Shown here in pieces: positions 1 through 64,000 of a stretch of 64,000 nucleotides of DNA; the stretch's first letter is position 1; each line of letters starts with the position of its first letter. The position numbers and the translations under genes were made by a program. The notes beneath the pieces were generated by a model that was given only the letters and a program-made list of their open reading frames with translations, did not search any database and had not been told where the DNA came from. This stretch comes from Arthrobacter sp. TMP15 (GTDB taxonomy: Bacteria; Actinomycetota; Actinomycetes; Actinomycetales; Micrococcaceae): positions 1,984,001-2,048,000 of the forward strand of contig NZ_CP154262.1 in NCBI RefSeq assembly GCF_039529835.1, written 5' to 3'.

Positions 1-1447
1 TGGAAATAGCCCGCAATTGGCGGTTCCCACACGTACCGCAGCTAAAGGCCGTTTCCGCCTGCCCGCACCATTTGCACGTGACCATGGAAGAAGCCGACCC
101 CGGGGACCGTGTTTGCATCAGAGGCCCTGTGCAATGTCTGCATCTGGCCACCTCTCGACAGCGCTGGCAGGCTAATGCCGGAGCGTAGCCGGTTCGGGCC
201 ACCTGAACCAATACCGGGCCCGTCTTCAGCGCGGCCTTTGCGGTTTCCCAGGCCCTGTGTGGCAGCCGGGCCATGGCGGCGGCGGGGTCACGTTCCAGCT
301 CATAGGAATCCGCCGTGCTAATGACCCGCGCCGTGGCCTTGCGCACCTCTGGGCGTTCAGCTAAGAGCTCTTGGGCCCATCCTGTGGCGACCAACCGCTG
401 GGACTCACTGCTTCGGCTGTGCCCGGCCATCAACACCGCCGTTGCCTCAACTTCAGAGCGTAACAACAGAACGTCACGGCTGTGTTGGTAGGGAGCTCTA
501 CGTTCAATATGAAGCTCGTCACCGTCATCCCAGCAACAAACCAAACCTAGCTCTGCTACTGGCGCGTACGCCGCGGAACGAGTACCGATCACAATGCGCA
601 CGTCCCCTGAAAGAACTCGCAGGAAGTTGGCGTATCTCTTGCTGGGACCATCGTCAGCGGTGAGCTTGACGAAGCTGCCCTTCGGAAGGACCGCGGTAAA
701 TGCCTGCTCCAATAATTCGAGGTCACGTAGATCGGGAACAACCACGATGGCTCCCCGCCCTGACAATTGGCAGTATGCAACTACTTGAGCCAGTTGGTGG
801 TGCCATGACCGGGGCCCCCAACCGTGGAGTGCGCCGAGTACGCCTTTGGGGCACTGGCCCAAAGCCAATTTCGTCAAGAAGTCCTCGGCATGAGCAAACT
901 CAGTGAAGAGAGAATGCCCGGGTTTAGCCTCGGGAAGCATCTCCACGGGCGCGGGTCCGGTTTCCTTCTTCAGGTAGATCTTCTCGAGGCTGGCGACACG
1001 CGGTGGGACAGCAACCCGCAACACATCAGCTACTGTGCCGGCGTACCGTGCGGCAACCCTCCGCGCCAGCTCAAGTACCTGTGGGGTGAGCACAGGGACA
1101 GCTGAATAAACCCTGCTCAGTGGCACCAGCCTTTCGCTTTCAGACTCAGCAGTGCGCGCAACGAGATACCCGTTGAGGTCTTGGCCAGAGAACTTTACCT
1201 TCACCCGAACCCCTGGCTGGGCCTCTGCGTCCAACTCCAGGGGGACGGAGTAATCAAACATTCGGTCAAGATGGGGCAGCGGTGAATCAATCGCAACTTG
1301 GGCAACTGGTAGCGACGGCGCCAACACGACTCCACTGTGCGGATCTGCTACACGATCCTTGGTGACGAATCCACTCAAAAGACTTAACTGCACACCGTGA
1401 TTGGGCGAAGCGTGACTAGCGGCAGTGTGGTTCTCGGCTTCGGTCAC
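1..1447 (-). CDS. priA: PriA, probable replication restart protein (3' end outside window)
   Basis: Primosomal protein N' family, which helps reload the replisome at stalled forks. The frame is open from a GTG at 1447, preceded by AGGAGG five bases upstream, to the window edge, giving 482 residues without a stop. The N-terminal DNA-binding part (about residues 45-150) is followed by a helicase-like core, then a cysteine-rich zinc region with CQRC, CRHC, CKWC and CGTC pairs at about residues 430-475. The expected Walker A is absent: about residues 205-220 read LHGWGPRSW. The DEEH-type Walker B is replaced by WDDGDELH. Loss of helicase motifs is known for actinobacterial PriA, so this is probably a normal family member without ATPase activity. 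It follows metK after 171 nt. Confidence 0.9.
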   Translation of the reverse strand, partial: MTEAENHTAASHASPNHGVQLSLLSGFVTKDRVADPHSGVVLAPSLPVAQVAIDSPLPHLDRMFDYSVPLELDAEAQPGVRVKVKFSGQDLNGYLVARTAESESERLVPLSRVYSAVPVLTPQVLELARRVAARYAGTVADVLRVAVPPRVASLEKIYLKKETGPAPVEMLPEAKPGHSLFTEFAHAEDFLTKLALGQCPKGVLGALHGWGPRSWHHQLAQVVAYCQLSGRGAIVVVPDLRDLELLEQAFTAVLPKGSFVKLTADDGPSKRYANFLRVLSGDVRIVIGTRSAAYAPVAELGLVCCWDDGDELHIERRAPYQHSRDVLLLRSEVEATAVLMAGHSRSSESQRLVATGWAQELLAERPEVRKATARVISTADSYELERDPAAAMARLPHRAWETAKAALKTGPVLVQVARTGYAPALACQRCREVARCRHCTGPLMQTRSPGSASSMVTCKWCGQAETAFSCGTCGNRQLRAIS

Positions 1448-1618
1448 GGCATCCTCCTCTGATATGTGTTGCCAGACCTACGGGCAAAAACTGTAGGCCA
1501 TGGACAGGGCCTCCAAACCCAACTGTGCAGGTCCACATTAGTCGTCCTGAAACCAGCTAAGCACAGCCCGCTGACAAAGGAGTCGGCGAACTGTGCTTGG
1601 CTGTGGACAACTTCGAGC

Positions 1619-2821
1619 TTAGGCGTTGAAGAACGCCTTCAGTGCAGCTACCCGGTCAAGATTTTCCCACGTGAAATCGGGGTCGTCGCGGCCAAAGTGA
1701 CCATGTGCTGCCGTTTTGGCGTAAATGGGGCGTTTCAGATCAAGGCTGTCGATGATGGCCAGCGGACGCAAATCGAAGATAGCCGCAATGGCTTCTTCAA
1801 TCATGCGAGGGTCAACATGCTCGGTGCCAAAAGTCTCAACATAGGTTCCCACCGGCTTGGCCACCCCAATGGCATAGCCCACCTGAATTTCGGCACGATC
1901 CGCAAGGCCGGCGGCCACCACATTTTTGGCAACCCAGCGCATGGCATAGGCCGCTGAACGGTCAACTTTTGATGGGTCCTTACCCGAGAAGGCACCACCT
2001 CCGTGGCGTGCCATTCCACCATAAGTGTCAACAATGATCTTGCGTCCCGTCAGCCCCGCATCACCTACGGGACCACCAACAACGAAGGGGCCTGCAGGGT
2101 TTAAATAGGTTTGAATCTTAGAAACATCCAGACCAGAAGCCTCCATGACCGGGGCAATGACGAATTCTTGCAAGTCGGCTCGCAACTTATCAAGGGAGGT
2201 GCCTTCGGCGTGCTGGCTGGAGATGACAACAGTGTCAACCGAAACAGGCTTTTCGCCGTCGTACCCAATGGTCACTTGCGTTTTACCATCCGGTCGCAAG
2301 TACTCCAATTCACCCGATTTGCGCACGCTTGAGAGGCGCTCGGAAAGCCTATGCGCCAAGTAAATGGGGGTCGGCATATATGAGGCTGTTTCGTTGCTGG
2401 CGTAGCCAAACATCAACCCTTGGTCGCCAGCACCCTGGGCATCATACTTATCAACTGCGGTTCCCTCGCGGGTCTCGAAAGCGTTAAACACGCCGTCGGA
2501 AATATCTTGGGACTGCTGCCCGATAGAAACCGAAACACCACAGCGGGCACCGTCAAACCCGTTGGCAGAGGAGTCATAGCCAATGTCGAGGATGGTGTTG
2601 CGCACGATTTGCGGAATTTCCACGTAGGCATTGGTCGTGACCTCGCCGGCCACATGGACCAAGCCAGTGGTTGCCATCGTTTCAACCGCAACTCGCGATT
2701 CCGGGTCTTCGGCTAGCAGCGCGTCAAGGATAGCGTCACTGATCTGGTCACAAATCTTATCGGGGTGGCCTGCCGTCACGGATTCGGAGGTAAATAGGCG
2801 CAGGGGGTTCGCTGAAGTCAC
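1619..2821 (-). CDS. metK: S-adenosylmethionine synthetase
   Basis: Makes S-adenosylmethionine from methionine and ATP, releasing phosphate and pyrophosphate; cytosolic. The 400-residue length is normal. It shows the family signatures [16 protein letters not shown] near residue 18, [12 protein letters not shown] near residue 130 and [19 protein letters not shown] near residue 275. The start is a GTG at 2821. It lies 69 nt downstream of coaBC in the same direction and is probably part of the long pyr-to-priA transcription block. Confidence 0.97.
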
Positions 2822-2890
2822 GTCTCTACTTTACTTTGGTTTGTGCTGCGCTTCATGGGCGCCTGACATGGGCTGTCATAGTGGTCGGAG

Positions 2891-4306
2891 CTAGGTGGCT
2901 TGTGCTTTATCCTGTGCCGACACGGTCTTCGTTGCATCAAGGCGCTGCGCTATGAGATGTACGACGGCGTTGGCCACCTCACGCTTGCTGCCACCGGCCT
3001 GCACGGGGCTGGCACCGTCCAAGGCAAGAATCTCTACCTGGTTGGTATCCTGCCCAAAGACGCGCTCAGTATTGGTGTCCCCGGGCCCGACTTCATTGAC
3101 AACCAACAAGTCGCATCCTTTTCGCATCAGCTTTTCCTGTGCGTAGCGAAGAACGTCGCCTTGTTCATCACCGGTTTCTGCGGCAAAACCAACAATCAGC
3201 TGCTGCTGGTTCTGCGCCGCCCGATGGGCAACAACCTCGATAAGGATGTCCGGATTACGGACAAGTGTAATAACAGGGTCCTGCGTATTGTCCCGCTTTT
3301 TAATCTTGCCCGTTGAAATACTTGACGGGCGGAAATCAGCCACGGCGGCGGCCATGATGACAACATCCGCCGTTGCCGCCGCTGCCAGCGTGGCCGAGCG
3401 CAATTCAAGGGCCGTTTCAATTCGTTGAAGTTTGGCCCCGGCAGGCGCCGCTACTTCCATTGGAGCGTGGATCAGGGTGACCTGGGCACCGGCAGCCAGG
3501 GCCGCTTCTGCAAGTGCCACGCCCTGCTTGCCCGAGGACTTGTTGCCAAGGTAGCGGACAGGGTCAAGAGGTTCCCGCGTCCCACCTGCCGTGATAAGTA
3601 CGTGAACTCCGGAGAGAGAACCCTCCGAGACGGACGTCTCACTGGAAGACTTTTCGCTGCTTCGCAACTCATGGGGAGCTGCCAGCTCGCTGAGCTGTGT
3701 GTCCTGCGTATCAGAGCGGTTCTGGGCTACCTTGAGCTCTGCCGCCCTTGTGGGGGTCTCTTGCGTAGAGACGTCCCGGACCAATGCTATGGCTGCAGCG
3801 AATATTGCTTCGGGCTCGGGAAGGCGGCCGGGACCCGTGTCAGGGCCAGTCAACCTGCCCACTGCAGGATCCAACACATGCACCCCACGGGAGCGCAAGG
3901 TGGCTACGTTGGCCTGCGTGGATGCGTGCTGCCACATCTCTGTGTGCATGGCTGGAGCAAAGAGGACAGGTCCGCGAGCCATCAACAACGTGGTTGTTAA
4001 AAGGTCGTTGGCATGGCCGCCGGCAGCCTTAGCCAAAAGGTCGGCGGTTGCCGGCGCCACAACGATCAGGTCCGCCTCATGACCAATCCGGACATGGTTC
4101 ACCTGGTCTACAGCCGCAAAAACATCGTTGGTGACGGGTTGTCCGCTCAATGCCTCCCACGTTGCCACGCCCACAAATTTCGTGGACGCGTCAGTAGGGA
4201 TGACAGTGACCAGATGCCCTGCTTCAGTAAACAGACGCAGTAGCAAGGCCGACTTGTAGGCGGCGATGCCGCCGCCTACCCCTAGGACAATGTTCAGCTC
4301 AGTCAC
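2891..4306 (-). CDS. coaBC: Bifunctional phosphopantothenoylcysteine decarboxylase / phosphopantothenate-cysteine ligase
   Basis: Catalyses two consecutive steps of coenzyme A synthesis: CTP-dependent joining of phosphopantothenate to cysteine, then FMN-dependent decarboxylation. The CoaC flavoprotein domain spans about residues 1-178, with catalytic-type H71 in VNHVRIG and the APAMHTEMW substrate-clamp region at 117-124. The CoaB ligase domain begins with VLITAGGTREP at about 237 and has the NKSSGKQG motif. The two domains are joined by a roughly 55-residue polar Ser/Thr/Glu-rich linker (about 180-233), which is longer than usual. GTG start; 21 nt from rpoZ, so probably co-transcribed. Confidence 0.96.
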   Translation of the reverse strand: MTELNIVLGVGGGIAAYKSALLLRLFTEAGHLVTVIPTDASTKFVGVATWEALSGQPVTNDVFAAVDQVNHVRIGHEADLIVVAPATADLLAKAAGGHANDLLTTTLLMARGPVLFAPAMHTEMWQHASTQANVATLRSRGVHVLDPAVGRLTGPDTGPGRLPEPEAIFAAAIALVRDVSTQETPTRAAELKVAQNRSDTQDTQLSELAAPHELRSSEKSSSETSVSEGSLSGVHVLITAGGTREPLDPVRYLGNKSSGKQGVALAEAALAAGAQVTLIHAPMEVAAPAGAKLQRIETALELRSATLAAAATADVVIMAAAVADFRPSSISTGKIKKRDNTQDPVITLVRNPDILIEVVAHRAAQNQQQLIVGFAAETGDEQGDVLRYAQEKLMRKGCDLLVVNEVGPGDTNTERVFGQDTNQVEILALDGASPVQAGGSKREVANAVVHLIAQRLDATKTVSAQDKAQAT

Positions 4307-4327
4307 CTTGCAGTTTTCTTAAATCGC

Positions 4328-4585
4328 TTACGCGGTTTCGTTCGGCGTGGAAACCAGCAGGCCCTCGTCGATTTCACGGAAGGCGATTGAGAGGGACTTC
4401 TCGTTCAGCCTGGTATCAACGAGTGGGCCAACGTACTCGAACAGGCCCTCGTGGAGCTGTGCGTAGTAGGCGTTGATCTGGCGTGCGCGCTTTGCACCAA
4501 AGATGACCAGTCCGTACTTCGAATCTGCTGCTTCAAGCAGTGAATCGATCGGGGGATTGATGATGCCTTCGGGTTGTGTAGTCAA
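4328..4585 (-). CDS. rpoZ: RNA polymerase omega subunit
   Basis: Small RNA polymerase subunit that promotes assembly of beta'. The 85 residues contain the omega core [24 protein letters not shown] and [13 protein letters not shown], as in other actinobacteria. The start is TTG at 4585, supported by GGAGAAG upstream; no ATG lies nearby. It sits between gmk and coaBC in the conserved actinobacterial order mihF-gmk-rpoZ-coaBC-metK. Confidence 0.95.
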
Positions 4586-4665
4586 TTACTTCTCCAAAAA
4601 AATCGAAAGGGTGTCCTGCAGATCAGAAAATTGTGGCAACACTTTTAAGTGCCTACACAATCTGA

Positions 4666-5280
4666 TCAAACAAGGTGGTGGGGGGTGAGCCCCATCAGTT
4701 CAACAAGCGCGGCTGCGGCACGGCTTACATCGTCATTGACGATGACATAATCAAACTCCGGCGCGGCAGCAAGTTCCAGTTTAGCCGTTTCTAGGCGACG
4801 TTGCTGTTCCTGCGCACTTTCTGTGCCGCGTCCCACTAAACGGCGGACAAGTTCTGCCCAATTTGGCGGGGAAAGGAACACGAAATCCGCCTCAGGCATG
4901 GCGGCTTTAACCTGTCGGGCCCCCTGCAAGTCAATTTCAAGCAGGACTGACTTTCCAGCGGCAACGGCATCCTGGACGGTGCTGCGCAATGTGCCGTAAC
5001 GGTTTACGCCATGAACCACCGCCCACTCCAGCAGATCCCCACTGGCGGCCAGCTGATCAAACTCCTTAGCACTTTTGAAGAAGTAATGAACACCTTCCTC
5101 TTCCCCTGGCCGTGCAGCACGGGTAGTGGCGGAGACAGAAAGCCAGACATCCGGATAATTGTCCCGGATGAACGTTGAGACAGTACCTTTTCCTACAGCG
5201 GTTGGTCCGGCCAGCACCGTCACGCCACAACGGCTCTTTAGGCGGGTGGTCTTTTCACTTGGGACATGAACCTCGCTCAT
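4666..5280 (-). CDS. gmk: Guanylate kinase
   Basis: Phosphorylates GMP to GDP with ATP. The 204 residues carry the P-loop GPTAVGKGT at about 25-33, the GMP-binding [11 protein letters not shown] segment and the YFF lid region. The ATG start overlaps the mihF stop as ATGA (4 nt), so it is translationally coupled to mihF. Confidence 0.97.
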
Positions 5281-5597
5281 GACGTCTGTCCCAGGTAGTG
5301 AACCAAAGCCCGGCGTTGGTGTACGCCCAGGCCACGCACCCTGCGGGTTGGGGCAATCCCCAGCTCGCTCATGATCACAGTTGCACGTACCTTTCCTATG
5401 CCCGGGAGGGCTTCAAGTAATTCACACACTTTAAGTCGCTCGAGAGCGGGTTCGCAAGCTGCCGCTTCAAGCACTGCGGCAACACTCTTGTGCCCGGACT
5501 TCAAATCAGCTTTGGCTTGGGAGCGTACGGCTCGTGCAGCCAGGGCTTTGATGCGTGCCTCTGCGCGTTCATGTTGGGACAATTGCGGCAAATTCAC
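5277..5597 (-). CDS. mihF: Actinobacterial integration host factor (mIHF)
   Basis: Nucleoid-associated DNA-binding protein of the actinobacterial mIHF family, unrelated to E. coli IHF. The 106 residues contain the conserved helix-turn region [20 protein letters not shown] (about 63-82) followed by the basic [14 protein letters not shown] segment. It lies 112 nt downstream of pyrF and overlaps gmk by 4 nt. The upstream gap holds a 9-bp inverted repeat, listed separately, that could be an operator or a structured leader. Confidence 0.95.
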
Positions 5598-5620
5598 GAA
5601 AAAGCTCCCTGTTGATGGCT

Positions 5621-5676
5621 CTCCCCGGTGCGGGTTACGAACGCAGTAATTCTTCGAACATATCCCTACCGGGGAG
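5621..5676. repeat. 9-bp inverted repeat upstream of mihF
   Basis: CTCCCCGGT at 5621-5629 and its exact reverse complement ACCGGGGAG at 5668-5676 are separated by 38 nt, just before the mihF start. It could form a leader stem or a looped operator site, or be chance. No function is assigned. Confidence 0.4.
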
Positions 5677-5709
5677 GCAAATCAATCTGTCGGAAAGCTT
5701 GAAGTGCTG

Positions 5710-6547
5710 CTATAAGCCCGCCAGCGTCTCCACCGTGGCTGCGCGTAACGCGGCAACCTGCGGTCCGGCAACGAGGATACCCCGGCTGGAGGTCGCCAGC
5801 ACAGCCGGATACGCAGTACCAAATGTAGCCCGCATATTTACCCCGGTGGCGCCTTGCGCTCCGAGCCCCGGCGCCAGTAGCGGCCCGTGGACCGCAGCAA
5901 GATCTATACCCAAATCAGCTAGCGCACCGCCCACTGTGGCACCAACAACCAGGCCCACAGATCCCAGTGCTTCAGCGGCATAGCGTTGATTTTCGACGCC
6001 TGCAGCCTCCACGATGCGCTTGGCAACAGAATCGCTGCCACCCACGTGCTGTACCGAGGCACCCTCCGGATTAGAGGTTAGGGCAAGCACAAAGACACCC
6101 CGGCCGTTCGCTGCTGCCATCTCAAGAGCCGGGCGCAGCGATTCGAAACCCAAGTAAGGGCTTAGCGTTACGGCATCAGCCGCCAAGGCTGAACCATCTC
6201 GCAGCCATGCGTCAGCGTAGCCAGCCATGGTAGAGCCGATGTCTCCGCGTTTAGCGTCAGCGATGGTCAAAAACTGCGCCTGAGCAGCGGCAGCCAGCAG
6301 CTCCTCCAAGGCGGCCATACCAGCGGAGCCGTGGCGCTCGTAGAGAGCCACCTGTGGTTTGATGGCTGCTGCTAACGGCGCCACAGCCTCAAGCACAGTT
6401 CGTGAGAACCTCCGCACGCCATCGGCGCTGTCATCCAGCCCCCATGCTGCCAGGAGGGCCGGATGCGGGTCGATACCCACACAAAGGGGTCCCCTGGCAA
6501 GCATGGCTGCGGCAAGCCGAGCCCCAAAAGGCTCCCGCTCACCGCTG

Positions 6548-6558
<11 letters not shown>
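5710..6558 (-). CDS. pyrF: Orotidine 5'-phosphate decarboxylase
   Basis: Last step of UMP synthesis: decarboxylates OMP. The 282 residues have the substrate-binding CVGIDPHP near the N-terminus and the catalytic [10 protein letters not shown] loop, typical of the longer actinobacterial subfamily. The frame runs open 63 codons further upstream, but that part lies inside carB. The ATG at 6558 overlaps the carB stop by 11 nt and fits the family N-terminus ([12 protein letters not shown]), so it is preferred. Confidence 0.95.
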
Positions 6559-9858
<3,300 letters not shown>

Positions 9859-9859
<1 letters not shown>

Positions 9860-11070
9860 TACTTGTCTTCCTGGCTCTGTGTGGTCTGGCTCTGTGTGGT
9901 CTGGCTCTGTGCGGTTTTGTACTTAGTCATGAGATTGATGAACCTGTCAAACAGGTAGGCGGCATCGTGTGGACCGGCCGCGGCTTCCGGGTGATACTGC
10001 ACGGAGAAGGCTGGAATATCCAGGCAGGACAGCCCTTCAACCACGTGGTCGTTGAGGCTGATGTGGGAAACTTCAACCCTGCCAAAACGATCCTCGGGCG
10101 CCTGGCCAGGTCCGTCAAGGGGTGCGTCCACGGCGAAGCCGTGGTTTTGGCTGGTGATTTCCACCTTGCCAGTGCTGCGGTCCAGAACCGGCTGGTTCAT
10201 GCCACGGTGTCCGTAGCGCAACTTGTAGGTGCCAAAGCCCAGGGCGCGTCCCAGAATTTGGTTTCCAAAGCAGATGCCAAAGTACGGCACCCCAGCGTCC
10301 AGGAAGCTACGGACAAAGCCAACCTGGCGGTCGGCCGTAGCTGGATCACCGGGGCCATTGGAGATGAACACGCCATCCGGGTTCAACGCTTGGGCTTCTT
10401 CGAAAGTGGCAGTTGCGGGCAGGACATGCAGGCGCACCCCACGCTCGGCGAAGCGTGCAGGGGTCATGGCCTTCATGCCAAGGTCCAGTGCAACGATTGT
10501 AAAGAGGGTCTCCCCCGTCCAGCCGTGCTGGGCAGGTTCAACCACGTACGCTTCCTTGCAACTGACCTCCTCGGCCAGGCGCAGGCCCTCCATGGACGGC
10601 TGAGCCTGAACTTCGGTGAGGAGTTCAGTCTCAGGACGCGCTGCATCGGCACCGGAGAAAATACCGGCCTTCATGGCACCGCGTTCACGCAGGTGCCGGG
10701 TGATGGCGCGAGTGTCTACTCCTTGAATGCCAACAATGTTCTGCGCAGACAGTTCCTCATCGAGGGTCCCTTCGCTGCGCCAGTTGGACGGGCGGCGTGC
10801 CGCGTCACGGACAATGTAACCCGCAGCCCAAATTCTGGCTGACTCATTATCTGCTTTGTTCACACCCGTATTACCTATGTGAGGTGCCGTCTGCACTATC
10901 AGCTGGCGTGCGTAAGAGGGGTCTGTCAACGTTTCCTGGTAGCCGGTCATTCCGGTGGTGAAGACCGCCTCACCCAGGGCCGTGCCCTGAGCACCGTAGC
11001 TGCTGCCGCGGAAAGTGCGTCCATCTTCCAAGACCAAAAGTGCCTGTGTAGGCATGATTGCATCACTCAT
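9859..11070 (-). CDS. carA: Carbamoyl-phosphate synthase small subunit (glutaminase)
   Basis: Hydrolyses glutamine and channels ammonia to CarB. An N-terminal CPSase domain is followed by a class I glutamine amidotransferase with the nucleophile in GICFGNQ and the His/Glu pair in QYHPEA. The tail after the conserved LMTKYKTAQ region is a low-complexity TTQSQ repeat made by a 15-bp tandem duplication. Start choice: ATG at 11070 is taken. A TTG at 11076 and an ATG at 11055 ([12 protein letters not shown], closest to family N-termini) are alternatives. Confidence 0.95.
9871..9915. repeat. 15-bp tandem repeat (3 copies) at the carA 3' end
   Basis: Three consecutive 15-bp units (9871-9885, 9886-9900, 9901-9915); the first two are identical and the third differs at one base. 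On the minus strand they encode the repeated TTQSQ/TAQSQ tail of CarA, beyond the catalytic domain. This looks like slipped-strand expansion kept in frame. Confidence 0.85.
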
Positions 11071-11072
11071 TC

Positions 11073-11684
11073 TCAATTGTTCTTTCCGTTGTGCTCGGCT
11101 GTGGGTGTGTCCGTTAAGGGCGTACCATTCACGGTCGCTTCTTCTGCATCTTCTAAGTCATTCTCCGCCACGTTAGGTACTGTGGCGGTTTGCTCTGTGG
11201 GTAACAATCCCTGCAACGCCTCCATTAGGGGGCGTTTGGCTCCGGCTTCAGTGGTGCGGAAACCGGTGTCTACTTCGGTTTCTTCAAGGAACCAGCTGAT
11301 AACAACCAGCCCGTCCCTTTCAACAAATTTCCCGGCCATCCCGGACGCAGTGCCCACATCGGTGAGGCATTCTTTGGCAATGAAGATGTCCTGCGCGCCC
11401 GAGCGGTCCATGACAATCCCGCAGGGATAGACATGGACAACGCCCGGTGTGCGGATACCGAGCTCGTGAACTGCCAACCGGTCAAGCCAGTCGCCAGTGG
11501 TGGTTGTGACTACATACGTTCCAGGCACACTGATCAAAGCTGTGCCGAGGTCCGCGGGGATGGGTGGCAACGGTGCTACTTCCGCCTGACGTTTAAGTTT
11601 GTTGCGCCATCCCCAACCCATCAATCCAAAGACAACAACCACAAGCATCAAGGTCAGGATGCCTGGCAGGATTCTCTCATCCAC
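11073..11684 (-). CDS. Conserved membrane protein of the pyr operon, PH-like
   Basis: The 203-residue protein has one N-terminal transmembrane segment (about 8-25, [17 protein letters not shown]), a basic stop-transfer patch, then a cytosolic domain of about 150 residues and an acidic tail. It sits between pyrC and carA, where many actinobacteria have an uncharacterised export/membrane protein (Rv1382 in M. tuberculosis). The GTG start overlaps the pyrC stop as TAGTG, and the stop abuts carA, so translation is coupled. The soluble part resembles PH-like domains annotated at this locus. Role unknown; a link to nucleotide synthesis rests only on its conserved position. Confidence 0.85.
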
Positions 11685-13009
11685 TAGTTGGCTCCGTGGA
11701 TGTAAGGGGTGTTCAGTTTGCTTCCGAGGACTGTTGGGTGCCCATGGAAGAACGTCGCAGCAACCTTGCCGGGCAAAACCAGTCCGGCAAAGGGGGAATT
11801 ACGTCCCTTCGTAGCCATATTTTTCGGATCCACGTTCCATCGGGCATGCGGATCCACCAAGACAATATTGGCTGGTTCCCCAACTTCCAACGGACGGCCC
11901 TGGTCAGTGAGCTGACCTATCCGTGCAGGTGCAGTTGAGGTGACGCGGGCAAAGTCTTCCCACGTCATTAGGCCTGTCTCAATCATGGTTTCCTGCACTA
12001 CCGACAACGCTGTTTCCAGTCCCGTCATGCCCATGGCCGCCGCGGCCCACTCGCATTCCTTAGCTTCGCTGGGGTGCGGAGCATGGTCGGTGCCTACAAT
12101 GTCGATGGTGCCATCGGCCAATGCTGCGCGCAGGGCGTGGACATCGGCGCCCGTGCGCAAAGGTGGGTTGACCTTATAGACGGGGTTGTAGCTTCGGACC
12201 AGTTCTTCGGTCAGAAGCAGGTGGTGGGGGGTGACCTCGGCGGTGACTTTAATGCCACGCTCTTTGGCCCAGCGGATGATTTCTACTGAGCCAGCTGTTG
12301 AGACGTGACATATGTGGAGGCGCGAGTCCACATGTTGAGCCAATAGAACATCCCGGGCAATGATGGATTCTTCTGCCACAGCTGGCCAGCCGGCCAGGCC
12401 CAGGTCGGCAGAAACTTTACCCTCGTTCATTTGGGCACCCTCGGTGAGGCGGGGCTCCTGCGCATGCTGGGCAATGACGCCGTCGAACGCCTTCACGTAT
12501 TCAAGAGCGCGGCGCATCATGACTGGATCGCTGACGCAAATACCGTCGTCAGAGAAAACCCTGACTCTGGCCCTAGAGTCCGCCATGGCGCCAAGCTCGG
12601 CAAGCTGCTTGCCAGCCAGCCCAACTGTTACGGCCCCTACCGGCCGCACGTCAACCCAACCAGATTCACGTCCCAAAGTGTAAACCTGTTCAACAACGCC
12701 AGCAGTGTCTGCAACCGGTGAACTATTGGCCATGGCGTGCACTGCTGTGAAGCCGCCCAGGGCTGCCGCACGAGTTCCCGTTTCAACAGTCTCGGCGTCT
12801 TCCCTGCCTGGTTCGCGCAGATGAGTGTGTAAGTCAACCATCCCCGGCAGCGCCACGAGGCCGTCGCCTTCAATAACCGTGGCACCGACCACAACGTCGG
12901 GGCCAAGGTCAGCTCCTACGGCTGTGATGACGCCGCCGCTGATGAGGATGTCGGCAGTGGTATTGCCGTACAGGGAAGCCGAACGAATCAAATAACTTGT
13001 GGAAGTCAT
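11684..13009 (-). CDS. pyrC: Dihydroorotase
   Basis: Cyclises N-carbamoyl-aspartate to dihydroorotate. The amidohydrolase of 441 residues has the metal-binding HTHLREPG near residue 60, HICHVSTAG in the middle and the GTDHAPHP metal/substrate motif near 315. The ATG at 13009 overlaps the pyrB stop as ATGA and gives the usual N-terminus; an in-frame extension of 16 codons upstream lies inside pyrB and is rejected. Confidence 0.97.
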
Positions 13010-14046
13010 GAATGGTCCTTTACAGACGGGATGGTGCTTGAATTTGTTGAAAGCCACGGGAGAACTGGCACGATTTTTTCCTCACGCATTTCCCCGGACA
13101 GCAGCAAGTACAGGGCTGCCATGCGTACTGAGACACCGTTGCGTACCTGTGCAAGCACCGTTGAGCGTGGAGAATCGGCGGCTGCAGAGGAGATTTCCAA
13201 GCCACGGTTCATCGGCCCGGGGTGCATGATGATGGTGTCCTTGAGATTCAGCGCGTCAAGTCTGGCCAGGCGGGCGTCGTCGAACCCCCACCGGCGGGCA
13301 TACTCCTGCGTGGAAGGGAAGAATGAGGCGTTCATGCGCTCTGCCTGCACCCGTAGCATCATGACTGCGTCTACTCCGCTCTCAAGCGTTGCATCAAGGT
13401 CGTAGCTGACCTCGCAGGGCCAATGCTCCACTCCAATAGGGAGCAGGGTGGGCGGTGCCACGAGAGTGACGTGGGCACCAAGGGTGTGCAGCAGCCACAC
13501 ATTGGAACGCGCCACGCGCGAGTGCAGGACATCCCCCACGATGAGCACCCGCATGCCCGTCAAGTCAGCTCCAACAGATGCGCTGCCACTGAGTTTGGCC
13601 CAATGGGCCCGCATAGTGAAGGCATCAAGCAATGCTTGTGTGGGGTGGGCATGGGTGCCATCCCCGGCGTTGATCACCGCTGCGTCTATCCACCCGGAGT
13701 TGGCTAGTCTTGCTGGTGCGCCGGAGGCCCAGTGCCTTATGACAACTGCGTCAGCACTCATGGCTTCCAGAGTCTGGGCTGTGTCTTTGAGAGATTCACC
13801 CTTAGACACTGAGGAACCTTTGGCGCTAAAATTGATGACGTCGGCGGAAAGCCGCTTTGCCGCAGCTTCAAATGAAATGCGTGTGCGGGTTGAGTCTTCA
13901 AAAAATAAGTTCACCACGGTTCGGCCGCGCAGAGCCGGAAGCTTCTTAATTTCTCGCTCACCAACGGCAGACATTTCCTGTGCAGTGTCCAGGATCTGGA
14001 TGGCGTTCGCCCGGCTCAGTTCCTCTGTTGACAGCAGGTGCCTCAT
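13006..14046 (-). CDS. pyrB: Aspartate carbamoyltransferase catalytic chain
   Basis: Condenses carbamoyl phosphate with aspartate. The 346 residues have the carbamoyl-phosphate loop [10 protein letters not shown] (about 52-61) and the HPTQALLD motif (about 135-142). No pyrI regulatory gene follows, as expected for actinobacteria. It overlaps pyrR upstream and pyrC downstream by 4 nt each. Confidence 0.97.
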
Positions 14047-14654
14047 GCGCCCGCCTCAATGAGCACTTCGTCATTTTCGACGCTGCCACCATCAATCTCA
14101 GAAAGCCGCACACGCACCTTCTCGCTGGAAGACGTGGGAAGGTTCTTGCCCACATGGTCTGCTCTGATGGGCAGTTCACGGTGTCCTCGGTCAACGAGCA
14201 CGGCGAGTCTGACAACGCGAGGGCGGCCTAGATCGACGAGCGCGTCAAGGGCTGCACGGATGGTGCGACCTGAGTACAGCACGTCATCCACAAGGACTAT
14301 GGTTTTTCCATCGATACCCGAAGCGGGCAGTTGTGTTCTTTGCGGGGCCCGTGTTGGGTGCCGGGCCAGGTCGTCGCGAAACATGGTGACGTCCAATTGG
14401 CCTACGATGGCGGCAGGATCCACTGCGGGATCGCTGGCGGCCAATTTGGTGGCCAACCGTTGGGCTAAAGGATAGCCTCGCCGCGGGATACCCAGCAGCA
14501 ACAGGTTCCCTGCACCTTTGTTGGCTTCAAGAATTTCATAGGCGATACGAGTCAGTGCCCGCTCGATGTCCGCTGCGGTGAGAACCACACGGGACACAGC
14601 GACTGGCACTGAGTTTTGCAAAACTTCCTCAAACTCATCAGAGGAGTTGTTCAT
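14043..14654 (-). CDS. pyrR: PyrR, pyrimidine operon RNA-binding regulator / uracil phosphoribosyltransferase
   Basis: Binds UMP and a conserved RNA hairpin to turn down pyr expression; many members also have uracil phosphoribosyltransferase activity. The 203 residues carry the PRPP-binding motif [12 protein letters not shown] (about 120-131). It is the first gene of the operon. The ATG at 14654 lies eight bases beyond a hairpin that fits the PyrR-binding consensus (14662-14688), so the operon probably regulates its own translation, as shown for mycobacteria. Confidence 0.96.
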
Positions 14655-14661
14655 TTTCTCG

Positions 14662-14688
14662 CGTCCCCTTTCCCCGCCTCACAGGACG
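14662..14688 (-). promoter_or_regulatory. Predicted PyrR-binding RNA hairpin over the pyrR ribosome-binding site
   Basis: On the minus strand CGTCC (14688-14684) pairs with GGACG (14666-14662). The enclosed bases contain UCCUGUGAGGC, matching the PyrR recognition core UCCNGNGAGGY at every fixed position. The G-rich AAAGGGGA that serves as Shine-Dalgarno for pyrR forms the 3' side of the element. Binding of PyrR-UMP would therefore mask initiation. No separate antiterminator/terminator pair is visible, which favours translational control. Confidence 0.75.
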
Positions 14689-14884
14689 GAATTAAAAGGT
14701 TGATTGCGTACACCTCAAACTACCACAGCAGTCCTGGGCATTTTCACGACTAAAGCGCCTCGAGCTGGGACGCAGTTTGGTGGGAGATAAGCGCAAGCTC
14801 ACGGCCCGTTCGTGAATAAGCTACAGAGGGAAGATTACGCGCGCCATCTTTGTCGCGGCATCTTGTGGCCCTAGTCTTGAACTC

Positions 14885-16342
14885 ATGAGTGAACCAGGCC
14901 GATGGCAACCCCCCGCCCCAGGCGCCCCGGAGCAACAATATCCACAAGACCCGCATGGACAGCCACAATATGGACACCAGCAGTACGCCCAGCAACAGTA
15001 TGCACAGCAACAGTATGCACAGCCGCTCCCCCAAGGGAACCAGAACTTCGCCCAAGCCAACGCGCAGGGAACTGCGCTAAGTCACACATCTGAGTATTGG
15101 GTCCACCACGCTCCCGATCCCCGCCGGAAAAAGTCACCGGGTGCAGCAGTGAAGGTGACAAACCTCATCTTACTGTGTGCCTTTGCACTCATAACCGTTA
15201 TCACTTTGGCGTTCTTCGCCATTTCTATCGGTGCAAACGTGTTTTTGATCTGTGGTGCCCTCGCTTTGATTCCCCTTTCCATCTGTGTAGCCACACTGAT
15301 GTGGATCGACAGGTGGGAACCAGAACCCATCTCCGCCCTGATCTTAGGTTTTTGTTGGGGTGCAGGCATGGCTGTTATTACCACCTTGGTGGTGGGCAGC
15401 TGGGTCCAGCCGCTGCTCATGAGTGGAGCGAGCGGAGCTGACGCCGACATGGTTGGCGCAGTGGTCCAAGCACCCATGGTTGAGGAACTCTGCAAAGGCG
15501 CAGGGGTGCTCTTGCTGTTCTTCTTACGACGGAAAACCTTTGACGGGCCTATCGATGGAGTTGTGTATGCCGGCATAGTCGCCGCTGGTTTCGCCTTTAC
15601 CGAGAACATTCTTTACTTTGGCCAGGCCCTTGTAGAGACGGACGGGGCTACCGGTGGGCTCATTGCCATCTTTGTATTGCGCGGTCTCATGTCTCCCTTT
15701 GCGCACGTCATGTTTACAGCAACACTTGGTGTCTGTGTGGGCTGGGCGGCCCGCAACGGCGGCACTTCCCTGGTCTTGGGGGCTTGGGTAGTTGGTTTGG
15801 TTCCCGCCATGGCGTTGCACGGGTTGTGGAACGGCTCCTCATTCCTAGGCGCAAACTTCTTCATTGTTTATATAGTTCTTCAGGTGCCGCTGTTCATTTT
15901 GTTCATACTCGGTGTGATCCTCTTGCGTCGCAGCGAAGCCAAGCTGACGCGCAAACGGCTCGCCGAATACGTTCCGTCAGGCTGGTTCACCCAGCAGGAG
16001 GTGCCGATGCTCGCCACAGGAGGTGGCCGGCGTCGGGCGCTGACCTGGTCTAAAACATTCTCTGCAGCACCCCTTATGAAGGAATTCATCCGCCTCGCAA
16101 CCAGGCTGGCCTTTACACGTCAACGACTACTTGTTGACGCCAAGGGCGGGAAGCGCGGCGCCGCGGCCGGTCGCTTCGTCTCCGGACAAGCACTTGAGAT
16201 GACACTACTGAACAAGATCGCAGCAGTACGCAGCGACCTTCTGGGCCGGCATGCCGCCACCGTCTGGAACCTACAACAACTCCAAGCCCAACAATTGCAG
16301 GCGCATCAGCAGCAGAATAATTGGCAGCCACCTGTGCAATAG
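14885..16342 (+). CDS. PrsW-family intramembrane metalloprotease
   Basis: The 485-residue protein is divergent from pyrR. A Gln/Tyr/Pro-rich cytosolic tail with a repeated QQYAQ unit (about 31-47) precedes roughly eight hydrophobic segments between residues 90 and 355. PrsW-like catalytic motifs are present: VEELCKG (199-205), FTENILYF (238-245) and a conserved His in FAHVMFT (about 274), with ALHGLWNGS further on. The C-terminus is a long cytosolic, Gln-rich region. PrsW proteases cleave membrane anti-sigma factors in Bacillus; the substrate here is unknown and no sigma/anti-sigma pair is adjacent. Confidence 0.88.
   Translation: MSEPGRWQPPAPGAPEQQYPQDPHGQPQYGHQQYAQQQYAQQQYAQPLPQGNQNFAQANAQGTALSHTSEYWVHHAPDPRRKKSPGAAVKVTNLILLCAFALITVITLAFFAISIGANVFLICGALALIPLSICVATLMWIDRWEPEPISALILGFCWGAGMAVITTLVVGSWVQPLLMSGASGADADMVGAVVQAPMVEELCKGAGVLLLFFLRRKTFDGPIDGVVYAGIVAAGFAFTENILYFGQALVETDGATGGLIAIFVLRGLMSPFAHVMFTATLGVCVGWAARNGGTSLVLGAWVVGLVPAMALHGLWNGSSFLGANFFIVYIVLQVPLFILFILGVILLRRSEAKLTRKRLAEYVPSGWFTQQEVPMLATGGGRRRALTWSKTFSAAPLMKEFIRLATRLAFTRQRLLVDAKGGKRGAAAGRFVSGQALEMTLLNKIAAVRSDLLGRHAATVWNLQQLQAQQLQAHQQQNNWQPPVQ
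14975..15019. repeat. 15-bp in-frame tandem repeat (3 units)
   Basis: The units at 14990-15004 and 15005-15019 are identical; 14975-14989 is a degenerate third copy. They encode successive QQYA-containing pentapeptides in the N-terminal tail of the PrsW-like protein. Confidence 0.8.
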
Positions 16343-16353
16343 CGGTTAAACCG

Positions 16354-16384
16354 ATGGCCCGGTGCATTGAGTGCACCGGGCCAT
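16354..16384. terminator. Bidirectional terminator between prsW-like gene and nusB
   Basis: A perfect 13-bp stem (16354-16366 with 16372-16384) with a 5-nt loop lies in the short gap between two convergent genes. The flanking U-tracts are weak. Confidence 0.7.
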
Positions 16385-16448
16385 TACTGTATCTCGATTT
16401 GTGCTTCCCCTGGACCAGGGATACGACTACTATTCTCTTGATTGCCTC

Positions 16449-16895
16449 TCAGGCAAGCAAAGTCGGCTTGATCTGCTGAAGCCGCCCAAGTAGGCCGTTG
16501 ACGAACTGGGGAGACTCATCAGTGGAGAGCATTTTGGCCAACTCCACTGCCTCGCTAACTGCGACACCATCAGGGACATCATCGTTGTAGAGCAGTTCCC
16601 AAGTACCGATTCGCAAGATAATCCTGTCCACGGCGGGCATGCGCTCAAGTGTCCAGCCCTGGGAATAGGTGGCTAGGAACTCATCAATATTTTCGGCCAT
16701 GGCTGTGACGCCCTCGACCAAATCTACTGTGTAGAGGTTAATAATTTGACCTGTTTTTTCACGGCGCGCCGTCAGGGCAGACATGGCACTGACTTCACGT
16801 TGCTCTGCCTCAAACAGGATGTCCAAAGCACGGCGTCGAGCCTTGCTTCGCGCTGAATTCGGTTTGCCCGTGGTGTTGGGTTGACTACTTGCCAC
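16449..16895 (-). CDS. nusB: Transcription antitermination factor NusB
   Basis: RNA-binding partner of NusE/S10 in rRNA antitermination. The 148-residue all-helical protein has the family N-terminus ARRRALDILFEAE and the VNGLLGRL C-terminal motif. The GTG start overlaps the efp stop as TAGTG, so it is coupled to efp. It is the last gene of this operon, before a terminator. Confidence 0.97.
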   Translation of the reverse strand: MASSQPNTTGKPNSARSKARRRALDILFEAEQREVSAMSALTARREKTGQIINLYTVDLVEGVTAMAENIDEFLATYSQGWTLERMPAVDRIILRIGTWELLYNDDVPDGVAVSEAVELAKMLSTDESPQFVNGLLGRLQQIKPTLLA

Positions 16896-17458
16896 TACTC
16901 GCTGACACGTCCCAAGTAGCTACCGTCACGGGTGTCGACCTTGACCAAGGTGTTGTTCTCAACGAACAAGGGAACCTGGATTTCAAAGCCTGTCTCAACT
17001 GTTGCGGGCTTGTTGCCTGCGGAGGACCGATCGCCCTGAAGACCCGGCTCGGTGTAGGTTATGCGCAACTGAACCGACGGTGGCAGCTCAATGTACAACG
17101 GGGAACCTTCGTACAGTGCGATGGTCACGTTGAGGTTTTCAAGCATGAAGTTGGTGGCATCGCCAACGGTTTTACCCGGCACGGTGAGCTGGTCATAGTT
17201 GTCGTTGTCCATGAAAACGAAGTCTTCGCCATCTTGGTACAGGTACTGGAAGTCCGAGCGATCAACGGTTGCAGTTTCAATCTTCAGCCCGGCGTTGAAT
17301 GTCTTATCAACTACTTTTCCCGAGAGGATGTTGCGCATCTTCGTCCGGACAAAAGCGCCGCCCTTGCCGGGCTTGACGTGCTGGAACTCGATGACGTTCC
17401 AAAGCTGTCCCTCAAGTTTGAGTACAGTGCCGTTCTTAATGTCGTTAGTCGTTGCCAC
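16895..17458 (-). CDS. efp: Elongation factor P
   Basis: Relieves ribosome stalling at polyproline. The 187 residues have the KOW-like N-domain with the tip [12 protein letters not shown] near residue 30, followed by two OB domains ending in the usual [12 protein letters not shown]. The tip keeps a lysine; no modification enzyme is seen nearby. GTG start at 17458. Confidence 0.97.
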
Positions 17459-17580
17459 AGTAGCCTCTTAGCGTATAAGTATTATCAAAAATCCATAGAC
17501 CACACTACCGTACCTAGCAGCACTGCATGGCATGAGGCTCACCACAGCCGCTCAAACCCTTGCACTTACCCGGCCGTTGC

Positions 17581-17674
17581 GGTGGTCTCAGCAGGTGCGA
17601 GGGGCCCCCACCCGAGGCAGGTGGTCTCAGCAGGTGGGTGGGGCCACGCCTGCGAGGGGCCCCCACCCGAGGCA
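17581..17674. repeat. Two-part G/C-rich direct repeats between efp and the TPR-like gene
   Basis: A 17-bp unit beginning GGTGGTCTCAGC occurs at 17581-17597 and again at 17620-17636. A 24-bp unit containing GAGGGGCCCCCACCCG occurs exactly at 17596-17619 and 17651-17674. The arrangement is a duplicated intergenic element carrying a self-complementary GGGGCCCC core. It lies in the 239-bp gap, where no gene was seen, and looks like a REP-type extragenic element. Confidence 0.75.
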
Positions 17675-17697
17675 CGAGGGCGGGGAGCAGGTGGGGA

Positions 17698-18198
17698 CTA
17701 TTCCCTCTCGGCCAAGTCCAAAGCGCGCGTCAGCGAGACCGTTGCCGAGTAAATTGCCGTCGCGTCCGAACCTGACGCCACGCGAAGATCAAGGGAGGTG
17801 GCAAAGTTTTTGGCAGCGGCTTCAAACTGTCCGTTACTGAAGTGCACCTTTCCCAGTTGTTGAAATACCCACGGTTCCATGGGTGTCCCGGCAACTGTGG
17901 GCAGAATGGTGCGCAGGACTCTTTCGGCTCTATCAAAGTTCTTTGTTGCACGCAGGACCTCGGCATCGAGTACCTGGAGTCTAATTGATTCGGGGTCAAT
18001 CAGACGTGCATCTGCCGCGGCTTCGGCGGCCTCGGCAGTGAGTCCGCGGGCCAGCAACACGAAGATTTTATCTCCTGCGTCAGTGGAGCTCTCAAGCGCG
18101 GAATTGCAGGCGTCCTCGTCGACCACTTCGGGCAGCAGTGTCTGCGGGTTCACTGCGGTGCCCGGGAAACCTGCTGAGGGCCAGTCCATCAAACCCAT
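17698..18198 (-). CDS. Small tetratricopeptide-like protein of the aro-efp operon
   Basis: The 166-residue acidic protein has no signal peptide. The region from about residue 50 to the end is helical and alanine-rich, with TPR-like pairs (ARGLTAEAAEAAADARLI, DAEVLRATKNFDRAERVL, QLGKVHFSNGQFEAAAKNFATSL). ATG at 18198 is chosen because it begins one base after the aroB stop. No enzymatic motif is seen; function unknown. Confidence 0.8.
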   Translation of the reverse strand: MGLMDWPSAGFPGTAVNPQTLLPEVVDEDACNSALESSTDAGDKIFVLLARGLTAEAAEAAADARLIDPESIRLQVLDAEVLRATKNFDRAERVLRTILPTVAGTPMEPWVFQQLGKVHFSNGQFEAAAKNFATSLDLRVASGSDATAIYSATVSLTRALDLAERE

Positions 18199-18199
18199 A

Positions 18200-19363
<1,164 letters not shown>

Positions 19364-19942
19364 TTACAGATTCTCTTTCCTTGATTCTGCTGCCAACAGG
19401 TGGATCAGCCGCGCAACAAGCTGTGGCACATTTGAATTGCTAACATTTAGGTTGATATTTGCCAGGCGTTCATAGACGGGCCCGCGTGCGGTGGCCAGGC
19501 GCTGCCAGGTTGCCACCGGGTCGGCGGCGAGAAGCGGGCGTCCGGTGTTGCGCGTTATTCGCTCCCTTACAGTTGCCAGATCGGCACTGAGGTAGACCAC
19601 AGTGGCCCCGGCGAGTAATTGTTGCGTCCCAGAGTCTAGAACCGCACCCCCGCCAAGGGACAGGACAACTGACTTTGTTGCAGGCTTCTGGGAGTCTAAA
19701 ACCTCCGCAATAGCCCTCGCTTCCAGCTGCCTGAAGTGATGTTCACCCTTCGCCGCAAAAATTCGTGGGACGGGACCGTGCTTAGCAACAATTTTGTGGT
19801 CCGAATCAACAAAGTCCAGCCTCAACACACGAGCAAGCTCTGCGCCTATCACCGATTTCCCAACGGCCATGGGCCCAATAATGACTATGGGCCGCTGGGG
19901 CGTGAAGTCCGGCGTCCCAACCGGCTCCTTGCCCGTTGCCAT
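19364..19942 (-). CDS. aroK: Shikimate kinase
   Basis: Phosphorylates shikimate. Walker A GPMAVGKS lies at about residues 24-31, the DFVDSD substrate motif follows, and the LSLGGGAVLD loop binds shikimate. ATG at 19942 (MATGKEPVG) is chosen, giving 192 residues; the longer open frame runs into aroC. Separate from aroB, not fused. Confidence 0.96.
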   Translation of the reverse strand: MATGKEPVGTPDFTPQRPIVIIGPMAVGKSVIGAELARVLRLDFVDSDHKIVAKHGPVPRIFAAKGEHHFRQLEARAIAEVLDSQKPATKSVVLSLGGGAVLDSGTQQLLAGATVVYLSADLATVRERITRNTGRPLLAADPVATWQRLATARGPVYERLANINLNVSNSNVPQLVARLIHLLAAESRKENL

Positions 19943-19958
19943 CAGCGACCGCGTCCCA

Positions 19959-21158
19959 TCAGTGCCCCTGCGTATCCAGATTCGAGGGTATGGCTGCCAA
20001 GAAACTCTCCATATTGCGCTTGGTCTCTGCCATGGAGTCTCCACCAAACTTTTCCACAAGTGCTTCTGCCAGAACCAAGGCTGTCATAGCCTCAGCCACA
20101 ACTCCGGCAGCCGGCACGGCACAAACATCGGAACGCTGGTGGTGAGCCTTAGCAGCCTTCCCCGTAGCGACGTCAACGGTTTTCAAGGCACGCGGCACCG
20201 TCGCAATCGGTTTCATTGCTGCACGGACGCGCAACACATCCCCGATACTCATACCACCCTCGATGCCACCGGCACGGTTTGAGGTACGCACAATCCGTCC
20301 GTTCTCATCATGGACCATCTCATCGTGTGCTGCGGATCCTCTGCGAGCTGCCGTGGCAAAGCCGTCACCTACTTCCACTCCCTTGATGGCTTGGATACCC
20401 ATCAGGGCCCCCGCCAGTCTGGAGTCGAGGCGACGGTCCCAATGAACATAGCTGCCAAGTCCTGGGGGCAGCCCATAGGCCAACACTTCAACAACACCGC
20501 CGAGGGTTTCTCCCTGCTTTTGGGCGGTATCCACTTCCTGCACCATGGCAGCTGAGGTTGCTGCGTCAAAGCAGCGCAGTGGGTCTGCATCAAGTGCACC
20601 AACATCGGCAAAGCCGGGCAGGGCAGCAGTGTCCGGTGAGCTAACCCCGGCGATTTGGACTGTATGGCTGATAAGTCTCACACCAACTGCGGCCAACATT
20701 TGTCCCGCAACAACACCAAGGGCAACGCGGGTTGCGGTTTCACGGGCGCTGGCACGCTCCAACACCGGTCGCGCCTCATCGAAGGCGTACTTTTGCATGC
20801 CGGTAAAGTCGGCGTGACCTGGGCGAGGGCGAGTCAACGGGGCATTGCGGGCCTGACCCTGAAGTTCGCCAGCATCTACAGGATCCGCTGACATGATCTG
20901 TTCCCACTTGGGCCATTCGGAGTTAGCGATCTGGATGGCGATGGGCCCGCCTTGTGTCAGACCGTGTCGGACTCCGCCCAAAATGGTGACAACGTCCTGC
21001 TCAAACTTCATCCTCGCACCACGGCCGTAGCCCAGACGACGACGGGCGAGTGCCTCACGGATGTGGACGCTCGTAAGCTCCACACCGGCAGGCACGCCTT
21101 CAATAATTCCGACAAGGGCCGGGCCATGTGATTCTCCGGCGGTCAACCAACGCAACAT
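19959..21158 (-). CDS. aroC: Chorismate synthase
   Basis: Converts EPSP to chorismate with reduced FMN. The 399 residues have the N-terminal signature [19 protein letters not shown], the GxRxxxRxxARxT-like [13 protein letters not shown] region and the C-terminal [17 protein letters not shown]. Part of aroE-aroC-aroK-aroB; 5 nt after aroE. Confidence 0.98.
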
Positions 21159-21163
21159 ACTCT

Positions 21164-22075
21164 CTATCCTGCCATGTTCTGTTCGTGGGGTGCCCGCCTA
21201 TGCACGCCAATTGCGTCGCACATCACATTGATGACGTCCCTTACTTGATCTGTTGCGAGGGTGCCGTAACCTCCCGCCTCCGCAAACAGCTTGACTTGCT
21301 CAACACCTTGGTAAAGAAGCATCTCAATCCCGGCCACCACTGTGCCGCCGTGGTTCTCCCAAGCCTTCGCCAGTGCACTGGGCCAAGGATCGTATGCCAC
21401 ATCAAGCAGCACTGAACCGGACACGCTCGTAGTACTGTCAGCAAACTCATCAGCCAGCTCATCGGCACCGTGCGGTGGCAGGGTGGAGATTACGACGTCG
21501 AACCCTGCCAGTGCTTCCGCCGCACCTTCGAATGCAGCAAGACAAGCAGTGGCCCCTAATGCTGTGGCTACTTCCAGCGTTGGGGCTGCATTGACTGGGT
21601 TACGCACAAAAATCACTATTTCTGTGGCCTCCAGTTGGCACAGCGCCGCAATCGCAGAAACGGCGGTACCTCCCCCACCTAGAATCGCGGCTCGCGGACG
21701 CTCACCGGCTCCAGCATGTTTAAGGGCGTTCACAATGCCAGCCACATCGGTGTTCTCTCCCCGAAGCATGGGGGCACCGGCGTCGTCCTGCCTCACGACG
21801 ATCGTGTTGACGGCGCCCAAAACCCGGGCTACCGGACTTAGTTCATCAACAAGACCTACTGCTGCTTGTTTCAGCGGCATGGTCACGGACAGGCCATACC
21901 AATTTCCTTCTGTCTTCACCCGCGCCATCAGTGCTGGAAGTTCAAAAACATCCACATCAATGGCGCCATAGTTGAAGTTCGCGCCGAGAACGTCATAGGC
22001 AGCGTTGTGCATCGCAGGAGATTTGGAGTGCCCAATAGGATGACCCAAAACGGCGCCCTGAAGCAAAACCGTCAC
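21164..22075 (-). CDS. aroE: Shikimate dehydrogenase
   Basis: NADPH-dependent reduction of 3-dehydroshikimate. The 303 residues begin with the substrate site [17 protein letters not shown]; the catalytic lysine is in SVTMPLKQ, the GGGGTAVSA loop binds the nucleotide and NTDVAGIV is present. The GTG start follows the mltG stop directly, so the two are coupled. Confidence 0.95.
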
Positions 22076-23371
22076 CTACTTGCACTCTCCCGGGTTTGCA
22101 TCACACCAGGCAACGTACTTCGCCACGTTGGTCTTATGCTCAGCAAACGTGGCAGCGTACAACGTCTCACCCGTCTTCAGATCAACTGTCACCCAAAAGT
22201 AATACGGGTTCGCCTCAGGGTGAGCCGCAGCTTCTATTGCTTTGATCCCTGGTGAACCGATGGGACCCACGGGCAGACCGGGATTGGCGAATGTGTTGTA
22301 GAGATTTGTTTTATCAGCCTTTTGGGCCGACGTGATGTTGTACGTTTTTAAACCCAGCCCGTAAGCCACGGTGGCATCGGACTCAAGGCGTCCACCCGTT
22401 TCTCCATTGGGGTTGTTGATTCTGTTCTCAATTGCACCAGAAATCTTGGCATAGTTCGCCGCGTTGCCTTCGAACTCAATGATGCTTCCAATGGTTAGAA
22501 CCCGGTACTGCTCCGTTGGATCCTTCACCCCAGTGTCAGTCAGCGACTTCTTCGTGCCGGCCACCATTTCGCTGAGGATCGCCTTGGCATCGAGTTCGAT
22601 CGGAAAACGGTATTCACCGGGTGCCAAGTAACCTTCAAGATTTTTAGCCTCTTCGGGGAGGTCAAACAACTGGGGCTGTTTTGCCAGCGACTCAAACTCG
22701 GCCTCGGGAATGCCCGTGTCTTTGGCCAAGACTGCAAGGGTGTCACTCATACGCAGGTTCTGGGCAACGGCTGCGTAGTGCACTTTGTCATCTCCCACAG
22801 CCAGAAGAACACTCACGGCATCTGCAGCTTTCATCTGCAGTTTCATGCCAAACGTGCCCGGCTGCAACGCGCTGGCCCCATCTGCAGCGTTCAGAGCATC
22901 AAGGAACGCCTGCTCGCTGGCAACGACATCCTCTGTCTTTAGATCATTCGCTACCATCCTGGCAGTGGCACCTTCCGGGACCATAAACTGCACTGAGCTG
23001 GTGCCCGGTCCGGGATAATCGGCGGCCTGAAAGCCACTCAGGAGAGGTTTGGCAGCCTGCACGGCAAAAAATACAACTACCCCAAAAAGCAACAGGATGA
23101 TAAAGAAGATCACACTACGGCGGCGCTTGCGCACACGTTTTGACACCCGGCTCGATCGCCGCGATGGCAGTCCTTGCGCAGATGCCTGACCATGGTAGAG
23201 AGGAGCCATGGCTGACTCCGGCACCGGTTGCTGATACTGATCATCATCATCGGCTAAAGCATGGTCATAATCATGGGCACTGGTGGGTTCCTGGGTCGAG
23301 GAGGGATCGTCCCGGGAAACGCCGGAATCATTCCCGGGAACGTGCGCGGGGCCGCGAAATAGACCGCTCAT
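22076..23371 (-). CDS. mltG: Endolytic murein transglycosylase MltG
   Basis: Cuts nascent peptidoglycan strands near the membrane and so sets chain length. A disordered cytosolic tail of about 80 residues ends in a basic patch, followed by one transmembrane helix (about 87-104) and an extracytoplasmic YceG domain. The catalytic-type glutamate is E299 in GSIIEFEGN; LEGYLAPGEYRF (about 245-256) and the DATVAYGLG segment are family signatures. It overlaps ruvX as ATGA. Confidence 0.95.
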   Translation of the reverse strand: MSGLFRGPAHVPGNDSGVSRDDPSSTQEPTSAHDYDHALADDDDQYQQPVPESAMAPLYHGQASAQGLPSRRSSRVSKRVRKRRRSVIFFIILLLFGVVVFFAVQAAKPLLSGFQAADYPGPGTSSVQFMVPEGATARMVANDLKTEDVVASEQAFLDALNAADGASALQPGTFGMKLQMKAADAVSVLLAVGDDKVHYAAVAQNLRMSDTLAVLAKDTGIPEAEFESLAKQPQLFDLPEEAKNLEGYLAPGEYRFPIELDAKAILSEMVAGTKKSLTDTGVKDPTEQYRVLTIGSIIEFEGNAANYAKISGAIENRINNPNGETGGRLESDATVAYGLGLKTYNITSAQKADKTNLYNTFANPGLPVGPIGSPGIKAIEAAAHPEANPYYFWVTVDLKTGETLYAATFAEHKTNVAKYVAWCDANPGECK

Positions 23372-23979
23372 GGTTCCGGCGTCGTTTCTTCGGGCACGCC
23401 GATTTGCGTTGAAATGGTGGAAACCTCTTCATAGTCGGATGATCCGGCGGTCCCCACAACCTCCGCCGTTACTGCGCGCACAGCTAAGCCAACATCGGCA
23501 TTACGCGCTTTTTGCGTATCAATAGCGTGCTGCAATATTTCAACAGCTGCCACTTGATCTACTACTTTACGGTGCTCACGGCTGCTCATGCCAGCCCGAT
23601 GCAGCGCCTGGTGGGCGCTGACTGTGCTCAAACGTTCATCGAACAAGTGTACCGGGACATCTAGTCCGGCGCTCTGCAGTGCTGAGACCAAGTGCTGGGC
23701 GTAATCCCGGGCCATCTGCGCCGAAGACTTTTCCTCCCCTTTGAGGGTCCTTGGCAGACCCACAATGATCTGGCAAACCCCGCGGGAAGTAGCCTCATTG
23801 ACAATGATTTTAATGTCGCTGTGGCGTTTCAGATCACGGCTGAGTGTTTTGACGGGAGTAGCCAAAATACCGTCCGGATCGCAGGCAGCCAAACCGACGC
23901 GGACCATACCTACGTCCACACCCATTTTGGCCCCCTGCGGGAATTGTCTTGTTCCCTGCGGGAATTCTAGTTCGGACAT
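23368..23979 (-). CDS. ruvX: RuvX/YqgF Holliday-junction resolvase-like protein
   Basis: RNase H-fold protein, linked in other bacteria to pre-16S rRNA processing. The 203 residues carry GVDVGMVRVGLA, VGLPRTLKGEE, FDERLSTVSA and VDQVAAVEILQ. The N-terminus contains a short duplicated EFPQG/QFPQG stretch before the first conserved strand, so an internal ATG at GVDVG is a possible alternative start. It lies 6 nt after alaS. Confidence 0.95.
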   Translation of the reverse strand: MSELEFPQGTRQFPQGAKMGVDVGMVRVGLAACDPDGILATPVKTLSRDLKRHSDIKIIVNEATSRGVCQIIVGLPRTLKGEEKSSAQMARDYAQHLVSALQSAGLDVPVHLFDERLSTVSAHQALHRAGMSSREHRKVVDQVAAVEILQHAIDTQKARNADVGLAVRAVTAEVVGTAGSSDYEEVSTISTQIGVPEETTPEP

Positions 23980-23985
23980 GGAGCG

Positions 23986-26667
23986 TTACGGCCGCTCTTT
24001 AACAGCGTTGCTCACGGCGGCCAGGGCCGCACCAATGGCGTTGACGTCGGAGCCACCGCCTTGGGCCATATCAGGCTTACCACCGCCGCCTCCCCCGAGG
24101 ATACCCGAGGCCAACTTCACGAGGTTCCCGGCCTTCACGCCGTTCTGACGCGCCCCTTCATTAGTCACTATCAAGATGATCGGGCGCCCGTTGCTTGCAC
24201 CGGCAACAGCTACTGCGGACGCTGCTGAGCCAAGACGGTCGCGTAGATCAAGAGCCAGTGCGCGCAGGTCGTCAGCGCTGTTGACATCGCCAGCATCATG
24301 GCCAATGAAGCGAACTCCGTTGGCGTCTACGGCCGTTCCAACAAGGTTGGCTGCTGCCGCGCTGAGTTGTTCCTTGCGTAGGCGGTCAAGTTCCTTTTCG
24401 GCCGTTTTGAGCTTGGCCAGCGTTGCCGCTACCCGGTCTTGGAGAAGGTTTGCCGGCACTTTGAGCATGTCGGTGAGTTCAGCGACAAGGGTCCGTTCTG
24501 CGGCGAGGTGACGGAACGCGTCCAAACCAACAAAAGCTTCAACACGCCGGTTCCCGGAACCTACGGATTGCTCACCAAGCAAAGTGAGGGAACCAATCCG
24601 GGATGTGGTGTCCACGTGGGTGCCGCCACAAAGCTCGCGTGACCAGGCGCCGTCGATCTCCACCACACGAACCTGGGAGCCGTAGTTTTCGCCAAAGAGG
24701 GCCATCGCACCGAGCTCTTTCGCGGCGTCAAGATCCATAACTTTGGTTTCAACCGTGAAATTATTGCGAATAGCGATATTTGCTACTTCTTCAATTTCCG
24801 AGCGTGTGGCCGTGCTCAGACCTTCACCCCAGGCGAAGTCGAAGCGCAGGTAGCCGGCCTTGTTGAAGGAACCACGCTGCAGCGCTTCCGGGCCTAGAAT
24901 TTGGTGCAGGGCCGCGTGCACAATATGTGTCCCAGTGTGGGCCTGTTCACCTGCACGACGCCGTTCACGGTCCACTGCGGCCTGAACCAGTGCATCCGCT
25001 GGCAGTTCTCCTTCACGGACAATCGCCCTGTGTACACTCAGTCCCTTGATTGGCCGCTGCACGTCAAGAACTTCAACAACAAACCCATCCCCGGTGATCA
25101 GCCCAGTGTCAGCGGCTTGACCGCCAGCCTCAGCATAAAAAGGTGTTGCATCAAGAACAAGGGAGATCTCTTCCCCCGTTGAGGCATGCTGGACGGCGGC
25201 ACCATTGGAGAGGATTGAGCGAACCCGGCCTTCCCCGACGAGCTCGGTGTAGCCGGTGAAGACTGTCTCCCCTTGTGCCAGCACATCGTGAAAAACGGAA
25301 AGGTCTGCGTGGCCGCTCTTCTTTGCCTTGGCATCCTTTTGAGCACGTTGACGCTGCTCAAGCATGAGCTTGCGGAAACCCGGCTCATCAACTTCAAGCC
25401 CAGCCTCTGCAGCCATTTCAAGGGTCAAGTCAATCGGGAAGCCGTAAGTGTCATGCAAGGCAAAGGCTTCGCCTCCGGAGAGCGGAGTATTTGCTGCCTT
25501 GGATTCTTTAACGGACTCCTCTAGGCGAGCCGTGCCACTTGCAATGGTGCGTAAGAAGGAGCGCTCCTCGGCATAAGCTATGCGTGCGATCCTGGCAAAG
25601 TCGGTTTCAACCTCGGGGTAGGCGCCCTTCATGGCGTCACGCGAGACAGGCAGCAGTTCAGGTAGGACAGCGCTCTCCACGCCCAGCAAACGCATGGAGC
25701 GCACTGCTCTGCGAATCAGACGGCGCAGGACATAGCCCCGGCCCTCATTGGAAGGGGAAACACCATCGGAAATCAGCATCAGTGAGGAGCGGATATGGTC
25801 AGCAACAACGCGCAGACGGACATCGTCAGTGTGATGCGGATCCTTTGGATCCTCAGTAGAAGTGTAATTTTTTCCGGCTAGCTCGGCAGCCTTGTCCAAG
25901 ACGGGACGGACCTGATCCGTCTCGTACATGTTCTGTACATTCTGGAGAATCATGGCTAGGCGTTCAAGCCCTAAACCGGTGTCAATGTTCTTCTTAGGCA
26001 AGTCACCGAGGATCTCAAAATCATCTTTGCCTGTGCCCTCACCGCGCTGGTACTGCATGAACACCAGGTTCCAGATTTCGATGTAACGGGTGTCATCAGC
26101 CTCAGGGCCACCGTCTATCCCATACTCCGGGCCACGGTCATAGAAAATTTCAGAGCAGGGTCCGGCCGGACCAGGCTGACCAGTGGACCAATAGTTATCA
26201 GCCTTCCCCATTTTTTGGATGCGGGCTGCCGGAACACCAATCTTGTCACGCCAGATTTCCAATGCTTCCTCGTCATCAAGGTAAACAGTGACCCATAGTT
26301 TCTCTGCCGGCAGGCCATAGCCGCCGTCTTCTAACGGTGTGGTCAGCAGCTCCCACGCATAGCTGATGGCGCCTTCTTTGAAGTAGTCACCAAAGGAGAA
26401 ATTTCCGCACATTTGAAAGAAAGTGCCGTGGCGGACAGTCTTGCCTACCTCTTCAATATCGCCAGTACGAATGCACTTCTGCACGCTTGTTGCCCTGGCA
26501 AAAGGTGGAACTTCCCGGGCTGTCAGATACGGAATGAAAGGGACCATTCCTGCCACAGTAAACAGAAGTGACGGGTCGGAGGACACCAGAGAAGCCGAGG
26601 GCACGGGGGTGTGGGACTTGCTGGTAAAAAAATCTACCCAGCGGCGTGCAATATCGTGCGATTTCAT
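23986..26667 (-). CDS. alaS: Alanyl-tRNA synthetase
   Basis: Charges tRNA-Ala and edits misacylated Ser/Gly. The 893 residues contain the class II core at the N-terminus (FLCGNFSFGDYF-like MCGNFSFGDYF), the tRNA-recognition domain, the editing domain with HTGTHIVHAAL and the CGGTHVD zinc motif, and a C-terminal oligomerisation domain with GGGGGGKPDMAQGGG. It is followed by ruvX-mltG-aroE, the usual actinobacterial order. Confidence 0.98.
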   Translation of the reverse strand: MKSHDIARRWVDFFTSKSHTPVPSASLVSSDPSLLFTVAGMVPFIPYLTAREVPPFARATSVQKCIRTGDIEEVGKTVRHGTFFQMCGNFSFGDYFKEGAISYAWELLTTPLEDGGYGLPAEKLWVTVYLDDEEALEIWRDKIGVPAARIQKMGKADNYWSTGQPGPAGPCSEIFYDRGPEYGIDGGPEADDTRYIEIWNLVFMQYQRGEGTGKDDFEILGDLPKKNIDTGLGLERLAMILQNVQNMYETDQVRPVLDKAAELAGKNYTSTEDPKDPHHTDDVRLRVVADHIRSSLMLISDGVSPSNEGRGYVLRRLIRRAVRSMRLLGVESAVLPELLPVSRDAMKGAYPEVETDFARIARIAYAEERSFLRTIASGTARLEESVKESKAANTPLSGGEAFALHDTYGFPIDLTLEMAAEAGLEVDEPGFRKLMLEQRQRAQKDAKAKKSGHADLSVFHDVLAQGETVFTGYTELVGEGRVRSILSNGAAVQHASTGEEISLVLDATPFYAEAGGQAADTGLITGDGFVVEVLDVQRPIKGLSVHRAIVREGELPADALVQAAVDRERRRAGEQAHTGTHIVHAALHQILGPEALQRGSFNKAGYLRFDFAWGEGLSTATRSEIEEVANIAIRNNFTVETKVMDLDAAKELGAMALFGENYGSQVRVVEIDGAWSRELCGGTHVDTTSRIGSLTLLGEQSVGSGNRRVEAFVGLDAFRHLAAERTLVAELTDMLKVPANLLQDRVAATLAKLKTAEKELDRLRKEQLSAAAANLVGTAVDANGVRFIGHDAGDVNSADDLRALALDLRDRLGSAASAVAVAGASNGRPIILIVTNEGARQNGVKAGNLVKLASGILGGGGGGKPDMAQGGGSDVNAIGAALAAVSNAVKERP

Positions 26668-26690
26668 TAGCCTGGTGGCTCCTTCAATAG

Positions 26691-26714
26691 TTCTGGAGTT
26701 CTGGAGTTCTAGAG
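26691..26714. repeat. 8-bp tandem repeat upstream of alaS
   Basis: TTCTGGAG occurs twice in a row, followed by a copy with one change (TTCTAGAG), in the 191-bp gap between DUF6167 and alaS. It lies just upstream of the alaS start on the minus strand, so repeat number could affect the leader. No gene is seen in the gap. Confidence 0.6.
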
Positions 26715-26858
26715 TTCAGGCACCCTAGAGTTGTTTGCTTTAGTCCCCTGTTGCCTTGAAGTTCGGGCGAGGGTGCACCGACGCCGTACAGGGTGAGAAC
26801 TTGCTGCGTATTGGCCACTGCGCTTCGCTCTGAGACTCTTCACGACCGATAAATTTGG

Positions 26859-27092
26859 TCAGTGGCGTGCGGTTTTCGGTGCCTGGTCCATACCCAGGGC
26901 CACCCGTAAATCAGTTTCTCGTTCATCCATGTTCTCACGCATCGCGTCAGCAAAGTCATGAACGGCATCGCTCATGCGCCCTACGGCGCGGTTGAGGCCT
27001 TCAGGGCCGATGACCCCTTGTGCGGCAGCAATTTTACGGGCGGCAATGACACCAATCGTGATGCCGACGCCAAGCCAAAAGATCTTTTTCAT
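26859..27092 (-). CDS. Small membrane-associated protein, DUF6167 type
   Basis: The 77 residues start with a hydrophobic segment (about 4-20, IFWLGVGITIGVIAARK) followed by an amphipathic, acidic region. It matches the short DUF6167 proteins found next to DUF948 and alaS in Micrococcales. It is 26 nt downstream of the DUF948 gene. Function unknown; a role with its membrane partner is only inferred from the pairing. Confidence 0.82.
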   Translation of the reverse strand: MKKIFWLGVGITIGVIAARKIAAAQGVIGPEGLNRAVGRMSDAVHDFADAMRENMDERETDLRVALGMDQAPKTARH

Positions 27093-27118
27093 CAGTTTTC
27101 GTCCTTTAGTGGCTTCTT

Positions 27119-27493
27119 TTAGCGGCTGCGCCTGGCGCGGGTGGGCTTCTTGCGGCTGTCGAAGGCCTGGCGCACACCATAGGAGAACGCCGCAACCTTG
27201 ATTAGCGGTGAGCCGATGGTCGCTGCGACCAAGGCTGACAGAGCTGAGATGTTAGCAGTGGCATCGGAGACGTTATTTGAGATCCCATCTACCTTGCCCA
27301 ATTGTGTATTGGTCGTAACGACAGTGGCCGTGACTTCGTCAATGAGCGGCGTGGTGCCGTCTCCAATTTGCTTGATGGTGGTGCGAATTTCATCGAACAC
27401 TTTGCCGAGCTTGTAGATGGGCACAGCCAACAAGGCCACCAAGACGGCGAAGACCCCTGCCGCAATCAATCCTGCAATGTCGCCACCACTCAT
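27119..27493 (-). CDS. DUF948-family membrane protein
   Basis: The 124 residues have one N-terminal transmembrane helix (about 7-27), then a Thr/Val-rich helical region with regular hydrophobic spacing (IKQIGDGTTPLIDEVTATVV), a second weakly hydrophobic segment and a basic C-terminus (RKKPTRARRSR). DUF948 proteins resemble small methyl-accepting-like coiled coils; some are general-stress proteins. It is paired with DUF6167 upstream of alaS. Confidence 0.85.
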   Translation of the reverse strand: MSGGDIAGLIAAGVFAVLVALLAVPIYKLGKVFDEIRTTIKQIGDGTTPLIDEVTATVVTTNTQLGKVDGISNNVSDATANISALSALVAATIGSPLIKVAAFSYGVRQAFDSRKKPTRARRSR

Positions 27494-27762
27494 GTGCGTG
27501 CCGCCTCAATTCCTTACTCGTTGGCTGTTCGCCGTCATTCGGCGCCTATTACATGGCCCGCTTACGCATGCCATTAACCTGGTGATTCGATTCTAATGAT
27601 CTGTCTCTAAATGCAGCCTCAGTGCCTGTGGCAACGTCTTTCCAAAATACCCTAGTCCAAAAGGCTCGAGGCTTGGGTGACAAAAGGGCTTTGCTGGCCA
27701 ATTTACTAGTAAAAAACCTGTTCTAGGAGACAATTCTTGGTGCATAAATAATGTTTTGCTAA
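27494..27762. other. Intergenic region without a gene
   Basis: Between the DUF948 gene and the rpsD terminator. No ORF with coding character, tRNA or strong hairpin was found. It probably holds the promoter of the DUF948-DUF6167 pair, but no convincing -35/-10 pair could be picked by eye. Confidence 0.6.
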
Positions 27763-27798
27763 CAAAACAGCCCGCGGCAAGTGCCGCGGGCTGTTTTG
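27763..27798 (-). terminator. Strong intrinsic terminator downstream of rpsD
   Basis: A perfect 16-bp stem (27763-27778 with 27783-27798) with an AAGT loop. The stem ends contain CAAAACAG/CTGTTTTG, giving A/U tracts on both sides, so it could act in both directions. It lies 47 nt after the rpsD stop. Confidence 0.9.
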
Positions 27799-27845
27799 TG
27801 TTTCAAACTGCGAGTAGTTCGAACTCTACTTCGCGCCAAATGAAT

Positions 27846-28472
27846 TTAGCGTGAGTAGAATTCCACAACCAGCTGCTCTTCACAGGTTACGGGAACTTCA
27901 ACACGCTTGGGACGGCGAACCAGGCGAGCCTGCAGGCTCTCCAGTTTTACGTCCAAGTATGCCGGGACGGCGGGGAGCACGTCGCGGTGGGCGCCGGCTG
28001 CAGCAAGCTGCAACGGTGTCATGGTCTGGCTGCGCGGGTGCACGTGGATCAGCTGACCCTCGGCAACGCGGAACGAGGGACGGTCCACGCGGGCGCCGTC
28101 AACCATGATGTGGCGGTGCACAACCAACTGGCGTGCCTGAGCGGTGGTGCGGGCGAAGCCTGCACGCAGGACCAAGGCGTCCAAACGGCATTCCAAGATT
28201 TCAACCAGGTTTTCACCGGTCATGCCCTTGGTGTGCTTGGCTTCTTCGAAGGCACGTGTCATCTGTGCTTCGCGGATGCCGTACTGGGCACGCAGACGCT
28301 GCTTTTCGCGCAACCGTACTGCGTAGTCGCTGTCCTGCTTCTTGCGGGCACGTCCATGCTCACCGGGGCCGTACGGACGGCGCTCCAGGTATTTGGCGGC
28401 CTTGGGAGTCAGGGCAATGCCGAGGGACCGCGAAAGGCGGGCCTGCCGGCGGGCACGTGTGTTGTTAGCCAC
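27846..28472 (-). CDS. rpsD: 30S ribosomal protein S4 (zinc-less form)
   Basis: Primary 16S rRNA-binding protein. The 208 residues start at GTG 28472, preceded by GGAAGGAC; an in-frame extension upstream is rejected. The family N-terminus NNTRARRQARLSRSLGIALTPKAAKYLERRPYGPG is present (seen as consecutive short motifs), and the S4 RNA-binding domain spans about 95-160. The N-terminal Cys cluster of zinc-binding S4 is absent. It is monocistronic, between rarA and a strong terminator. Confidence 0.96.
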   Translation of the reverse strand: MANNTRARRQARLSRSLGIALTPKAAKYLERRPYGPGEHGRARKKQDSDYAVRLREKQRLRAQYGIREAQMTRAFEEAKHTKGMTGENLVEILECRLDALVLRAGFARTTAQARQLVVHRHIMVDGARVDRPSFRVAEGQLIHVHPRSQTMTPLQLAAAGAHRDVLPAVPAYLDVKLESLQARLVRRPKRVEVPVTCEEQLVVEFYSR

Positions 28473-28710
28473 TTGTGTCCTTCCAATATTTGCAATAAGT
28501 AGTGTCCTGGCCTCCATTATGGAGAGCTGGGGCTATTGCCGCCTTTTCGCTACAGCACCTGGGCATGACCATCCGCGGGTAAATCGGGCGGCTTGTGGGC
28601 CACTCGGAAGTTCGCGGTGTTGGGCATGGAGCCAAGGCTTGCCAGTGCGCCATCAACTCTACCACCTACGCTGTGGCCTTCGCGACGCAGGTATTGACAC
28701 CGGAGGCGGC

Positions 28711-30240
28711 CTACTTCGGCTCGCCTTTACTCTCAGATTTACTAGCCGGGGACGGACTTTTTCCGCGAATTATTTCACGCAGGCGAGCCACCCGTGGGCC
28801 TAGATCACGTTCATGCCCATTGGCGGTGGGTAAGTAGTAGTCGCGGGAGATCAGATCATCTGGTGGATATTGCTGTGTGGCTATGGCGTGCGGGGAGTCG
28901 TGCGAATAGATGTAGCCCTTGCCGTGACCTAGCCCCTTCGAACCGGCATAGTGGGCATCCCGAAGGGCAGCCGGAACCATTGTGCCCTTGCCAGCGCGGA
29001 CATCTGCCACGGCGGCATTGATGCTGTTGTAGGAAGCGTTTGACTTCGGCGCCGTAGCCACGTGAACTACTGCCTGGGCCAAGATGATCCGCGCCTCCGG
29101 CATGCCTATCAGCGTGACGGCCTGGGCCGCAGCCACGGCTGTTTGAAGGGCAGTTGGATCAGCCATGCCCACGTCTTCTGAGGCTGAAATCATGATGCGT
29201 CGGCTGATGAAACGGGGGTCCTCCCCCGCCTCCAGCATGCGGGCCAGATAATGCAGCGCCGCATCCACATCAGAACCGCGCACCGACTTAATGAAAGCGC
29301 TGATGATGTCGTAATGCTGATCCCCCGCCCTGTCATAACGCACAGCAGCGGCGTCAATGGCACGTTCAGCAACAGCTAAGTCAATAACCACCGCATTCTC
29401 CCCCACCCCGTTCTGGGCATCCGCATGATTGGGCGGGTCATTGGGCGTAAGTGTGGCATCACCGTAACTGGCCCGGGCGCCTTCACACTCAGAAAGGGCC
29501 ACACCGGCTGCCGCCTCCAATGTGGTCAGGGCACGGCGGGCATCACCGCTTGCCAGACGCACAAGGTGATCCATGGCTTCATCTGTGACGGTGAGCAACC
29601 CATCCAATCCGCGCTGGTCGGTGATAGCGCGTTCAAGGAGGTCTTGGATATCTGCATTGGTCAGTGGCTTGAGCGTGAGCAGAATTGAACGCGAGAGTAG
29701 CGGGGCAACAACAGAGAATGATGGATTCTCTGTTGTTGCCGCTATCAGCACCACCCAACGGTTCTCCACCCCAGGTAGCAGCGCATCCTGTTGAGCCTTG
29801 TTGAATCGGTGGATCTCATCCAGAAACAAGACTGTGGTGCGACCGTGCAAGTCTCTGTCCGTCAGCGCCTGATCCATCACCCTGCGAACATCTTTAACAC
29901 CGGCAGTAATGGCCGAAAGTTCCACAAACTTCCGTCCCGGGCCACGGGCAATCACGTGGGCAAGAGTGGTTTTCCCTGTTCCAGGGGGTCCCCACAGCAT
30001 GACGGAGGCAGGCCCGGCCGCTCCCCCGGCGGCCCCACCTGCCGCTAACATTTGCAATGGCGAACCGGCACCAAGAAGATGTTGCTGGCCCACCACTTCC
30101 GCAAGGCTTCGCGGACGCATACGCACTGCCAGCGGACTGCGAGGGCGCGAGGACGCATCCTCCCGACCTCCCCCAAAGGCGAGGGTGCCGGCGTCGTCCG
30201 CTTCATCGCCATCGAAGGCGCTGCTAAAAAGGTCACTCAC
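28711..30240 (-). CDS. rarA: Replication-associated recombination protein RarA (MgsA)
   Basis: AAA+ ATPase acting at stalled forks. Walker [12 protein letters not shown] lies near residues 84-94, Walker B FLDEIHRF near 140, and the C-terminal MgsA tetramerisation region contains [17 protein letters not shown] and YKYPHD-like [16 protein letters not shown]. The 509 residues are longer than the usual 430-450: there is a Gly/Ala-rich insert before Walker A and a polar insert at about 265-285 ([16 protein letters not shown]). GTG start. Confidence 0.95.
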
Positions 30241-30272
30241 CCCTCTAGGCTAGCGCGCGGTAGTCTGGGATC

Positions 30273-30890
30273 GTGAACACCGCTCGCCGTATGGCCTTTG
30301 TCCCCGCAGACCGCCTCACCGGATGGGTAGAGCGTTTTGCCGCCGCCCATCAGGGCATCGACGTCACCGAAGACACGGACGACGGCGTGAGGTTGCGTTT
30401 GCATGATGGCTCGGTAGCGCTGCTGGCACCTCCGTGGCCCGACGATGGCAGACCGGGGCGAGGCACTGATTTGTTAGCACGGCTGGCGTCCGTGGGCGTC
30501 CAGGAACGCAGGCTGGGCCTGGTCCTTATCCGACGTGGCGGTTACGCCGTGGGAGTTGCCGTGGCCGGGAAACTCGTGGTTCACAAGGTTGGAACCGTTT
30601 CCTCCCGCTCCCGTGGCGCAGACCAGGCGTGGGCGATTACCCAGCGCACCGCGCAGGAAGCCGCAAAGATTTTCAGTGGAGAGAATTTTGAGTATATGGG
30701 CCCCGGAGGTGACAAGGCGCTGGTGGAGGCTGTTCTGGCCTCGCCGCTACTGCGTAGCCATAGGAACCGACCTCAGTTAGGGGCCCTTGCCGTGGCGGAT
30801 CCTAATCTGGCCGTACTGCAGCGGGCGGCAGTTGATTTCTGTGCCATCCGGGTTCAGATCACTGAGCATCAGAGCACCGCCACGTGCTAA
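30273..30890 (+). CDS. acVLRF1-family peptidyl-tRNA hydrolase-like protein
   Basis: The 205 residues resemble the actinobacterial Vms1/eRF1-like release factor family (acVLRF1). The central segment has RRGGYAVGVAVAGKLVVHKVG (as two adjacent motifs) followed by SSRSRGADQAWA; Q118 is placed like the catalytic Gln of Vms1. By analogy it may release nascent chains from stalled large subunits. It starts at GTG 30273, divergent from rarA with only 32 nt between the two starts, and ends before a bidirectional terminator. Confidence 0.8.
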   Translation: MNTARRMAFVPADRLTGWVERFAAAHQGIDVTEDTDDGVRLRLHDGSVALLAPPWPDDGRPGRGTDLLARLASVGVQERRLGLVLIRRGGYAVGVAVAGKLVVHKVGTVSSRSRGADQAWAITQRTAQEAAKIFSGENFEYMGPGGDKALVEAVLASPLLRSHRNRPQLGALAVADPNLAVLQRAAVDFCAIRVQITEHQSTATC

Positions 30891-30930
30891 CGAACTGCAC
30901 CACTGCGCAGCAGTCACCTGGCGCCAACAC

Positions 30931-30967
30931 AAAAAAGATGCTGCCCATCGGGGCAGCATCTTTTTTT
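30931..30967. terminator. Bidirectional intrinsic terminator
   Basis: A perfect 16-bp stem (30931-30946 with 30951-30966), ATCG loop, with A6 on one side and T7 on the other. It sits between the convergent acVLRF1 gene and aspS and serves both. Confidence 0.95.
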
Positions 30968-31007
30968 GGGCCTAGATTAATGGACCTGGATTATGTGCCG
31001 CAAGCGC

Positions 31008-32813
31008 TTAGGACTCCGGCTTTGAACTCAGGTTTTGGACTCCGGCTTCGGCCTTGGCTTCGGCCTTGAAGTCCACTCCGGCTTCCTTGCGCTGCTGAGC
31101 CGTGATGGGGGCAGGGGCAGCCGTCAGTGGGTCATAGCCGCCACCGGACTTTGGGAATGCGATGACGTCGCGGATGGAATCCACTCCGGCCAGCAAGGAC
31201 ACGGCACGGTCCCAGCCAATGGCAATTCCACCATGGGGAGGGGCCCCAAACTTGAAGCCTTCAAGTAGGAAGCCGAACTTCTCCTGCGCTTCCTCGTGAC
31301 TCAAGCCCATGACTTCAAAGACTCGTTCCTGGACTTCGCGGCGGTGAATACGGATGGAGCCGCCACCAATTTCGTTGCCGTTGCACACAATGTCGTAGGC
31401 AAAGGCGAGGGCAGATTCCGGATCCGTATCAAAAGTGTCCATGAACTCCGGTTTGGGTGAGGTGAACGCGTGGTGGACAGCTGTCCACTTACCTGCCCCA
31501 ACAGCCACGTCCCCTGAGGCAACGGCCTCTGAGGCGGGCTCAAACATGGGGGCGTCCACGATCCAGACGAACGCCCAGTCGGCCGGGTTGATCAGGCCGG
31601 TTCGGTGGCCGATCTCAACACGGGCGGCACCTAGCAGTGCCCGGGAGGGGGAAACCTCACCGGCTGCGAAGAAGATGCAGTCACCGGGCTTGGCGCCCAC
31701 GGCGTCGGCCAGACCGGCACGTTCTGTATCCGTAAGATTCTTGGCAACCGGACCAGTCAGCTCACCCTCTTCCTTGAACAAGACGTAGGCCAGGCCCTTG
31801 GCACCGCGCTGCTTGGCCCATTCCTGCCATGCATCGAGCTGACGGCGCGGCTGTGTGGCCCCACCTGGCATGACAACGGCGCCAACGTAGGGAGCCTTGA
31901 AGACCCCAAATTCGGTGTCCTTGAAGAACTCGGTCAGATCGGTCAGTTCCAAACCAAAACGCAGGTCTGGCTTGTCCGAACCGAAGCGGGCCATCGCGTC
32001 CCGGTAGGTCATCCGCTGGATCGGCAGCGGGATCTGCACATCGATCAGCTTCCACAGTGCCGAAACAATCTTTTCGCCCAAGGCAATGATGTCATCCTGG
32101 TCAACGAAGCTGGCTTCAATGTCCAACTGTGTGAACTCCGGCTGACGGTCAGCACGGAAGTCCTCATCACGGTAGCAGCGGGCGATCTGGTAGTACTTTT
32201 CAAACCCACCCACCTGCAGAAGCTGCTTGAACAGCTGCGGTGACTGCGGCAATGCATACCAGGAGCCTGGCGCCAGACGGGCAGGCACCACGAAGTCGCG
32301 AGCACCCTCAGGGGTGGAACGGGTCAGCGTCGGGGTCTCAATTTCGGTATAACCCTGTTCGTGCAACAACTCGCGGGCCACACGGTTGGCTTCCGAACGC
32401 AGACGCAGGTTCCGCTGCATACCAGGACGGCGCAGATCAAGGTAGCGGTGCTTGAGGCGTGCTTCCTCGCCCACTTCAACATGCTCGTCAATCTGGAAAG
32501 GAAGGGGAGCAGCTTCGTTCAGTACAACGACCGTATCCGCCATCACTTCGATCTCACCGGTGTCTAAACCGGCGTTTTCATTACCTTCAGGACGCCGCGC
32601 AACGGTGCCGGTAATTTGGAGCACGTATTCATTGCGCAGAGAATGAAAAACTTCTTCTTCGCGAACCACAATCTGCGCGAAGCCAGAGGCGTCTCGCAGG
32701 TCAAGGAAGGCTACTCCACCATGATCTCGACGGCGGGCAACCCAGCCCGAGAGAGTTACAGTCTGTCCAATATGCTCGGCCCGCAGGGAGCCCAGGTCAT
32801 GTGTGCGCAGCAC
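31008..32813 (-). CDS. aspS: Aspartyl-tRNA synthetase
   Basis: Class IIb synthetase of 601 residues: N-terminal OB anticodon domain ([19 protein letters not shown]), catalytic core with [11 protein letters not shown] and [13 protein letters not shown], bacterial GAD insert and C-terminal GxGxxR-type [14 protein letters not shown] 32813 ([10 protein letters not shown]) is chosen because AAAGGA precedes it by five bases; the frame stays open 71 codons further upstream into a hairpin-bearing intergenic region that is not coding. Confidence 0.97.
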
Positions 32814-32963
32814 AACAGTCCTTTCAATGGTGATGTAAGGCCCTACGTTGCGGGGCCAGATAAGGGAGTTGCCATCAAGTTTAGCGTTGATCAAGCATGG
32901 TCCGGTCACGGGCTGACCTAGCCCCGCGGCGGGTTGGCACCCAGCGACCCGTCCACCCCCTGG

Positions 32964-33026
32964 TTGAGGTTGGAGATGATGACACCCCCGAGGGAATGAC
33001 GGGGGTGTCATCACCTCCAACTTCAA
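32964..33026. terminator. Long near-perfect hairpin between hisS and aspS
   Basis: Arms 32964-32990 and 33000-33026 are complementary over 27 bp, with two G-U-type mismatches and a 9-nt loop. It begins 22 nt after the hisS stop, so it fits a terminator or an mRNA-end stabiliser for hisS. No U-tract follows on either strand. Confidence 0.7.
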
Positions 33027-33047
33027 CGCGATTTCAGGCTCAAAGCG

Positions 33048-34394
33048 TTAGACCATGACAATGCGAGGCTTGAGGTCATCGACTGGTGGCATCCACGTCG
33101 CCGGGTCAGCGGCGAGTTGTTCTCCTGAACGGATGTCCTTGACTTGGTGGGCGCCTGATTCGTCAGTAAACCAGACGAACGGAATCCCGCGCTTATCGGC
33201 GTACTTGATCTGCTTGCCAAACTTGTCTGCTTTTGCGGCCACTTCCGTGGAAATGCCGCGGCGACGCAGATTCGCTGCAACGTCTTGGGCTTCACTCCAG
33301 CTGTCCTCATCTGCCAGGGTGACAAGCACTGCGGTGGGAACACTGCGTGATGCCTTGGCAAATTCTTGGCTCAAGATCCGGGCCACCAGGCGAGTGACTC
33401 CGATCGACAACCCCACGCCAGGGAACTTACGGTTCCCCTTGGAGGCAAGTGCGTCGTAACGCCCACCTGAACAGATCGAGCCAAGCGCCTCGTGGCCCAC
33501 GAGCACCGTTTCATAAACTGTGCCTGTGTAATAGTCGAGTCCGCGAGCGATCGAGAGGTCGGCCACAACGGAGCCCGGTGCGCTTTTGACAGCGGCAGAG
33601 ATGACCTGCTCGAGCTCGTCAAGGCCTTCCTCTAGCAATTCATTCGTGACCCCAAGGGCGCGGACTGCAGCAACAAATGAGGTGTCCTCGGTACGAATCG
33701 AGGCTAGAGCCAGTGCCTTCGCAGCTTGCTCCTGCGTGGCGCCAAGCTCGGTGATCAGCAACTGGGCGACGGCGCCGGCACCAATTTTTTCCAACTTATC
33801 GATGCTGCGCAGCACTCCTGCCGTGTCGGTTAGTCCAATACCGCCATAGAAACCCTCCGCCAACTTGCGGTTATTGATCCTGAGCTTGAAAGCAGGGATG
33901 GGCAAAGCAGATAACGCCTCGGCGATCACCAGCGCAAGTTCCACGTCGTAGCGGAAGGGAAGTACGCCGTCGGCCACTACATCAATGTCAGCCTGGGTGA
34001 ACTCGCGCGCTCGGCCTTCCTGCGGACGCTCACCTCGCCAGACTTTCTGAATCTGGTACCGGCGGAACGGGAAGGACAGGTAGCCGGCATTCTCCACAAC
34101 GTAACGGGCAAAGGGCACCGTCAGATCAAAGTGCAAAGCCAGTTGGTTCGGGTCTTCTTTGGCAGCAACTGTCGCGTTTCCATCGTCGTCCTGAAGGCGT
34201 GATAACCCGTAAACCTCTTTGTCGATCTCGCCTTTGCGGAGCAGATGGCCAACGGTTTCCACGGCTCGTGTCTCTATGGAACTAAACCCGTGCAGCTCGA
34301 AAGTCCGGCGCAGTGTGTCAAGCACATGCTGCTCCACCAACCGTTCCTCGGGAAGCCATTCGGGAAAACCAGACAAGGAGGCGTTGCGTGCCAT
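33048..34394 (-). CDS. hisS: Histidyl-tRNA synthetase
   Basis: Class II synthetase of 448 residues. Motif 2 region FRRYQIQKVWRGERPQEGRAREFTQADID (present as consecutive segments), the histidine-specific ARGLDYYTGTVYE motif and the GGRYDAL loop are present, with a C-terminal anticodon domain. ATG 34394 (MARNASLSGFPEW) has AGGAG upstream and matches related N-termini; a GTG eight codons upstream is less likely. Confidence 0.96.
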   Translation of the reverse strand: MARNASLSGFPEWLPEERLVEQHVLDTLRRTFELHGFSSIETRAVETVGHLLRKGEIDKEVYGLSRLQDDDGNATVAAKEDPNQLALHFDLTVPFARYVVENAGYLSFPFRRYQIQKVWRGERPQEGRAREFTQADIDVVADGVLPFRYDVELALVIAEALSALPIPAFKLRINNRKLAEGFYGGIGLTDTAGVLRSIDKLEKIGAGAVAQLLITELGATQEQAAKALALASIRTEDTSFVAAVRALGVTNELLEEGLDELEQVISAAVKSAPGSVVADLSIARGLDYYTGTVYETVLVGHEALGSICSGGRYDALASKGNRKFPGVGLSIGVTRLVARILSQEFAKASRSVPTAVLVTLADEDSWSEAQDVAANLRRRGISTEVAAKADKFGKQIKYADKRGIPFVWFTDESGAHQVKDIRSGEQLAADPATWMPPVDDLKPRIVMV

Positions 34395-34629
34395 GGGGGT
34401 TGGACTCCTAACATGCACCGCATCCGTAGTTCAATCACAGGATGCGGCGGGACGGGTAAACGTAATGGCGCCCAGCTTGCCTTGTCATGCTCGCCTCTAT
34501 GCGAGAAATACATGGGTAAACTGGCACCGACAGCCATTTTATATTCTTCGGCGGTCCATCCCTAACCTACCCCGCTTGAGTAAGTCCGCGCCGGGTGAAC
34601 ATACCGCTCGATTTGAAGGAGAGGCACAG

Positions 34630-35430
34630 TTGGCCAACAAAAGTAAGCCAGGCCGTGAAACCAAGGCACGTGTTGCCCGCATGCAAGCCAACCAGGCGAT
34701 GCACCAGCGAGCAGTGCAGCGACGCAAGCGCGACAATATCATCGCCTTCGTCGCCATGGGTGTGGCTCTAGTGATCGCCATCGTGCTGGCACTGACTGTG
34801 TTCATGCCCAAGGACAACGGCGCAGCGGACGGCAGCACGGGGGACAAAGCTGCAACAGAGAATAATGCAACTCCCCCAGCCGGCACTCCTGCCGGGACCA
34901 ACAGCCCCACCGTGCCCAAGGCAGAAGCGGCCGCTGGCAAAACGTTCACCGGCACGTTGACGCTCAATGGCAAGCCTCTGGGGATCAGCCTCGATGGCAC
35001 CAAAGCTCCCCAAGCGGCCGCCGTCTTCAAGTCCTTGGCCGACTCAGATTTCATGAATGGTAAGCTCTGCCACCGTTTGGCCGACGCACCCAACTTTGGC
35101 GTCCTGCAGTGCGGCTCGCTAAAAGGCAATGGAGAGGGTGATCCCGGGTACCAATGGGGTCCGGTAGAAAATACCCCGGCAGATGGCACCTACCCAGCCG
35201 GAACCATTGCTGTGGCGCGCGCAGGAACTACTTATTCAAACGGCACACAGTTTTTCATCACCTTCAAAGACACCATCCTCCCCCAGGAAGACGGCGGCTA
35301 CACCATTGTTGGCAAGGTCACTAGCGGTCTTGACGTTGTAACTGCAATAGCCAAGACCGGGATTGAGGGCGACAGCACTGACGGTACGCCCAAGACCAAG
35401 GTGACGATAGACTCGTTCAAGCTCAACTAA
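34630..35430 (+). CDS. Membrane-anchored cyclophilin-type peptidyl-prolyl isomerase
   Basis: The 266 residues start at TTG 34630, preceded by GAAGGAGAGG. A highly basic N-terminus (KSKPGRETKARVARMQ) leads to one transmembrane helix (about 36-58), then a Pro/Thr/Gly-rich linker to about residue 98, and an extracytoplasmic cyclophilin domain with LCHRLADAPNFGVLQCGSL, YPAGTIAVARAG and NGTQFFITFKD. It probably assists folding of exported proteins. The in-frame region upstream overlaps hisS on the other strand and is not coding. Confidence 0.93.
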   Translation: MANKSKPGRETKARVARMQANQAMHQRAVQRRKRDNIIAFVAMGVALVIAIVLALTVFMPKDNGAADGSTGDKAATENNATPPAGTPAGTNSPTVPKAEAAAGKTFTGTLTLNGKPLGISLDGTKAPQAAAVFKSLADSDFMNGKLCHRLADAPNFGVLQCGSLKGNGEGDPGYQWGPVENTPADGTYPAGTIAVARAGTTYSNGTQFFITFKDTILPQEDGGYTIVGKVTSGLDVVTAIAKTGIEGDSTDGTPKTKVTIDSFKLN

Positions 35431-35551
35431 TTTTCACCAGGCCATCCCTTGGTCCTGCACGCTTGTGCTCACCGAGGGAAAAGTTTCATTGAGGTCCCGG
35501 CCGTGCCCATGCACCATCTGCCAGTTTCCAACAAGCGAAAGATTTTTAGCG

Positions 35552-37165
35552 GTGACACACAGTCAAGAATCCGACGAAACACTTGCCTCGGCCACAGGGC
35601 ATGACTCCACAACAGAGCCTGGTTTACCTGCTCAGGAAGACCCGTCTGCGGCTCCTCTCCAGGAGGCCGTGCCTGCGAAAGGTGCTGAGCCTGCAGAATC
35701 CTCAGTAGCAGCTGACTCCGCTGCCACAGACTCTCCTGCCACAGATTCCCCGGCCACTGATTCCCCTGCGCCGGCAAAACCGGCTGCACCAGCAAAACCG
35801 CGGGTACCGGCGCCGTCACCTTCCCCGGCAGCTTTTGCCGCCCGGCCCAAGGTGGCTGCCACAGCTCAAGCACCTGCACCGGGTGCTCCTGCCGCCGCCG
35901 TGCCCGTAGTGGACCTCGTTGAGGCCGCCAAATTTGGTCGGGCGGAGGAAGACGGACACGTTTTTCTGCTCCTCGATGGCGAAGAATTTCCCGTGGGGCA
36001 ATATCCAGGCGCCAGCAAAGATGAGGCGTTGGCCTACTTTGCCCGCAAATTTGATGACATTCTTGCCCAGATAACTTTGCTGGAACAGCGTGTTGAGGCC
36101 AAAGCAGCCACAACGGATATGCACAAGACAGTAGGACACCTGCGCGAGCAACTCGGGGAACGCACTGCCGTGGGAGACGTCAACGCCGCTTTGACCCGAC
36201 TTGTCACTCTCGAGGCCAGCATCAAAGCCCTTGCCGGTGCCGAACGCGCCACTCACGACGCAGCCCGCGCAGTAGAACTGGCTGCCCGCGAAGCAATCGT
36301 CGCCGAAGCCGAAGGCATTGCTGGCGAAGACCCTGCGGCCATTCAGTGGAAGGTCAGCAGCGCCCGTATGAACGAGCTCTTTGAGTCCTGGAAGCAGGCT
36401 CAAAAGTCAGGCATGCGACTTGGCCGAGCAACAGAAGAGGGATTGTGGAAGCGATTCCGTAGCGCCCGCACAGTGTTTGATCGTCATCGTCGTGCTTACT
36501 TCTCGCAGCTGGATAACAACAATGCTGCGGCAAAGACTGCCAAGGAAGCCTTGATCGAAGCTGCCGAGCAGCTATCCTCATCGACCGATTGGGGCTTCGC
36601 CGCTGGCGAGTACCGTCGCCTAATGGACCAGTGGAAGAGTTCCCCTCGCGCCAGCCGCAAAGATGACGACGCCCTGTGGGCCCGTTTCCGCGGGGCCCAA
36701 GATAAGTTCTTTGCCGCTCGACAGGGCGCTAATAACGCTCTCGATGAAGAATTCGGCGCCAACCTTGTTGTCAAGGAAGCGTTGATCCTCGAAGCACAAG
36801 CACTGCTTCCCATCAAGGATCTCAATACCGCCAAGAAGTCACTGCAGAACATCCGCGACCGCTGGGAAGTCGCCGGTAAAGTTCCACGCGATGACATGCA
36901 GCGTGTTGAGGCGGGAATGCGCAAGGTCGAGGATGCTGTTCGGGCTGCCGATGAAGACAACTGGCGCCGCAGTGATCCGGAAGCGAAAGCCCGCACCAGC
37001 AGCGCCTTGAGTCAACTTGAAGCGACCATTGCAGGCTTGCGCGAAGATCTCGAGAAAGCCCAGAAGGCCGGGGACGCCAGGAAGGTCGCTAAAGCAACTG
37101 AGGCACTCGAAGCCCGTGAACTGTGGCTGGAGCAAATTCAGAAGGCAGCAGCAGACTTCTCATAG
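35552..37165 (+). CDS. DUF349-domain protein
   Basis: The 537 residues start at GTG 35552 (VTHSQESDET). The first roughly 130 residues are low-complexity Ala/Pro/Ser with a repeated ATDSP unit. A short globular segment EDGHVFLLLDGEEFPVGQYPG follows, then at least three DUF349 helical repeats (for example WKVSSARMNELFESWKQ, YRRLMDQWKSSPRASRKDDDALWARFRGAQDKFF as successive motifs), and a coiled-coil C-terminus. DUF349 proteins are of unknown function. It follows the cyclophilin gene by 121 nt and ends at a strong terminator. Confidence 0.9.
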   Translation: MTHSQESDETLASATGHDSTTEPGLPAQEDPSAAPLQEAVPAKGAEPAESSVAADSAATDSPATDSPATDSPAPAKPAAPAKPRVPAPSPSPAAFAARPKVAATAQAPAPGAPAAAVPVVDLVEAAKFGRAEEDGHVFLLLDGEEFPVGQYPGASKDEALAYFARKFDDILAQITLLEQRVEAKAATTDMHKTVGHLREQLGERTAVGDVNAALTRLVTLEASIKALAGAERATHDAARAVELAAREAIVAEAEGIAGEDPAAIQWKVSSARMNELFESWKQAQKSGMRLGRATEEGLWKRFRSARTVFDRHRRAYFSQLDNNNAAAKTAKEALIEAAEQLSSSTDWGFAAGEYRRLMDQWKSSPRASRKDDDALWARFRGAQDKFFAARQGANNALDEEFGANLVVKEALILEAQALLPIKDLNTAKKSLQNIRDRWEVAGKVPRDDMQRVEAGMRKVEDAVRAADEDNWRRSDPEAKARTSSALSQLEATIAGLREDLEKAQKAGDARKVAKATEALEARELWLEQIQKAAADFS

Positions 37166-37183
37166 AGGTTTAACTGTTTCATC

Positions 37184-37228
37184 AGGCCCCTGGGCCGGGT
37201 TGTCCACAACCCGGCCCAGGGGCCTTTT
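37184..37228 (+). terminator. Terminator after the DUF349 gene
   Basis: Arms 37184-37203 and 37206-37225 are exact 20-bp complements around CC, so the innermost pairs open as loop, and TTTT follows at 37225-37228. It lies 19 nt after the DUF349 stop. Confidence 0.9.
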
Positions 37229-37259
37229 CCTTCTCGCAGCCGAGGTGCAGTGTGGACTC

Positions 37260-37847
37260 ATGAACGAAACCCCAAACGCTGCCAGCGCATTGCTTGTGCC
37301 AGGTGTCCCTTTCATACTTGCTGAACTCCATGCAATGAAACTTGACGGCGTTCTCGTTCAAGTCACAGGTCACGCTTTTCGCAGATCCGACACGGAAGAA
37401 ACACCTGGGCTGCGGGCCCAAGCCCTGGCGCACCATGTCCCGGCAGCTCTGTCATACCGGGCCGCCCTAGGACAACTCTCCGCCGCCTGGGTTTACGGCT
37501 GTGCCCCCGTGCCACAGGTCATATCGCTTCTGCTGGACAATGACGGCAATAGCGCCTCGCTCCCGCTGTTCAGCGGGTGCAACCTCCGCCAAGTGTATTT
37601 AGATAGGTTTGATGTGCTCAGAATGGGAGGGGTGCTTATAACAAGCCCGCTACGTACGGCTCTAGATGTGGCACGGAGTGCTCCCGCGCCTCTGGCTAGA
37701 GCCGTCTTAGCAGCCATCAGTTGTCACCCGGCAATGCACTGCCCACTGGGCAGGATCCGTCAAGGGCTGGCAGAGGCAATGCACGTGCCGGGGAAATGCC
37801 GCGGCGAGGCGCTGCTGGCGAGTATGATCGAGGACCAGTCCCCATGA
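37260..37847 (+). CDS. Hypothetical protein, AbiEi-antitoxin-like C-terminal region
   Basis: The 195-residue protein starts at ATG 37260. The segment VYLDRFDVLRMGGVLITSPLRTALDVARSAP (about 122-152, in short motifs) resembles the C-terminal part of AbiEi/DUF559-neighbour proteins common in Micrococcales (GGV.VTSPLRTA.DLAR). No AbiEii toxin gene is adjacent and no N-terminal winged helix is evident, so a toxin-antitoxin role is not supported. Weakly recognised. Confidence 0.65.
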   Translation: MNETPNAASALLVPGVPFILAELHAMKLDGVLVQVTGHAFRRSDTEETPGLRAQALAHHVPAALSYRAALGQLSAAWVYGCAPVPQVISLLLDNDGNSASLPLFSGCNLRQVYLDRFDVLRMGGVLITSPLRTALDVARSAPAPLARAVLAAISCHPAMHCPLGRIRQGLAEAMHVPGKCRGEALLASMIEDQSP

Positions 37848-37931
37848 TTCCACCGACAGCAAGAACACCCCGACGAAGGTACAGACACCATCGACACCAC
37901 AGGCACAATAGACACCACAGACCTGGCTACT

Positions 37932-38228
37932 TTGTTTGGCTTCTTCTTCGTGTTGCTCCTGGCCGGGGCAACCGCCCTGCCGTGGGGGCTTCGAAGCTAT
38001 CGCGGCCAATGGCGGCCGTGGAATAGGTTGATGGCGTACCCGGGTCCTGCCATGACGTATATGGGGGTGGGACTGCTGTTTTTTGCGGCAACCTGCCTGG
38101 TGAGTCTGATCGCCGATGGCTTCGATGCGCAGCCAACTACCGAAGGAACTTGGTGGCAGTTGCTGCTCACGGCCCTGGCCGGGACCGGAGTCATTGTCTT
38201 TGTCGTGGGCCTCATTTTCAGCTACTGA
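37932..38228 (+). CDS. Small membrane protein, N-terminus uncertain
   Basis: Two hydrophobic helices (about 1-18 and 40-62) and a third at the C-terminus (about 75-97). The only conventional start in frame is TTG 37932, which would cut into the first helix. The frame stays coding-like further upstream (DTIDTTGTIDTTDLATLF) back to the stop of the previous gene, where an ATG at 37844 lies in a different frame as ATGA. A single-base indel just after that ATG would give a natural start. Probably real, with a disrupted or mis-sequenced 5' end. Function unknown. Confidence 0.6.
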   Translation: MFGFFFVLLLAGATALPWGLRSYRGQWRPWNRLMAYPGPAMTYMGVGLLFFAATCLVSLIADGFDAQPTTEGTWWQLLLTALAGTGVIVFVVGLIFSY

Positions 38229-38231
38229 TGG

Positions 38232-38988
38232 ATGCCCGCTGTCCTGCGCCCCCGCTGGATCCGCCAGGTTGAGGGCATCTCACCCATCATCAACGACGAC
38301 GGTAGCCCGGCACAGCTGCCAGCCTGGACGGCAGCGCGGCGTGGTCACTCACTAGCCTGCTCGGAGGGTCCGTTGCTAGATGCGGAAGCCGCCGACCTGA
38401 TGTGGCGCAACTACACGGTGCGGGCCCCCATGGGAAAACCAGATGGCCCTTCCAAGACCCTGTTACAGTTCTCACTCGTTGCCTCCAACGGCCGGGCAAC
38501 CCCGGCCGCACTTTTGCTCATGCAACCGTTGCGCACGCCGTTGGCCGTGGTGCAGGCAGTGGAAACCCGCCCGTCGCCGGAAGATGCCCGTAGGGACATG
38601 ATTGCTTATCTGGGCAAAGGGGGGCACGCGTGCCTCGCATGGCAGGAAACGTACTGGCCGCTGGCGCCGGGTAACGCGGACAACCGGAAACTTTCGGCCA
38701 AGCTAGCATTGACAGTCGGGCCCGGGGCCCGAAGGAAGGTCGATTCCCCTTACCGCCTGGATGCGCTGCCCAACACCGCCGTCGCCGAGGCGATAGCGCA
38801 CTTCATCGTTGAGCACCGCGCACCGGGGCACTCGATGGCAGGTGGCGACGGGCGGTGGTGCCGCCATCGAGCTGTTGGAATTTTCAACGGGCCAGCTTCG
38901 GGACATGTGGGGCATGCCAGTGGACGGGGCAGCCCTTCACGGCATGCTTGCCAGAATGGGCCTACCCGCGTCGGTAGATGATGGCTAG
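38232..38988 (+). pseudogene. Hypothetical protein gene with a +1 frameshift near 38829
   Basis: The first frame, from ATG 38232, is convincing up to about HFIVEHRAPG (38828) and then turns into His/Arg/Cys-rich sequence ending at 38981. A second frame carries on naturally as TRWQVATGGGAAIELLEFS and DMWGMPVDGAALHGMLARMG, ending with TAG at 38986-38988. Dropping one base near 38829 joins them into a protein of about 250 residues. The joined product is not recognised. It is convergent with rsh, and the two stop codons overlap. A sequencing error or a recent mutation are both possible. Confidence 0.65.
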
Positions 38989-41330
38989 GCGCGTCTGTGT
39001 GAACCCGTTGATCTGTAGACGTCAAAAACCCCGTCGATGCGGCGCACAGAGTTCAGCACGTGGTCAAGATACTTTGGGTCACCCATTTCAAAAGCAAACT
39101 TGGACAAGGCCACCCGGTCACGCGAGGTATTCATGCTGGCCGCTAGAATATTGACGTGACTTTCAGCAAGAACTCGTGTCACATCCGAAAGTAAATTCTT
39201 CCGATCAAAAGCCTCTACCTGAATCTCTACCAGGAAGACGCCCGACTGGGTAGGCGCCCAATTAACGTCTATGAGTTTGTCAGGCTCTTTTTTCAGGTTC
39301 AGCAGGTTAGGGCAATCCTGGCGATGCACGGAAATTCCCGAGCCCTTGGTGACGTAACCGGAAATGGGGTCAGGCGGTACCGGGGTACAGCATCTGGCAA
39401 GTTTAACCAGCATGTCATCGATGCCATCAACAATGACACCGGAATCTGACACCCGTGAACGGGCTGCCGGTACACGGGTCTCAAGAGGCGCCAGCACCTC
39501 TTCGATATCCTCATTGACCCCTAGGAGGTCACGAAGGCGTTCAACCACTGACTGGGCGGAGGAGTGCCCATCCCCTACTCCGGCATAGAGTCCAGCAATA
39601 TCGGTGTAGTGGAAGTGCTCCGTGACAGCCATCAAAGCATCATGGGTCATCATTTTTTGCAGCGGAAGGTTTTGCTTGCGCATTGCCTTAGTCAGGAGAT
39701 CCTTGCCCTTTTCGATGGACTCATCACGGCGTTCCTTCGTGAACCACTGCCGGATCTTATTGCGGGCACGTGCACTCTTAACAAACTTCTGCCAGTCCTG
39801 GCTGGGCCCGGCACCTTCCGCTTTATTCGTGAAGATCTCAACCGTGTCACCGTGCGCCAACTCACTGTTCAGAGGCACCAATTTACCGTTGACTCGTGCA
39901 CCGATAGTTCTATTACCCACCTCCGTGTGCACGGAATAAGCGAAGTCTACCGGGGTTGACCCCTCAGGAAGGGCTATAACTTGTCCCTTGGGAGTGTAGA
40001 CGTACACTTCCTTGGTGTTCATTTCATAACGCAGCGACTCTAGAAACTCATTGGGGTCACTGGTCTCCTGCTGCCAGTCGACAAGGGTGCGCAACCAATT
40101 CATGTCCTCCTGGACACTTACTGGGGCCTTGTTTCCGGTCTTATACTTCCAGTGAGCTGCAACACCGTACTCTGCACGCTGATGCATTTCAAGGGTACGA
40201 ATTTGAATCTCAACTAATTTGCCACCTGGGCCAACAACCGTTGTGTGCAGTGACTGGTACATATTGAACTTAGGCAACGCAATATAGTCTTTGAACCGTC
40301 CAACCAAGGGACTCCACAACGCGTGAATTTGTCCCAGCGCAGCATAGCAATCGCCCACGGAGTCAACTAGTATGCGGACACCTATGAGGTCATTGATGTC
40401 ATCAAAGTCTTTGTTTCGAACCACCATTTTTTGGTAGATCGAATAGTAATGCTTGGGCCGGCCCGTGACATCCGCTTTGAGTTTTGAGACACGCAACATT
40501 TCAACGATCTCACGCCGAATAATGCTCAGTTGCTTCTCACGTTCAGGTGAACGGTCTTGAACCATCCTGACAATTTCTTCATACACTTTGGGATAAAGTG
40601 CTGCGAAGGAAAGCTCTTCAAGCTCCCACTTCATGGCGTTCATACCTAATCGATGGGCCAAAGGCGCGAAGATATCTAGGGTTTCACGGGCCTTCTTGCC
40701 TGAGGATGCTGCCGAAACAAACCGCCAAGTACGAGCGTTGTGCAGCCTGTCGGCAAGTTTAATGACCAACACACGAATGTCCTTGGCCATGGCAATGACC
40801 ATTTTTCGCACTGTTTCGGCCTGTGCAGCGTCGCCAAACTCGACCTTGTCCAGCTTAGTTACACCATCAACAAGCATCGTGATCTCGGGCCCGAAATCGC
40901 GTTCCAATTCAACTAGCGTGTAAGAGGTATCTTCCACGGTATCGTGCAGCAGTGCCGCGGCTAGAGTGCTCCCGGTCATCCCCATTTCGGCGAGGATGGT
41001 GGCCACGGCCACAGGGTGGGTGATGTAGGGGTCCCCACTCTTGCGCTTCTGGCCCTCATGGTATTGCTCAGCAACAGTGAAAGCTCGCTGAATCAGGTCA
41101 AAGTCTTCTTTGGGATTCCTGGCACGCACTATGCGAAGTAACGGTTCCAGAATAGGGGAATAGCTCTCGTTCGACCATCCTGTAAGCCGGGCAAGGCGAG
41201 ACCTTGTCCGTTCACGACGTCCTGGGAACGTGGGCTTGGGTTCACCGGCCAGCGGACGCTCTGGAGTGCCCGATGCACTCTTCCTGCTGCTATCGGTCAA
41301 AATCTCATGCGAGGGCGATTCTTCGTTCAA
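38985..41330 (-). CDS. relA: Bifunctional (p)ppGpp synthetase/hydrolase (Rel/RSH)
   Basis: Controls the stringent response. Order: HD hydrolase domain with ALLHDTVEDTSYT, synthetase domain with GRPKHYYSIYQKM and the YQSLHTTV motif, TGS domain, zinc-finger-like CCTPVPPDPISGYVT region and C-terminal ACT domain. TTG 41330 (LNEESPSHEIL) is chosen because GGGAGG lies seven bases upstream; a TTG 26 codons earlier also opens the frame. The product is 781 residues, normal for actinobacterial Rel. It lies downstream of secDF. Confidence 0.95.
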   Translation of the reverse strand: MNEESPSHEILTDSSRKSASGTPERPLAGEPKPTFPGRRERTRSRLARLTGWSNESYSPILEPLLRIVRARNPKEDFDLIQRAFTVAEQYHEGQKRKSGDPYITHPVAVATILAEMGMTGSTLAAALLHDTVEDTSYTLVELERDFGPEITMLVDGVTKLDKVEFGDAAQAETVRKMVIAMAKDIRVLVIKLADRLHNARTWRFVSAASSGKKARETLDIFAPLAHRLGMNAMKWELEELSFAALYPKVYEEIVRMVQDRSPEREKQLSIIRREIVEMLRVSKLKADVTGRPKHYYSIYQKMVVRNKDFDDINDLIGVRILVDSVGDCYAALGQIHALWSPLVGRFKDYIALPKFNMYQSLHTTVVGPGGKLVEIQIRTLEMHQRAEYGVAAHWKYKTGNKAPVSVQEDMNWLRTLVDWQQETSDPNEFLESLRYEMNTKEVYVYTPKGQVIALPEGSTPVDFAYSVHTEVGNRTIGARVNGKLVPLNSELAHGDTVEIFTNKAEGAGPSQDWQKFVKSARARNKIRQWFTKERRDESIEKGKDLLTKAMRKQNLPLQKMMTHDALMAVTEHFHYTDIAGLYAGVGDGHSSAQSVVERLRDLLGVNEDIEEVLAPLETRVPAARSRVSDSGVIVDGIDDMLVKLARCCTPVPPDPISGYVTKGSGISVHRQDCPNLLNLKKEPDKLIDVNWAPTQSGVFLVEIQVEAFDRKNLLSDVTRVLAESHVNILAASMNTSRDRVALSKFAFEMGDPKYLDHVLNSVRRIDGVFDVYRSTGSHRRA

Positions 41331-41425
41331 CGCATTACCTCCCTCACGCATTTGCTGACCATGCGCCCCCAACTCCGGGGCATTAATCCAGTCTAAGGTG
41401 CTTGGCAAGTGGAATTGACCAAAGT

Positions 41426-41460
41426 AGGAGGCGCCGGATGCTGAGCATCCGACGCCTCCT
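41426..41460. terminator. Hairpin between secF and rsh
   Basis: An 8-bp stem (AGGAGGCG/CGCCTCCT), one mismatch, then a 7-bp stem (CGGATGC/GCATCCG) and a TGA loop. It lies downstream of secF and upstream of rsh on the minus strand, and would separate the two units. Only a short U-rich tail (ACTTTGG) follows. Confidence 0.65.
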
Positions 41461-41552
41461 GGTTTCGAACTTCGGGTTTCACCCCTGCAGTTTGGTTCGC
41501 AGACTCATCCGGTGGAAGGTTCAGTGACCTGCGCCCAACGGGTGTCTATGTG

Positions 41553-42548
41553 CTAGAGCGCGACGGCCGTTTCAGTTGCCTCTCGCTGCTGAACCTTTTT
41601 AGCTTGTTTGACCAGCTCGGGCTCATGCTCACGCAGCCATGAGTACATAGGGGCTGCTACGAAAATGGTGGAGAAAGTGCTGACGATAATGCCAATAAAC
41701 AGCGCCAGGGACAAGTCCCGCAAGGTTCCGGCACCGAGTAGGAGGGCACCAATGAACAAAATGGAGCCCACCGGAAGCACAGCAACCATCGTCGTATTAA
41801 TGGAGCGGACAAGAGTCTGGTTGACAGCCAGATTCACCTCCTGGGCGAAGGTTCGCCGAGTAGATTTGGTGATGTCCACAGTGTTCTCTCGGATCTTATC
41901 GAACACCACCACTGTGTCATAGAGGGAGTAGCTCAAAATCGTTAGGAATCCAATAATGGCCGACGGCGTGACCTCAAAGTTGGAGGCACCGTAGACTCCC
42001 GCCGTCACCACCATGACCACGAGCAAACCAACAATGGCTGCAATGGACATGCGCCAGGTCCTGAAATACAACGCCATCAAGACAGTGGCAAGCAGCACGA
42101 ACACAAAGAATCCGATGATGGCCTGACGCGAAACGTCTTGTCCCCAGGTGGGGCCCACAAAGGTTGACGTGATGTGGTCCTCGGTAACCCCGTAGGCAGC
42201 CTTCAACGCATCCTTGACCTTCAACGTCGCATCATCGCTGAGCCTGTCCGTCTGAACCTGCATGGTGTCACTTGCAATGTTTGTGACAACGGCAACAGTT
42301 CCGGGTTCAGCTTTAGCAACCGCCTCTTCACCAATAAGCACATCAGTATGGGCCACTTGGGAAATAGTGAACTGTGAACCACCTCGGAACTCAATTCCGA
42401 AGTTGTACCCTCCCCCAAACAGCGGGAAGAGGATTGAAAGCAGTACCGCGATGCCGGCAATACCAAACCAAATTTTACGTTTTCCAACGAACTCGTAGGA
42501 CCGTTCTCCGGTGTACAGTTCGTTGCCGAAAGTGGCGAAACTCTTCAT
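41553..42548 (-). CDS. secF: Protein translocase subunit SecF
   Basis: Membrane partner of SecD that uses the proton-motive force to help late translocation. The 331 residues have an N-terminal helix, a periplasmic domain with FRGGSQFTI, and five C-terminal transmembrane segments including the conserved SLYDTVVVFDKIREN. It overlaps secD as TAATG. Confidence 0.96.
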   Translation of the reverse strand: MKSFATFGNELYTGERSYEFVGKRKIWFGIAGIAVLLSILFPLFGGGYNFGIEFRGGSQFTISQVAHTDVLIGEEAVAKAEPGTVAVVTNIASDTMQVQTDRLSDDATLKVKDALKAAYGVTEDHITSTFVGPTWGQDVSRQAIIGFFVFVLLATVLMALYFRTWRMSIAAIVGLLVVMVVTAGVYGASNFEVTPSAIIGFLTILSYSLYDTVVVFDKIRENTVDITKSTRRTFAQEVNLAVNQTLVRSINTTMVAVLPVGSILFIGALLLGAGTLRDLSLALFIGIIVSTFSTIFVAAPMYSWLREHEPELVKQAKKVQQREATETAVAL

Positions 42549-44317
42549 TACTTCTTCTCCTCGGAGTCGTCACGTGACTCGGACTTTGCAGTCCCTGCGC
42601 CTCTACTGCCGACCAATTGAGTTTCCTTGGCAGCTAGGCGACGCTCGGCAATGGTTTGTCGGCGTTCAGCTTCACCGGCAGCGCGGGCGTTCTTGCCCTT
42701 GTGAACCTCTTGGCTCTCTTCGGGGGTACGGAAACGGCCGGCACCGCGGTACAGCGGCACAGCACCCAACTGGACGGGGTCAAGACCCGAGAAGGCGTGC
42801 CCCTCACCAAAGAACTTGGTGCGTGCAAGTAACTGCAAAGCCGGGTGAGTGAACATGAAGACAACAATGAGGTCGGCAACTGCAGTCAAACCGAGCGTGA
42901 AGGCGAAACCCTTAACGCTGCCAACAGAGACAAAGTACAAGACCAAGGAAGCCAAAATGTTCACTGCCTTGGATGCCAGAATTGTCCGCTTGGCTCGCGC
43001 CCAACCGTTTTCAACGGCGGCAACCAGGCCTCGTCCATCGCGTAGTTCATCTCTGACCCGTTCAAAGTAAACGATGAATGAATCAGCTGTTTGGCCGATG
43101 GCCACGATAATGCCCGCCACACCGGCCAATGAAAGCCGGTAGTTCTCAGCCCAGCCCAACAAGATGATGGCCAGGTAGGTGATTAGACCCGCAATAACCA
43201 GGGAAAGAATGGTCACAAAGCCCAAGGCGCGGTACTGGAACAGCGAGTAAATAACAACCAGGCCAAGACCAATCAAGCCTGCCAACATGCCCATTTCAAG
43301 CTGCTGCAGTCCCAGTGTTGCGGAGATCTGTATTTCGCTTTGAATTTCGAAGCTGATCGGCAGCGAACCAAACTTCAGTTTATCTGAGAGTGACTTGGCG
43401 CTGTCTTCCGTGAACTGGCCTGTGATCGAAGACTGCCCGTCAGTGATGACAGCCATAGAGGACGGCGCCGAAATAACACTGTCGTCAAGAACAATGGCGA
43501 AACGGGCCTGCGGATCATTGGGGTTTGCCTGGTACTTGGCATTCAAGCGCTGGGTAACGTCTTTGAAAGCCTTCGCACCGTCAGGCTTCTGCAATGTCAG
43601 CTGCACAGACCACTCATTGGTTGTGGCGCCTTGGGCACCAGCCTGAAGACCATAGGAAGCAGTTTTGATCCACTTTCCGGGGACCTCAACAGGGCCCAGG
43701 ATGTATTTGACACCGGAATCGGGCTCACAGCTCACAAGAGGCTTATCCGGATCGGATGTGGTGGGCCGTTCAGTCAGCGGAGGGATACAGCTGGTGGCCT
43801 CAAACTTTTTCATCAACGCGGCATCAACCCAGTTAGTGTCGCTGGAATTCACCGGAGCCGCCGTGGGAACAGGAAGCTTGTCTTCTGGGGTTCGCTCAGC
43901 CTCTGGAACAGCTCCGCTGGGAGCCTGCGTTGCCGCAATGACCGGGCGGAAGTTCATGTTGGCGGATGCCTTGATGAGTTCGCGTTCCTGGTCCGTGGGC
44001 TTGCCCGGCAGGCTCACAACAACGTTGCGTCCACCCTCGGTTGAAATCTCTGCTTCTGAGACACCTGAACCGTCAACACGCTGACGGATGATGGACACGG
44101 CCTGATCCAACTGCTCGGAGGTGATGTTACCGGCACCTTCAACCTTGGGCGCCAGAATCATCTGGGTACCACCCTCGAGATCAAGCCCAAGTTTTGGTGC
44201 CCACGTGGCTGCGCCGGCTAGAACGCCGCCGCCTACTGCCAGGGTGCATGCGATGATGATCGCCGCAAGCCACAGAAGAGTTCTGCGAGCTGTTGACGTG
44301 GGACCAGTTCGTGCCAT
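42548..44317 (-). CDS. secD: Protein translocase subunit SecD
   Basis: The 589 residues: transmembrane segment about 12-33, large P1-type extracytoplasmic domain beginning GLDLEGGTQMIL, an insert with Pro/Ala/Thr-rich sequence (about 150-175), then five transmembrane segments with GQTADSFIVYFERVRDE. A charged C-terminal tail of about 90 residues (GKNARAAGEAERRQ) is cytosolic. ATG 44317 has AAGGA seven bases upstream; a TTG one codon earlier is a less likely start. Confidence 0.96.
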   Translation of the reverse strand: MARTGPTSTARRTLLWLAAIIIACTLAVGGGVLAGAATWAPKLGLDLEGGTQMILAPKVEGAGNITSEQLDQAVSIIRQRVDGSGVSEAEISTEGGRNVVVSLPGKPTDQERELIKASANMNFRPVIAATQAPSGAVPEAERTPEDKLPVPTAAPVNSSDTNWVDAALMKKFEATSCIPPLTERPTTSDPDKPLVSCEPDSGVKYILGPVEVPGKWIKTASYGLQAGAQGATTNEWSVQLTLQKPDGAKAFKDVTQRLNAKYQANPNDPQARFAIVLDDSVISAPSSMAVITDGQSSITGQFTEDSAKSLSDKLKFGSLPISFEIQSEIQISATLGLQQLEMGMLAGLIGLGLVVIYSLFQYRALGFVTILSLVIAGLITYLAIILLGWAENYRLSLAGVAGIIVAIGQTADSFIVYFERVRDELRDGRGLVAAVENGWARAKRTILASKAVNILASLVLYFVSVGSVKGFAFTLGLTAVADLIVVFMFTHPALQLLARTKFFGEGHAFSGLDPVQLGAVPLYRGAGRFRTPEESQEVHKGKNARAAGEAERRQTIAERRLAAKETQLVGSRGAGTAKSESRDDSEEKK

Positions 44318-44329
44318 CAAGGGATCCTT

Positions 44330-44365
44330 CTATTGGTCAAGCTATTGGTCAAGCTATTAGTCAAA
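44330..44365. repeat. 12-bp tandem repeat (3 copies) upstream of secD
   Basis: CTATTGGTCAAG at 44330-44341 and 44342-44353, and a variant CTATTAGTCAAA at 44354-44365. It begins about 12 nt upstream of the secD start, in the leader between yajC and secD. Confidence 0.8.
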
Positions 44366-44456
44366 GAGTGCGGCAACGCGCCGCGCAGTTATGAACATGA
44401 CAATGCTGCTGTGCCCAGAAACTTCACAGGCCCAGCAGCTGCCAACCCGGAAATGG

Positions 44457-44897
44457 TTAGTTGTCTTTGTTGTTTTCGTTCTTCAGGCGTTCGATCGAGT
44501 CCTCTACGGACTCTACTGACTCTGACGCCTTATCCAGGTTTAGTGTCAGTGAAGATGCATCATCAGGGACAATGGTTTCTTCATCCGCGGCAGTGATGAT
44601 CTTGGCAACCGTCTGACGGTGCACAGTTGCTGTGGTGCCGGGGGAGATTTCCAACAGAATTTTGTTTTCTTCCTCATCAATGGCAAGAACCTTGCCGAAG
44701 AGGCCAAAGTTAGTCATCATCTCAACGCCGGGTGCCAGCTTGGAACGCTGCTCCTGCGCTGCTGCTTTGGTCTTTTTTTGTTTGCGGACCATCATGAAGA
44801 TGAGCAGGCCAAACATGGCGAACAAAAGAAGGTTCATGGGGCTCAGGAAACCCGCCTGCGGGGCGGGGTCGTTGGCCAATATACTGCTAAAAGACAC
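44457..44897 (-). CDS. yajC: Preprotein translocase subunit YajC
   Basis: The 146 residues have one transmembrane helix (about 20-40, MNLLLFAMFGLLIFMMVRKQKK) and the conserved KLAPGVEMMTNFGLFGKV domain. The acidic C-terminal tail is low complexity. GTG start. Precedes secD-secF in the standard order. Confidence 0.94.
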   Translation of the reverse strand: MSFSSILANDPAPQAGFLSPMNLLLFAMFGLLIFMMVRKQKKTKAAAQEQRSKLAPGVEMMTNFGLFGKVLAIDEEENKILLEISPGTTATVHRQTVAKIITAADEETIVPDDASSLTLNLDKASESVESVEDSIERLKNENNKDN

Positions 44898-45178
44898 AGC
44901 TGGGATTCCATTCGTCTAAGTAAGTGGTGGAGGCCCGGCACGGAGCGAACGTGCCCGACGTCATAACAGTCTAGGGGGTAAAGCTGAACGTCGAGTCAGA
45001 ATCTGCACTCAAATGCACACATCGTTGTAAAAGATTCCCCAAATACAGCTGCTTGTCGTGTGCTGTTCTCTCTTGAGAACTAAATTTTTTAACGCCCTTA
45101 CCTCTGCACTATCTGTGTGTCCGTCCGAGCCCGCTGGACAGAGCTGAACGTCCACGCACGCATCGGGCGTTGCGCTGA

Positions 45179-46309
45179 CTAAGTCTCCAGCTGTTCCTCC
45201 TCGTAGGGGAGCATGGCTGCTGCTACGGCGTTTCCGGGCATCTTTAGCCCAAGGTGCTCCCACGCGGCTGGAAGGGCAATGCGTCCCCGCGGAGTCCGGC
45301 CCAACAATCCCTCGCGTACCAGGAACGGCTCGGCAACCGTTTCAACAGTTTCAGGTTCCTCCCCGACCGCAATGGCAAGTGTGGAGAGTCCCACAGGTCC
45401 GCCATTGAATTTCTTCACCAACGCCTCCAGCACCGATCTATCCAAACGGTCGAGGCCTTTTACATCAACCTCATACATGTCAAGGGCCGCCGATGCTGTG
45501 CGTGCATCAATCGTTTCAACCCCGTGCACCAGCGCCCAATCACGTACTCGGCGCAGGAGCCGGTTTGCGATGCGAGGAGTTCCCCGGGACCGGCCAGCAA
45601 TCTCCGAAAAACCAGCACTAGTTAGTTTTAGATCCATCATGCCGGCAGAACGGCGCAGGACAAGCTCCAGCTCAGCCACCGAATAGAATTCCAGATGCCC
45701 GGTAAACCCAAAACGGTCACGCAGCGGCCCGGGCAACAAGCCTGCGCGCGTTGTGGCACCCACGAGGGTAAACGATGGCAATTCCAGCGGAATAGCTGTG
45801 GCCCCGGCTCCTTTTCCCACAATGATGTCAACCCGGAAGTCCTCCATGGCCATATAAAGCATTTCCTCAGCCGGGCGGGACATCCGGTGGATCTCATCGA
45901 GGAAGAGTACCTCGCCTTCAGACAACGAAGACAAAATGGCGGCAAGGTCACCAGCATGCTGGATGGCCGGTCCGGAACTGATTCGAAGGGGTGCGTTCAT
46001 TTCCGCAGCCACAATCATGGCCAGAGTAGTTTTGCCCAACCCTGGGGGGCCGGACATCAACACGTGGTCGGCGCTACGGCCCCGGATCTTTGATGCTGCC
46101 AACACTAGCGCAAGCTGCTTACGCACCCGCTCCTGGCCAACAAAGTCATCAAGATTTTTGGGCCGCAGCGCTGCTTCGAGTTCGCGTTCTGCCGGTTCCA
46201 CAAGAGGCGCGGCCAGTTCGCGTGCAGCACTTGGTCCGGCGGGGGCGCCGCCGTTACCGATGCTGATCTGCCCAGGCAGCAACGGTGTTGGTTCTTCTAC
46301 ACCAGCCAT
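45179..46309 (-). CDS. ruvB: Holliday junction branch-migration ATPase RuvB
   Basis: Hexameric AAA+ motor of 376 residues. Walker [12 protein letters not shown] lies near residues 87-97, Walker B FLDEIHR near 136, and the arginine-finger region [18 protein letters not shown] is present. It follows ruvA with a 3-nt gap. The 281-bp gap to yajC downstream holds no gene and only a weak 6-bp stem. Confidence 0.98.
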
Positions 46310-46312
46310 CGT

Positions 46313-46942
46313 CTACCGCGCACCGTTCTTCGCCCTGGTGTTATCTTGGCCCAGCCAACGTAGTGTGGCACGCAAAACAGCGGGCACGTTGGCGCCCTCG
46401 GCCAGCTCAGGTTCTGCCGCCAGAGCGGCGTCAATAGCCTTCAAAGCATCCTTCTCATTCCAGCCAAGACTTGTCATGGCTGCTACGACCTGGTCTTTCC
46501 ACTCAAGCGCGGCCGCAGGCGCCGAAGCAATCGGGGCACCTGTGGGTTTGAGTTTTCCTTTGAGCTCAAGGACTATCCGGCCAGCAACCTTGGGCCCCAC
46601 ACCCGGAACCTTTGTAAACACTTTGCCGTCTCCTGTGTCCACGCCGATTCTGATGCTCTCAGGCTCCAGCACCGACAAAATAGCCAATGCCAACCGGGGA
46701 CCAATTCCGCTCACTGAGAGCAGCACCTCAAACACTTCACGCTCTTGTTCATCCGCGAACCCATACAGGGTCATTGAATCTTCACGAATAATCATGGCAG
46801 TGGTGAGGCGCACCTCATCCCCCAGCCGCAAGCCGCCGAGAGTCTTTGGTGTTGCGTGCACCAGCATGCCCACCCCGTTGACATCAATGACGGCCTGAGC
46901 CAAGGAAAGTGCGGCCACAGGCCCACGGACAAAACTGATCAT
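46313..46942 (-). CDS. ruvA: Holliday junction-binding protein RuvA
   Basis: The 209 residues: N-terminal OB domain (MISFVRGPVAAL), tandem helix-hairpin-helix region with VSGIGPRLALAIL and VPGVGPKVAGRIV, and a C-terminal RuvB-binding domain. ATG 46942 is preceded by AGGAGAA; an upstream in-frame start is rejected. Confidence 0.97.
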   Translation of the reverse strand: MISFVRGPVAALSLAQAVIDVNGVGMLVHATPKTLGGLRLGDEVRLTTAMIIREDSMTLYGFADEQEREVFEVLLSVSGIGPRLALAILSVLEPESIRIGVDTGDGKVFTKVPGVGPKVAGRIVLELKGKLKPTGAPIASAPAAALEWKDQVVAAMTSLGWNEKDALKAIDAALAAEPELAEGANVPAVLRATLRWLGQDNTRAKNGAR

Positions 46943-47017
46943 TAGAACTTCTCCTGACAAAACCAAACTGACTGGTGGCTACACACTAACAAGCATATAG
47001 AACATACGTACTAACAC

Positions 47018-47689
47018 CTAGTGCCAGGTGGAGCCCGGTTTTTCCTTGTTTTTCTTAACTCTTGCCTTACTTTCAGCCTCACGCCAAAGCTGTTGCGCCG
47101 CCGTCGAACTTTGGGAGTTTGTAGAAAAAGAGCCACCGCTGCGCCAGGCATGGGCAATAGCAAGGGCCAGCGCATCGGCTGCGTCGGCGGGGCGGGGCGG
47201 CTCATCCAGTCTTAACAACCGGGTAACCATAGCCGTGACGTGTTCCTTATCGGCCCGCCCATTGCCGGTGACAGCCGCCTTGACCTCGGAGGGAGTGTGC
47301 ATGGCCACGGGAATCCCACGGCGCGCGGCGGCCACCATCACCACCCCTGACACTTGGGCCACGCCCATCACCGTACTGAGGTTGGTTTGGGCAAACACAC
47401 GCTCTATCGCCAAAACATCAGGCTTAAACGCGTCCAGCCACTGATCAACCGCATCCGCGATCACCAGTAGCCGGGCGTCAAGGGAAAGCTCATGTGAACT
47501 CCCCACCACCCCAACCCCCACCAAGGTGGCCGTGCGGTTGGGGGCCACGTCAACCACGCCGAGCCCACACCGGGTTAGACCCGGGTCAACACCTAAAACA
47601 CGCAGTTTTGGGTCCTTTTCCTTTTTATCTTCTACGAGATTCTGAAACTTCTTAGTCTTCTTTGTCTTCTTCCAGAGCGGCCAGGACAT
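47018..47689 (-). CDS. ruvC: Crossover junction endodeoxyribonuclease RuvC
   Basis: Resolves Holliday junctions. Catalytic acidic residues are in [12 protein letters not shown] and [15 protein letters not shown], with [14 protein letters not shown] near the C-terminus. The only conventional start is ATG 47689, which overlaps the yebC end by 38 nt and adds a lysine-rich stretch of about 29 residues before the fold. A CTG right before RVLGVDPG, with AAGGAAAAGGA upstream, is an alternative. The C-terminus is also basic and extended. Confidence 0.93.
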
Positions 47690-48416
47690 CGGCGCTCATG
47701 TCTGCATTTGAGTAGATATTTTGGACGTCATCCAGGTCTTCCAGCGCGTCGTAGAGTTTCATAAATTTGCGCGCGTTCTCCACATCAAGTTCCACCTGCA
47801 TGGAGGGAACGAAACCCGCTTCGTCACTTTCGTATTCGATGCCAGCGGCTGTTAGAGCTTCACGGACGGATGGCAGATCCTGCGGATCGGAGATAACTTC
47901 AAAGCTCTCCCCATGATCCTTGACCTCTTCTGCGCCTGCATCCAGCACGGCCATGAGCAAGTCATCTTCGGTCAGGTCATTCTTCTGCAAACCAACAATG
48001 CCCTTGCGAGTAAACATGTAGGCAACGGATCCGGGGTCACCCATGTTGCCTCCGTTGCGGCCCACCGCGAGGCGGACCTCGGAAGCTGCACGATTCTTAT
48101 TATCGGTGAGACATTCAATCAGGATGGCCGAACCTTGCGGACCGTAACCTTCATACATGATGGTCTGGTAGTCAACTGCGTCACCGAGCTGGCCGGAACC
48201 GCGTTTGATGGCGCGTTCGATGTTATCTGCCGGAACTGACGTCTTTTTGGCTTTCGTGACGGCGAGTTCAAGGGCAGGGTTGCCCACCAAGTCAGCTCCA
48301 CCACCACGTGCAGCAACTTCAATGGTCTTGATGAGCTTGGCAAACGACTTTGCTCGGCGGCTATCAAGAATGGCCTTTTTGTGCTTGGTCGTTGCCCATT
48401 TGGAGTGGCCTGACAT
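47652..48416 (-). CDS. yebC: YebC/TACO1-family protein
   Basis: Widely conserved protein linked to translation of proline-rich stretches and to transcriptional control. The 254 residues begin with the invariant [14 protein letters not shown] and contain [10 protein letters not shown] and [15 protein letters not shown]. It lies between pdxT (2-nt gap) and ruvC, as in most actinobacteria. Confidence 0.97.
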
Positions 48417-48418
48417 AG

Positions 48419-49129
48419 TTACGCTTCTCCTTTAATCATCCGAATAAACAGTTCATGGATGCGGCGCTCCCCTGTCACTTCCGGGTGGAAGGAGGTGGCC
48501 AGCAAATGCCTGGTACGAACGGCGACTGCACGAACTTCTAAATCAATCCTATCGTTTAGTGCAGCTCGGGGCGGTTTCACAGTGGCCAGCACTTCCACGT
48601 TGGGCCCCACACGCTCGACCCAGGGTGCCCGGATGAACACAGCATGTAGAGGAATTTCGGGCTCCCCCGGCTGGGTTAGACCGTGGAACTCAAGCTCAGT
48701 TTCAAAGGAATCCACCTGCCGGCCAAAGGCGTTGCGGCGCACTGTAATGTCCAGGCCACCGAAGGTACATTGCGGATTCCCGGACCCGTCGGTCGCGGGA
48801 TCGGCGATTTCATCTGCAAGCAGGATCATGCCCGCGCAGCTGCCGTAAACGGGCATTCCTGCTGCAATACGGTCAATCAGCGGCTCGCGCATACCAAAAA
48901 TGCGGCTGAGTTTATCGATCGTGGTTGACTCCCCACCCGGGATCACCAGCCCGTCAACCCCGGCCAGTTCACTCGGACGGCGCACCCCCACTGCCTTTGC
49001 ACCGCAATCCATCAGCGCATTCGCATGCTCTCTGACGTCGCCTTGCAATGCCAAAATGCCAATAGTTGGTCCGGACGAGGTGGCGGAAGTGGTTTTAAAA
49101 GTCACCGTTTCATCATAGATGGGCCTCAT
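48419..49129 (-). CDS. pdxT: PLP synthase glutaminase subunit PdxT
   Basis: Supplies ammonia from glutamine to PdxS for pyridoxal 5'-phosphate. Class I amidotransferase with the nucleophile in [11 protein letters not shown], the GGESTT loop near the N-terminus and the His/Glu pair in [12 protein letters not shown] 49129 gives 236 residues; GTG 49105 is also possible. Its partner pdxS is not adjacent but at 55886-56788, with an accessory block in between. Confidence 0.95.
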
Positions 49130-49239
49130 CTCACACAGGGAACTTCGTCTACGCGCCGGAGCGGATGGACCGCGTAGCTCTGCAAGCAAGTAGCATTGTC
49201 CGCAGGACTGACGTACTACAGAGACGAGGAACTTAGAGT

Positions 49240-51924
49240 ATGTGCGGAATCGCTGGTTACTACGGTTATGGGGAAGATCTATCCCTGTTACAGCAGATGA
49301 ATGCGTGCATGGTGCACCGCGGCCCCGATGGTGAGGGTGTGTACACGCACGGCAACGTAGGACTGGCCCATCGCCGTCTTTCCATCATTGATGTGGCCCA
49401 CGGCCAGGAGCCAATGTACAGCGCGGACGGGCAGACAGTTCTGGTCTACAACGGCGAGGTGTACAACTACCTCGACCTGCGAGCCGAGCTAGAAGCCCTA
49501 GGACGAGTTTTCAGCACCCAATCGGACACCGAAGTTGTGTTGCAATCCTACGAGCAGTGGGGGGACGCGGCCTTCGATAAATTTAACGGAATGTTTGGTT
49601 TCGCCATTCATGACCTCAAAAACAACCGTCTGGTGCTAGCCCGCGATCACTTCGGCATCAAACCTCTGTACTACGCCACGGCAGGTACTGCCGAGGCTCC
49701 CACTCTGCTCTTTGGCTCAGAAATCAAGCCCTTGTTGGCCACCAACAAGCTTGAACGCAGTGTTGATGAGCGCATTTTGTTCCGCTACCTGCAGTTTAGA
49801 ATCCACGACGACGAGCCAGCCACGTTCTTTGCCGGCGTGCAGAAGCTGATGCCAGGGGAGAAACTGGTGGTCAACACCGTAGATTCCGAGGCTGGAGTAG
49901 CCGGGACCGTGCGCATCAGTTCTTACACTCGGTTCAAAGAAGAACTCGCGGAGCTCGCCAAGATTGAAACCCCGTACTCACAGGCTGTCATTGACGAGTA
50001 CCGGGACCGTTTCACCGAAGGTGTGCGCCTGCGTCTGCAGTCGGAAGTCCCCGTAGGCACCGCCTTGTCAGGGGGCCTGGACTCATCCGCCGTCGTGGCA
50101 ACTATCAACAAGCTCATGCAGGAAAATGCTGCCGCAACTGATTCTTTGGGCGCCAAGCAGCAAACATTTTCGGCTGTGTTCCCAAACTCCATCAATGATG
50201 AAGAGAAATACGCAGATGCCGTCCTCGCCCGGTGCGAGGGCAATGTCATCAGCCACAAGATTTTGCCGCAGCCAAGTGAGTTTGTTGAAGATCTGGAAGA
50301 TTTTGTGCGGACCATGGAGGAGCCTGTCATCTCCTCGGGTCCTTATGCCCAGTATCAGGTCATGCGCGAGGCCTCCAAGCATGTCTCAGTGCTGCTTGAT
50401 GGTCAGGGCGCCGATGAGATGATGGCCGGATACATCCCCTATTACTTCGCCTACTTGCGCCAGCTCAAAAAGAACGGCCAGAACGCGAAACTTGCCAAGG
50501 AGCTTGTGGCGAGTTCAGATATCCTGTTCCGGCTCGCTCGTTTCCGGATTCAAGGCAAGCTCACCTTCAAGAAAGAAGTGGGCATTTCTGCCCTGCTGGA
50601 TAAGAAGTTCACGGCAAAATACAAGGCCGAAAAGTTCGCCAACATCGCCGATAACTTGAAGCTGCGCCTCATCGATGACCTGTTCCACAAGTCATTGCCT
50701 GCTGTGCTGCGTTATGAAGACAAGAACACCATGCGATTTTCCTTGGAGGGCCGCGTGCCGTTCTTGGACAAAGAAGTGGTGAAGTTCCTGTTCAGCCTTG
50801 ACGATGAGTCAATCATCAAAGGCGGTTGGAACAAGCGGATCTTGCGCGATGCTACACGAGACTTGCTCCCGGAAATGATCAGCAACCGTCGCAACAAAAT
50901 TGGTTTCACCACTCCTGAAGCTGAATGGTTTTCACACATGAAAGAGAAGATCTATGAGATCTTCCTTTCCAGCTCCTTTGGTGCCCGCCCGTACTGGAAC
51001 CAGGACGCGGTTATTTACGCGTTCGAGGAACTCCTCAGCGGCAAGAGCTCAGGTTCCACCATGGTGTTCTGGCGTTTGATCAACACTGAGTTGTGGTTGC
51101 GCGAGTTCTTTGACGAGCCTGAAATCAAGGCCGGCATTGAGGGTAAGAGCGATTACATTCCCAACGCGGACAAGCAATTAAACATCAGCGTGCCAGGCGG
51201 TGCCGGAACTTTCCGACGTTACCCGCTGCGCACAGAGGTTTTCTACAAAGAAACCGACTTTGATCCCACGGCCATGACGTATGTGAAACGCTTTTTTGAT
51301 GGCCTGCCCACAGCTGGCGGGGACCATGGCACGGCCACTGCTGACACACCGTGGTACTTGTTTGTCTCTGAAAAGATTGTTGCCATGACCCAGGGCCGCT
51401 CCATTCCTGTCTGGGACATCAAGGTCAGCAATGCTGCACGCTTTTTCAGTAAGTTCGTAACGCGCAACCCGGGCGGCATTGGATTAGCCAGTCCATGGTC
51501 AATGCAGCTTGCCATCGATGAGGTGGGTTTGCCGCGCATTATGTACGCCTCCGCCCGCAGCGTCATCGGTAAAATCCAAGGAAAATCCGGGGTATTTTAC
51601 GAAGTGGTGGGCCACAATATCAACGCCATCGATGGTGCCGCCGGATACCAGGTTGGCACCTCAACCCACTCGGTAAAGTACGCCCCTATCGACCCCGACG
51701 GCGTAGCAGCCCGCTTGAGCGCCTTGGTGCGGGCAAGCGTTCCGGCAGAGTTCGCAGCAACCTTTGCGGGAACAGCCATCATGGACGCCAACGATCTGGG
51801 AGTTGTTGCCTTGGGCCATGACACCGCCCTGACCACGGCAGTCCTTGAGGACATCTTCCGTGACAACCCACAGGGACAGACCACCGAGACCACTCCGATG
51901 TCTCTGGTGTTCACCCAAAAGTAG
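49240..51924 (+). CDS. Asparagine synthetase fused to a CofE/F420-gamma-glutamyl-ligase-like domain
   Basis: The 894 residues run without interruption. Residues 1-215 are an N-terminal-nucleophile glutaminase (Cys2, [15 protein letters not shown]). Residues about 240-625 are an ATP-pyrophosphatase synthetase domain with SGGLDSS (277-283), DGQGADE (388-394) and EGRVPFLD, so AsnB is complete. After a short linker, residues about 655-894 resemble F420-0:gamma-glutamyl ligase (CofE) relatives: [19 protein letters not shown] (709-727), [21 protein letters not shown] (split 747-766), [11 protein letters not shown] and [11 protein letters not shown] lone AsnB is about 600-650 residues. The ATG follows GAGGAACTT; divergent from pdxT. 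It may amidate or ligate amino acids; the exact product is unknown. Confidence 0.85.
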
Positions 51925-51955
51925 TCCCTCCGCAGGTCGGGCAACGAAGCAAACC

Positions 51956-51993
51956 AAGGACGACGGCGAAACTCTCGTTTCGCCGTCGTCCTT
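51956..51993. terminator. Hairpin between the AsnB-CofE fusion and the M3 peptidase gene
   Basis: A perfect 17-bp stem (51956-51972 with 51977-51993) and TCTC loop. It lies 31 nt after the fusion stop and 26 nt before the next start. There is no U-tract after it, so it may be a partial terminator or processing site rather than a full stop. Confidence 0.7.
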
Positions 51994-52019
51994 ACGTTAA
52001 ACCATGAAAGAGTCAAAGA

Positions 52020-54068
52020 ATGACCGTTGAGAACTCAACCAACCCGTTTCTGGCACCGAGTGAACTCCCCCACCAGTTACCTAATTTTGCTGCCATCGGG
52101 CCCGAAGACTATGTGGCCGGCTTCGAAGCGGGGTTTGCGCAGCAGTTGGCGGAAGTTCACGCCATCACAGAGAATCCAGAGCCCGCCTCGTTTGCCAACA
52201 CCGTTGCGGCGATGGAGCGCAGCGGCGCGATTCTGACGCGTGTTGCTAATGCGTTTTTCAACATGGCAGGGGCCAATGCCACCCCAGTCATACAGGAACT
52301 GGAGACGCATATTGGTCCGCGGGTTTCCGCCCATGACGACTCGGTGCTACTCAATGGCGCCCTTTACGGGCGGTTCCTTGACGTGCCCGCCGATGGGCTG
52401 GACGCTGAGTCCGCTCGGCTCCTCTCCGAATGGCAGAAGTCTTTCACGCTCGCTGGCGTAGCCCTGACTGCTGCTGATCAGGACCGCCTGCGTGAGCTCA
52501 ACGGGCAGCTGGCTTCTCTCAGCACAGAGTTTTCTCAACTGGTCATGCAGGCAGGTAACGAGGCTGCTATCCATGTACAGGATCCGACCGAGCTGGATGG
52601 GCTCAGTGCGGATGACCTTGCGACGGCGGCTGCGGCAGCCATTACAGCCGGGCACTCTGGTGGATACTTGCTCACCTTGATTCTGCCCACCGCCCAGCCA
52701 GCCTTGAAGGTACTCACCAACAGAGACACCAGGCGCAGACTGCATCTTGCTTCTGTTGGGCGCGGCGGCGCCACTGCGGACTCTGACAACGAGTCCGACG
52801 GCGCCACTGTGGTGCTGGAGCTAGCCGCGACAATGGCGGCGTTGCGCGCCGAGAGAGCGGAACTCCTTGGCTTTGCTTCCGAGGCTGAACGCGCCATCGA
52901 GTCCCAGACGGCACCCTCATTGGAGGCTGTCCATGAGATGCTCTCCCCCATCACCGCGGCTGCTGCCCATAATGCGGCGTCCGAGGCGAAGAGACTGCGC
53001 GAGGTTGCCGGCCACGACCTTGAAGCATGGGACACGGCGTTTTATGCTGAGCAAATTCGTCGGGATGAATACGGCGTTGATCTGGCAGCTCTGCGCCCGT
53101 GGTTTGAACTTGAATCCGTGCTGCGCAAAGGCGTGTTCTATGCTGCAACTCGCCTGTACGGAGTTTCTTTTACCGAGCGAACAGATTTGGCTGGTTACCA
53201 CCCCGATGTGCGCGTGTGGGAAGTATTCAACGCTGACGGTTCCGCGCTGGGGCTATTTCTTGGCGACTATTACACCCGGGACACCAAACGCGGCGGTGCC
53301 TGGATGAATTCCTTAGTCGAGCAATCGGCTCTTGAGGGAACCACCGCCGTCGTGGTTAACAACCTAAACATCCCGAAGCCGCCTTTCGGTGAACCCACGC
53401 TGCTGACTTTTGATGAAGTGGTGACGTGCTTCCATGAATTTGGTCATGCCCTGCACGGACTTTTCTCCGACGTTACCTACCCCACTTTTTCGGGCACAAA
53501 TGTACCGCGAGATTTTGTGGAATACCCCTCTCAGGTCAATGAGATGTGGATCTTGTGGCCAGAGGTACTTGAGAACTATGCCACGCATCATCTCACCGGG
53601 GAGCCCCTACCCGCTGGCACGGCCAAAAAATTGACCGATGCTGCACTGTGGGGACAAGGCTTTGCCACCGCAGAATATTTAGGCGCTGCGTTACTTGATC
53701 TGGCGTGGCACGAGCTAGCTCCAGGCTCGGTTGTCAGCGACCCGCCAGCTTTTGAGACGACGGCACTTGCCGCTGTGGGACTCGATATTCCGGCTCTGCC
53801 GCCGCGCTACAGGACGGGCTACTTCAGTCACATTTTCGCCGGTGGTTATGCTGCCGGATACTACTCATATATCTGGTCCGAGGTGCTCGACGCAGACACA
53901 GTGGCGTGGTTTAAGGCCAATGGCGGGCTGACACGATCCAATGGAGAGCACTTCCGCAACACCCTGCTGTGCCGTGGTTTTTCCGTTGACCCCCTGAGAG
54001 CCTTCCACGACTTTGCTGGCCGAGACGCCAATACCCTGCCCCTGCTCGCCCGTCGGGGACTGGTCTAA
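52020..54068 (+). CDS. M3-family zinc metallopeptidase (oligopeptidase/Dcp-like)
   Basis: Cytosolic enzyme that cuts short peptides. The 682 residues match the Dcp/oligopeptidase A shape: helical N-terminal half, then the zinc motif HEFGH at 472-476 with the following glutamate region, and the C-terminal PPRYRTGYFSHIFAGGYAAGYYSYIW channel motif (read as consecutive segments). No signal peptide. It follows the AsnB-CofE fusion by 95 nt in the same direction, and is 4 nt from the GNAT gene. Confidence 0.94.
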   Translation: MTVENSTNPFLAPSELPHQLPNFAAIGPEDYVAGFEAGFAQQLAEVHAITENPEPASFANTVAAMERSGAILTRVANAFFNMAGANATPVIQELETHIGPRVSAHDDSVLLNGALYGRFLDVPADGLDAESARLLSEWQKSFTLAGVALTAADQDRLRELNGQLASLSTEFSQLVMQAGNEAAIHVQDPTELDGLSADDLATAAAAAITAGHSGGYLLTLILPTAQPALKVLTNRDTRRRLHLASVGRGGATADSDNESDGATVVLELAATMAALRAERAELLGFASEAERAIESQTAPSLEAVHEMLSPITAAAAHNAASEAKRLREVAGHDLEAWDTAFYAEQIRRDEYGVDLAALRPWFELESVLRKGVFYAATRLYGVSFTERTDLAGYHPDVRVWEVFNADGSALGLFLGDYYTRDTKRGGAWMNSLVEQSALEGTTAVVVNNLNIPKPPFGEPTLLTFDEVVTCFHEFGHALHGLFSDVTYPTFSGTNVPRDFVEYPSQVNEMWILWPEVLENYATHHLTGEPLPAGTAKKLTDAALWGQGFATAEYLGAALLDLAWHELAPGSVVSDPPAFETTALAAVGLDIPALPPRYRTGYFSHIFAGGYAAGYYSYIWSEVLDADTVAWFKANGGLTRSNGEHFRNTLLCRGFSVDPLRAFHDFAGRDANTLPLLARRGLV

Positions 54069-54072
54069 GCGC

Positions 54073-54750
54073 ATGGTGACGTTAGCAGACTGCCAACGCA
54101 CACAGCATGCATGGTTCCAAGCCTTGGCCCAGGCAACAGGGGGTAGGGCATTCTCCACCCACAAGATGGATTGGGTATGGCTACCTGAGACTCGGGAAAT
54201 GCTCTGCATGTTCCCTACCGAGATCACTGCCGCGGGGCTGAAACCTGCCCTGAGCGAAGCTGAACGCCGAGGAGCCTCATCTGTTGGGATCTGGCTAAAC
54301 GCCTCAGTCCGGGAAGGTCTCCTGCCTGAGTACGGATTCGATCCCGGCTGGAAACCATGGTGGATGACTCGGGCCCTTGATCTCGAGAGCGTTTCCAAAG
54401 CCAGTGATGCCCTTGAAGAGCGCATCGGACTGACAGCCGTGGTGGATGACCAGGTGTGGCTTGCAACGGCCCGCATCAAGGAAGAGTGGGCCGGACGATC
54501 CTATGCCTTCCTGCCACCTGAACAGGACGGCAAACACCTGGCCGGAATTTTTGACATGGAGGTAGCCCCTGAGCATCGCCGCAGCGGAATCGGCACATCC
54601 TTGCTGAATGCGCTTTCAGAGGCGGCCTTCAATGCAGGTGCTGAGCACTTGCTGCTCAACGCCACCCCGGATGGCCAACGACTGTACCGTCAGCATGGTT
54701 TTGAGCTCATCGGCAAAGGACAAACCTGGTGGTTCCATCCACCTCGCTAG
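54073..54750 (+). CDS. GNAT-family N-acetyltransferase
   Basis: The 225 residues start at ATG 54073, four bases after the peptidase stop, so the two are probably co-translated. The N-terminal half (about 1-100) contains a WVWLPETREMLCMFP segment and looks like a decayed or divergent GNAT fold. The C-terminal half is a recognisable GNAT domain with DMEVAPEHRRSGIGTSLL (161-178, acetyl-CoA loop) and ATPDGQRLYRQHGFELIGKG. It probably acetylates a small molecule or peptide; the substrate is not predictable. Confidence 0.88.
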   Translation: MVTLADCQRTQHAWFQALAQATGGRAFSTHKMDWVWLPETREMLCMFPTEITAAGLKPALSEAERRGASSVGIWLNASVREGLLPEYGFDPGWKPWWMTRALDLESVSKASDALEERIGLTAVVDDQVWLATARIKEEWAGRSYAFLPPEQDGKHLAGIFDMEVAPEHRRSGIGTSLLNALSEAAFNAGAEHLLLNATPDGQRLYRQHGFELIGKGQTWWFHPPR

Positions 54751-54759
54751 CCCCGCCCC

Positions 54760-54805
54760 GACGCTCGCTCACTCCACGTCGTGTTTTCGGGCACGCTCGC
54801 TCACT
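54760..54805. repeat. Inverted copy of the 32-bp repeat, left flank of the DapA-like gene
   Basis: The sequence at 54760-54805, read on the minus strand, is AGTGAGCGAGCGT..CACGACGTGG followed by AGTGAGCGAGCGT, about 1.4 units of the repeat found at 55743-55826 with a few mismatches. It ends 11 nt before the stop of the DapA-like gene and 10 nt after the GNAT stop. Confidence 0.85.
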
Positions 54806-54816
54806 GCTAGTGCCGG

Positions 54817-55728
54817 CTATTTAGAACCATTAACTGATTCCACGGCACGTCCCAAAGCTGCCACATCCGATTGGCTTGCTGAGGCAAAGGGGCCTCTGGG
54901 CTGCGGTGTCTCGAGTCCCAGAATATTTGCCAGCGCGTGCAGTGCCCCCAACGGCGCCTTACTCTCGGAAACAGCTTGGGCAATGATCAGGAGACGTTTC
55001 AAAGGGATTCCTTGCAACGTACCAGCCCTGGCACTCCTCCACACCTCTGCATAGTCATCGGGCAGTAGCGCCGCTAACCCCGTATGCCATGCATCGACTT
55101 GCGGCAACAAGGACAAGAGCTGCACGTCGGCGCTTAATCCTATAGAGAAATCAGACCCCACAGCATCACGGAACGCTGAAACACGCTCTGCCACATTGGG
55201 CCGACGCATGGTTTCCTTGACTCCCAGAAGATTGGCAGAGGCAGCCAATTCAGCCAGCATTTCCGGCGATACATCGTATTGTGTCTGAACCGGTTTGTTA
55301 TAGAAGCACAAGGGGAGATTGGTGGCGTCAGAAACTGTTTCGAACAGTGACCTGACTTCCAGATCGGAGAGCGGCAAGTAGGAAAAGGGTGCCAGCAGTA
55401 AACCTTGCGCCCCTGCACTCTGAGCATCTCGAGCCAGGTGAACCACTTCACGAGTGGATGCAGCACTGATGGCCACATAAACGGGAACGGTAGCCGAATT
55501 CGGTTGGCTCATACTGGCTGTGGCATCAACGGCAGCGGCTGTTACATCATGCCGCTCTCCCCGGTCAAAGCTCACACCCGCTCCGGAAGTCGCAAGGACA
55601 GTCACCCCGTTTACTCCTGCCTGGGCCGCGTTTCGGACCTGGTGGGTCAAGGCAGCAAAGTCAATTTCGGCGTCGGGCATCAATGGTGTGATGGGGTAGG
55701 CCAGAAGCCCTGAGAACAACTGAGTCAT
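54817..55728 (-). CDS. Dihydrodipicolinate synthase (DapA)/N-acetylneuraminate lyase-family aldolase
   Basis: TIM-barrel class I aldolase family. The 303 residues start at ATG 55728. Tyr143 in CFYNKP and the Schiff-base lysine K171 in LLGVKETM are in place. The usual GTTGE loop is changed to ATSGAGVSFDRGE, and the substrate arginine region is not typical of true DapA, so it is probably not the lysine-pathway enzyme but a keto-acid lyase/synthase of unknown substrate. It stands alone, opposite to the GNAT gene, and is flanked within 15 nt on both sides by inverted repeats. Confidence 0.88.
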   Translation of the reverse strand: MTQLFSGLLAYPITPLMPDAEIDFAALTHQVRNAAQAGVNGVTVLATSGAGVSFDRGERHDVTAAAVDATASMSQPNSATVPVYVAISAASTREVVHLARDAQSAGAQGLLLAPFSYLPLSDLEVRSLFETVSDATNLPLCFYNKPVQTQYDVSPEMLAELAASANLLGVKETMRRPNVAERVSAFRDAVGSDFSIGLSADVQLLSLLPQVDAWHTGLAALLPDDYAEVWRSARAGTLQGIPLKRLLIIAQAVSESKAPLGALHALANILGLETPQPRGPFASASQSDVAALGRAVESVNGSK

Positions 55729-55742
55729 GGAAGGCAATCTTA

Positions 55743-55826
55743 AGTGAGCGAGCGTAGGAAAAAACACGACGTGGAGTGAGCGAGCGTGGGAAAAATGACG
55801 ACGTGGAGTGAGCGAGCGTCGGAAAG
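55743..55826. repeat. 32-bp tandem repeat, right flank of the DapA-like gene
   Basis: Units start with AGTGAGCGAGCGT at 55743, 55775 and 55807; the first two are exactly 32 bp (55743-55774, 55775-55806) and share the ending GACGACGTGG/CACGACGTGG. The third is cut off after about 20 bp. The array lies 14 nt upstream of the DapA-like start and in opposite orientation to the copy at 54760-54805. Confidence 0.9.
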
Positions 55827-55829
55827 AGA

Positions 55830-55869
55830 GCGGCACCGGACTCACTTGGAGGTGTGAGTCAGGTGCCGC
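55830..55869 (-). terminator. Terminator of pdxS
   Basis: Arms GCGGCACC-G-GACTCAC (55830-55845) and GTGAGTC-A-GGTGCCGC (55854-55869) form a 15-bp stem with one mismatch and an 8-nt loop. It lies 16 nt after the pdxS stop, and CTCTTTCC follows on the minus strand. Confidence 0.75.
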
Positions 55870-55885
55870 CTTTCTTTAGTTGGGT

Positions 55886-56788
55886 TTACCAGCCGCGCTC
55901 GGCGAGGCGGTGCGGTGCGGGGATATCAGCTACGTTGATCCCCACCATCGCCTCACCCAAGCCGCGGGAGACATCGGCGATGACAGCAGGGTCATCGAAG
56001 AACGTGGTGGCCTTGACCACGGCTGCGGCGCGTTGGGCCGGGTTGCCTGACTTGAAGATTCCCGAACCAACAAACACGCCGTCGGCTCCCAGCTGCATCA
56101 TCATGGCGGCGTCAGCCGGGGTAGCAATACCACCGGCGGTAAAGAGCACGACCGGGAGTTTGCCGGTGGCTGCGATTTCCTTGACCAGCTCATACGGTGC
56201 GGCCAATTCCTTGGCAGCCACGTACAACTCATCTTCTGGCAGGGCGGCCAGCTTTGCGATCTGGGCGCGGATCTTGCGCATGTGCCCGGTGGCGTTGGAG
56301 ACGTCTCCAGTGCCTGCTTCACCCTTGGAGCGGATCATTGCAGCACCTTCATTGATGCGGCGCAGGGCCTCACCGAGGTTGGTTGCGCCACAAACAAAAG
56401 GCACCTTGAAGTTCCACTTGTCGATGTGGTGCTCGTAGTCAGCCGGGGTCAGGACCTCGGACTCGTCCACGTAGTCAACACCCAAGGACTCGAGAACCTG
56501 AGCCTCCACGAAGTGGCCTATCCGGGCCTTGGCCATGACGGGAATGGAGACAGCGGCAATAATGGCGTCAATCATGTCCGGATCGCTGGCGCGTGAGACT
56601 CCGCCCTGGGCACGAATGTCAGCAGGGACGCGCTCCAGCGCCATGACGGCGACCGCGCCGGCATCTTCTGCGATCTTGGCCTGTTCAACGTTAACGACGT
56701 CCATGATGACGCCGCCCTTGAGCATGTCCGCCATGCCGCGCTTGACTCGGTTGCTGCCGGTCACCGGTGTTACATCGGGTGTAGACAC
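55886..56788 (-). CDS. pdxS: PLP synthase subunit PdxS
   Basis: Builds pyridoxal 5'-phosphate from ribose 5-phosphate, glyceraldehyde 3-phosphate and ammonia from PdxT. The 300 residues have the starting [20 protein letters not shown] (about 25-44), the ribose-binding lysine in [15 protein letters not shown] and the second lysine in [11 protein letters not shown]. The GTG start is 103 nt downstream of pgsA. Separated from pdxT by about 6.8 kb. Confidence 0.98.
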
Positions 56789-56891
56789 AAAAACCCCTCT
56801 GGAAAGGAACGACTAATTGGGCCCGTGAACGTGATCCGCAGCACGGGTGGCCTCAGTATATTCCGGGGGTGTGCATCATTTGAAACGAGTG

Positions 56892-57530
56892 TTACTGCCC
56901 CTCTGGGGGTCCAACGTGCACACTCGCCGCAAATGCTTGGCGCCGCACAGTTCCGATCCGTTGGAACACCGTGACAAGGCTTGCGATGGCCAGCAGGACA
57001 AGTACGACGGCGAGCACGGCCTCAGGGATCCCCAGACCTACCAGCCCGGTCGCCACAAGTACTACAACAAGTCGATCAGAGCGTTCTGCGATACCAACGT
57101 TGGCGCTCATGCCGAGGCCTTCGGCTCGTGCCTTCGCGTAGGAGACGATGGATCCCAGGACCAGGCAGGTCAGTGCCATGGCGGCGATGAAGTGATTGCT
57201 TCCGCCTGTGTAAAACCAGATGACGATGCCAGCAAAAACGGCTCCGTCACCCACCCGATCAAGTGTGGAGTCAAGGAACGCCCCCCATTTACCGGAGCGG
57301 CCCAGCATCCGCGCCATGAGCCCGTCCACTATGTCGGAGAAGACAAAGACTGTGATGACAACTGTCCCCCAAAACAGCTCACCTAGCGGGTAACCGATCA
57401 GCGCCCCCGCTGCTACACCCAGCGTGCCAACAATGGTGACTGCGTCAGGTGAAACCTTCAGACGGACTAGAAGGGCCGCAACCGGAGTAAAAATGGCAGC
57501 AAAGAGCGCACGCGCGTATTTATTAAGCAT
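56892..57530 (-). CDS. pgsA: Phosphatidylinositol phosphate synthase (CDP-alcohol phosphatidyltransferase)
   Basis: Integral membrane enzyme joining CDP-diacylglycerol and inositol phosphate. The 212 residues have about six hydrophobic segments and the CDP-alcohol motif DIVDGLMARMLGRSGKWGAF followed by LDSTLDRVGD. ATG 57530 overlaps the HIT gene end by 8 nt; the open frame further upstream is inside the HIT gene. The acyltransferase and mannosyltransferase genes (patA, pimA) that usually follow are missing here. Confidence 0.92.
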   Translation of the reverse strand: MLNKYARALFAAIFTPVAALLVRLKVSPDAVTIVGTLGVAAGALIGYPLGELFWGTVVITVFVFSDIVDGLMARMLGRSGKWGAFLDSTLDRVGDGAVFAGIVIWFYTGGSNHFIAAMALTCLVLGSIVSYAKARAEGLGMSANVGIAERSDRLVVVLVATGLVGLGIPEAVLAVVLVLLAIASLVTVFQRIGTVRRQAFAASVHVGPPEGQ

Positions 57531-58131
57531 TGCTTTCCTTAGCACCAGTTGATGCGTCGGTCGGTGTGTGTGGCGTGTTCTCCCACGCCGCCGCGACCTG
57601 TTCCCGGACCTCGCCCAATGTCTGTGTAATGGCCTTGGTGCCAGCAATAATGGGTAGGAAGTTTCCGTCCCCTCCCCAGCGCGGGACGATGTGCTGGTGC
57701 AGATGGGCAGCAATACCAGCTCCGCCGGTAACCCCCTGGTTCATGCCCAAGTTGAAACCTGAGGGGTTGGACACGGCCCGCAGCACCCGCATTCCCTGTT
57801 GGGCCAACGCGGCAAATTCGGCTGTCTCAGCCACGGTCAAATCGGTGAAGTCCGGGATGTGCCGGTAAGGACACACCAGCAGATGTCCCGGGTTGTATGG
57901 GAAAAGGTTCAACACCACGTAGGCGAGCTTGCCACGGTGGACAATCAAAGACTCCTCATCTTCGCGTCCGGGGGCCGCACAGAAGGGACAATCGTGGGAA
58001 CTGGTGACCTGCTCACCTTTTTTTACGTAGGCGAGCCGGTGCGGGGTCCAAAGCCGCTGAAAGGCATCAGGAACTCCTGGGAGTTCAAAGTCATCCTCTA
58101 CGGCGTTGGACACCGCACCTTGCTCACTCAC
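57523..58131 (-). CDS. HIT-domain nucleotide hydrolase/transferase
   Basis: The 202 residues have the histidine triad HLHQHIVPRW (about 138-147) and an N-terminal zinc-type pair CPFCAAPG that matches the actinobacterial HIT proteins encoded between thrS and pgsA (Rv2613c, an AP4A phosphorylase, in M. tuberculosis). It probably acts on diadenosine polyphosphates. It lies 32 nt downstream of thrS and overlaps pgsA. Confidence 0.93.
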   Translation of the reverse strand: MSEQGAVSNAVEDDFELPGVPDAFQRLWTPHRLAYVKKGEQVTSSHDCPFCAAPGREDEESLIVHRGKLAYVVLNLFPYNPGHLLVCPYRHIPDFTDLTVAETAEFAALAQQGMRVLRAVSNPSGFNLGMNQGVTGGAGIAAHLHQHIVPRWGGDGNFLPIIAGTKAITQTLGEVREQVAAAWENTPHTPTDASTGAKESNA

Positions 58132-58163
58132 GCTGTACTTCCTTATTCCGCTGCTTGTTGGGC

Positions 58164-60170
58164 TTACGCTGTCCGGTTTCGGACGGCTTCAACGATGCGT
58201 TGCACCGCTTCATCGACGGGCACGGCATTGTCCTGGCTACCGTCACGGAAGCGGAACGAGACAGCGTTAGCGTCAACGTCGTCCCCGCCTGCAATGAGGA
58301 CAAACGGGATCTTATCCTTGCTCGCTGTTCTGATCTTCTTCGGGAACCTGTCGCTTGAGATATCCACTTCAGCGCGGATACCCTCTGCCTTGAGTTTGGC
58401 AACGACGCAGTACATGTAGTCATTGAAAGCCTCCGCAACTGGGATGGCAACAACCTGTACGGGGGAAAGCCAGGCCGGGAACGCGCCGGCGTAATGCTCC
58501 GTCAGAACTCCCATGAAACGCTCCACTGAACCGAAGAGGGCACGGTGAATCATAACGGGCCGCTGACGCGTCCCGTCTGCTGCCTGGTATTCAAGTTCGA
58601 AGCGCTCAGGCAGGTTGAAATCAAGCTGAATGGTTGACATTTGCCAGGTGCGGCCCAAGGCATCCTTGGCCTGCACGGAGATCTTGGGGCCGTAGAAAGC
58701 TGCCCCTCCGGGATCGGCAACCAGCTCCAATCCCGATGCCTGAGCCACTTCTTCTAGTGTTTGGGTGGCTTCTTCCCAAATAACGTCATCTCCAACAAAC
58801 TTTTCTGGATCTTTAGTGGAGAGCTCCAGATAGAAGTCATCCAGGCCGTAGTCCTTCAGCAGTGAAAGAACAAAATTCAAGGTCTCGGTGAGTTCATCCT
58901 TCATCTGCTCCTTGGTGCAGTAGATGTGCGCATCATCTTGTGTCATGCCACGAACACGGGTGAGACCGTGTACCACACCGGACTTTTCGTAGCGGTATAC
59001 AGAACCAAATTCAAAGAGCCGCAGCGGCAGTTCACGGTATGAGCGTCCACGGGAGCGGAAGATCAGGTTGTGCATGGGGCAGTTCATGGGTTTGAGGTAG
59101 TAATCCTGGCCGGGCTTGCGCACCGTGCCGTCCTCGTTGAGCTCGGCATCCACATGCATGGGCGGGAACATCCCGTCCTTGTACCAGTCAAGGTGGCCGG
59201 AGACTTCGTAAAGGTTGGCCTTGGTGATGTGTGGGGTGTACACAAAGTCGTAACCGGCCTCAACGTGGCGTTTACGCGAGTAGTCTTCCATTTCCTTGCG
59301 GATGATCCCACCCTTGGGGTGGAAGACCGGCAGACCTGAGCCCAGCTCATCCGGGAAGGAAAACAAGTCCAGTTCAACACCGAGCTTGCGATGGTCGCGG
59401 CGCTCAGCTTCGGCGATACGCTCCTGGTAGGCCTTCAAGGCTTCCTTGGTGGGCCAAGCTGTGCCGTAGATGCGCTGCAACTGCTGGTTGTTTTGGTTAC
59501 CCAACCAGTAGGCTGCGGAGGTGCGGGTCAGCGCGAAAGCGTTGGAAATCAACTTGGTGTTCTGCAGATGTGGGCCGCGACATAGATCGCACCACACCAT
59601 GTCCCCACTCTTGCGATCGATGTTCTCATAAATCGTGATCTCACCGGCACCAACCTCAACATTGACGCCCTCGGCGGTGTCGCCGTCGTTCTTCTTGCCC
59701 AAAAGCTCAAGCTTATAAGGCTCGTTGGCCATAGCCTGACGCGCCTCATCCTCGGAAACGACGCGGCGAGCAAACTTTTGGTTTTGATTCACTATCCTGA
59801 GCATCATCTTCTCAAGCGTTTTCAGGTCCTCAGGAGTGAAGGGCTCGGCAACATCAAAATCAAAGTAGAACCCGTCGGTGATGTACGGGCCAATTCCAAG
59901 CTTCGCATCGGGACGCAACGCCTGTACTGCCTGGGCCATGACGTGGGCGGTCGAGTGCCGTAGGACATCCAAGCCATCTGCGGAGTCAATAGTGACGCCT
60001 TCAACGCTCGCATCAGCCTCAAGTACTGCCGAGAGGTCCTTTAAAACCCCACCAACACGCATGACAACGACTTCGCGGCGTTCAAAGAACAGTTCAGCGC
60101 CTGTGGTGCCGGTGGCCACCGAAGTCGTAACGCCCTCGACATTGATGGTGATTTCTGTTTCCACTGGCAC
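58164..60170 (-). CDS. thrS: Threonyl-tRNA synthetase
   Basis: Charges tRNA-Thr and edits serine. The 668 residues: TGS domain (1-60), editing domain with [11 protein letters not shown] and the zinc/editing CDLCRGPH, class II core with [10 protein letters not shown] and [17 protein letters not shown], and C-terminal anticodon domain. GTG start, 36 nt downstream of dnaE2 in the same direction. Confidence 0.98.
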
Positions 60171-60206
60171 GCTTGACTCCTTGATTGCTCCGGTGTGACT
60201 CCATGT

Positions 60207-63200
60207 TTAAGCAACATACGGGGGTTGCTGTGAGCCTCTTTGATGGTATCGGTTTGCCGGGGCACCAACCAACACGGGCGGCTCCGGGAGTAGATGGGTG
60301 TTTTGTAGATCCCAGGCTTCCAACGCTTGCACAGTGATCCCACGTGGACCTGTGCGTCGCGTGAGCCCGCGAATGAGCAGTATTCGGGTACCAAAAAGCA
60401 ATGGTCCGGACTTTTCCTGCGCCTCGGTGAAGAACGTTGTATCCACACACCCAGTGCCGTCATCGATGCTGATGAACACTACCCGTTTCCCGCCCCGCAT
60501 GGGCGGTGTTTGGGTTGCCACCCGCACCCCCGCCACCAAGACTTCCGTATTATTGCGCAGAGCCAGCAAGTGTTCGGCTCGGATCACACCCAGCCGGTCC
60601 AACAGTGGGGCATAACTATCCATCAGGTGTCCACTGACATCCAAGGACAACAAATCCAGTTCCGTACCCACCGTCTGCGCCAAATCTGCTGGCGAGTGGA
60701 TCGCCTGAAGGCTGCCCAGTTCAATATCCTCTAAGGGCAATGCCAACTGTCCGGTAATAGCTTGGGTTCGTTTATTTGACTTATGCGCCGGCAGGCTATT
60801 GACGTGTGCAACGAGGTCCGCCCTGTTGGCCGTATTCCCTGTCCCAACTTGTGCCTGACGGTGCAGGGAATCCAGGGCTCCCAGCTGGGCCAAGCGTTTC
60901 AAGGTTGGTCGGCTCATTTTGGCCCGGTCACGCAGGTCCGCTAGAGATTCATAGGGTTGACCGGCCACAATGCGTTTGAGTTCTGTACCCGAAAGACCGT
61001 ATACCCCGGCCAGACTTAGCCGGATGCCGGTCACAGCCTCGCCCTCAGCATCCTTACCACTGACATACCTGCCCACCACATCCTTAATAACCCGCTCAGC
61101 CCGGTACTCCCCGGTGCTTGCATTGATATCAAGGGCAAGGATGGGTATGCCCAGGCGTCTGGCCTCGGAAACCAATAAACGCCGCGGGTACATACCTGGA
61201 TCGTGTTCCCACAAGCCTGCCAAAAACTCCGCAGGGTGGTGTGCTTTTAGCCAAGCGGATTGGTAGGTCGGAATGGCGAAAGCAGCACCATGGGCCTTGC
61301 AAAAACCAAAGCTTCCAAAGGCCCTCAGCGTCTCCCACACCTCCTCAATGACGGCCTGGCTGTAGCCATGCTCTGCCGAGTTGTCCCTAAAGTACTTTTC
61401 CACAACCGGTTCCAACATTGGGTTCCCCAGCTGACGCCTAAACTCGTCCGCCCGGGACAATGTGCACTTGGTCATAGTGCTGAAGGTGCGCAGTACCTGT
61501 TCGTGAAAAACCGTCACTCCATGGGTTTCCTGCAGCACTGGTATGAGGTCCGAATGAGCATAGTGTGCTTGCGCGAAACCTGCCCGGCTCTCCAAAAAAG
61601 GTTTCACCATATTTGATTTCATGGGCCCAGGTCGGAACAGCGAAATGTCAATGACAAGGTCACTGAACTCTGTGGGGGCCATTTTTCCCACCAGCTCCCG
61701 CTGCCCCGGTGACTCAATTTGAAAGCAACCCAGCGTGTGGGTGCTGCGGATCAGCTCAAAGGTGGGTTCGTCGTCGAGCGGGACGGCGTCAAGATCGATC
61801 CCACCATCCTCGCCGATGAAAGGGGCGTCAGGGGTATGCCCGCCTTCAGCTGCCACAGCCTTCTTCGACGGGTGTAACCGGATGACTTCTCGCACCGCAT
61901 AAGCCATGGCACTTTGCATGCGCACACCCAGGACGTCGAGTTTGAGCATTCCCATTGCATCCATGTCATGTTTGTCGAACTGGCTCATGGGCAGCCCCAT
62001 CCCACTGGGCTGGACAGGCGTGCGGCTCAGCAACGAGGAATCCCCCAAGATCACTCCACACGGGTGCATTGAAATATGCCTGGGCAGCCTGTCCAGACGC
62101 TCGGTGAGGTCAACCAGTAGATCCAACTGGCCACCGCGTTCCCGGGCGCCGCCGGCTTGACTGAACTCTTCGCGCTCCTCCCCCTCAGGGTCTCCACCTT
62201 CTTGGTTGTAGCGAGACTGCCGGACTTGAGCCGCAAAATCTCGCAGTTCAGGCTTCTCCTCCAACGCTTCCCTGAAAGAACCCGCCGAGAAACGCCACAA
62301 TTGCTTGGCAATTTGATCAATTTCCCGTTTTTCTATCCCCAACGCCAGCCCCGCGTCCCTCACAGCACCGCGAGCACGATAACTATTTTGCATACTCATC
62401 AAGGTGACTCGTTTGGCACCAAAACGAGAAAATATTCGCCTATACACGTTATGGCGTTGAGCACTTTCCACATCAAGATCAATGTCAGGCAGCGTAGACC
62501 TGTCACTGGAAAGAAATCTTTCAAAAAGGAGGTCGTTGGCTATAGGGTCAACAGCGCTAACGCCCAAAACATAATTAACCAACGACGACGCCCCGGAACC
62601 TCTTGCTGCCCGGCGCACCCCCATTTCGCGAATCATTTCAGAGACTTCGGCCACAGTCAGAAAGTACGATTCGAAACCCAGCCCACCAATAGTGGCCAGT
62701 TCCATCTCAAGCCGGTTGCGGACTTTGTGCAGCTTCTCACCACGGAGGTCCGCAAACCGTTGAACAAGCCCTGCTTCGCTGCGCTGGCGTAGTTCGATGC
62801 CCGCCGGCTGGGACAGTCCCAAAACATCCAGTTCAGGGGTGGTTGGTTTTTTCCAGCCCAGATCGCTGGCCGGGTCCAGCCTGCACTTGTCAGCCAACTG
62901 GGCTGTGTTGGCCCACAGCTGTTCCAGCTCGGCACTGCCGTAGCCGCTTTGGTACACAATTTCTTTAGCTACTGCGGCCATCTGGGCGGCGCTTTTAAGC
63001 CAGGCCTGACCCGTAGGTTGCAAATCGTGGAGACGCTCAAGAGGGGCAATGTTCCGCGCAGCATCCAGAACATCTGCTGTAGGCGCGTCCTCCTCACGGG
63101 TGTAGCGCGCCGCGTTGCTCAGAACGGCAGGAACACCGAATTCCTGCGCCAGCTTTAGCATCCGCACCGCGTGAGCTGTGCTCATGGGAGCGCCAGGGGT

Positions 63201-63749
63201 ACTGAGATGGCTGAGGATCTCAACAACCATTGACCCTGCTGGCATGGCGTTGCGCCACGCCAAAAATTTTGTGCGCGGAAGTAAATACTTGCGCCCGTTC
63301 AACGACCTGCCAACGGGTGAGTAGGGACCCAACAATACTGTCAACGCCGGCTTCTGAGTCTCCGGATCAAGCACACCGGCAGCCAGCTGCTCCAGCGTGA
63401 TCCCCACCACCGGCTGGTTATGGGCGGCCGAGATCAGGCTGCACAGGGCGGCGTATCCTGCCCCCGGGGCCATACAAGCGTTTCCATGGGCTAGGACAAC
63501 CACCCTTCCCACTTTTTCAAGACCCTCCGAGCCTTCTTCCAAAACGGCAAGGTCCACACCAATGATTGGGTCTATTCCAGCGGCCATGCACGCTTTAACA
63601 TGTTTTACCGAGCCATAAAGACCGTCCCGGTCGGTGACAGCCAGCGCATCACCGTCCACTGCGGCCGTTTGGGCAAGATCGTCGGGCCAGGAAACCCCAA
63701 AGTGGGCACTGTAGGCGGAGTAGCTATGCAAATGGACAAAGTTACGCAC
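60207..63749 (-). CDS. dnaE2: Error-prone DNA polymerase III alpha subunit DnaE2
   Basis: Damage-inducible C-family polymerase that works with ImuA/ImuB in translesion synthesis. The 1180 residues: N-terminal PHP domain (VHLHSYSAYSAHFG), palm with RGSGASSLVNYVLG and PDIDLDVESAQR, finger region SFGFCKAHGAAFA, HhH and OB (ISIDDGTGCVDTTFF) domains. It lacks the long C-terminal replisome-binding tail of DnaE1. GTG 63749 has GGAGGA eight bases upstream and overlaps the previous gene by 8 nt. No LexA box was identified. Confidence 0.93.
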   Translation of the reverse strand: MRNFVHLHSYSAYSAHFGVSWPDDLAQTAAVDGDALAVTDRDGLYGSVKHVKACMAAGIDPIIGVDLAVLEEGSEGLEKVGRVVVLAHGNACMAPGAGYAALCSLISAAHNQPVVGITLEQLAAGVLDPETQKPALTVLLGPYSPVGRSLNGRKYLLPRTKFLAWRNAMPAGSMVVEILSHLSTPGAPMSTAHAVRMLKLAQEFGVPAVLSNAARYTREEDAPTADVLDAARNIAPLERLHDLQPTGQAWLKSAAQMAAVAKEIVYQSGYGSAELEQLWANTAQLADKCRLDPASDLGWKKPTTPELDVLGLSQPAGIELRQRSEAGLVQRFADLRGEKLHKVRNRLEMELATIGGLGFESYFLTVAEVSEMIREMGVRRAARGSGASSLVNYVLGVSAVDPIANDLLFERFLSSDRSTLPDIDLDVESAQRHNVYRRIFSRFGAKRVTLMSMQNSYRARGAVRDAGLALGIEKREIDQIAKQLWRFSAGSFREALEEKPELRDFAAQVRQSRYNQEGGDPEGEEREEFSQAGGARERGGQLDLLVDLTERLDRLPRHISMHPCGVILGDSSLLSRTPVQPSGMGLPMSQFDKHDMDAMGMLKLDVLGVRMQSAMAYAVREVIRLHPSKKAVAAEGGHTPDAPFIGEDGGIDLDAVPLDDEPTFELIRSTHTLGCFQIESPGQRELVGKMAPTEFSDLVIDISLFRPGPMKSNMVKPFLESRAGFAQAHYAHSDLIPVLQETHGVTVFHEQVLRTFSTMTKCTLSRADEFRRQLGNPMLEPVVEKYFRDNSAEHGYSQAVIEEVWETLRAFGSFGFCKAHGAAFAIPTYQSAWLKAHHPAEFLAGLWEHDPGMYPRRLLVSEARRLGIPILALDINASTGEYRAERVIKDVVGRYVSGKDAEGEAVTGIRLSLAGVYGLSGTELKRIVAGQPYESLADLRDRAKMSRPTLKRLAQLGALDSLHRQAQVGTGNTANRADLVAHVNSLPAHKSNKRTQAITGQLALPLEDIELGSLQAIHSPADLAQTVGTELDLLSLDVSGHLMDSYAPLLDRLGVIRAEHLLALRNNTEVLVAGVRVATQTPPMRGGKRVVFISIDDGTGCVDTTFFTEAQEKSGPLLFGTRILLIRGLTRRTGPRGITVQALEAWDLQNTHLLPEPPVLVGAPANRYHQRGSQQPPYVA

Positions 63750-64000
63750 CGCCCTGCTCCTCCATAAACAACTCATCCACAGCGTCATATATCTTTATGA
63801 CGCGCCACCGTTCACTAGGCCGGTAGCGCACCACATCAACGGTTAAACTTTCATGTGCAGCTTCTGCAGGACCTTGCCCTGCCTCTTCCCGATGGACCTG
63901 CAACCGCCACATTTGCCTGTCAACAACCCCTACTCCTTCCCCCGGACGCACGCGTTTCTCGCTCTCCCACCAGGATCGGCGCTCATACCAGCACAGGGGA
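63742..64000 (-). CDS. C-terminal fragment of the gene preceding dnaE2 (ImuB-like polymerase Y or DUF6504)
   Basis: The last 85 residues of a longer protein run in from the window edge: PLCWYERRSWWESEKRV, then VVDRQMWRLQV and VVRYRPSERWRVIKIYDAVDEL. Trp/Arg-rich tails like this occur at the end of ImuB-type Y-family polymerases and in the DUF6504 proteins that sit between imuB and dnaE2. The stop overlaps the dnaE2 start by 8 nt, which supports an imuAB-dnaE2 mutasome cassette. The choice between the two cannot be made from this fragment. Confidence 0.7.
   Translation of the reverse strand, partial: PLCWYERRSWWESEKRVRPGEGVGVVDRQMWRLQVHREEAGQGPAEAAHESLTVDVVRYRPSERWRVIKIYDAVDELFMEEQGGA

Follow-up and report, generated by a model that had tools for sequence, protein, structure and literature searches.

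An asparagine synthetase-like protein fused to a CofE-like domain in Arthrobacter sp. TMP15, a candidate enzyme for the modification of peptidoglycan precursors

The fusion gene and its AsnB-like half

The window, that is, the whole stretch of 64,000 nucleotides of the soil bacterium Arthrobacter sp. TMP15 that was analysed, contains on its forward strand a frame without internal stop that encodes a protein of 894 amino acids, in which an AsnB-like half is followed by a CofE-like half (Table 1). Such a fusion had been described in the initial annotation of this DNA, and both the stop-free frame and the presence of the same fusion in relatives bear it out. That it represents an assembly join of two neighbouring genes is unlikely, and this possibility was rejected, since, of 148 host-family genomes, 37 (in 10 of 32 genera) contain the CofE-like domain, which lies in 35 of them within open frames of fusion size (889-1068 amino acids), the remaining two, both of genus g15, having frames of 564 and 588 amino acids. 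Fused proteins of 886-911 amino acids are also encoded at 26 titled loci, which come partly from the same genomes as the draw of 148. A structure model of the full-length fusion was uninformative (mean pLDDT 42.5).

Table 1. Location of the fusion gene, its two halves and their motifs in the window
Feature	Positions	Strand	Basis
Complete fusion ORF, AsnB-like + CofE-like, 894 aa	49240..51924	+	ORF reading; same fusion in relatives
AsnB-like half, class II glutaminase + PP-loop synthetase, ~residues 1-629	49240..51126	+	TIGR01536, PF13537, PF00733
Cys2, glutaminase nucleophile	49243..49245	+	Sequence; invariant in 16 full-length rows of alignment A3
SGGLDSS (PP-loop) motif, residues 277-283	50068..50088	+	31/31 aligned rows, SGGIDSS in one
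DGQGADE motif, residues 387-393	50398..50418	+	Alignment; Gln389 in 31/31 rows
CofE-like (PF01996 superfamily) ligase domain, ~residues 631-894	51130..51921	+	Profile, family alignment, predicted fold
11-residue motif from SEKIV, residues 710-720	51367..51399	+	Aligned with N-terminal CofE motif
14-residue stretch, residues 746-759; P752 and M755 invariant in 23 family members	51475..51516	+	Family alignment
Asp798 (INAIDG), invariant 23/23	51631..51633	+	Family alignment
DANDLGV, residues 849-855; Asp849 invariant in 23 family members	51784..51804	+	Asp849 aligned with Asp of CofE VIITDTNGR (residue 150, 2g9i chain numbering)
DNPQGQ, residues 875-880; N876, P877 and G879 invariant in 23 family members	51862..51879	+	Family alignment

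The AsnB-like half matches TIGR01536 with an E-value of 1.6e-125 and 420 bits (cut-off 267), as well as the Pfam families Asn_synthase (1.3e-64) and GATase_7 (9.6e-44), and these matches, together with Cys2 and the SGGLDSS and DGQGADE motifs, confirm that it is complete. The score over the TIGR01536 cut-off, Cys2 and the PP-loop are the features by which a glutamine-hydrolysing AsnB was recognised, and all three are present. A fourth AsnB feature, the Glu of the SGEGSDE motif that is catalytic in asparagine synthetases and is carried by E. coli AsnB and human ASNS, is replaced by Gln389. Gln stands at this position in all 31 aligned AsnB halves, fused or adjacent, which were chosen by an MCG-type start, so that Cys2 cannot be tested on these rows; the alignment is without L114 (decayed), L118 (no fusion), L076 (cut by a contig end) and L157, and decayed copies such as that of G646 are absent from it.

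It is quite unlikely that the fusion is a housekeeping asparagine synthetase to which a CofE-like accessory or regulatory domain has been attached. The TIGR01536 equivalog score would fit this explanation, as would the fact that its own genome has no Asn_synthase match besides the fusion, but the same search gave no match in 10 of 12 host-family genomes tested that are without the CofE-like domain, so that the supply of asparagine does not seem to need the fusion, and the replacement of Glu by Gln in the AsnB halves also speaks against it. In the remaining two domain-free genomes there was one short Asn_synthase match (G002) and, in G017, a match split over two pieces of a 520-aa frame.

The CofE-like domain

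The presence of an extra C-terminal domain with CofE-like motifs, as originally claimed, is borne out by the family profile and by the alignment to the motifs of CofE. The expected significant match to PF01996 (F420_ligase) is seen at the level of the family but not of the window protein alone: the domain of the latter reaches an E-value of 0.0031 and 17.5 bits, below the curated gathering score of 25, whereas PF01996 is matched by all 23 family members at E<=1, the best at 1.3e-14. A search of NCBIfam assigned no family to the C-terminal half, and phmmer with the single domain against PDB rendered only chance thioredoxin matches. When the family profile was used against PDB, three CofE sequences came out best, with whole-sequence E-values of 8e-5 to 1.2e-4 that become weaker per single stretch (about 0.05), and the next match was at 0.39. 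The comparison of a predicted structure with CofE, which had been suggested as a check, placed CofE chains as the top five Foldseek matches of the domain (E 2.6e-5 to 2.7e-4) and nothing else under E 0.001, but the TM values were low (0.35-0.38) and the mean pLDDT of the predicted fold was only 67. The family profile points to a remote CofE-like domain, as the predicted fold tentatively suggests too, and in this domain Asp798 is, by analogy, probably a metal ligand.

A role of this divergent CofE in F420 or folate polyglutamylation is extremely unlikely. In its favour stand the homology itself, the precedent of the chlamydial CT611 protein replacing FolC (in the available part of PMC1971073), and the finding of cofH over the cut-off in G606, G186 and G393, 3 of the 22 carriers tested, with a fourth, G385, narrowly missing it (369 against 374 bits); some carriers may make F420. 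Against it, the own genome of the fusion has no PF01996 match at E<=0.001 and, like G124, no cofH over the cut-off, and it does not qualify as an F420 producer, in agreement with the absence of F420 genes noticed at the outset. All 19 carriers tested for FolC have it over the cut-off, so the replacement of FolC by the fusion was rejected. On these PF01996, cofH and FolC searches, F420 and folate roles were rejected as unlikely in this host, where they are largely refuted, and the view of the protein as an amide-forming amidotransferase fused to a ligase module of the CofE superfamily, outside F420 metabolism, holds.

Distribution of the domain and of the fusion

Carriers of the domain in the host family include Arthrobacter, Psychromicrobium, Tersicoccus, Acaricomes and Specibacter. 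A single-sequence search found 18 positive genomes in a phylum sample of 296, the own genome included, and a profile search found 13 in a class sample of 296. In a profile search of the phylum 93 of 396 genomes were matched, many of these matches being weak and partial (E 1e-8 to 1e-3) and not taken as members. Stand-alone CofE-like copies of ~216-280 amino acids are common. The fusion or its remains occur also in four other family labels (f17, f70, f73 and f89), and AsnB is fused or adjacent at 7 of 37 loci outside the host family. The genome survey for separate adjacent asnB and CofE-like genes, another of the proposed checks, met such a pair in G385 (f27), where the two genes abut on one strand. 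Among broken or partial copies, L089-L092 and L124 were left out of the trees, and L089-L092 also out of alignment A1.

Some loci call for separate mention. The record titled Sporosarcina beigongshangi REN13 (L051) contains an Arthrobacter-like fusion domain that is 94% identical to that of the window, and the assembly is probably mislabelled or contaminated. Genome G550 (family f90) has four matches to the CofE-like family (L121, L122, L123 and L124), one of them a fragment, and only one adjoins MurJ. In families f24 and f10 (L081, L082 and L083) a putative PLP aminotransferase gene and a HAD-like gene, both named by eye, are found next to a divergent CofE-like gene.

Decay of the AsnB-like half

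The synthetase half of G124 is reduced to its last part, and the CofE-like domain is intact. One of the catalases of this genome matches PDB 1gwe, which we take to be the catalase of Micrococcus luteus, over 502 residues with no visible mismatch, and G124 is very probably M. luteus. The CofE-like domains of G124 and of the other g15 species are 89% identical, with a dN/dS of 0.22 that indicates purifying selection; the corresponding values are 0.27 for the AsnB remnant and 0.58 for the N-terminal part. In G646 (f73) a long AsnB half is present without Cys2, SGGLDSS and DGQGADE, again next to an intact ligase domain, and in L171, the sister sequence of that of G646, the AsnB half is intact. Two separate decays of AsnB would be the simplest account of the tree (96/92), the second one built, whose rows were picked with a loose name filter that also kept some unrelated ones (f10, f111, f40 and f42). 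This decay of the AsnB half while the ligase half persists is a further argument against a housekeeping asparagine synthetase.

Sequences L171 and L172 (MT835656.1 and MT838774.1) are filed as Bacteriophage sp. and resemble pieces of bacterial chromosomes; L171, with 73% GC and its AsnB-CofE fusion amid housekeeping-like genes, looks actinobacterial.

Cell-wall genes in the neighbourhood

Neighbour tables, built with our own gene caller, cover 37 loci outside the host family. At 9 of these the CofE-like gene has MurJ, the lipid II flippase, as its convergent neighbour, and at two more MurJ lies no further than about 2.1 kb away, six family labels being represented; the six MurJ proteins tested were all over the TIGR01695 cut-off. 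In G256 a gene for a MurT-GatD fusion lies 284 bp upstream of the CofE-like gene on the same strand. The asnB/CofE-like pair of G385 sits in a cluster with genes, read by eye, that we take to be ftsZ, sepF, yggT and a divIVA-like gene.

The product of the fusion had been suggested to be a small amidated peptide or a modified amino acid. The synteny, the exclusion of MurT described below, and the MurJ and MurT-GatD neighbours instead favour peptidoglycan precursors as substrate. The related explanation, in which the fusion would help to make a soluble amidated gamma-dipeptide, an osmolyte or some secondary metabolite of the NAGGN type, draws on the logic of an AsnB joined to a ligase and on a resemblance to TIGR03104 (N-acetylglutaminylglutamine amidotransferase), whose score of 326.7 bits is below the cut-off of 570, so that the fusion is not assigned to that family. 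It is very unlikely in view of the cell-wall neighbourhoods and of the exchange with MurT, and by eye no transporter or biosynthetic cluster adjoins the fusion in the window.

Exclusion of MurT and exchange with murT-gatD

MurT/GatD carries out the amidation of D-Glu in lipid II. In a first test of the host family, MurT_C was matched in none of 12 carriers of the CofE-like domain and in 6 of 12 non-carriers. Among the 148 host-family genomes, MurT_C is present in 58 and the CofE-like domain in 37, with no overlap (Fisher p 4e-10), and 53 genomes have neither. The exclusion is weak when counted by genera (9 carrier-only, 10 MurT-only, 1 with both kinds and 12 with neither; Fisher p 0.11), and the genus with both kinds, g26, has them in different genomes (5 carriers and 2 with MurT). 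The own genome of the fusion has no MurT_C match, nor has G143, which also carries the fusion; G014, the third g15 genome, is without the domain and without MurT_C. Outside the host family the domain and MurT_C are found together in 3 of 33 carriers tested, namely G186 (with a fusion, E 9.7e-26), G256, and G374, whose CofE-like gene is a fragment. A profile search of the 894-aa protein found neither a Mur ligase nor a MurT_C domain; the fusion is therefore not a member of MurT/GatD but an apparent functional replacement of it.

The exchange can be seen in one chromosomal slot of family f4, which belongs to the same order as the host and which we take, from its gene content, for Microbacteriaceae. 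All 13 genomes of this family that were compared have the order PAC2-like - rpoD - X - gyrB-like, where X is a stand-alone CofE-like gene in five and murT-gatD in eight, and alr lies in between in 5 of the 13. The five genomes with the CofE-like gene have no MurT_C match, and the other eight have a MurT_C match and no CofE-like gene. Both the CofE-like gene and murT-gatD can start inside the final codons of rpoD. The assignments of MurT, GatD, RpoD and Alr were checked on examples (NCBIfam, Pfam), PAC2 and gyrB being named by eye; the MurT_C matches are weak (E 2e-4 to 4e-9, one of the eight below the cut-off), and the NCBIfam scores of the MurT/GatD examples are far below the equivalog cut-offs. 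On genomic context, the exchange of the CofE-like gene with MurT/GatD is well supported. Since relatives of its CofE-like half share a slot with a cell-wall enzyme pair or take its place there, the fusion probably decorates cell-wall building blocks, and the swap of the ligase alone with murT-gatD is at odds with a housekeeping asparagine synthetase.

The f4 loci with murT-gatD immediately 3' of rpoD (L162:5131-7199, L163 and L165-L170) encode eight GatD proteins, all of which are without the usual Cys. The GatD of G256 is also without it, the ordinary GatD used for comparison being that of G114 only. The slot therefore seems to fit already amino-acid ligation without glutamine-dependent amidation. 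Type-B mureins are cross-linked via the alpha-carboxyl of D-Glu, and it is possible that the Cys-less MurT-GatD of f4 is an amino-acid ligase for type-B cross-bridges (D-Orn/Dab). Species of Microbacterium carry Lys, D-Orn or Dab (available part of PMC10757982).

The mutual exclusion of the domain and MurT in the host family, and the presence of a glutaminase in the same protein, could also mean that the CofE-like half makes D-isoglutamine, which is the MurT/GatD reaction, with the AsnB half merely supplying ammonia. This is unlikely, since the PP-loop ATP site, which would not be needed for the supply of ammonia, is intact in the 31 aligned fused or adjacent proteins with an MCG-type start, and the stand-alone and AsnB-dead forms keep the ligase with no amidotransferase partner in the gene or the slot.

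Proposed function

The reading that we prefer, with a probability of roughly 0.6, is that the fusion is an enzyme that modifies peptidoglycan precursors in place of MurT/GatD, adding glycine or D-alanine and then amidating it. From the slot exchange we infer that it would modify the alpha-carboxyl of D-Glu of lipid II, and we also infer the substrate, the added amino acid, the stage, and the acceptor of the AsnB half as given below. The earlier idea of ligation and amidation acting together survives in this proposal, the likely acceptor now being the D-Glu of the stem peptide.

CofE forms an acyl phosphate on its carboxylate substrate that is then attacked by an amino acid, and it has been likened to MurD by the authors of that work (available part of PMC10861534). 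Because CofE works via an acyl phosphate, an analogous activation step is proposed for the CofE-like half, which would use a nucleoside triphosphate and a metal to activate the alpha-carboxyl of the stem-peptide D-Glu as an acyl phosphate, probably at the lipid II stage; the amino acid that it would then join to D-Glu is most likely glycine or D-alanine. Glutamine would be hydrolysed by the AsnB half, which would also activate the free carboxyl of the added residue with ATP and amidate it, giving glycinamide or alaninamide. In forms with a dead or missing AsnB half, such as that of Micrococcus luteus and the stand-alone copies, the added residue would stay unamidated or be used in cross-linking.

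Murein chemistry agrees with this proposal: that of M. luteus, whose AsnB half is dead, carries plain glycine on D-Glu, that of Arthrobacter atrocyaneus glycine amide, and that of Renibacterium salmoninarum D-alanine amide; the incorporation of glycine in M. lysodeikticus was reportedly described by Katz in 1967. We know of no gene for the glycine, glycinamide or D-alaninamide branches, nor for the first residue of type-B cross-bridges. Our search of the open-access literature found no gene for these branches or for that residue, no primary source for the glycine amide and alanine amide mureins or for the carrier genera, and no paper that describes this fusion or assigns a CofE-family protein to peptidoglycan. 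In Intrasporangium calvum glycine is placed on the alpha-carboxyl of D-Glu (available part of PMC3035309). The masking of this carboxyl affects cross-linking, and pneumococcal synthases need amidated lipid II (available part of PMC4632607).

In a more general form, which we regard as evenly balanced, the short CofE-like proteins of Actinomycetota would form a new class of lipid II ligase, attaching glycine or D-alanine at the D-Glu alpha-carboxyl. These ligases would have traded places with MurT/GatD in two or more families, in one case within a single slot, and would supply the enzyme that is missing for the glycine branch in M. luteus and in B1-type mureins; fusion to AsnB would lead to glycinamide or alaninamide, and decay of AsnB to plain glycine. 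If this is true, D-Glu decoration, for which several bacteria seemingly miss an enzyme, gains a candidate gene, the CofE fold is placed in cell-wall synthesis, and the murein type could be predicted from sequence. The proposal for the fusion can also be put to the test on a gene of a model organism, M. luteus.

Comparison with known systems

We know of no amidotransferase of the LtsA/AsnB1 type that is fused to a ligase. These enzymes, which amidate meso-Dap, provide a precedent for members of the AsnB family acting on peptidoglycan carboxylates (available part of PMC4632607), and they differ from the fusion in their substrate, the one proposed here being D-Glu. The chlamydial COG1478 protein CT611, which complements folC, is similarly a case of the CofE family recruited outside F420, but it serves folate, and not the cell wall, and lies in a folate gene cluster (available part of PMC1971073).

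With CofE and the N-terminal domain of FbiB (F420-0:gamma-glutamyl ligase, PF01996; 2phn, 2g9i and 7uld), the C-terminal half shares the superfamily, by profile and tentatively by predicted fold, and also the N-terminal motif, the DPDG stretch and the Asp of ITDTNGR. It differs from them in that the domain has about 230 amino acids, scores below the PF01996 cut-off and is fused to AsnB in a host in which no F420 pathway was found; the domain also seems to be shorter than CofE after the DTNGR-like motif. With MurT/GatD, the lipid II isoglutaminyl synthase, the system has in common the slot shared across the 13 f4 genomes, the exclusion in the host family and the logic of a ligase acting with a glutamine amidotransferase, whereas the proteins belong to unrelated families, a CofE-like domain standing against a Mur ligase and a class II AsnB glutaminase against GatD.
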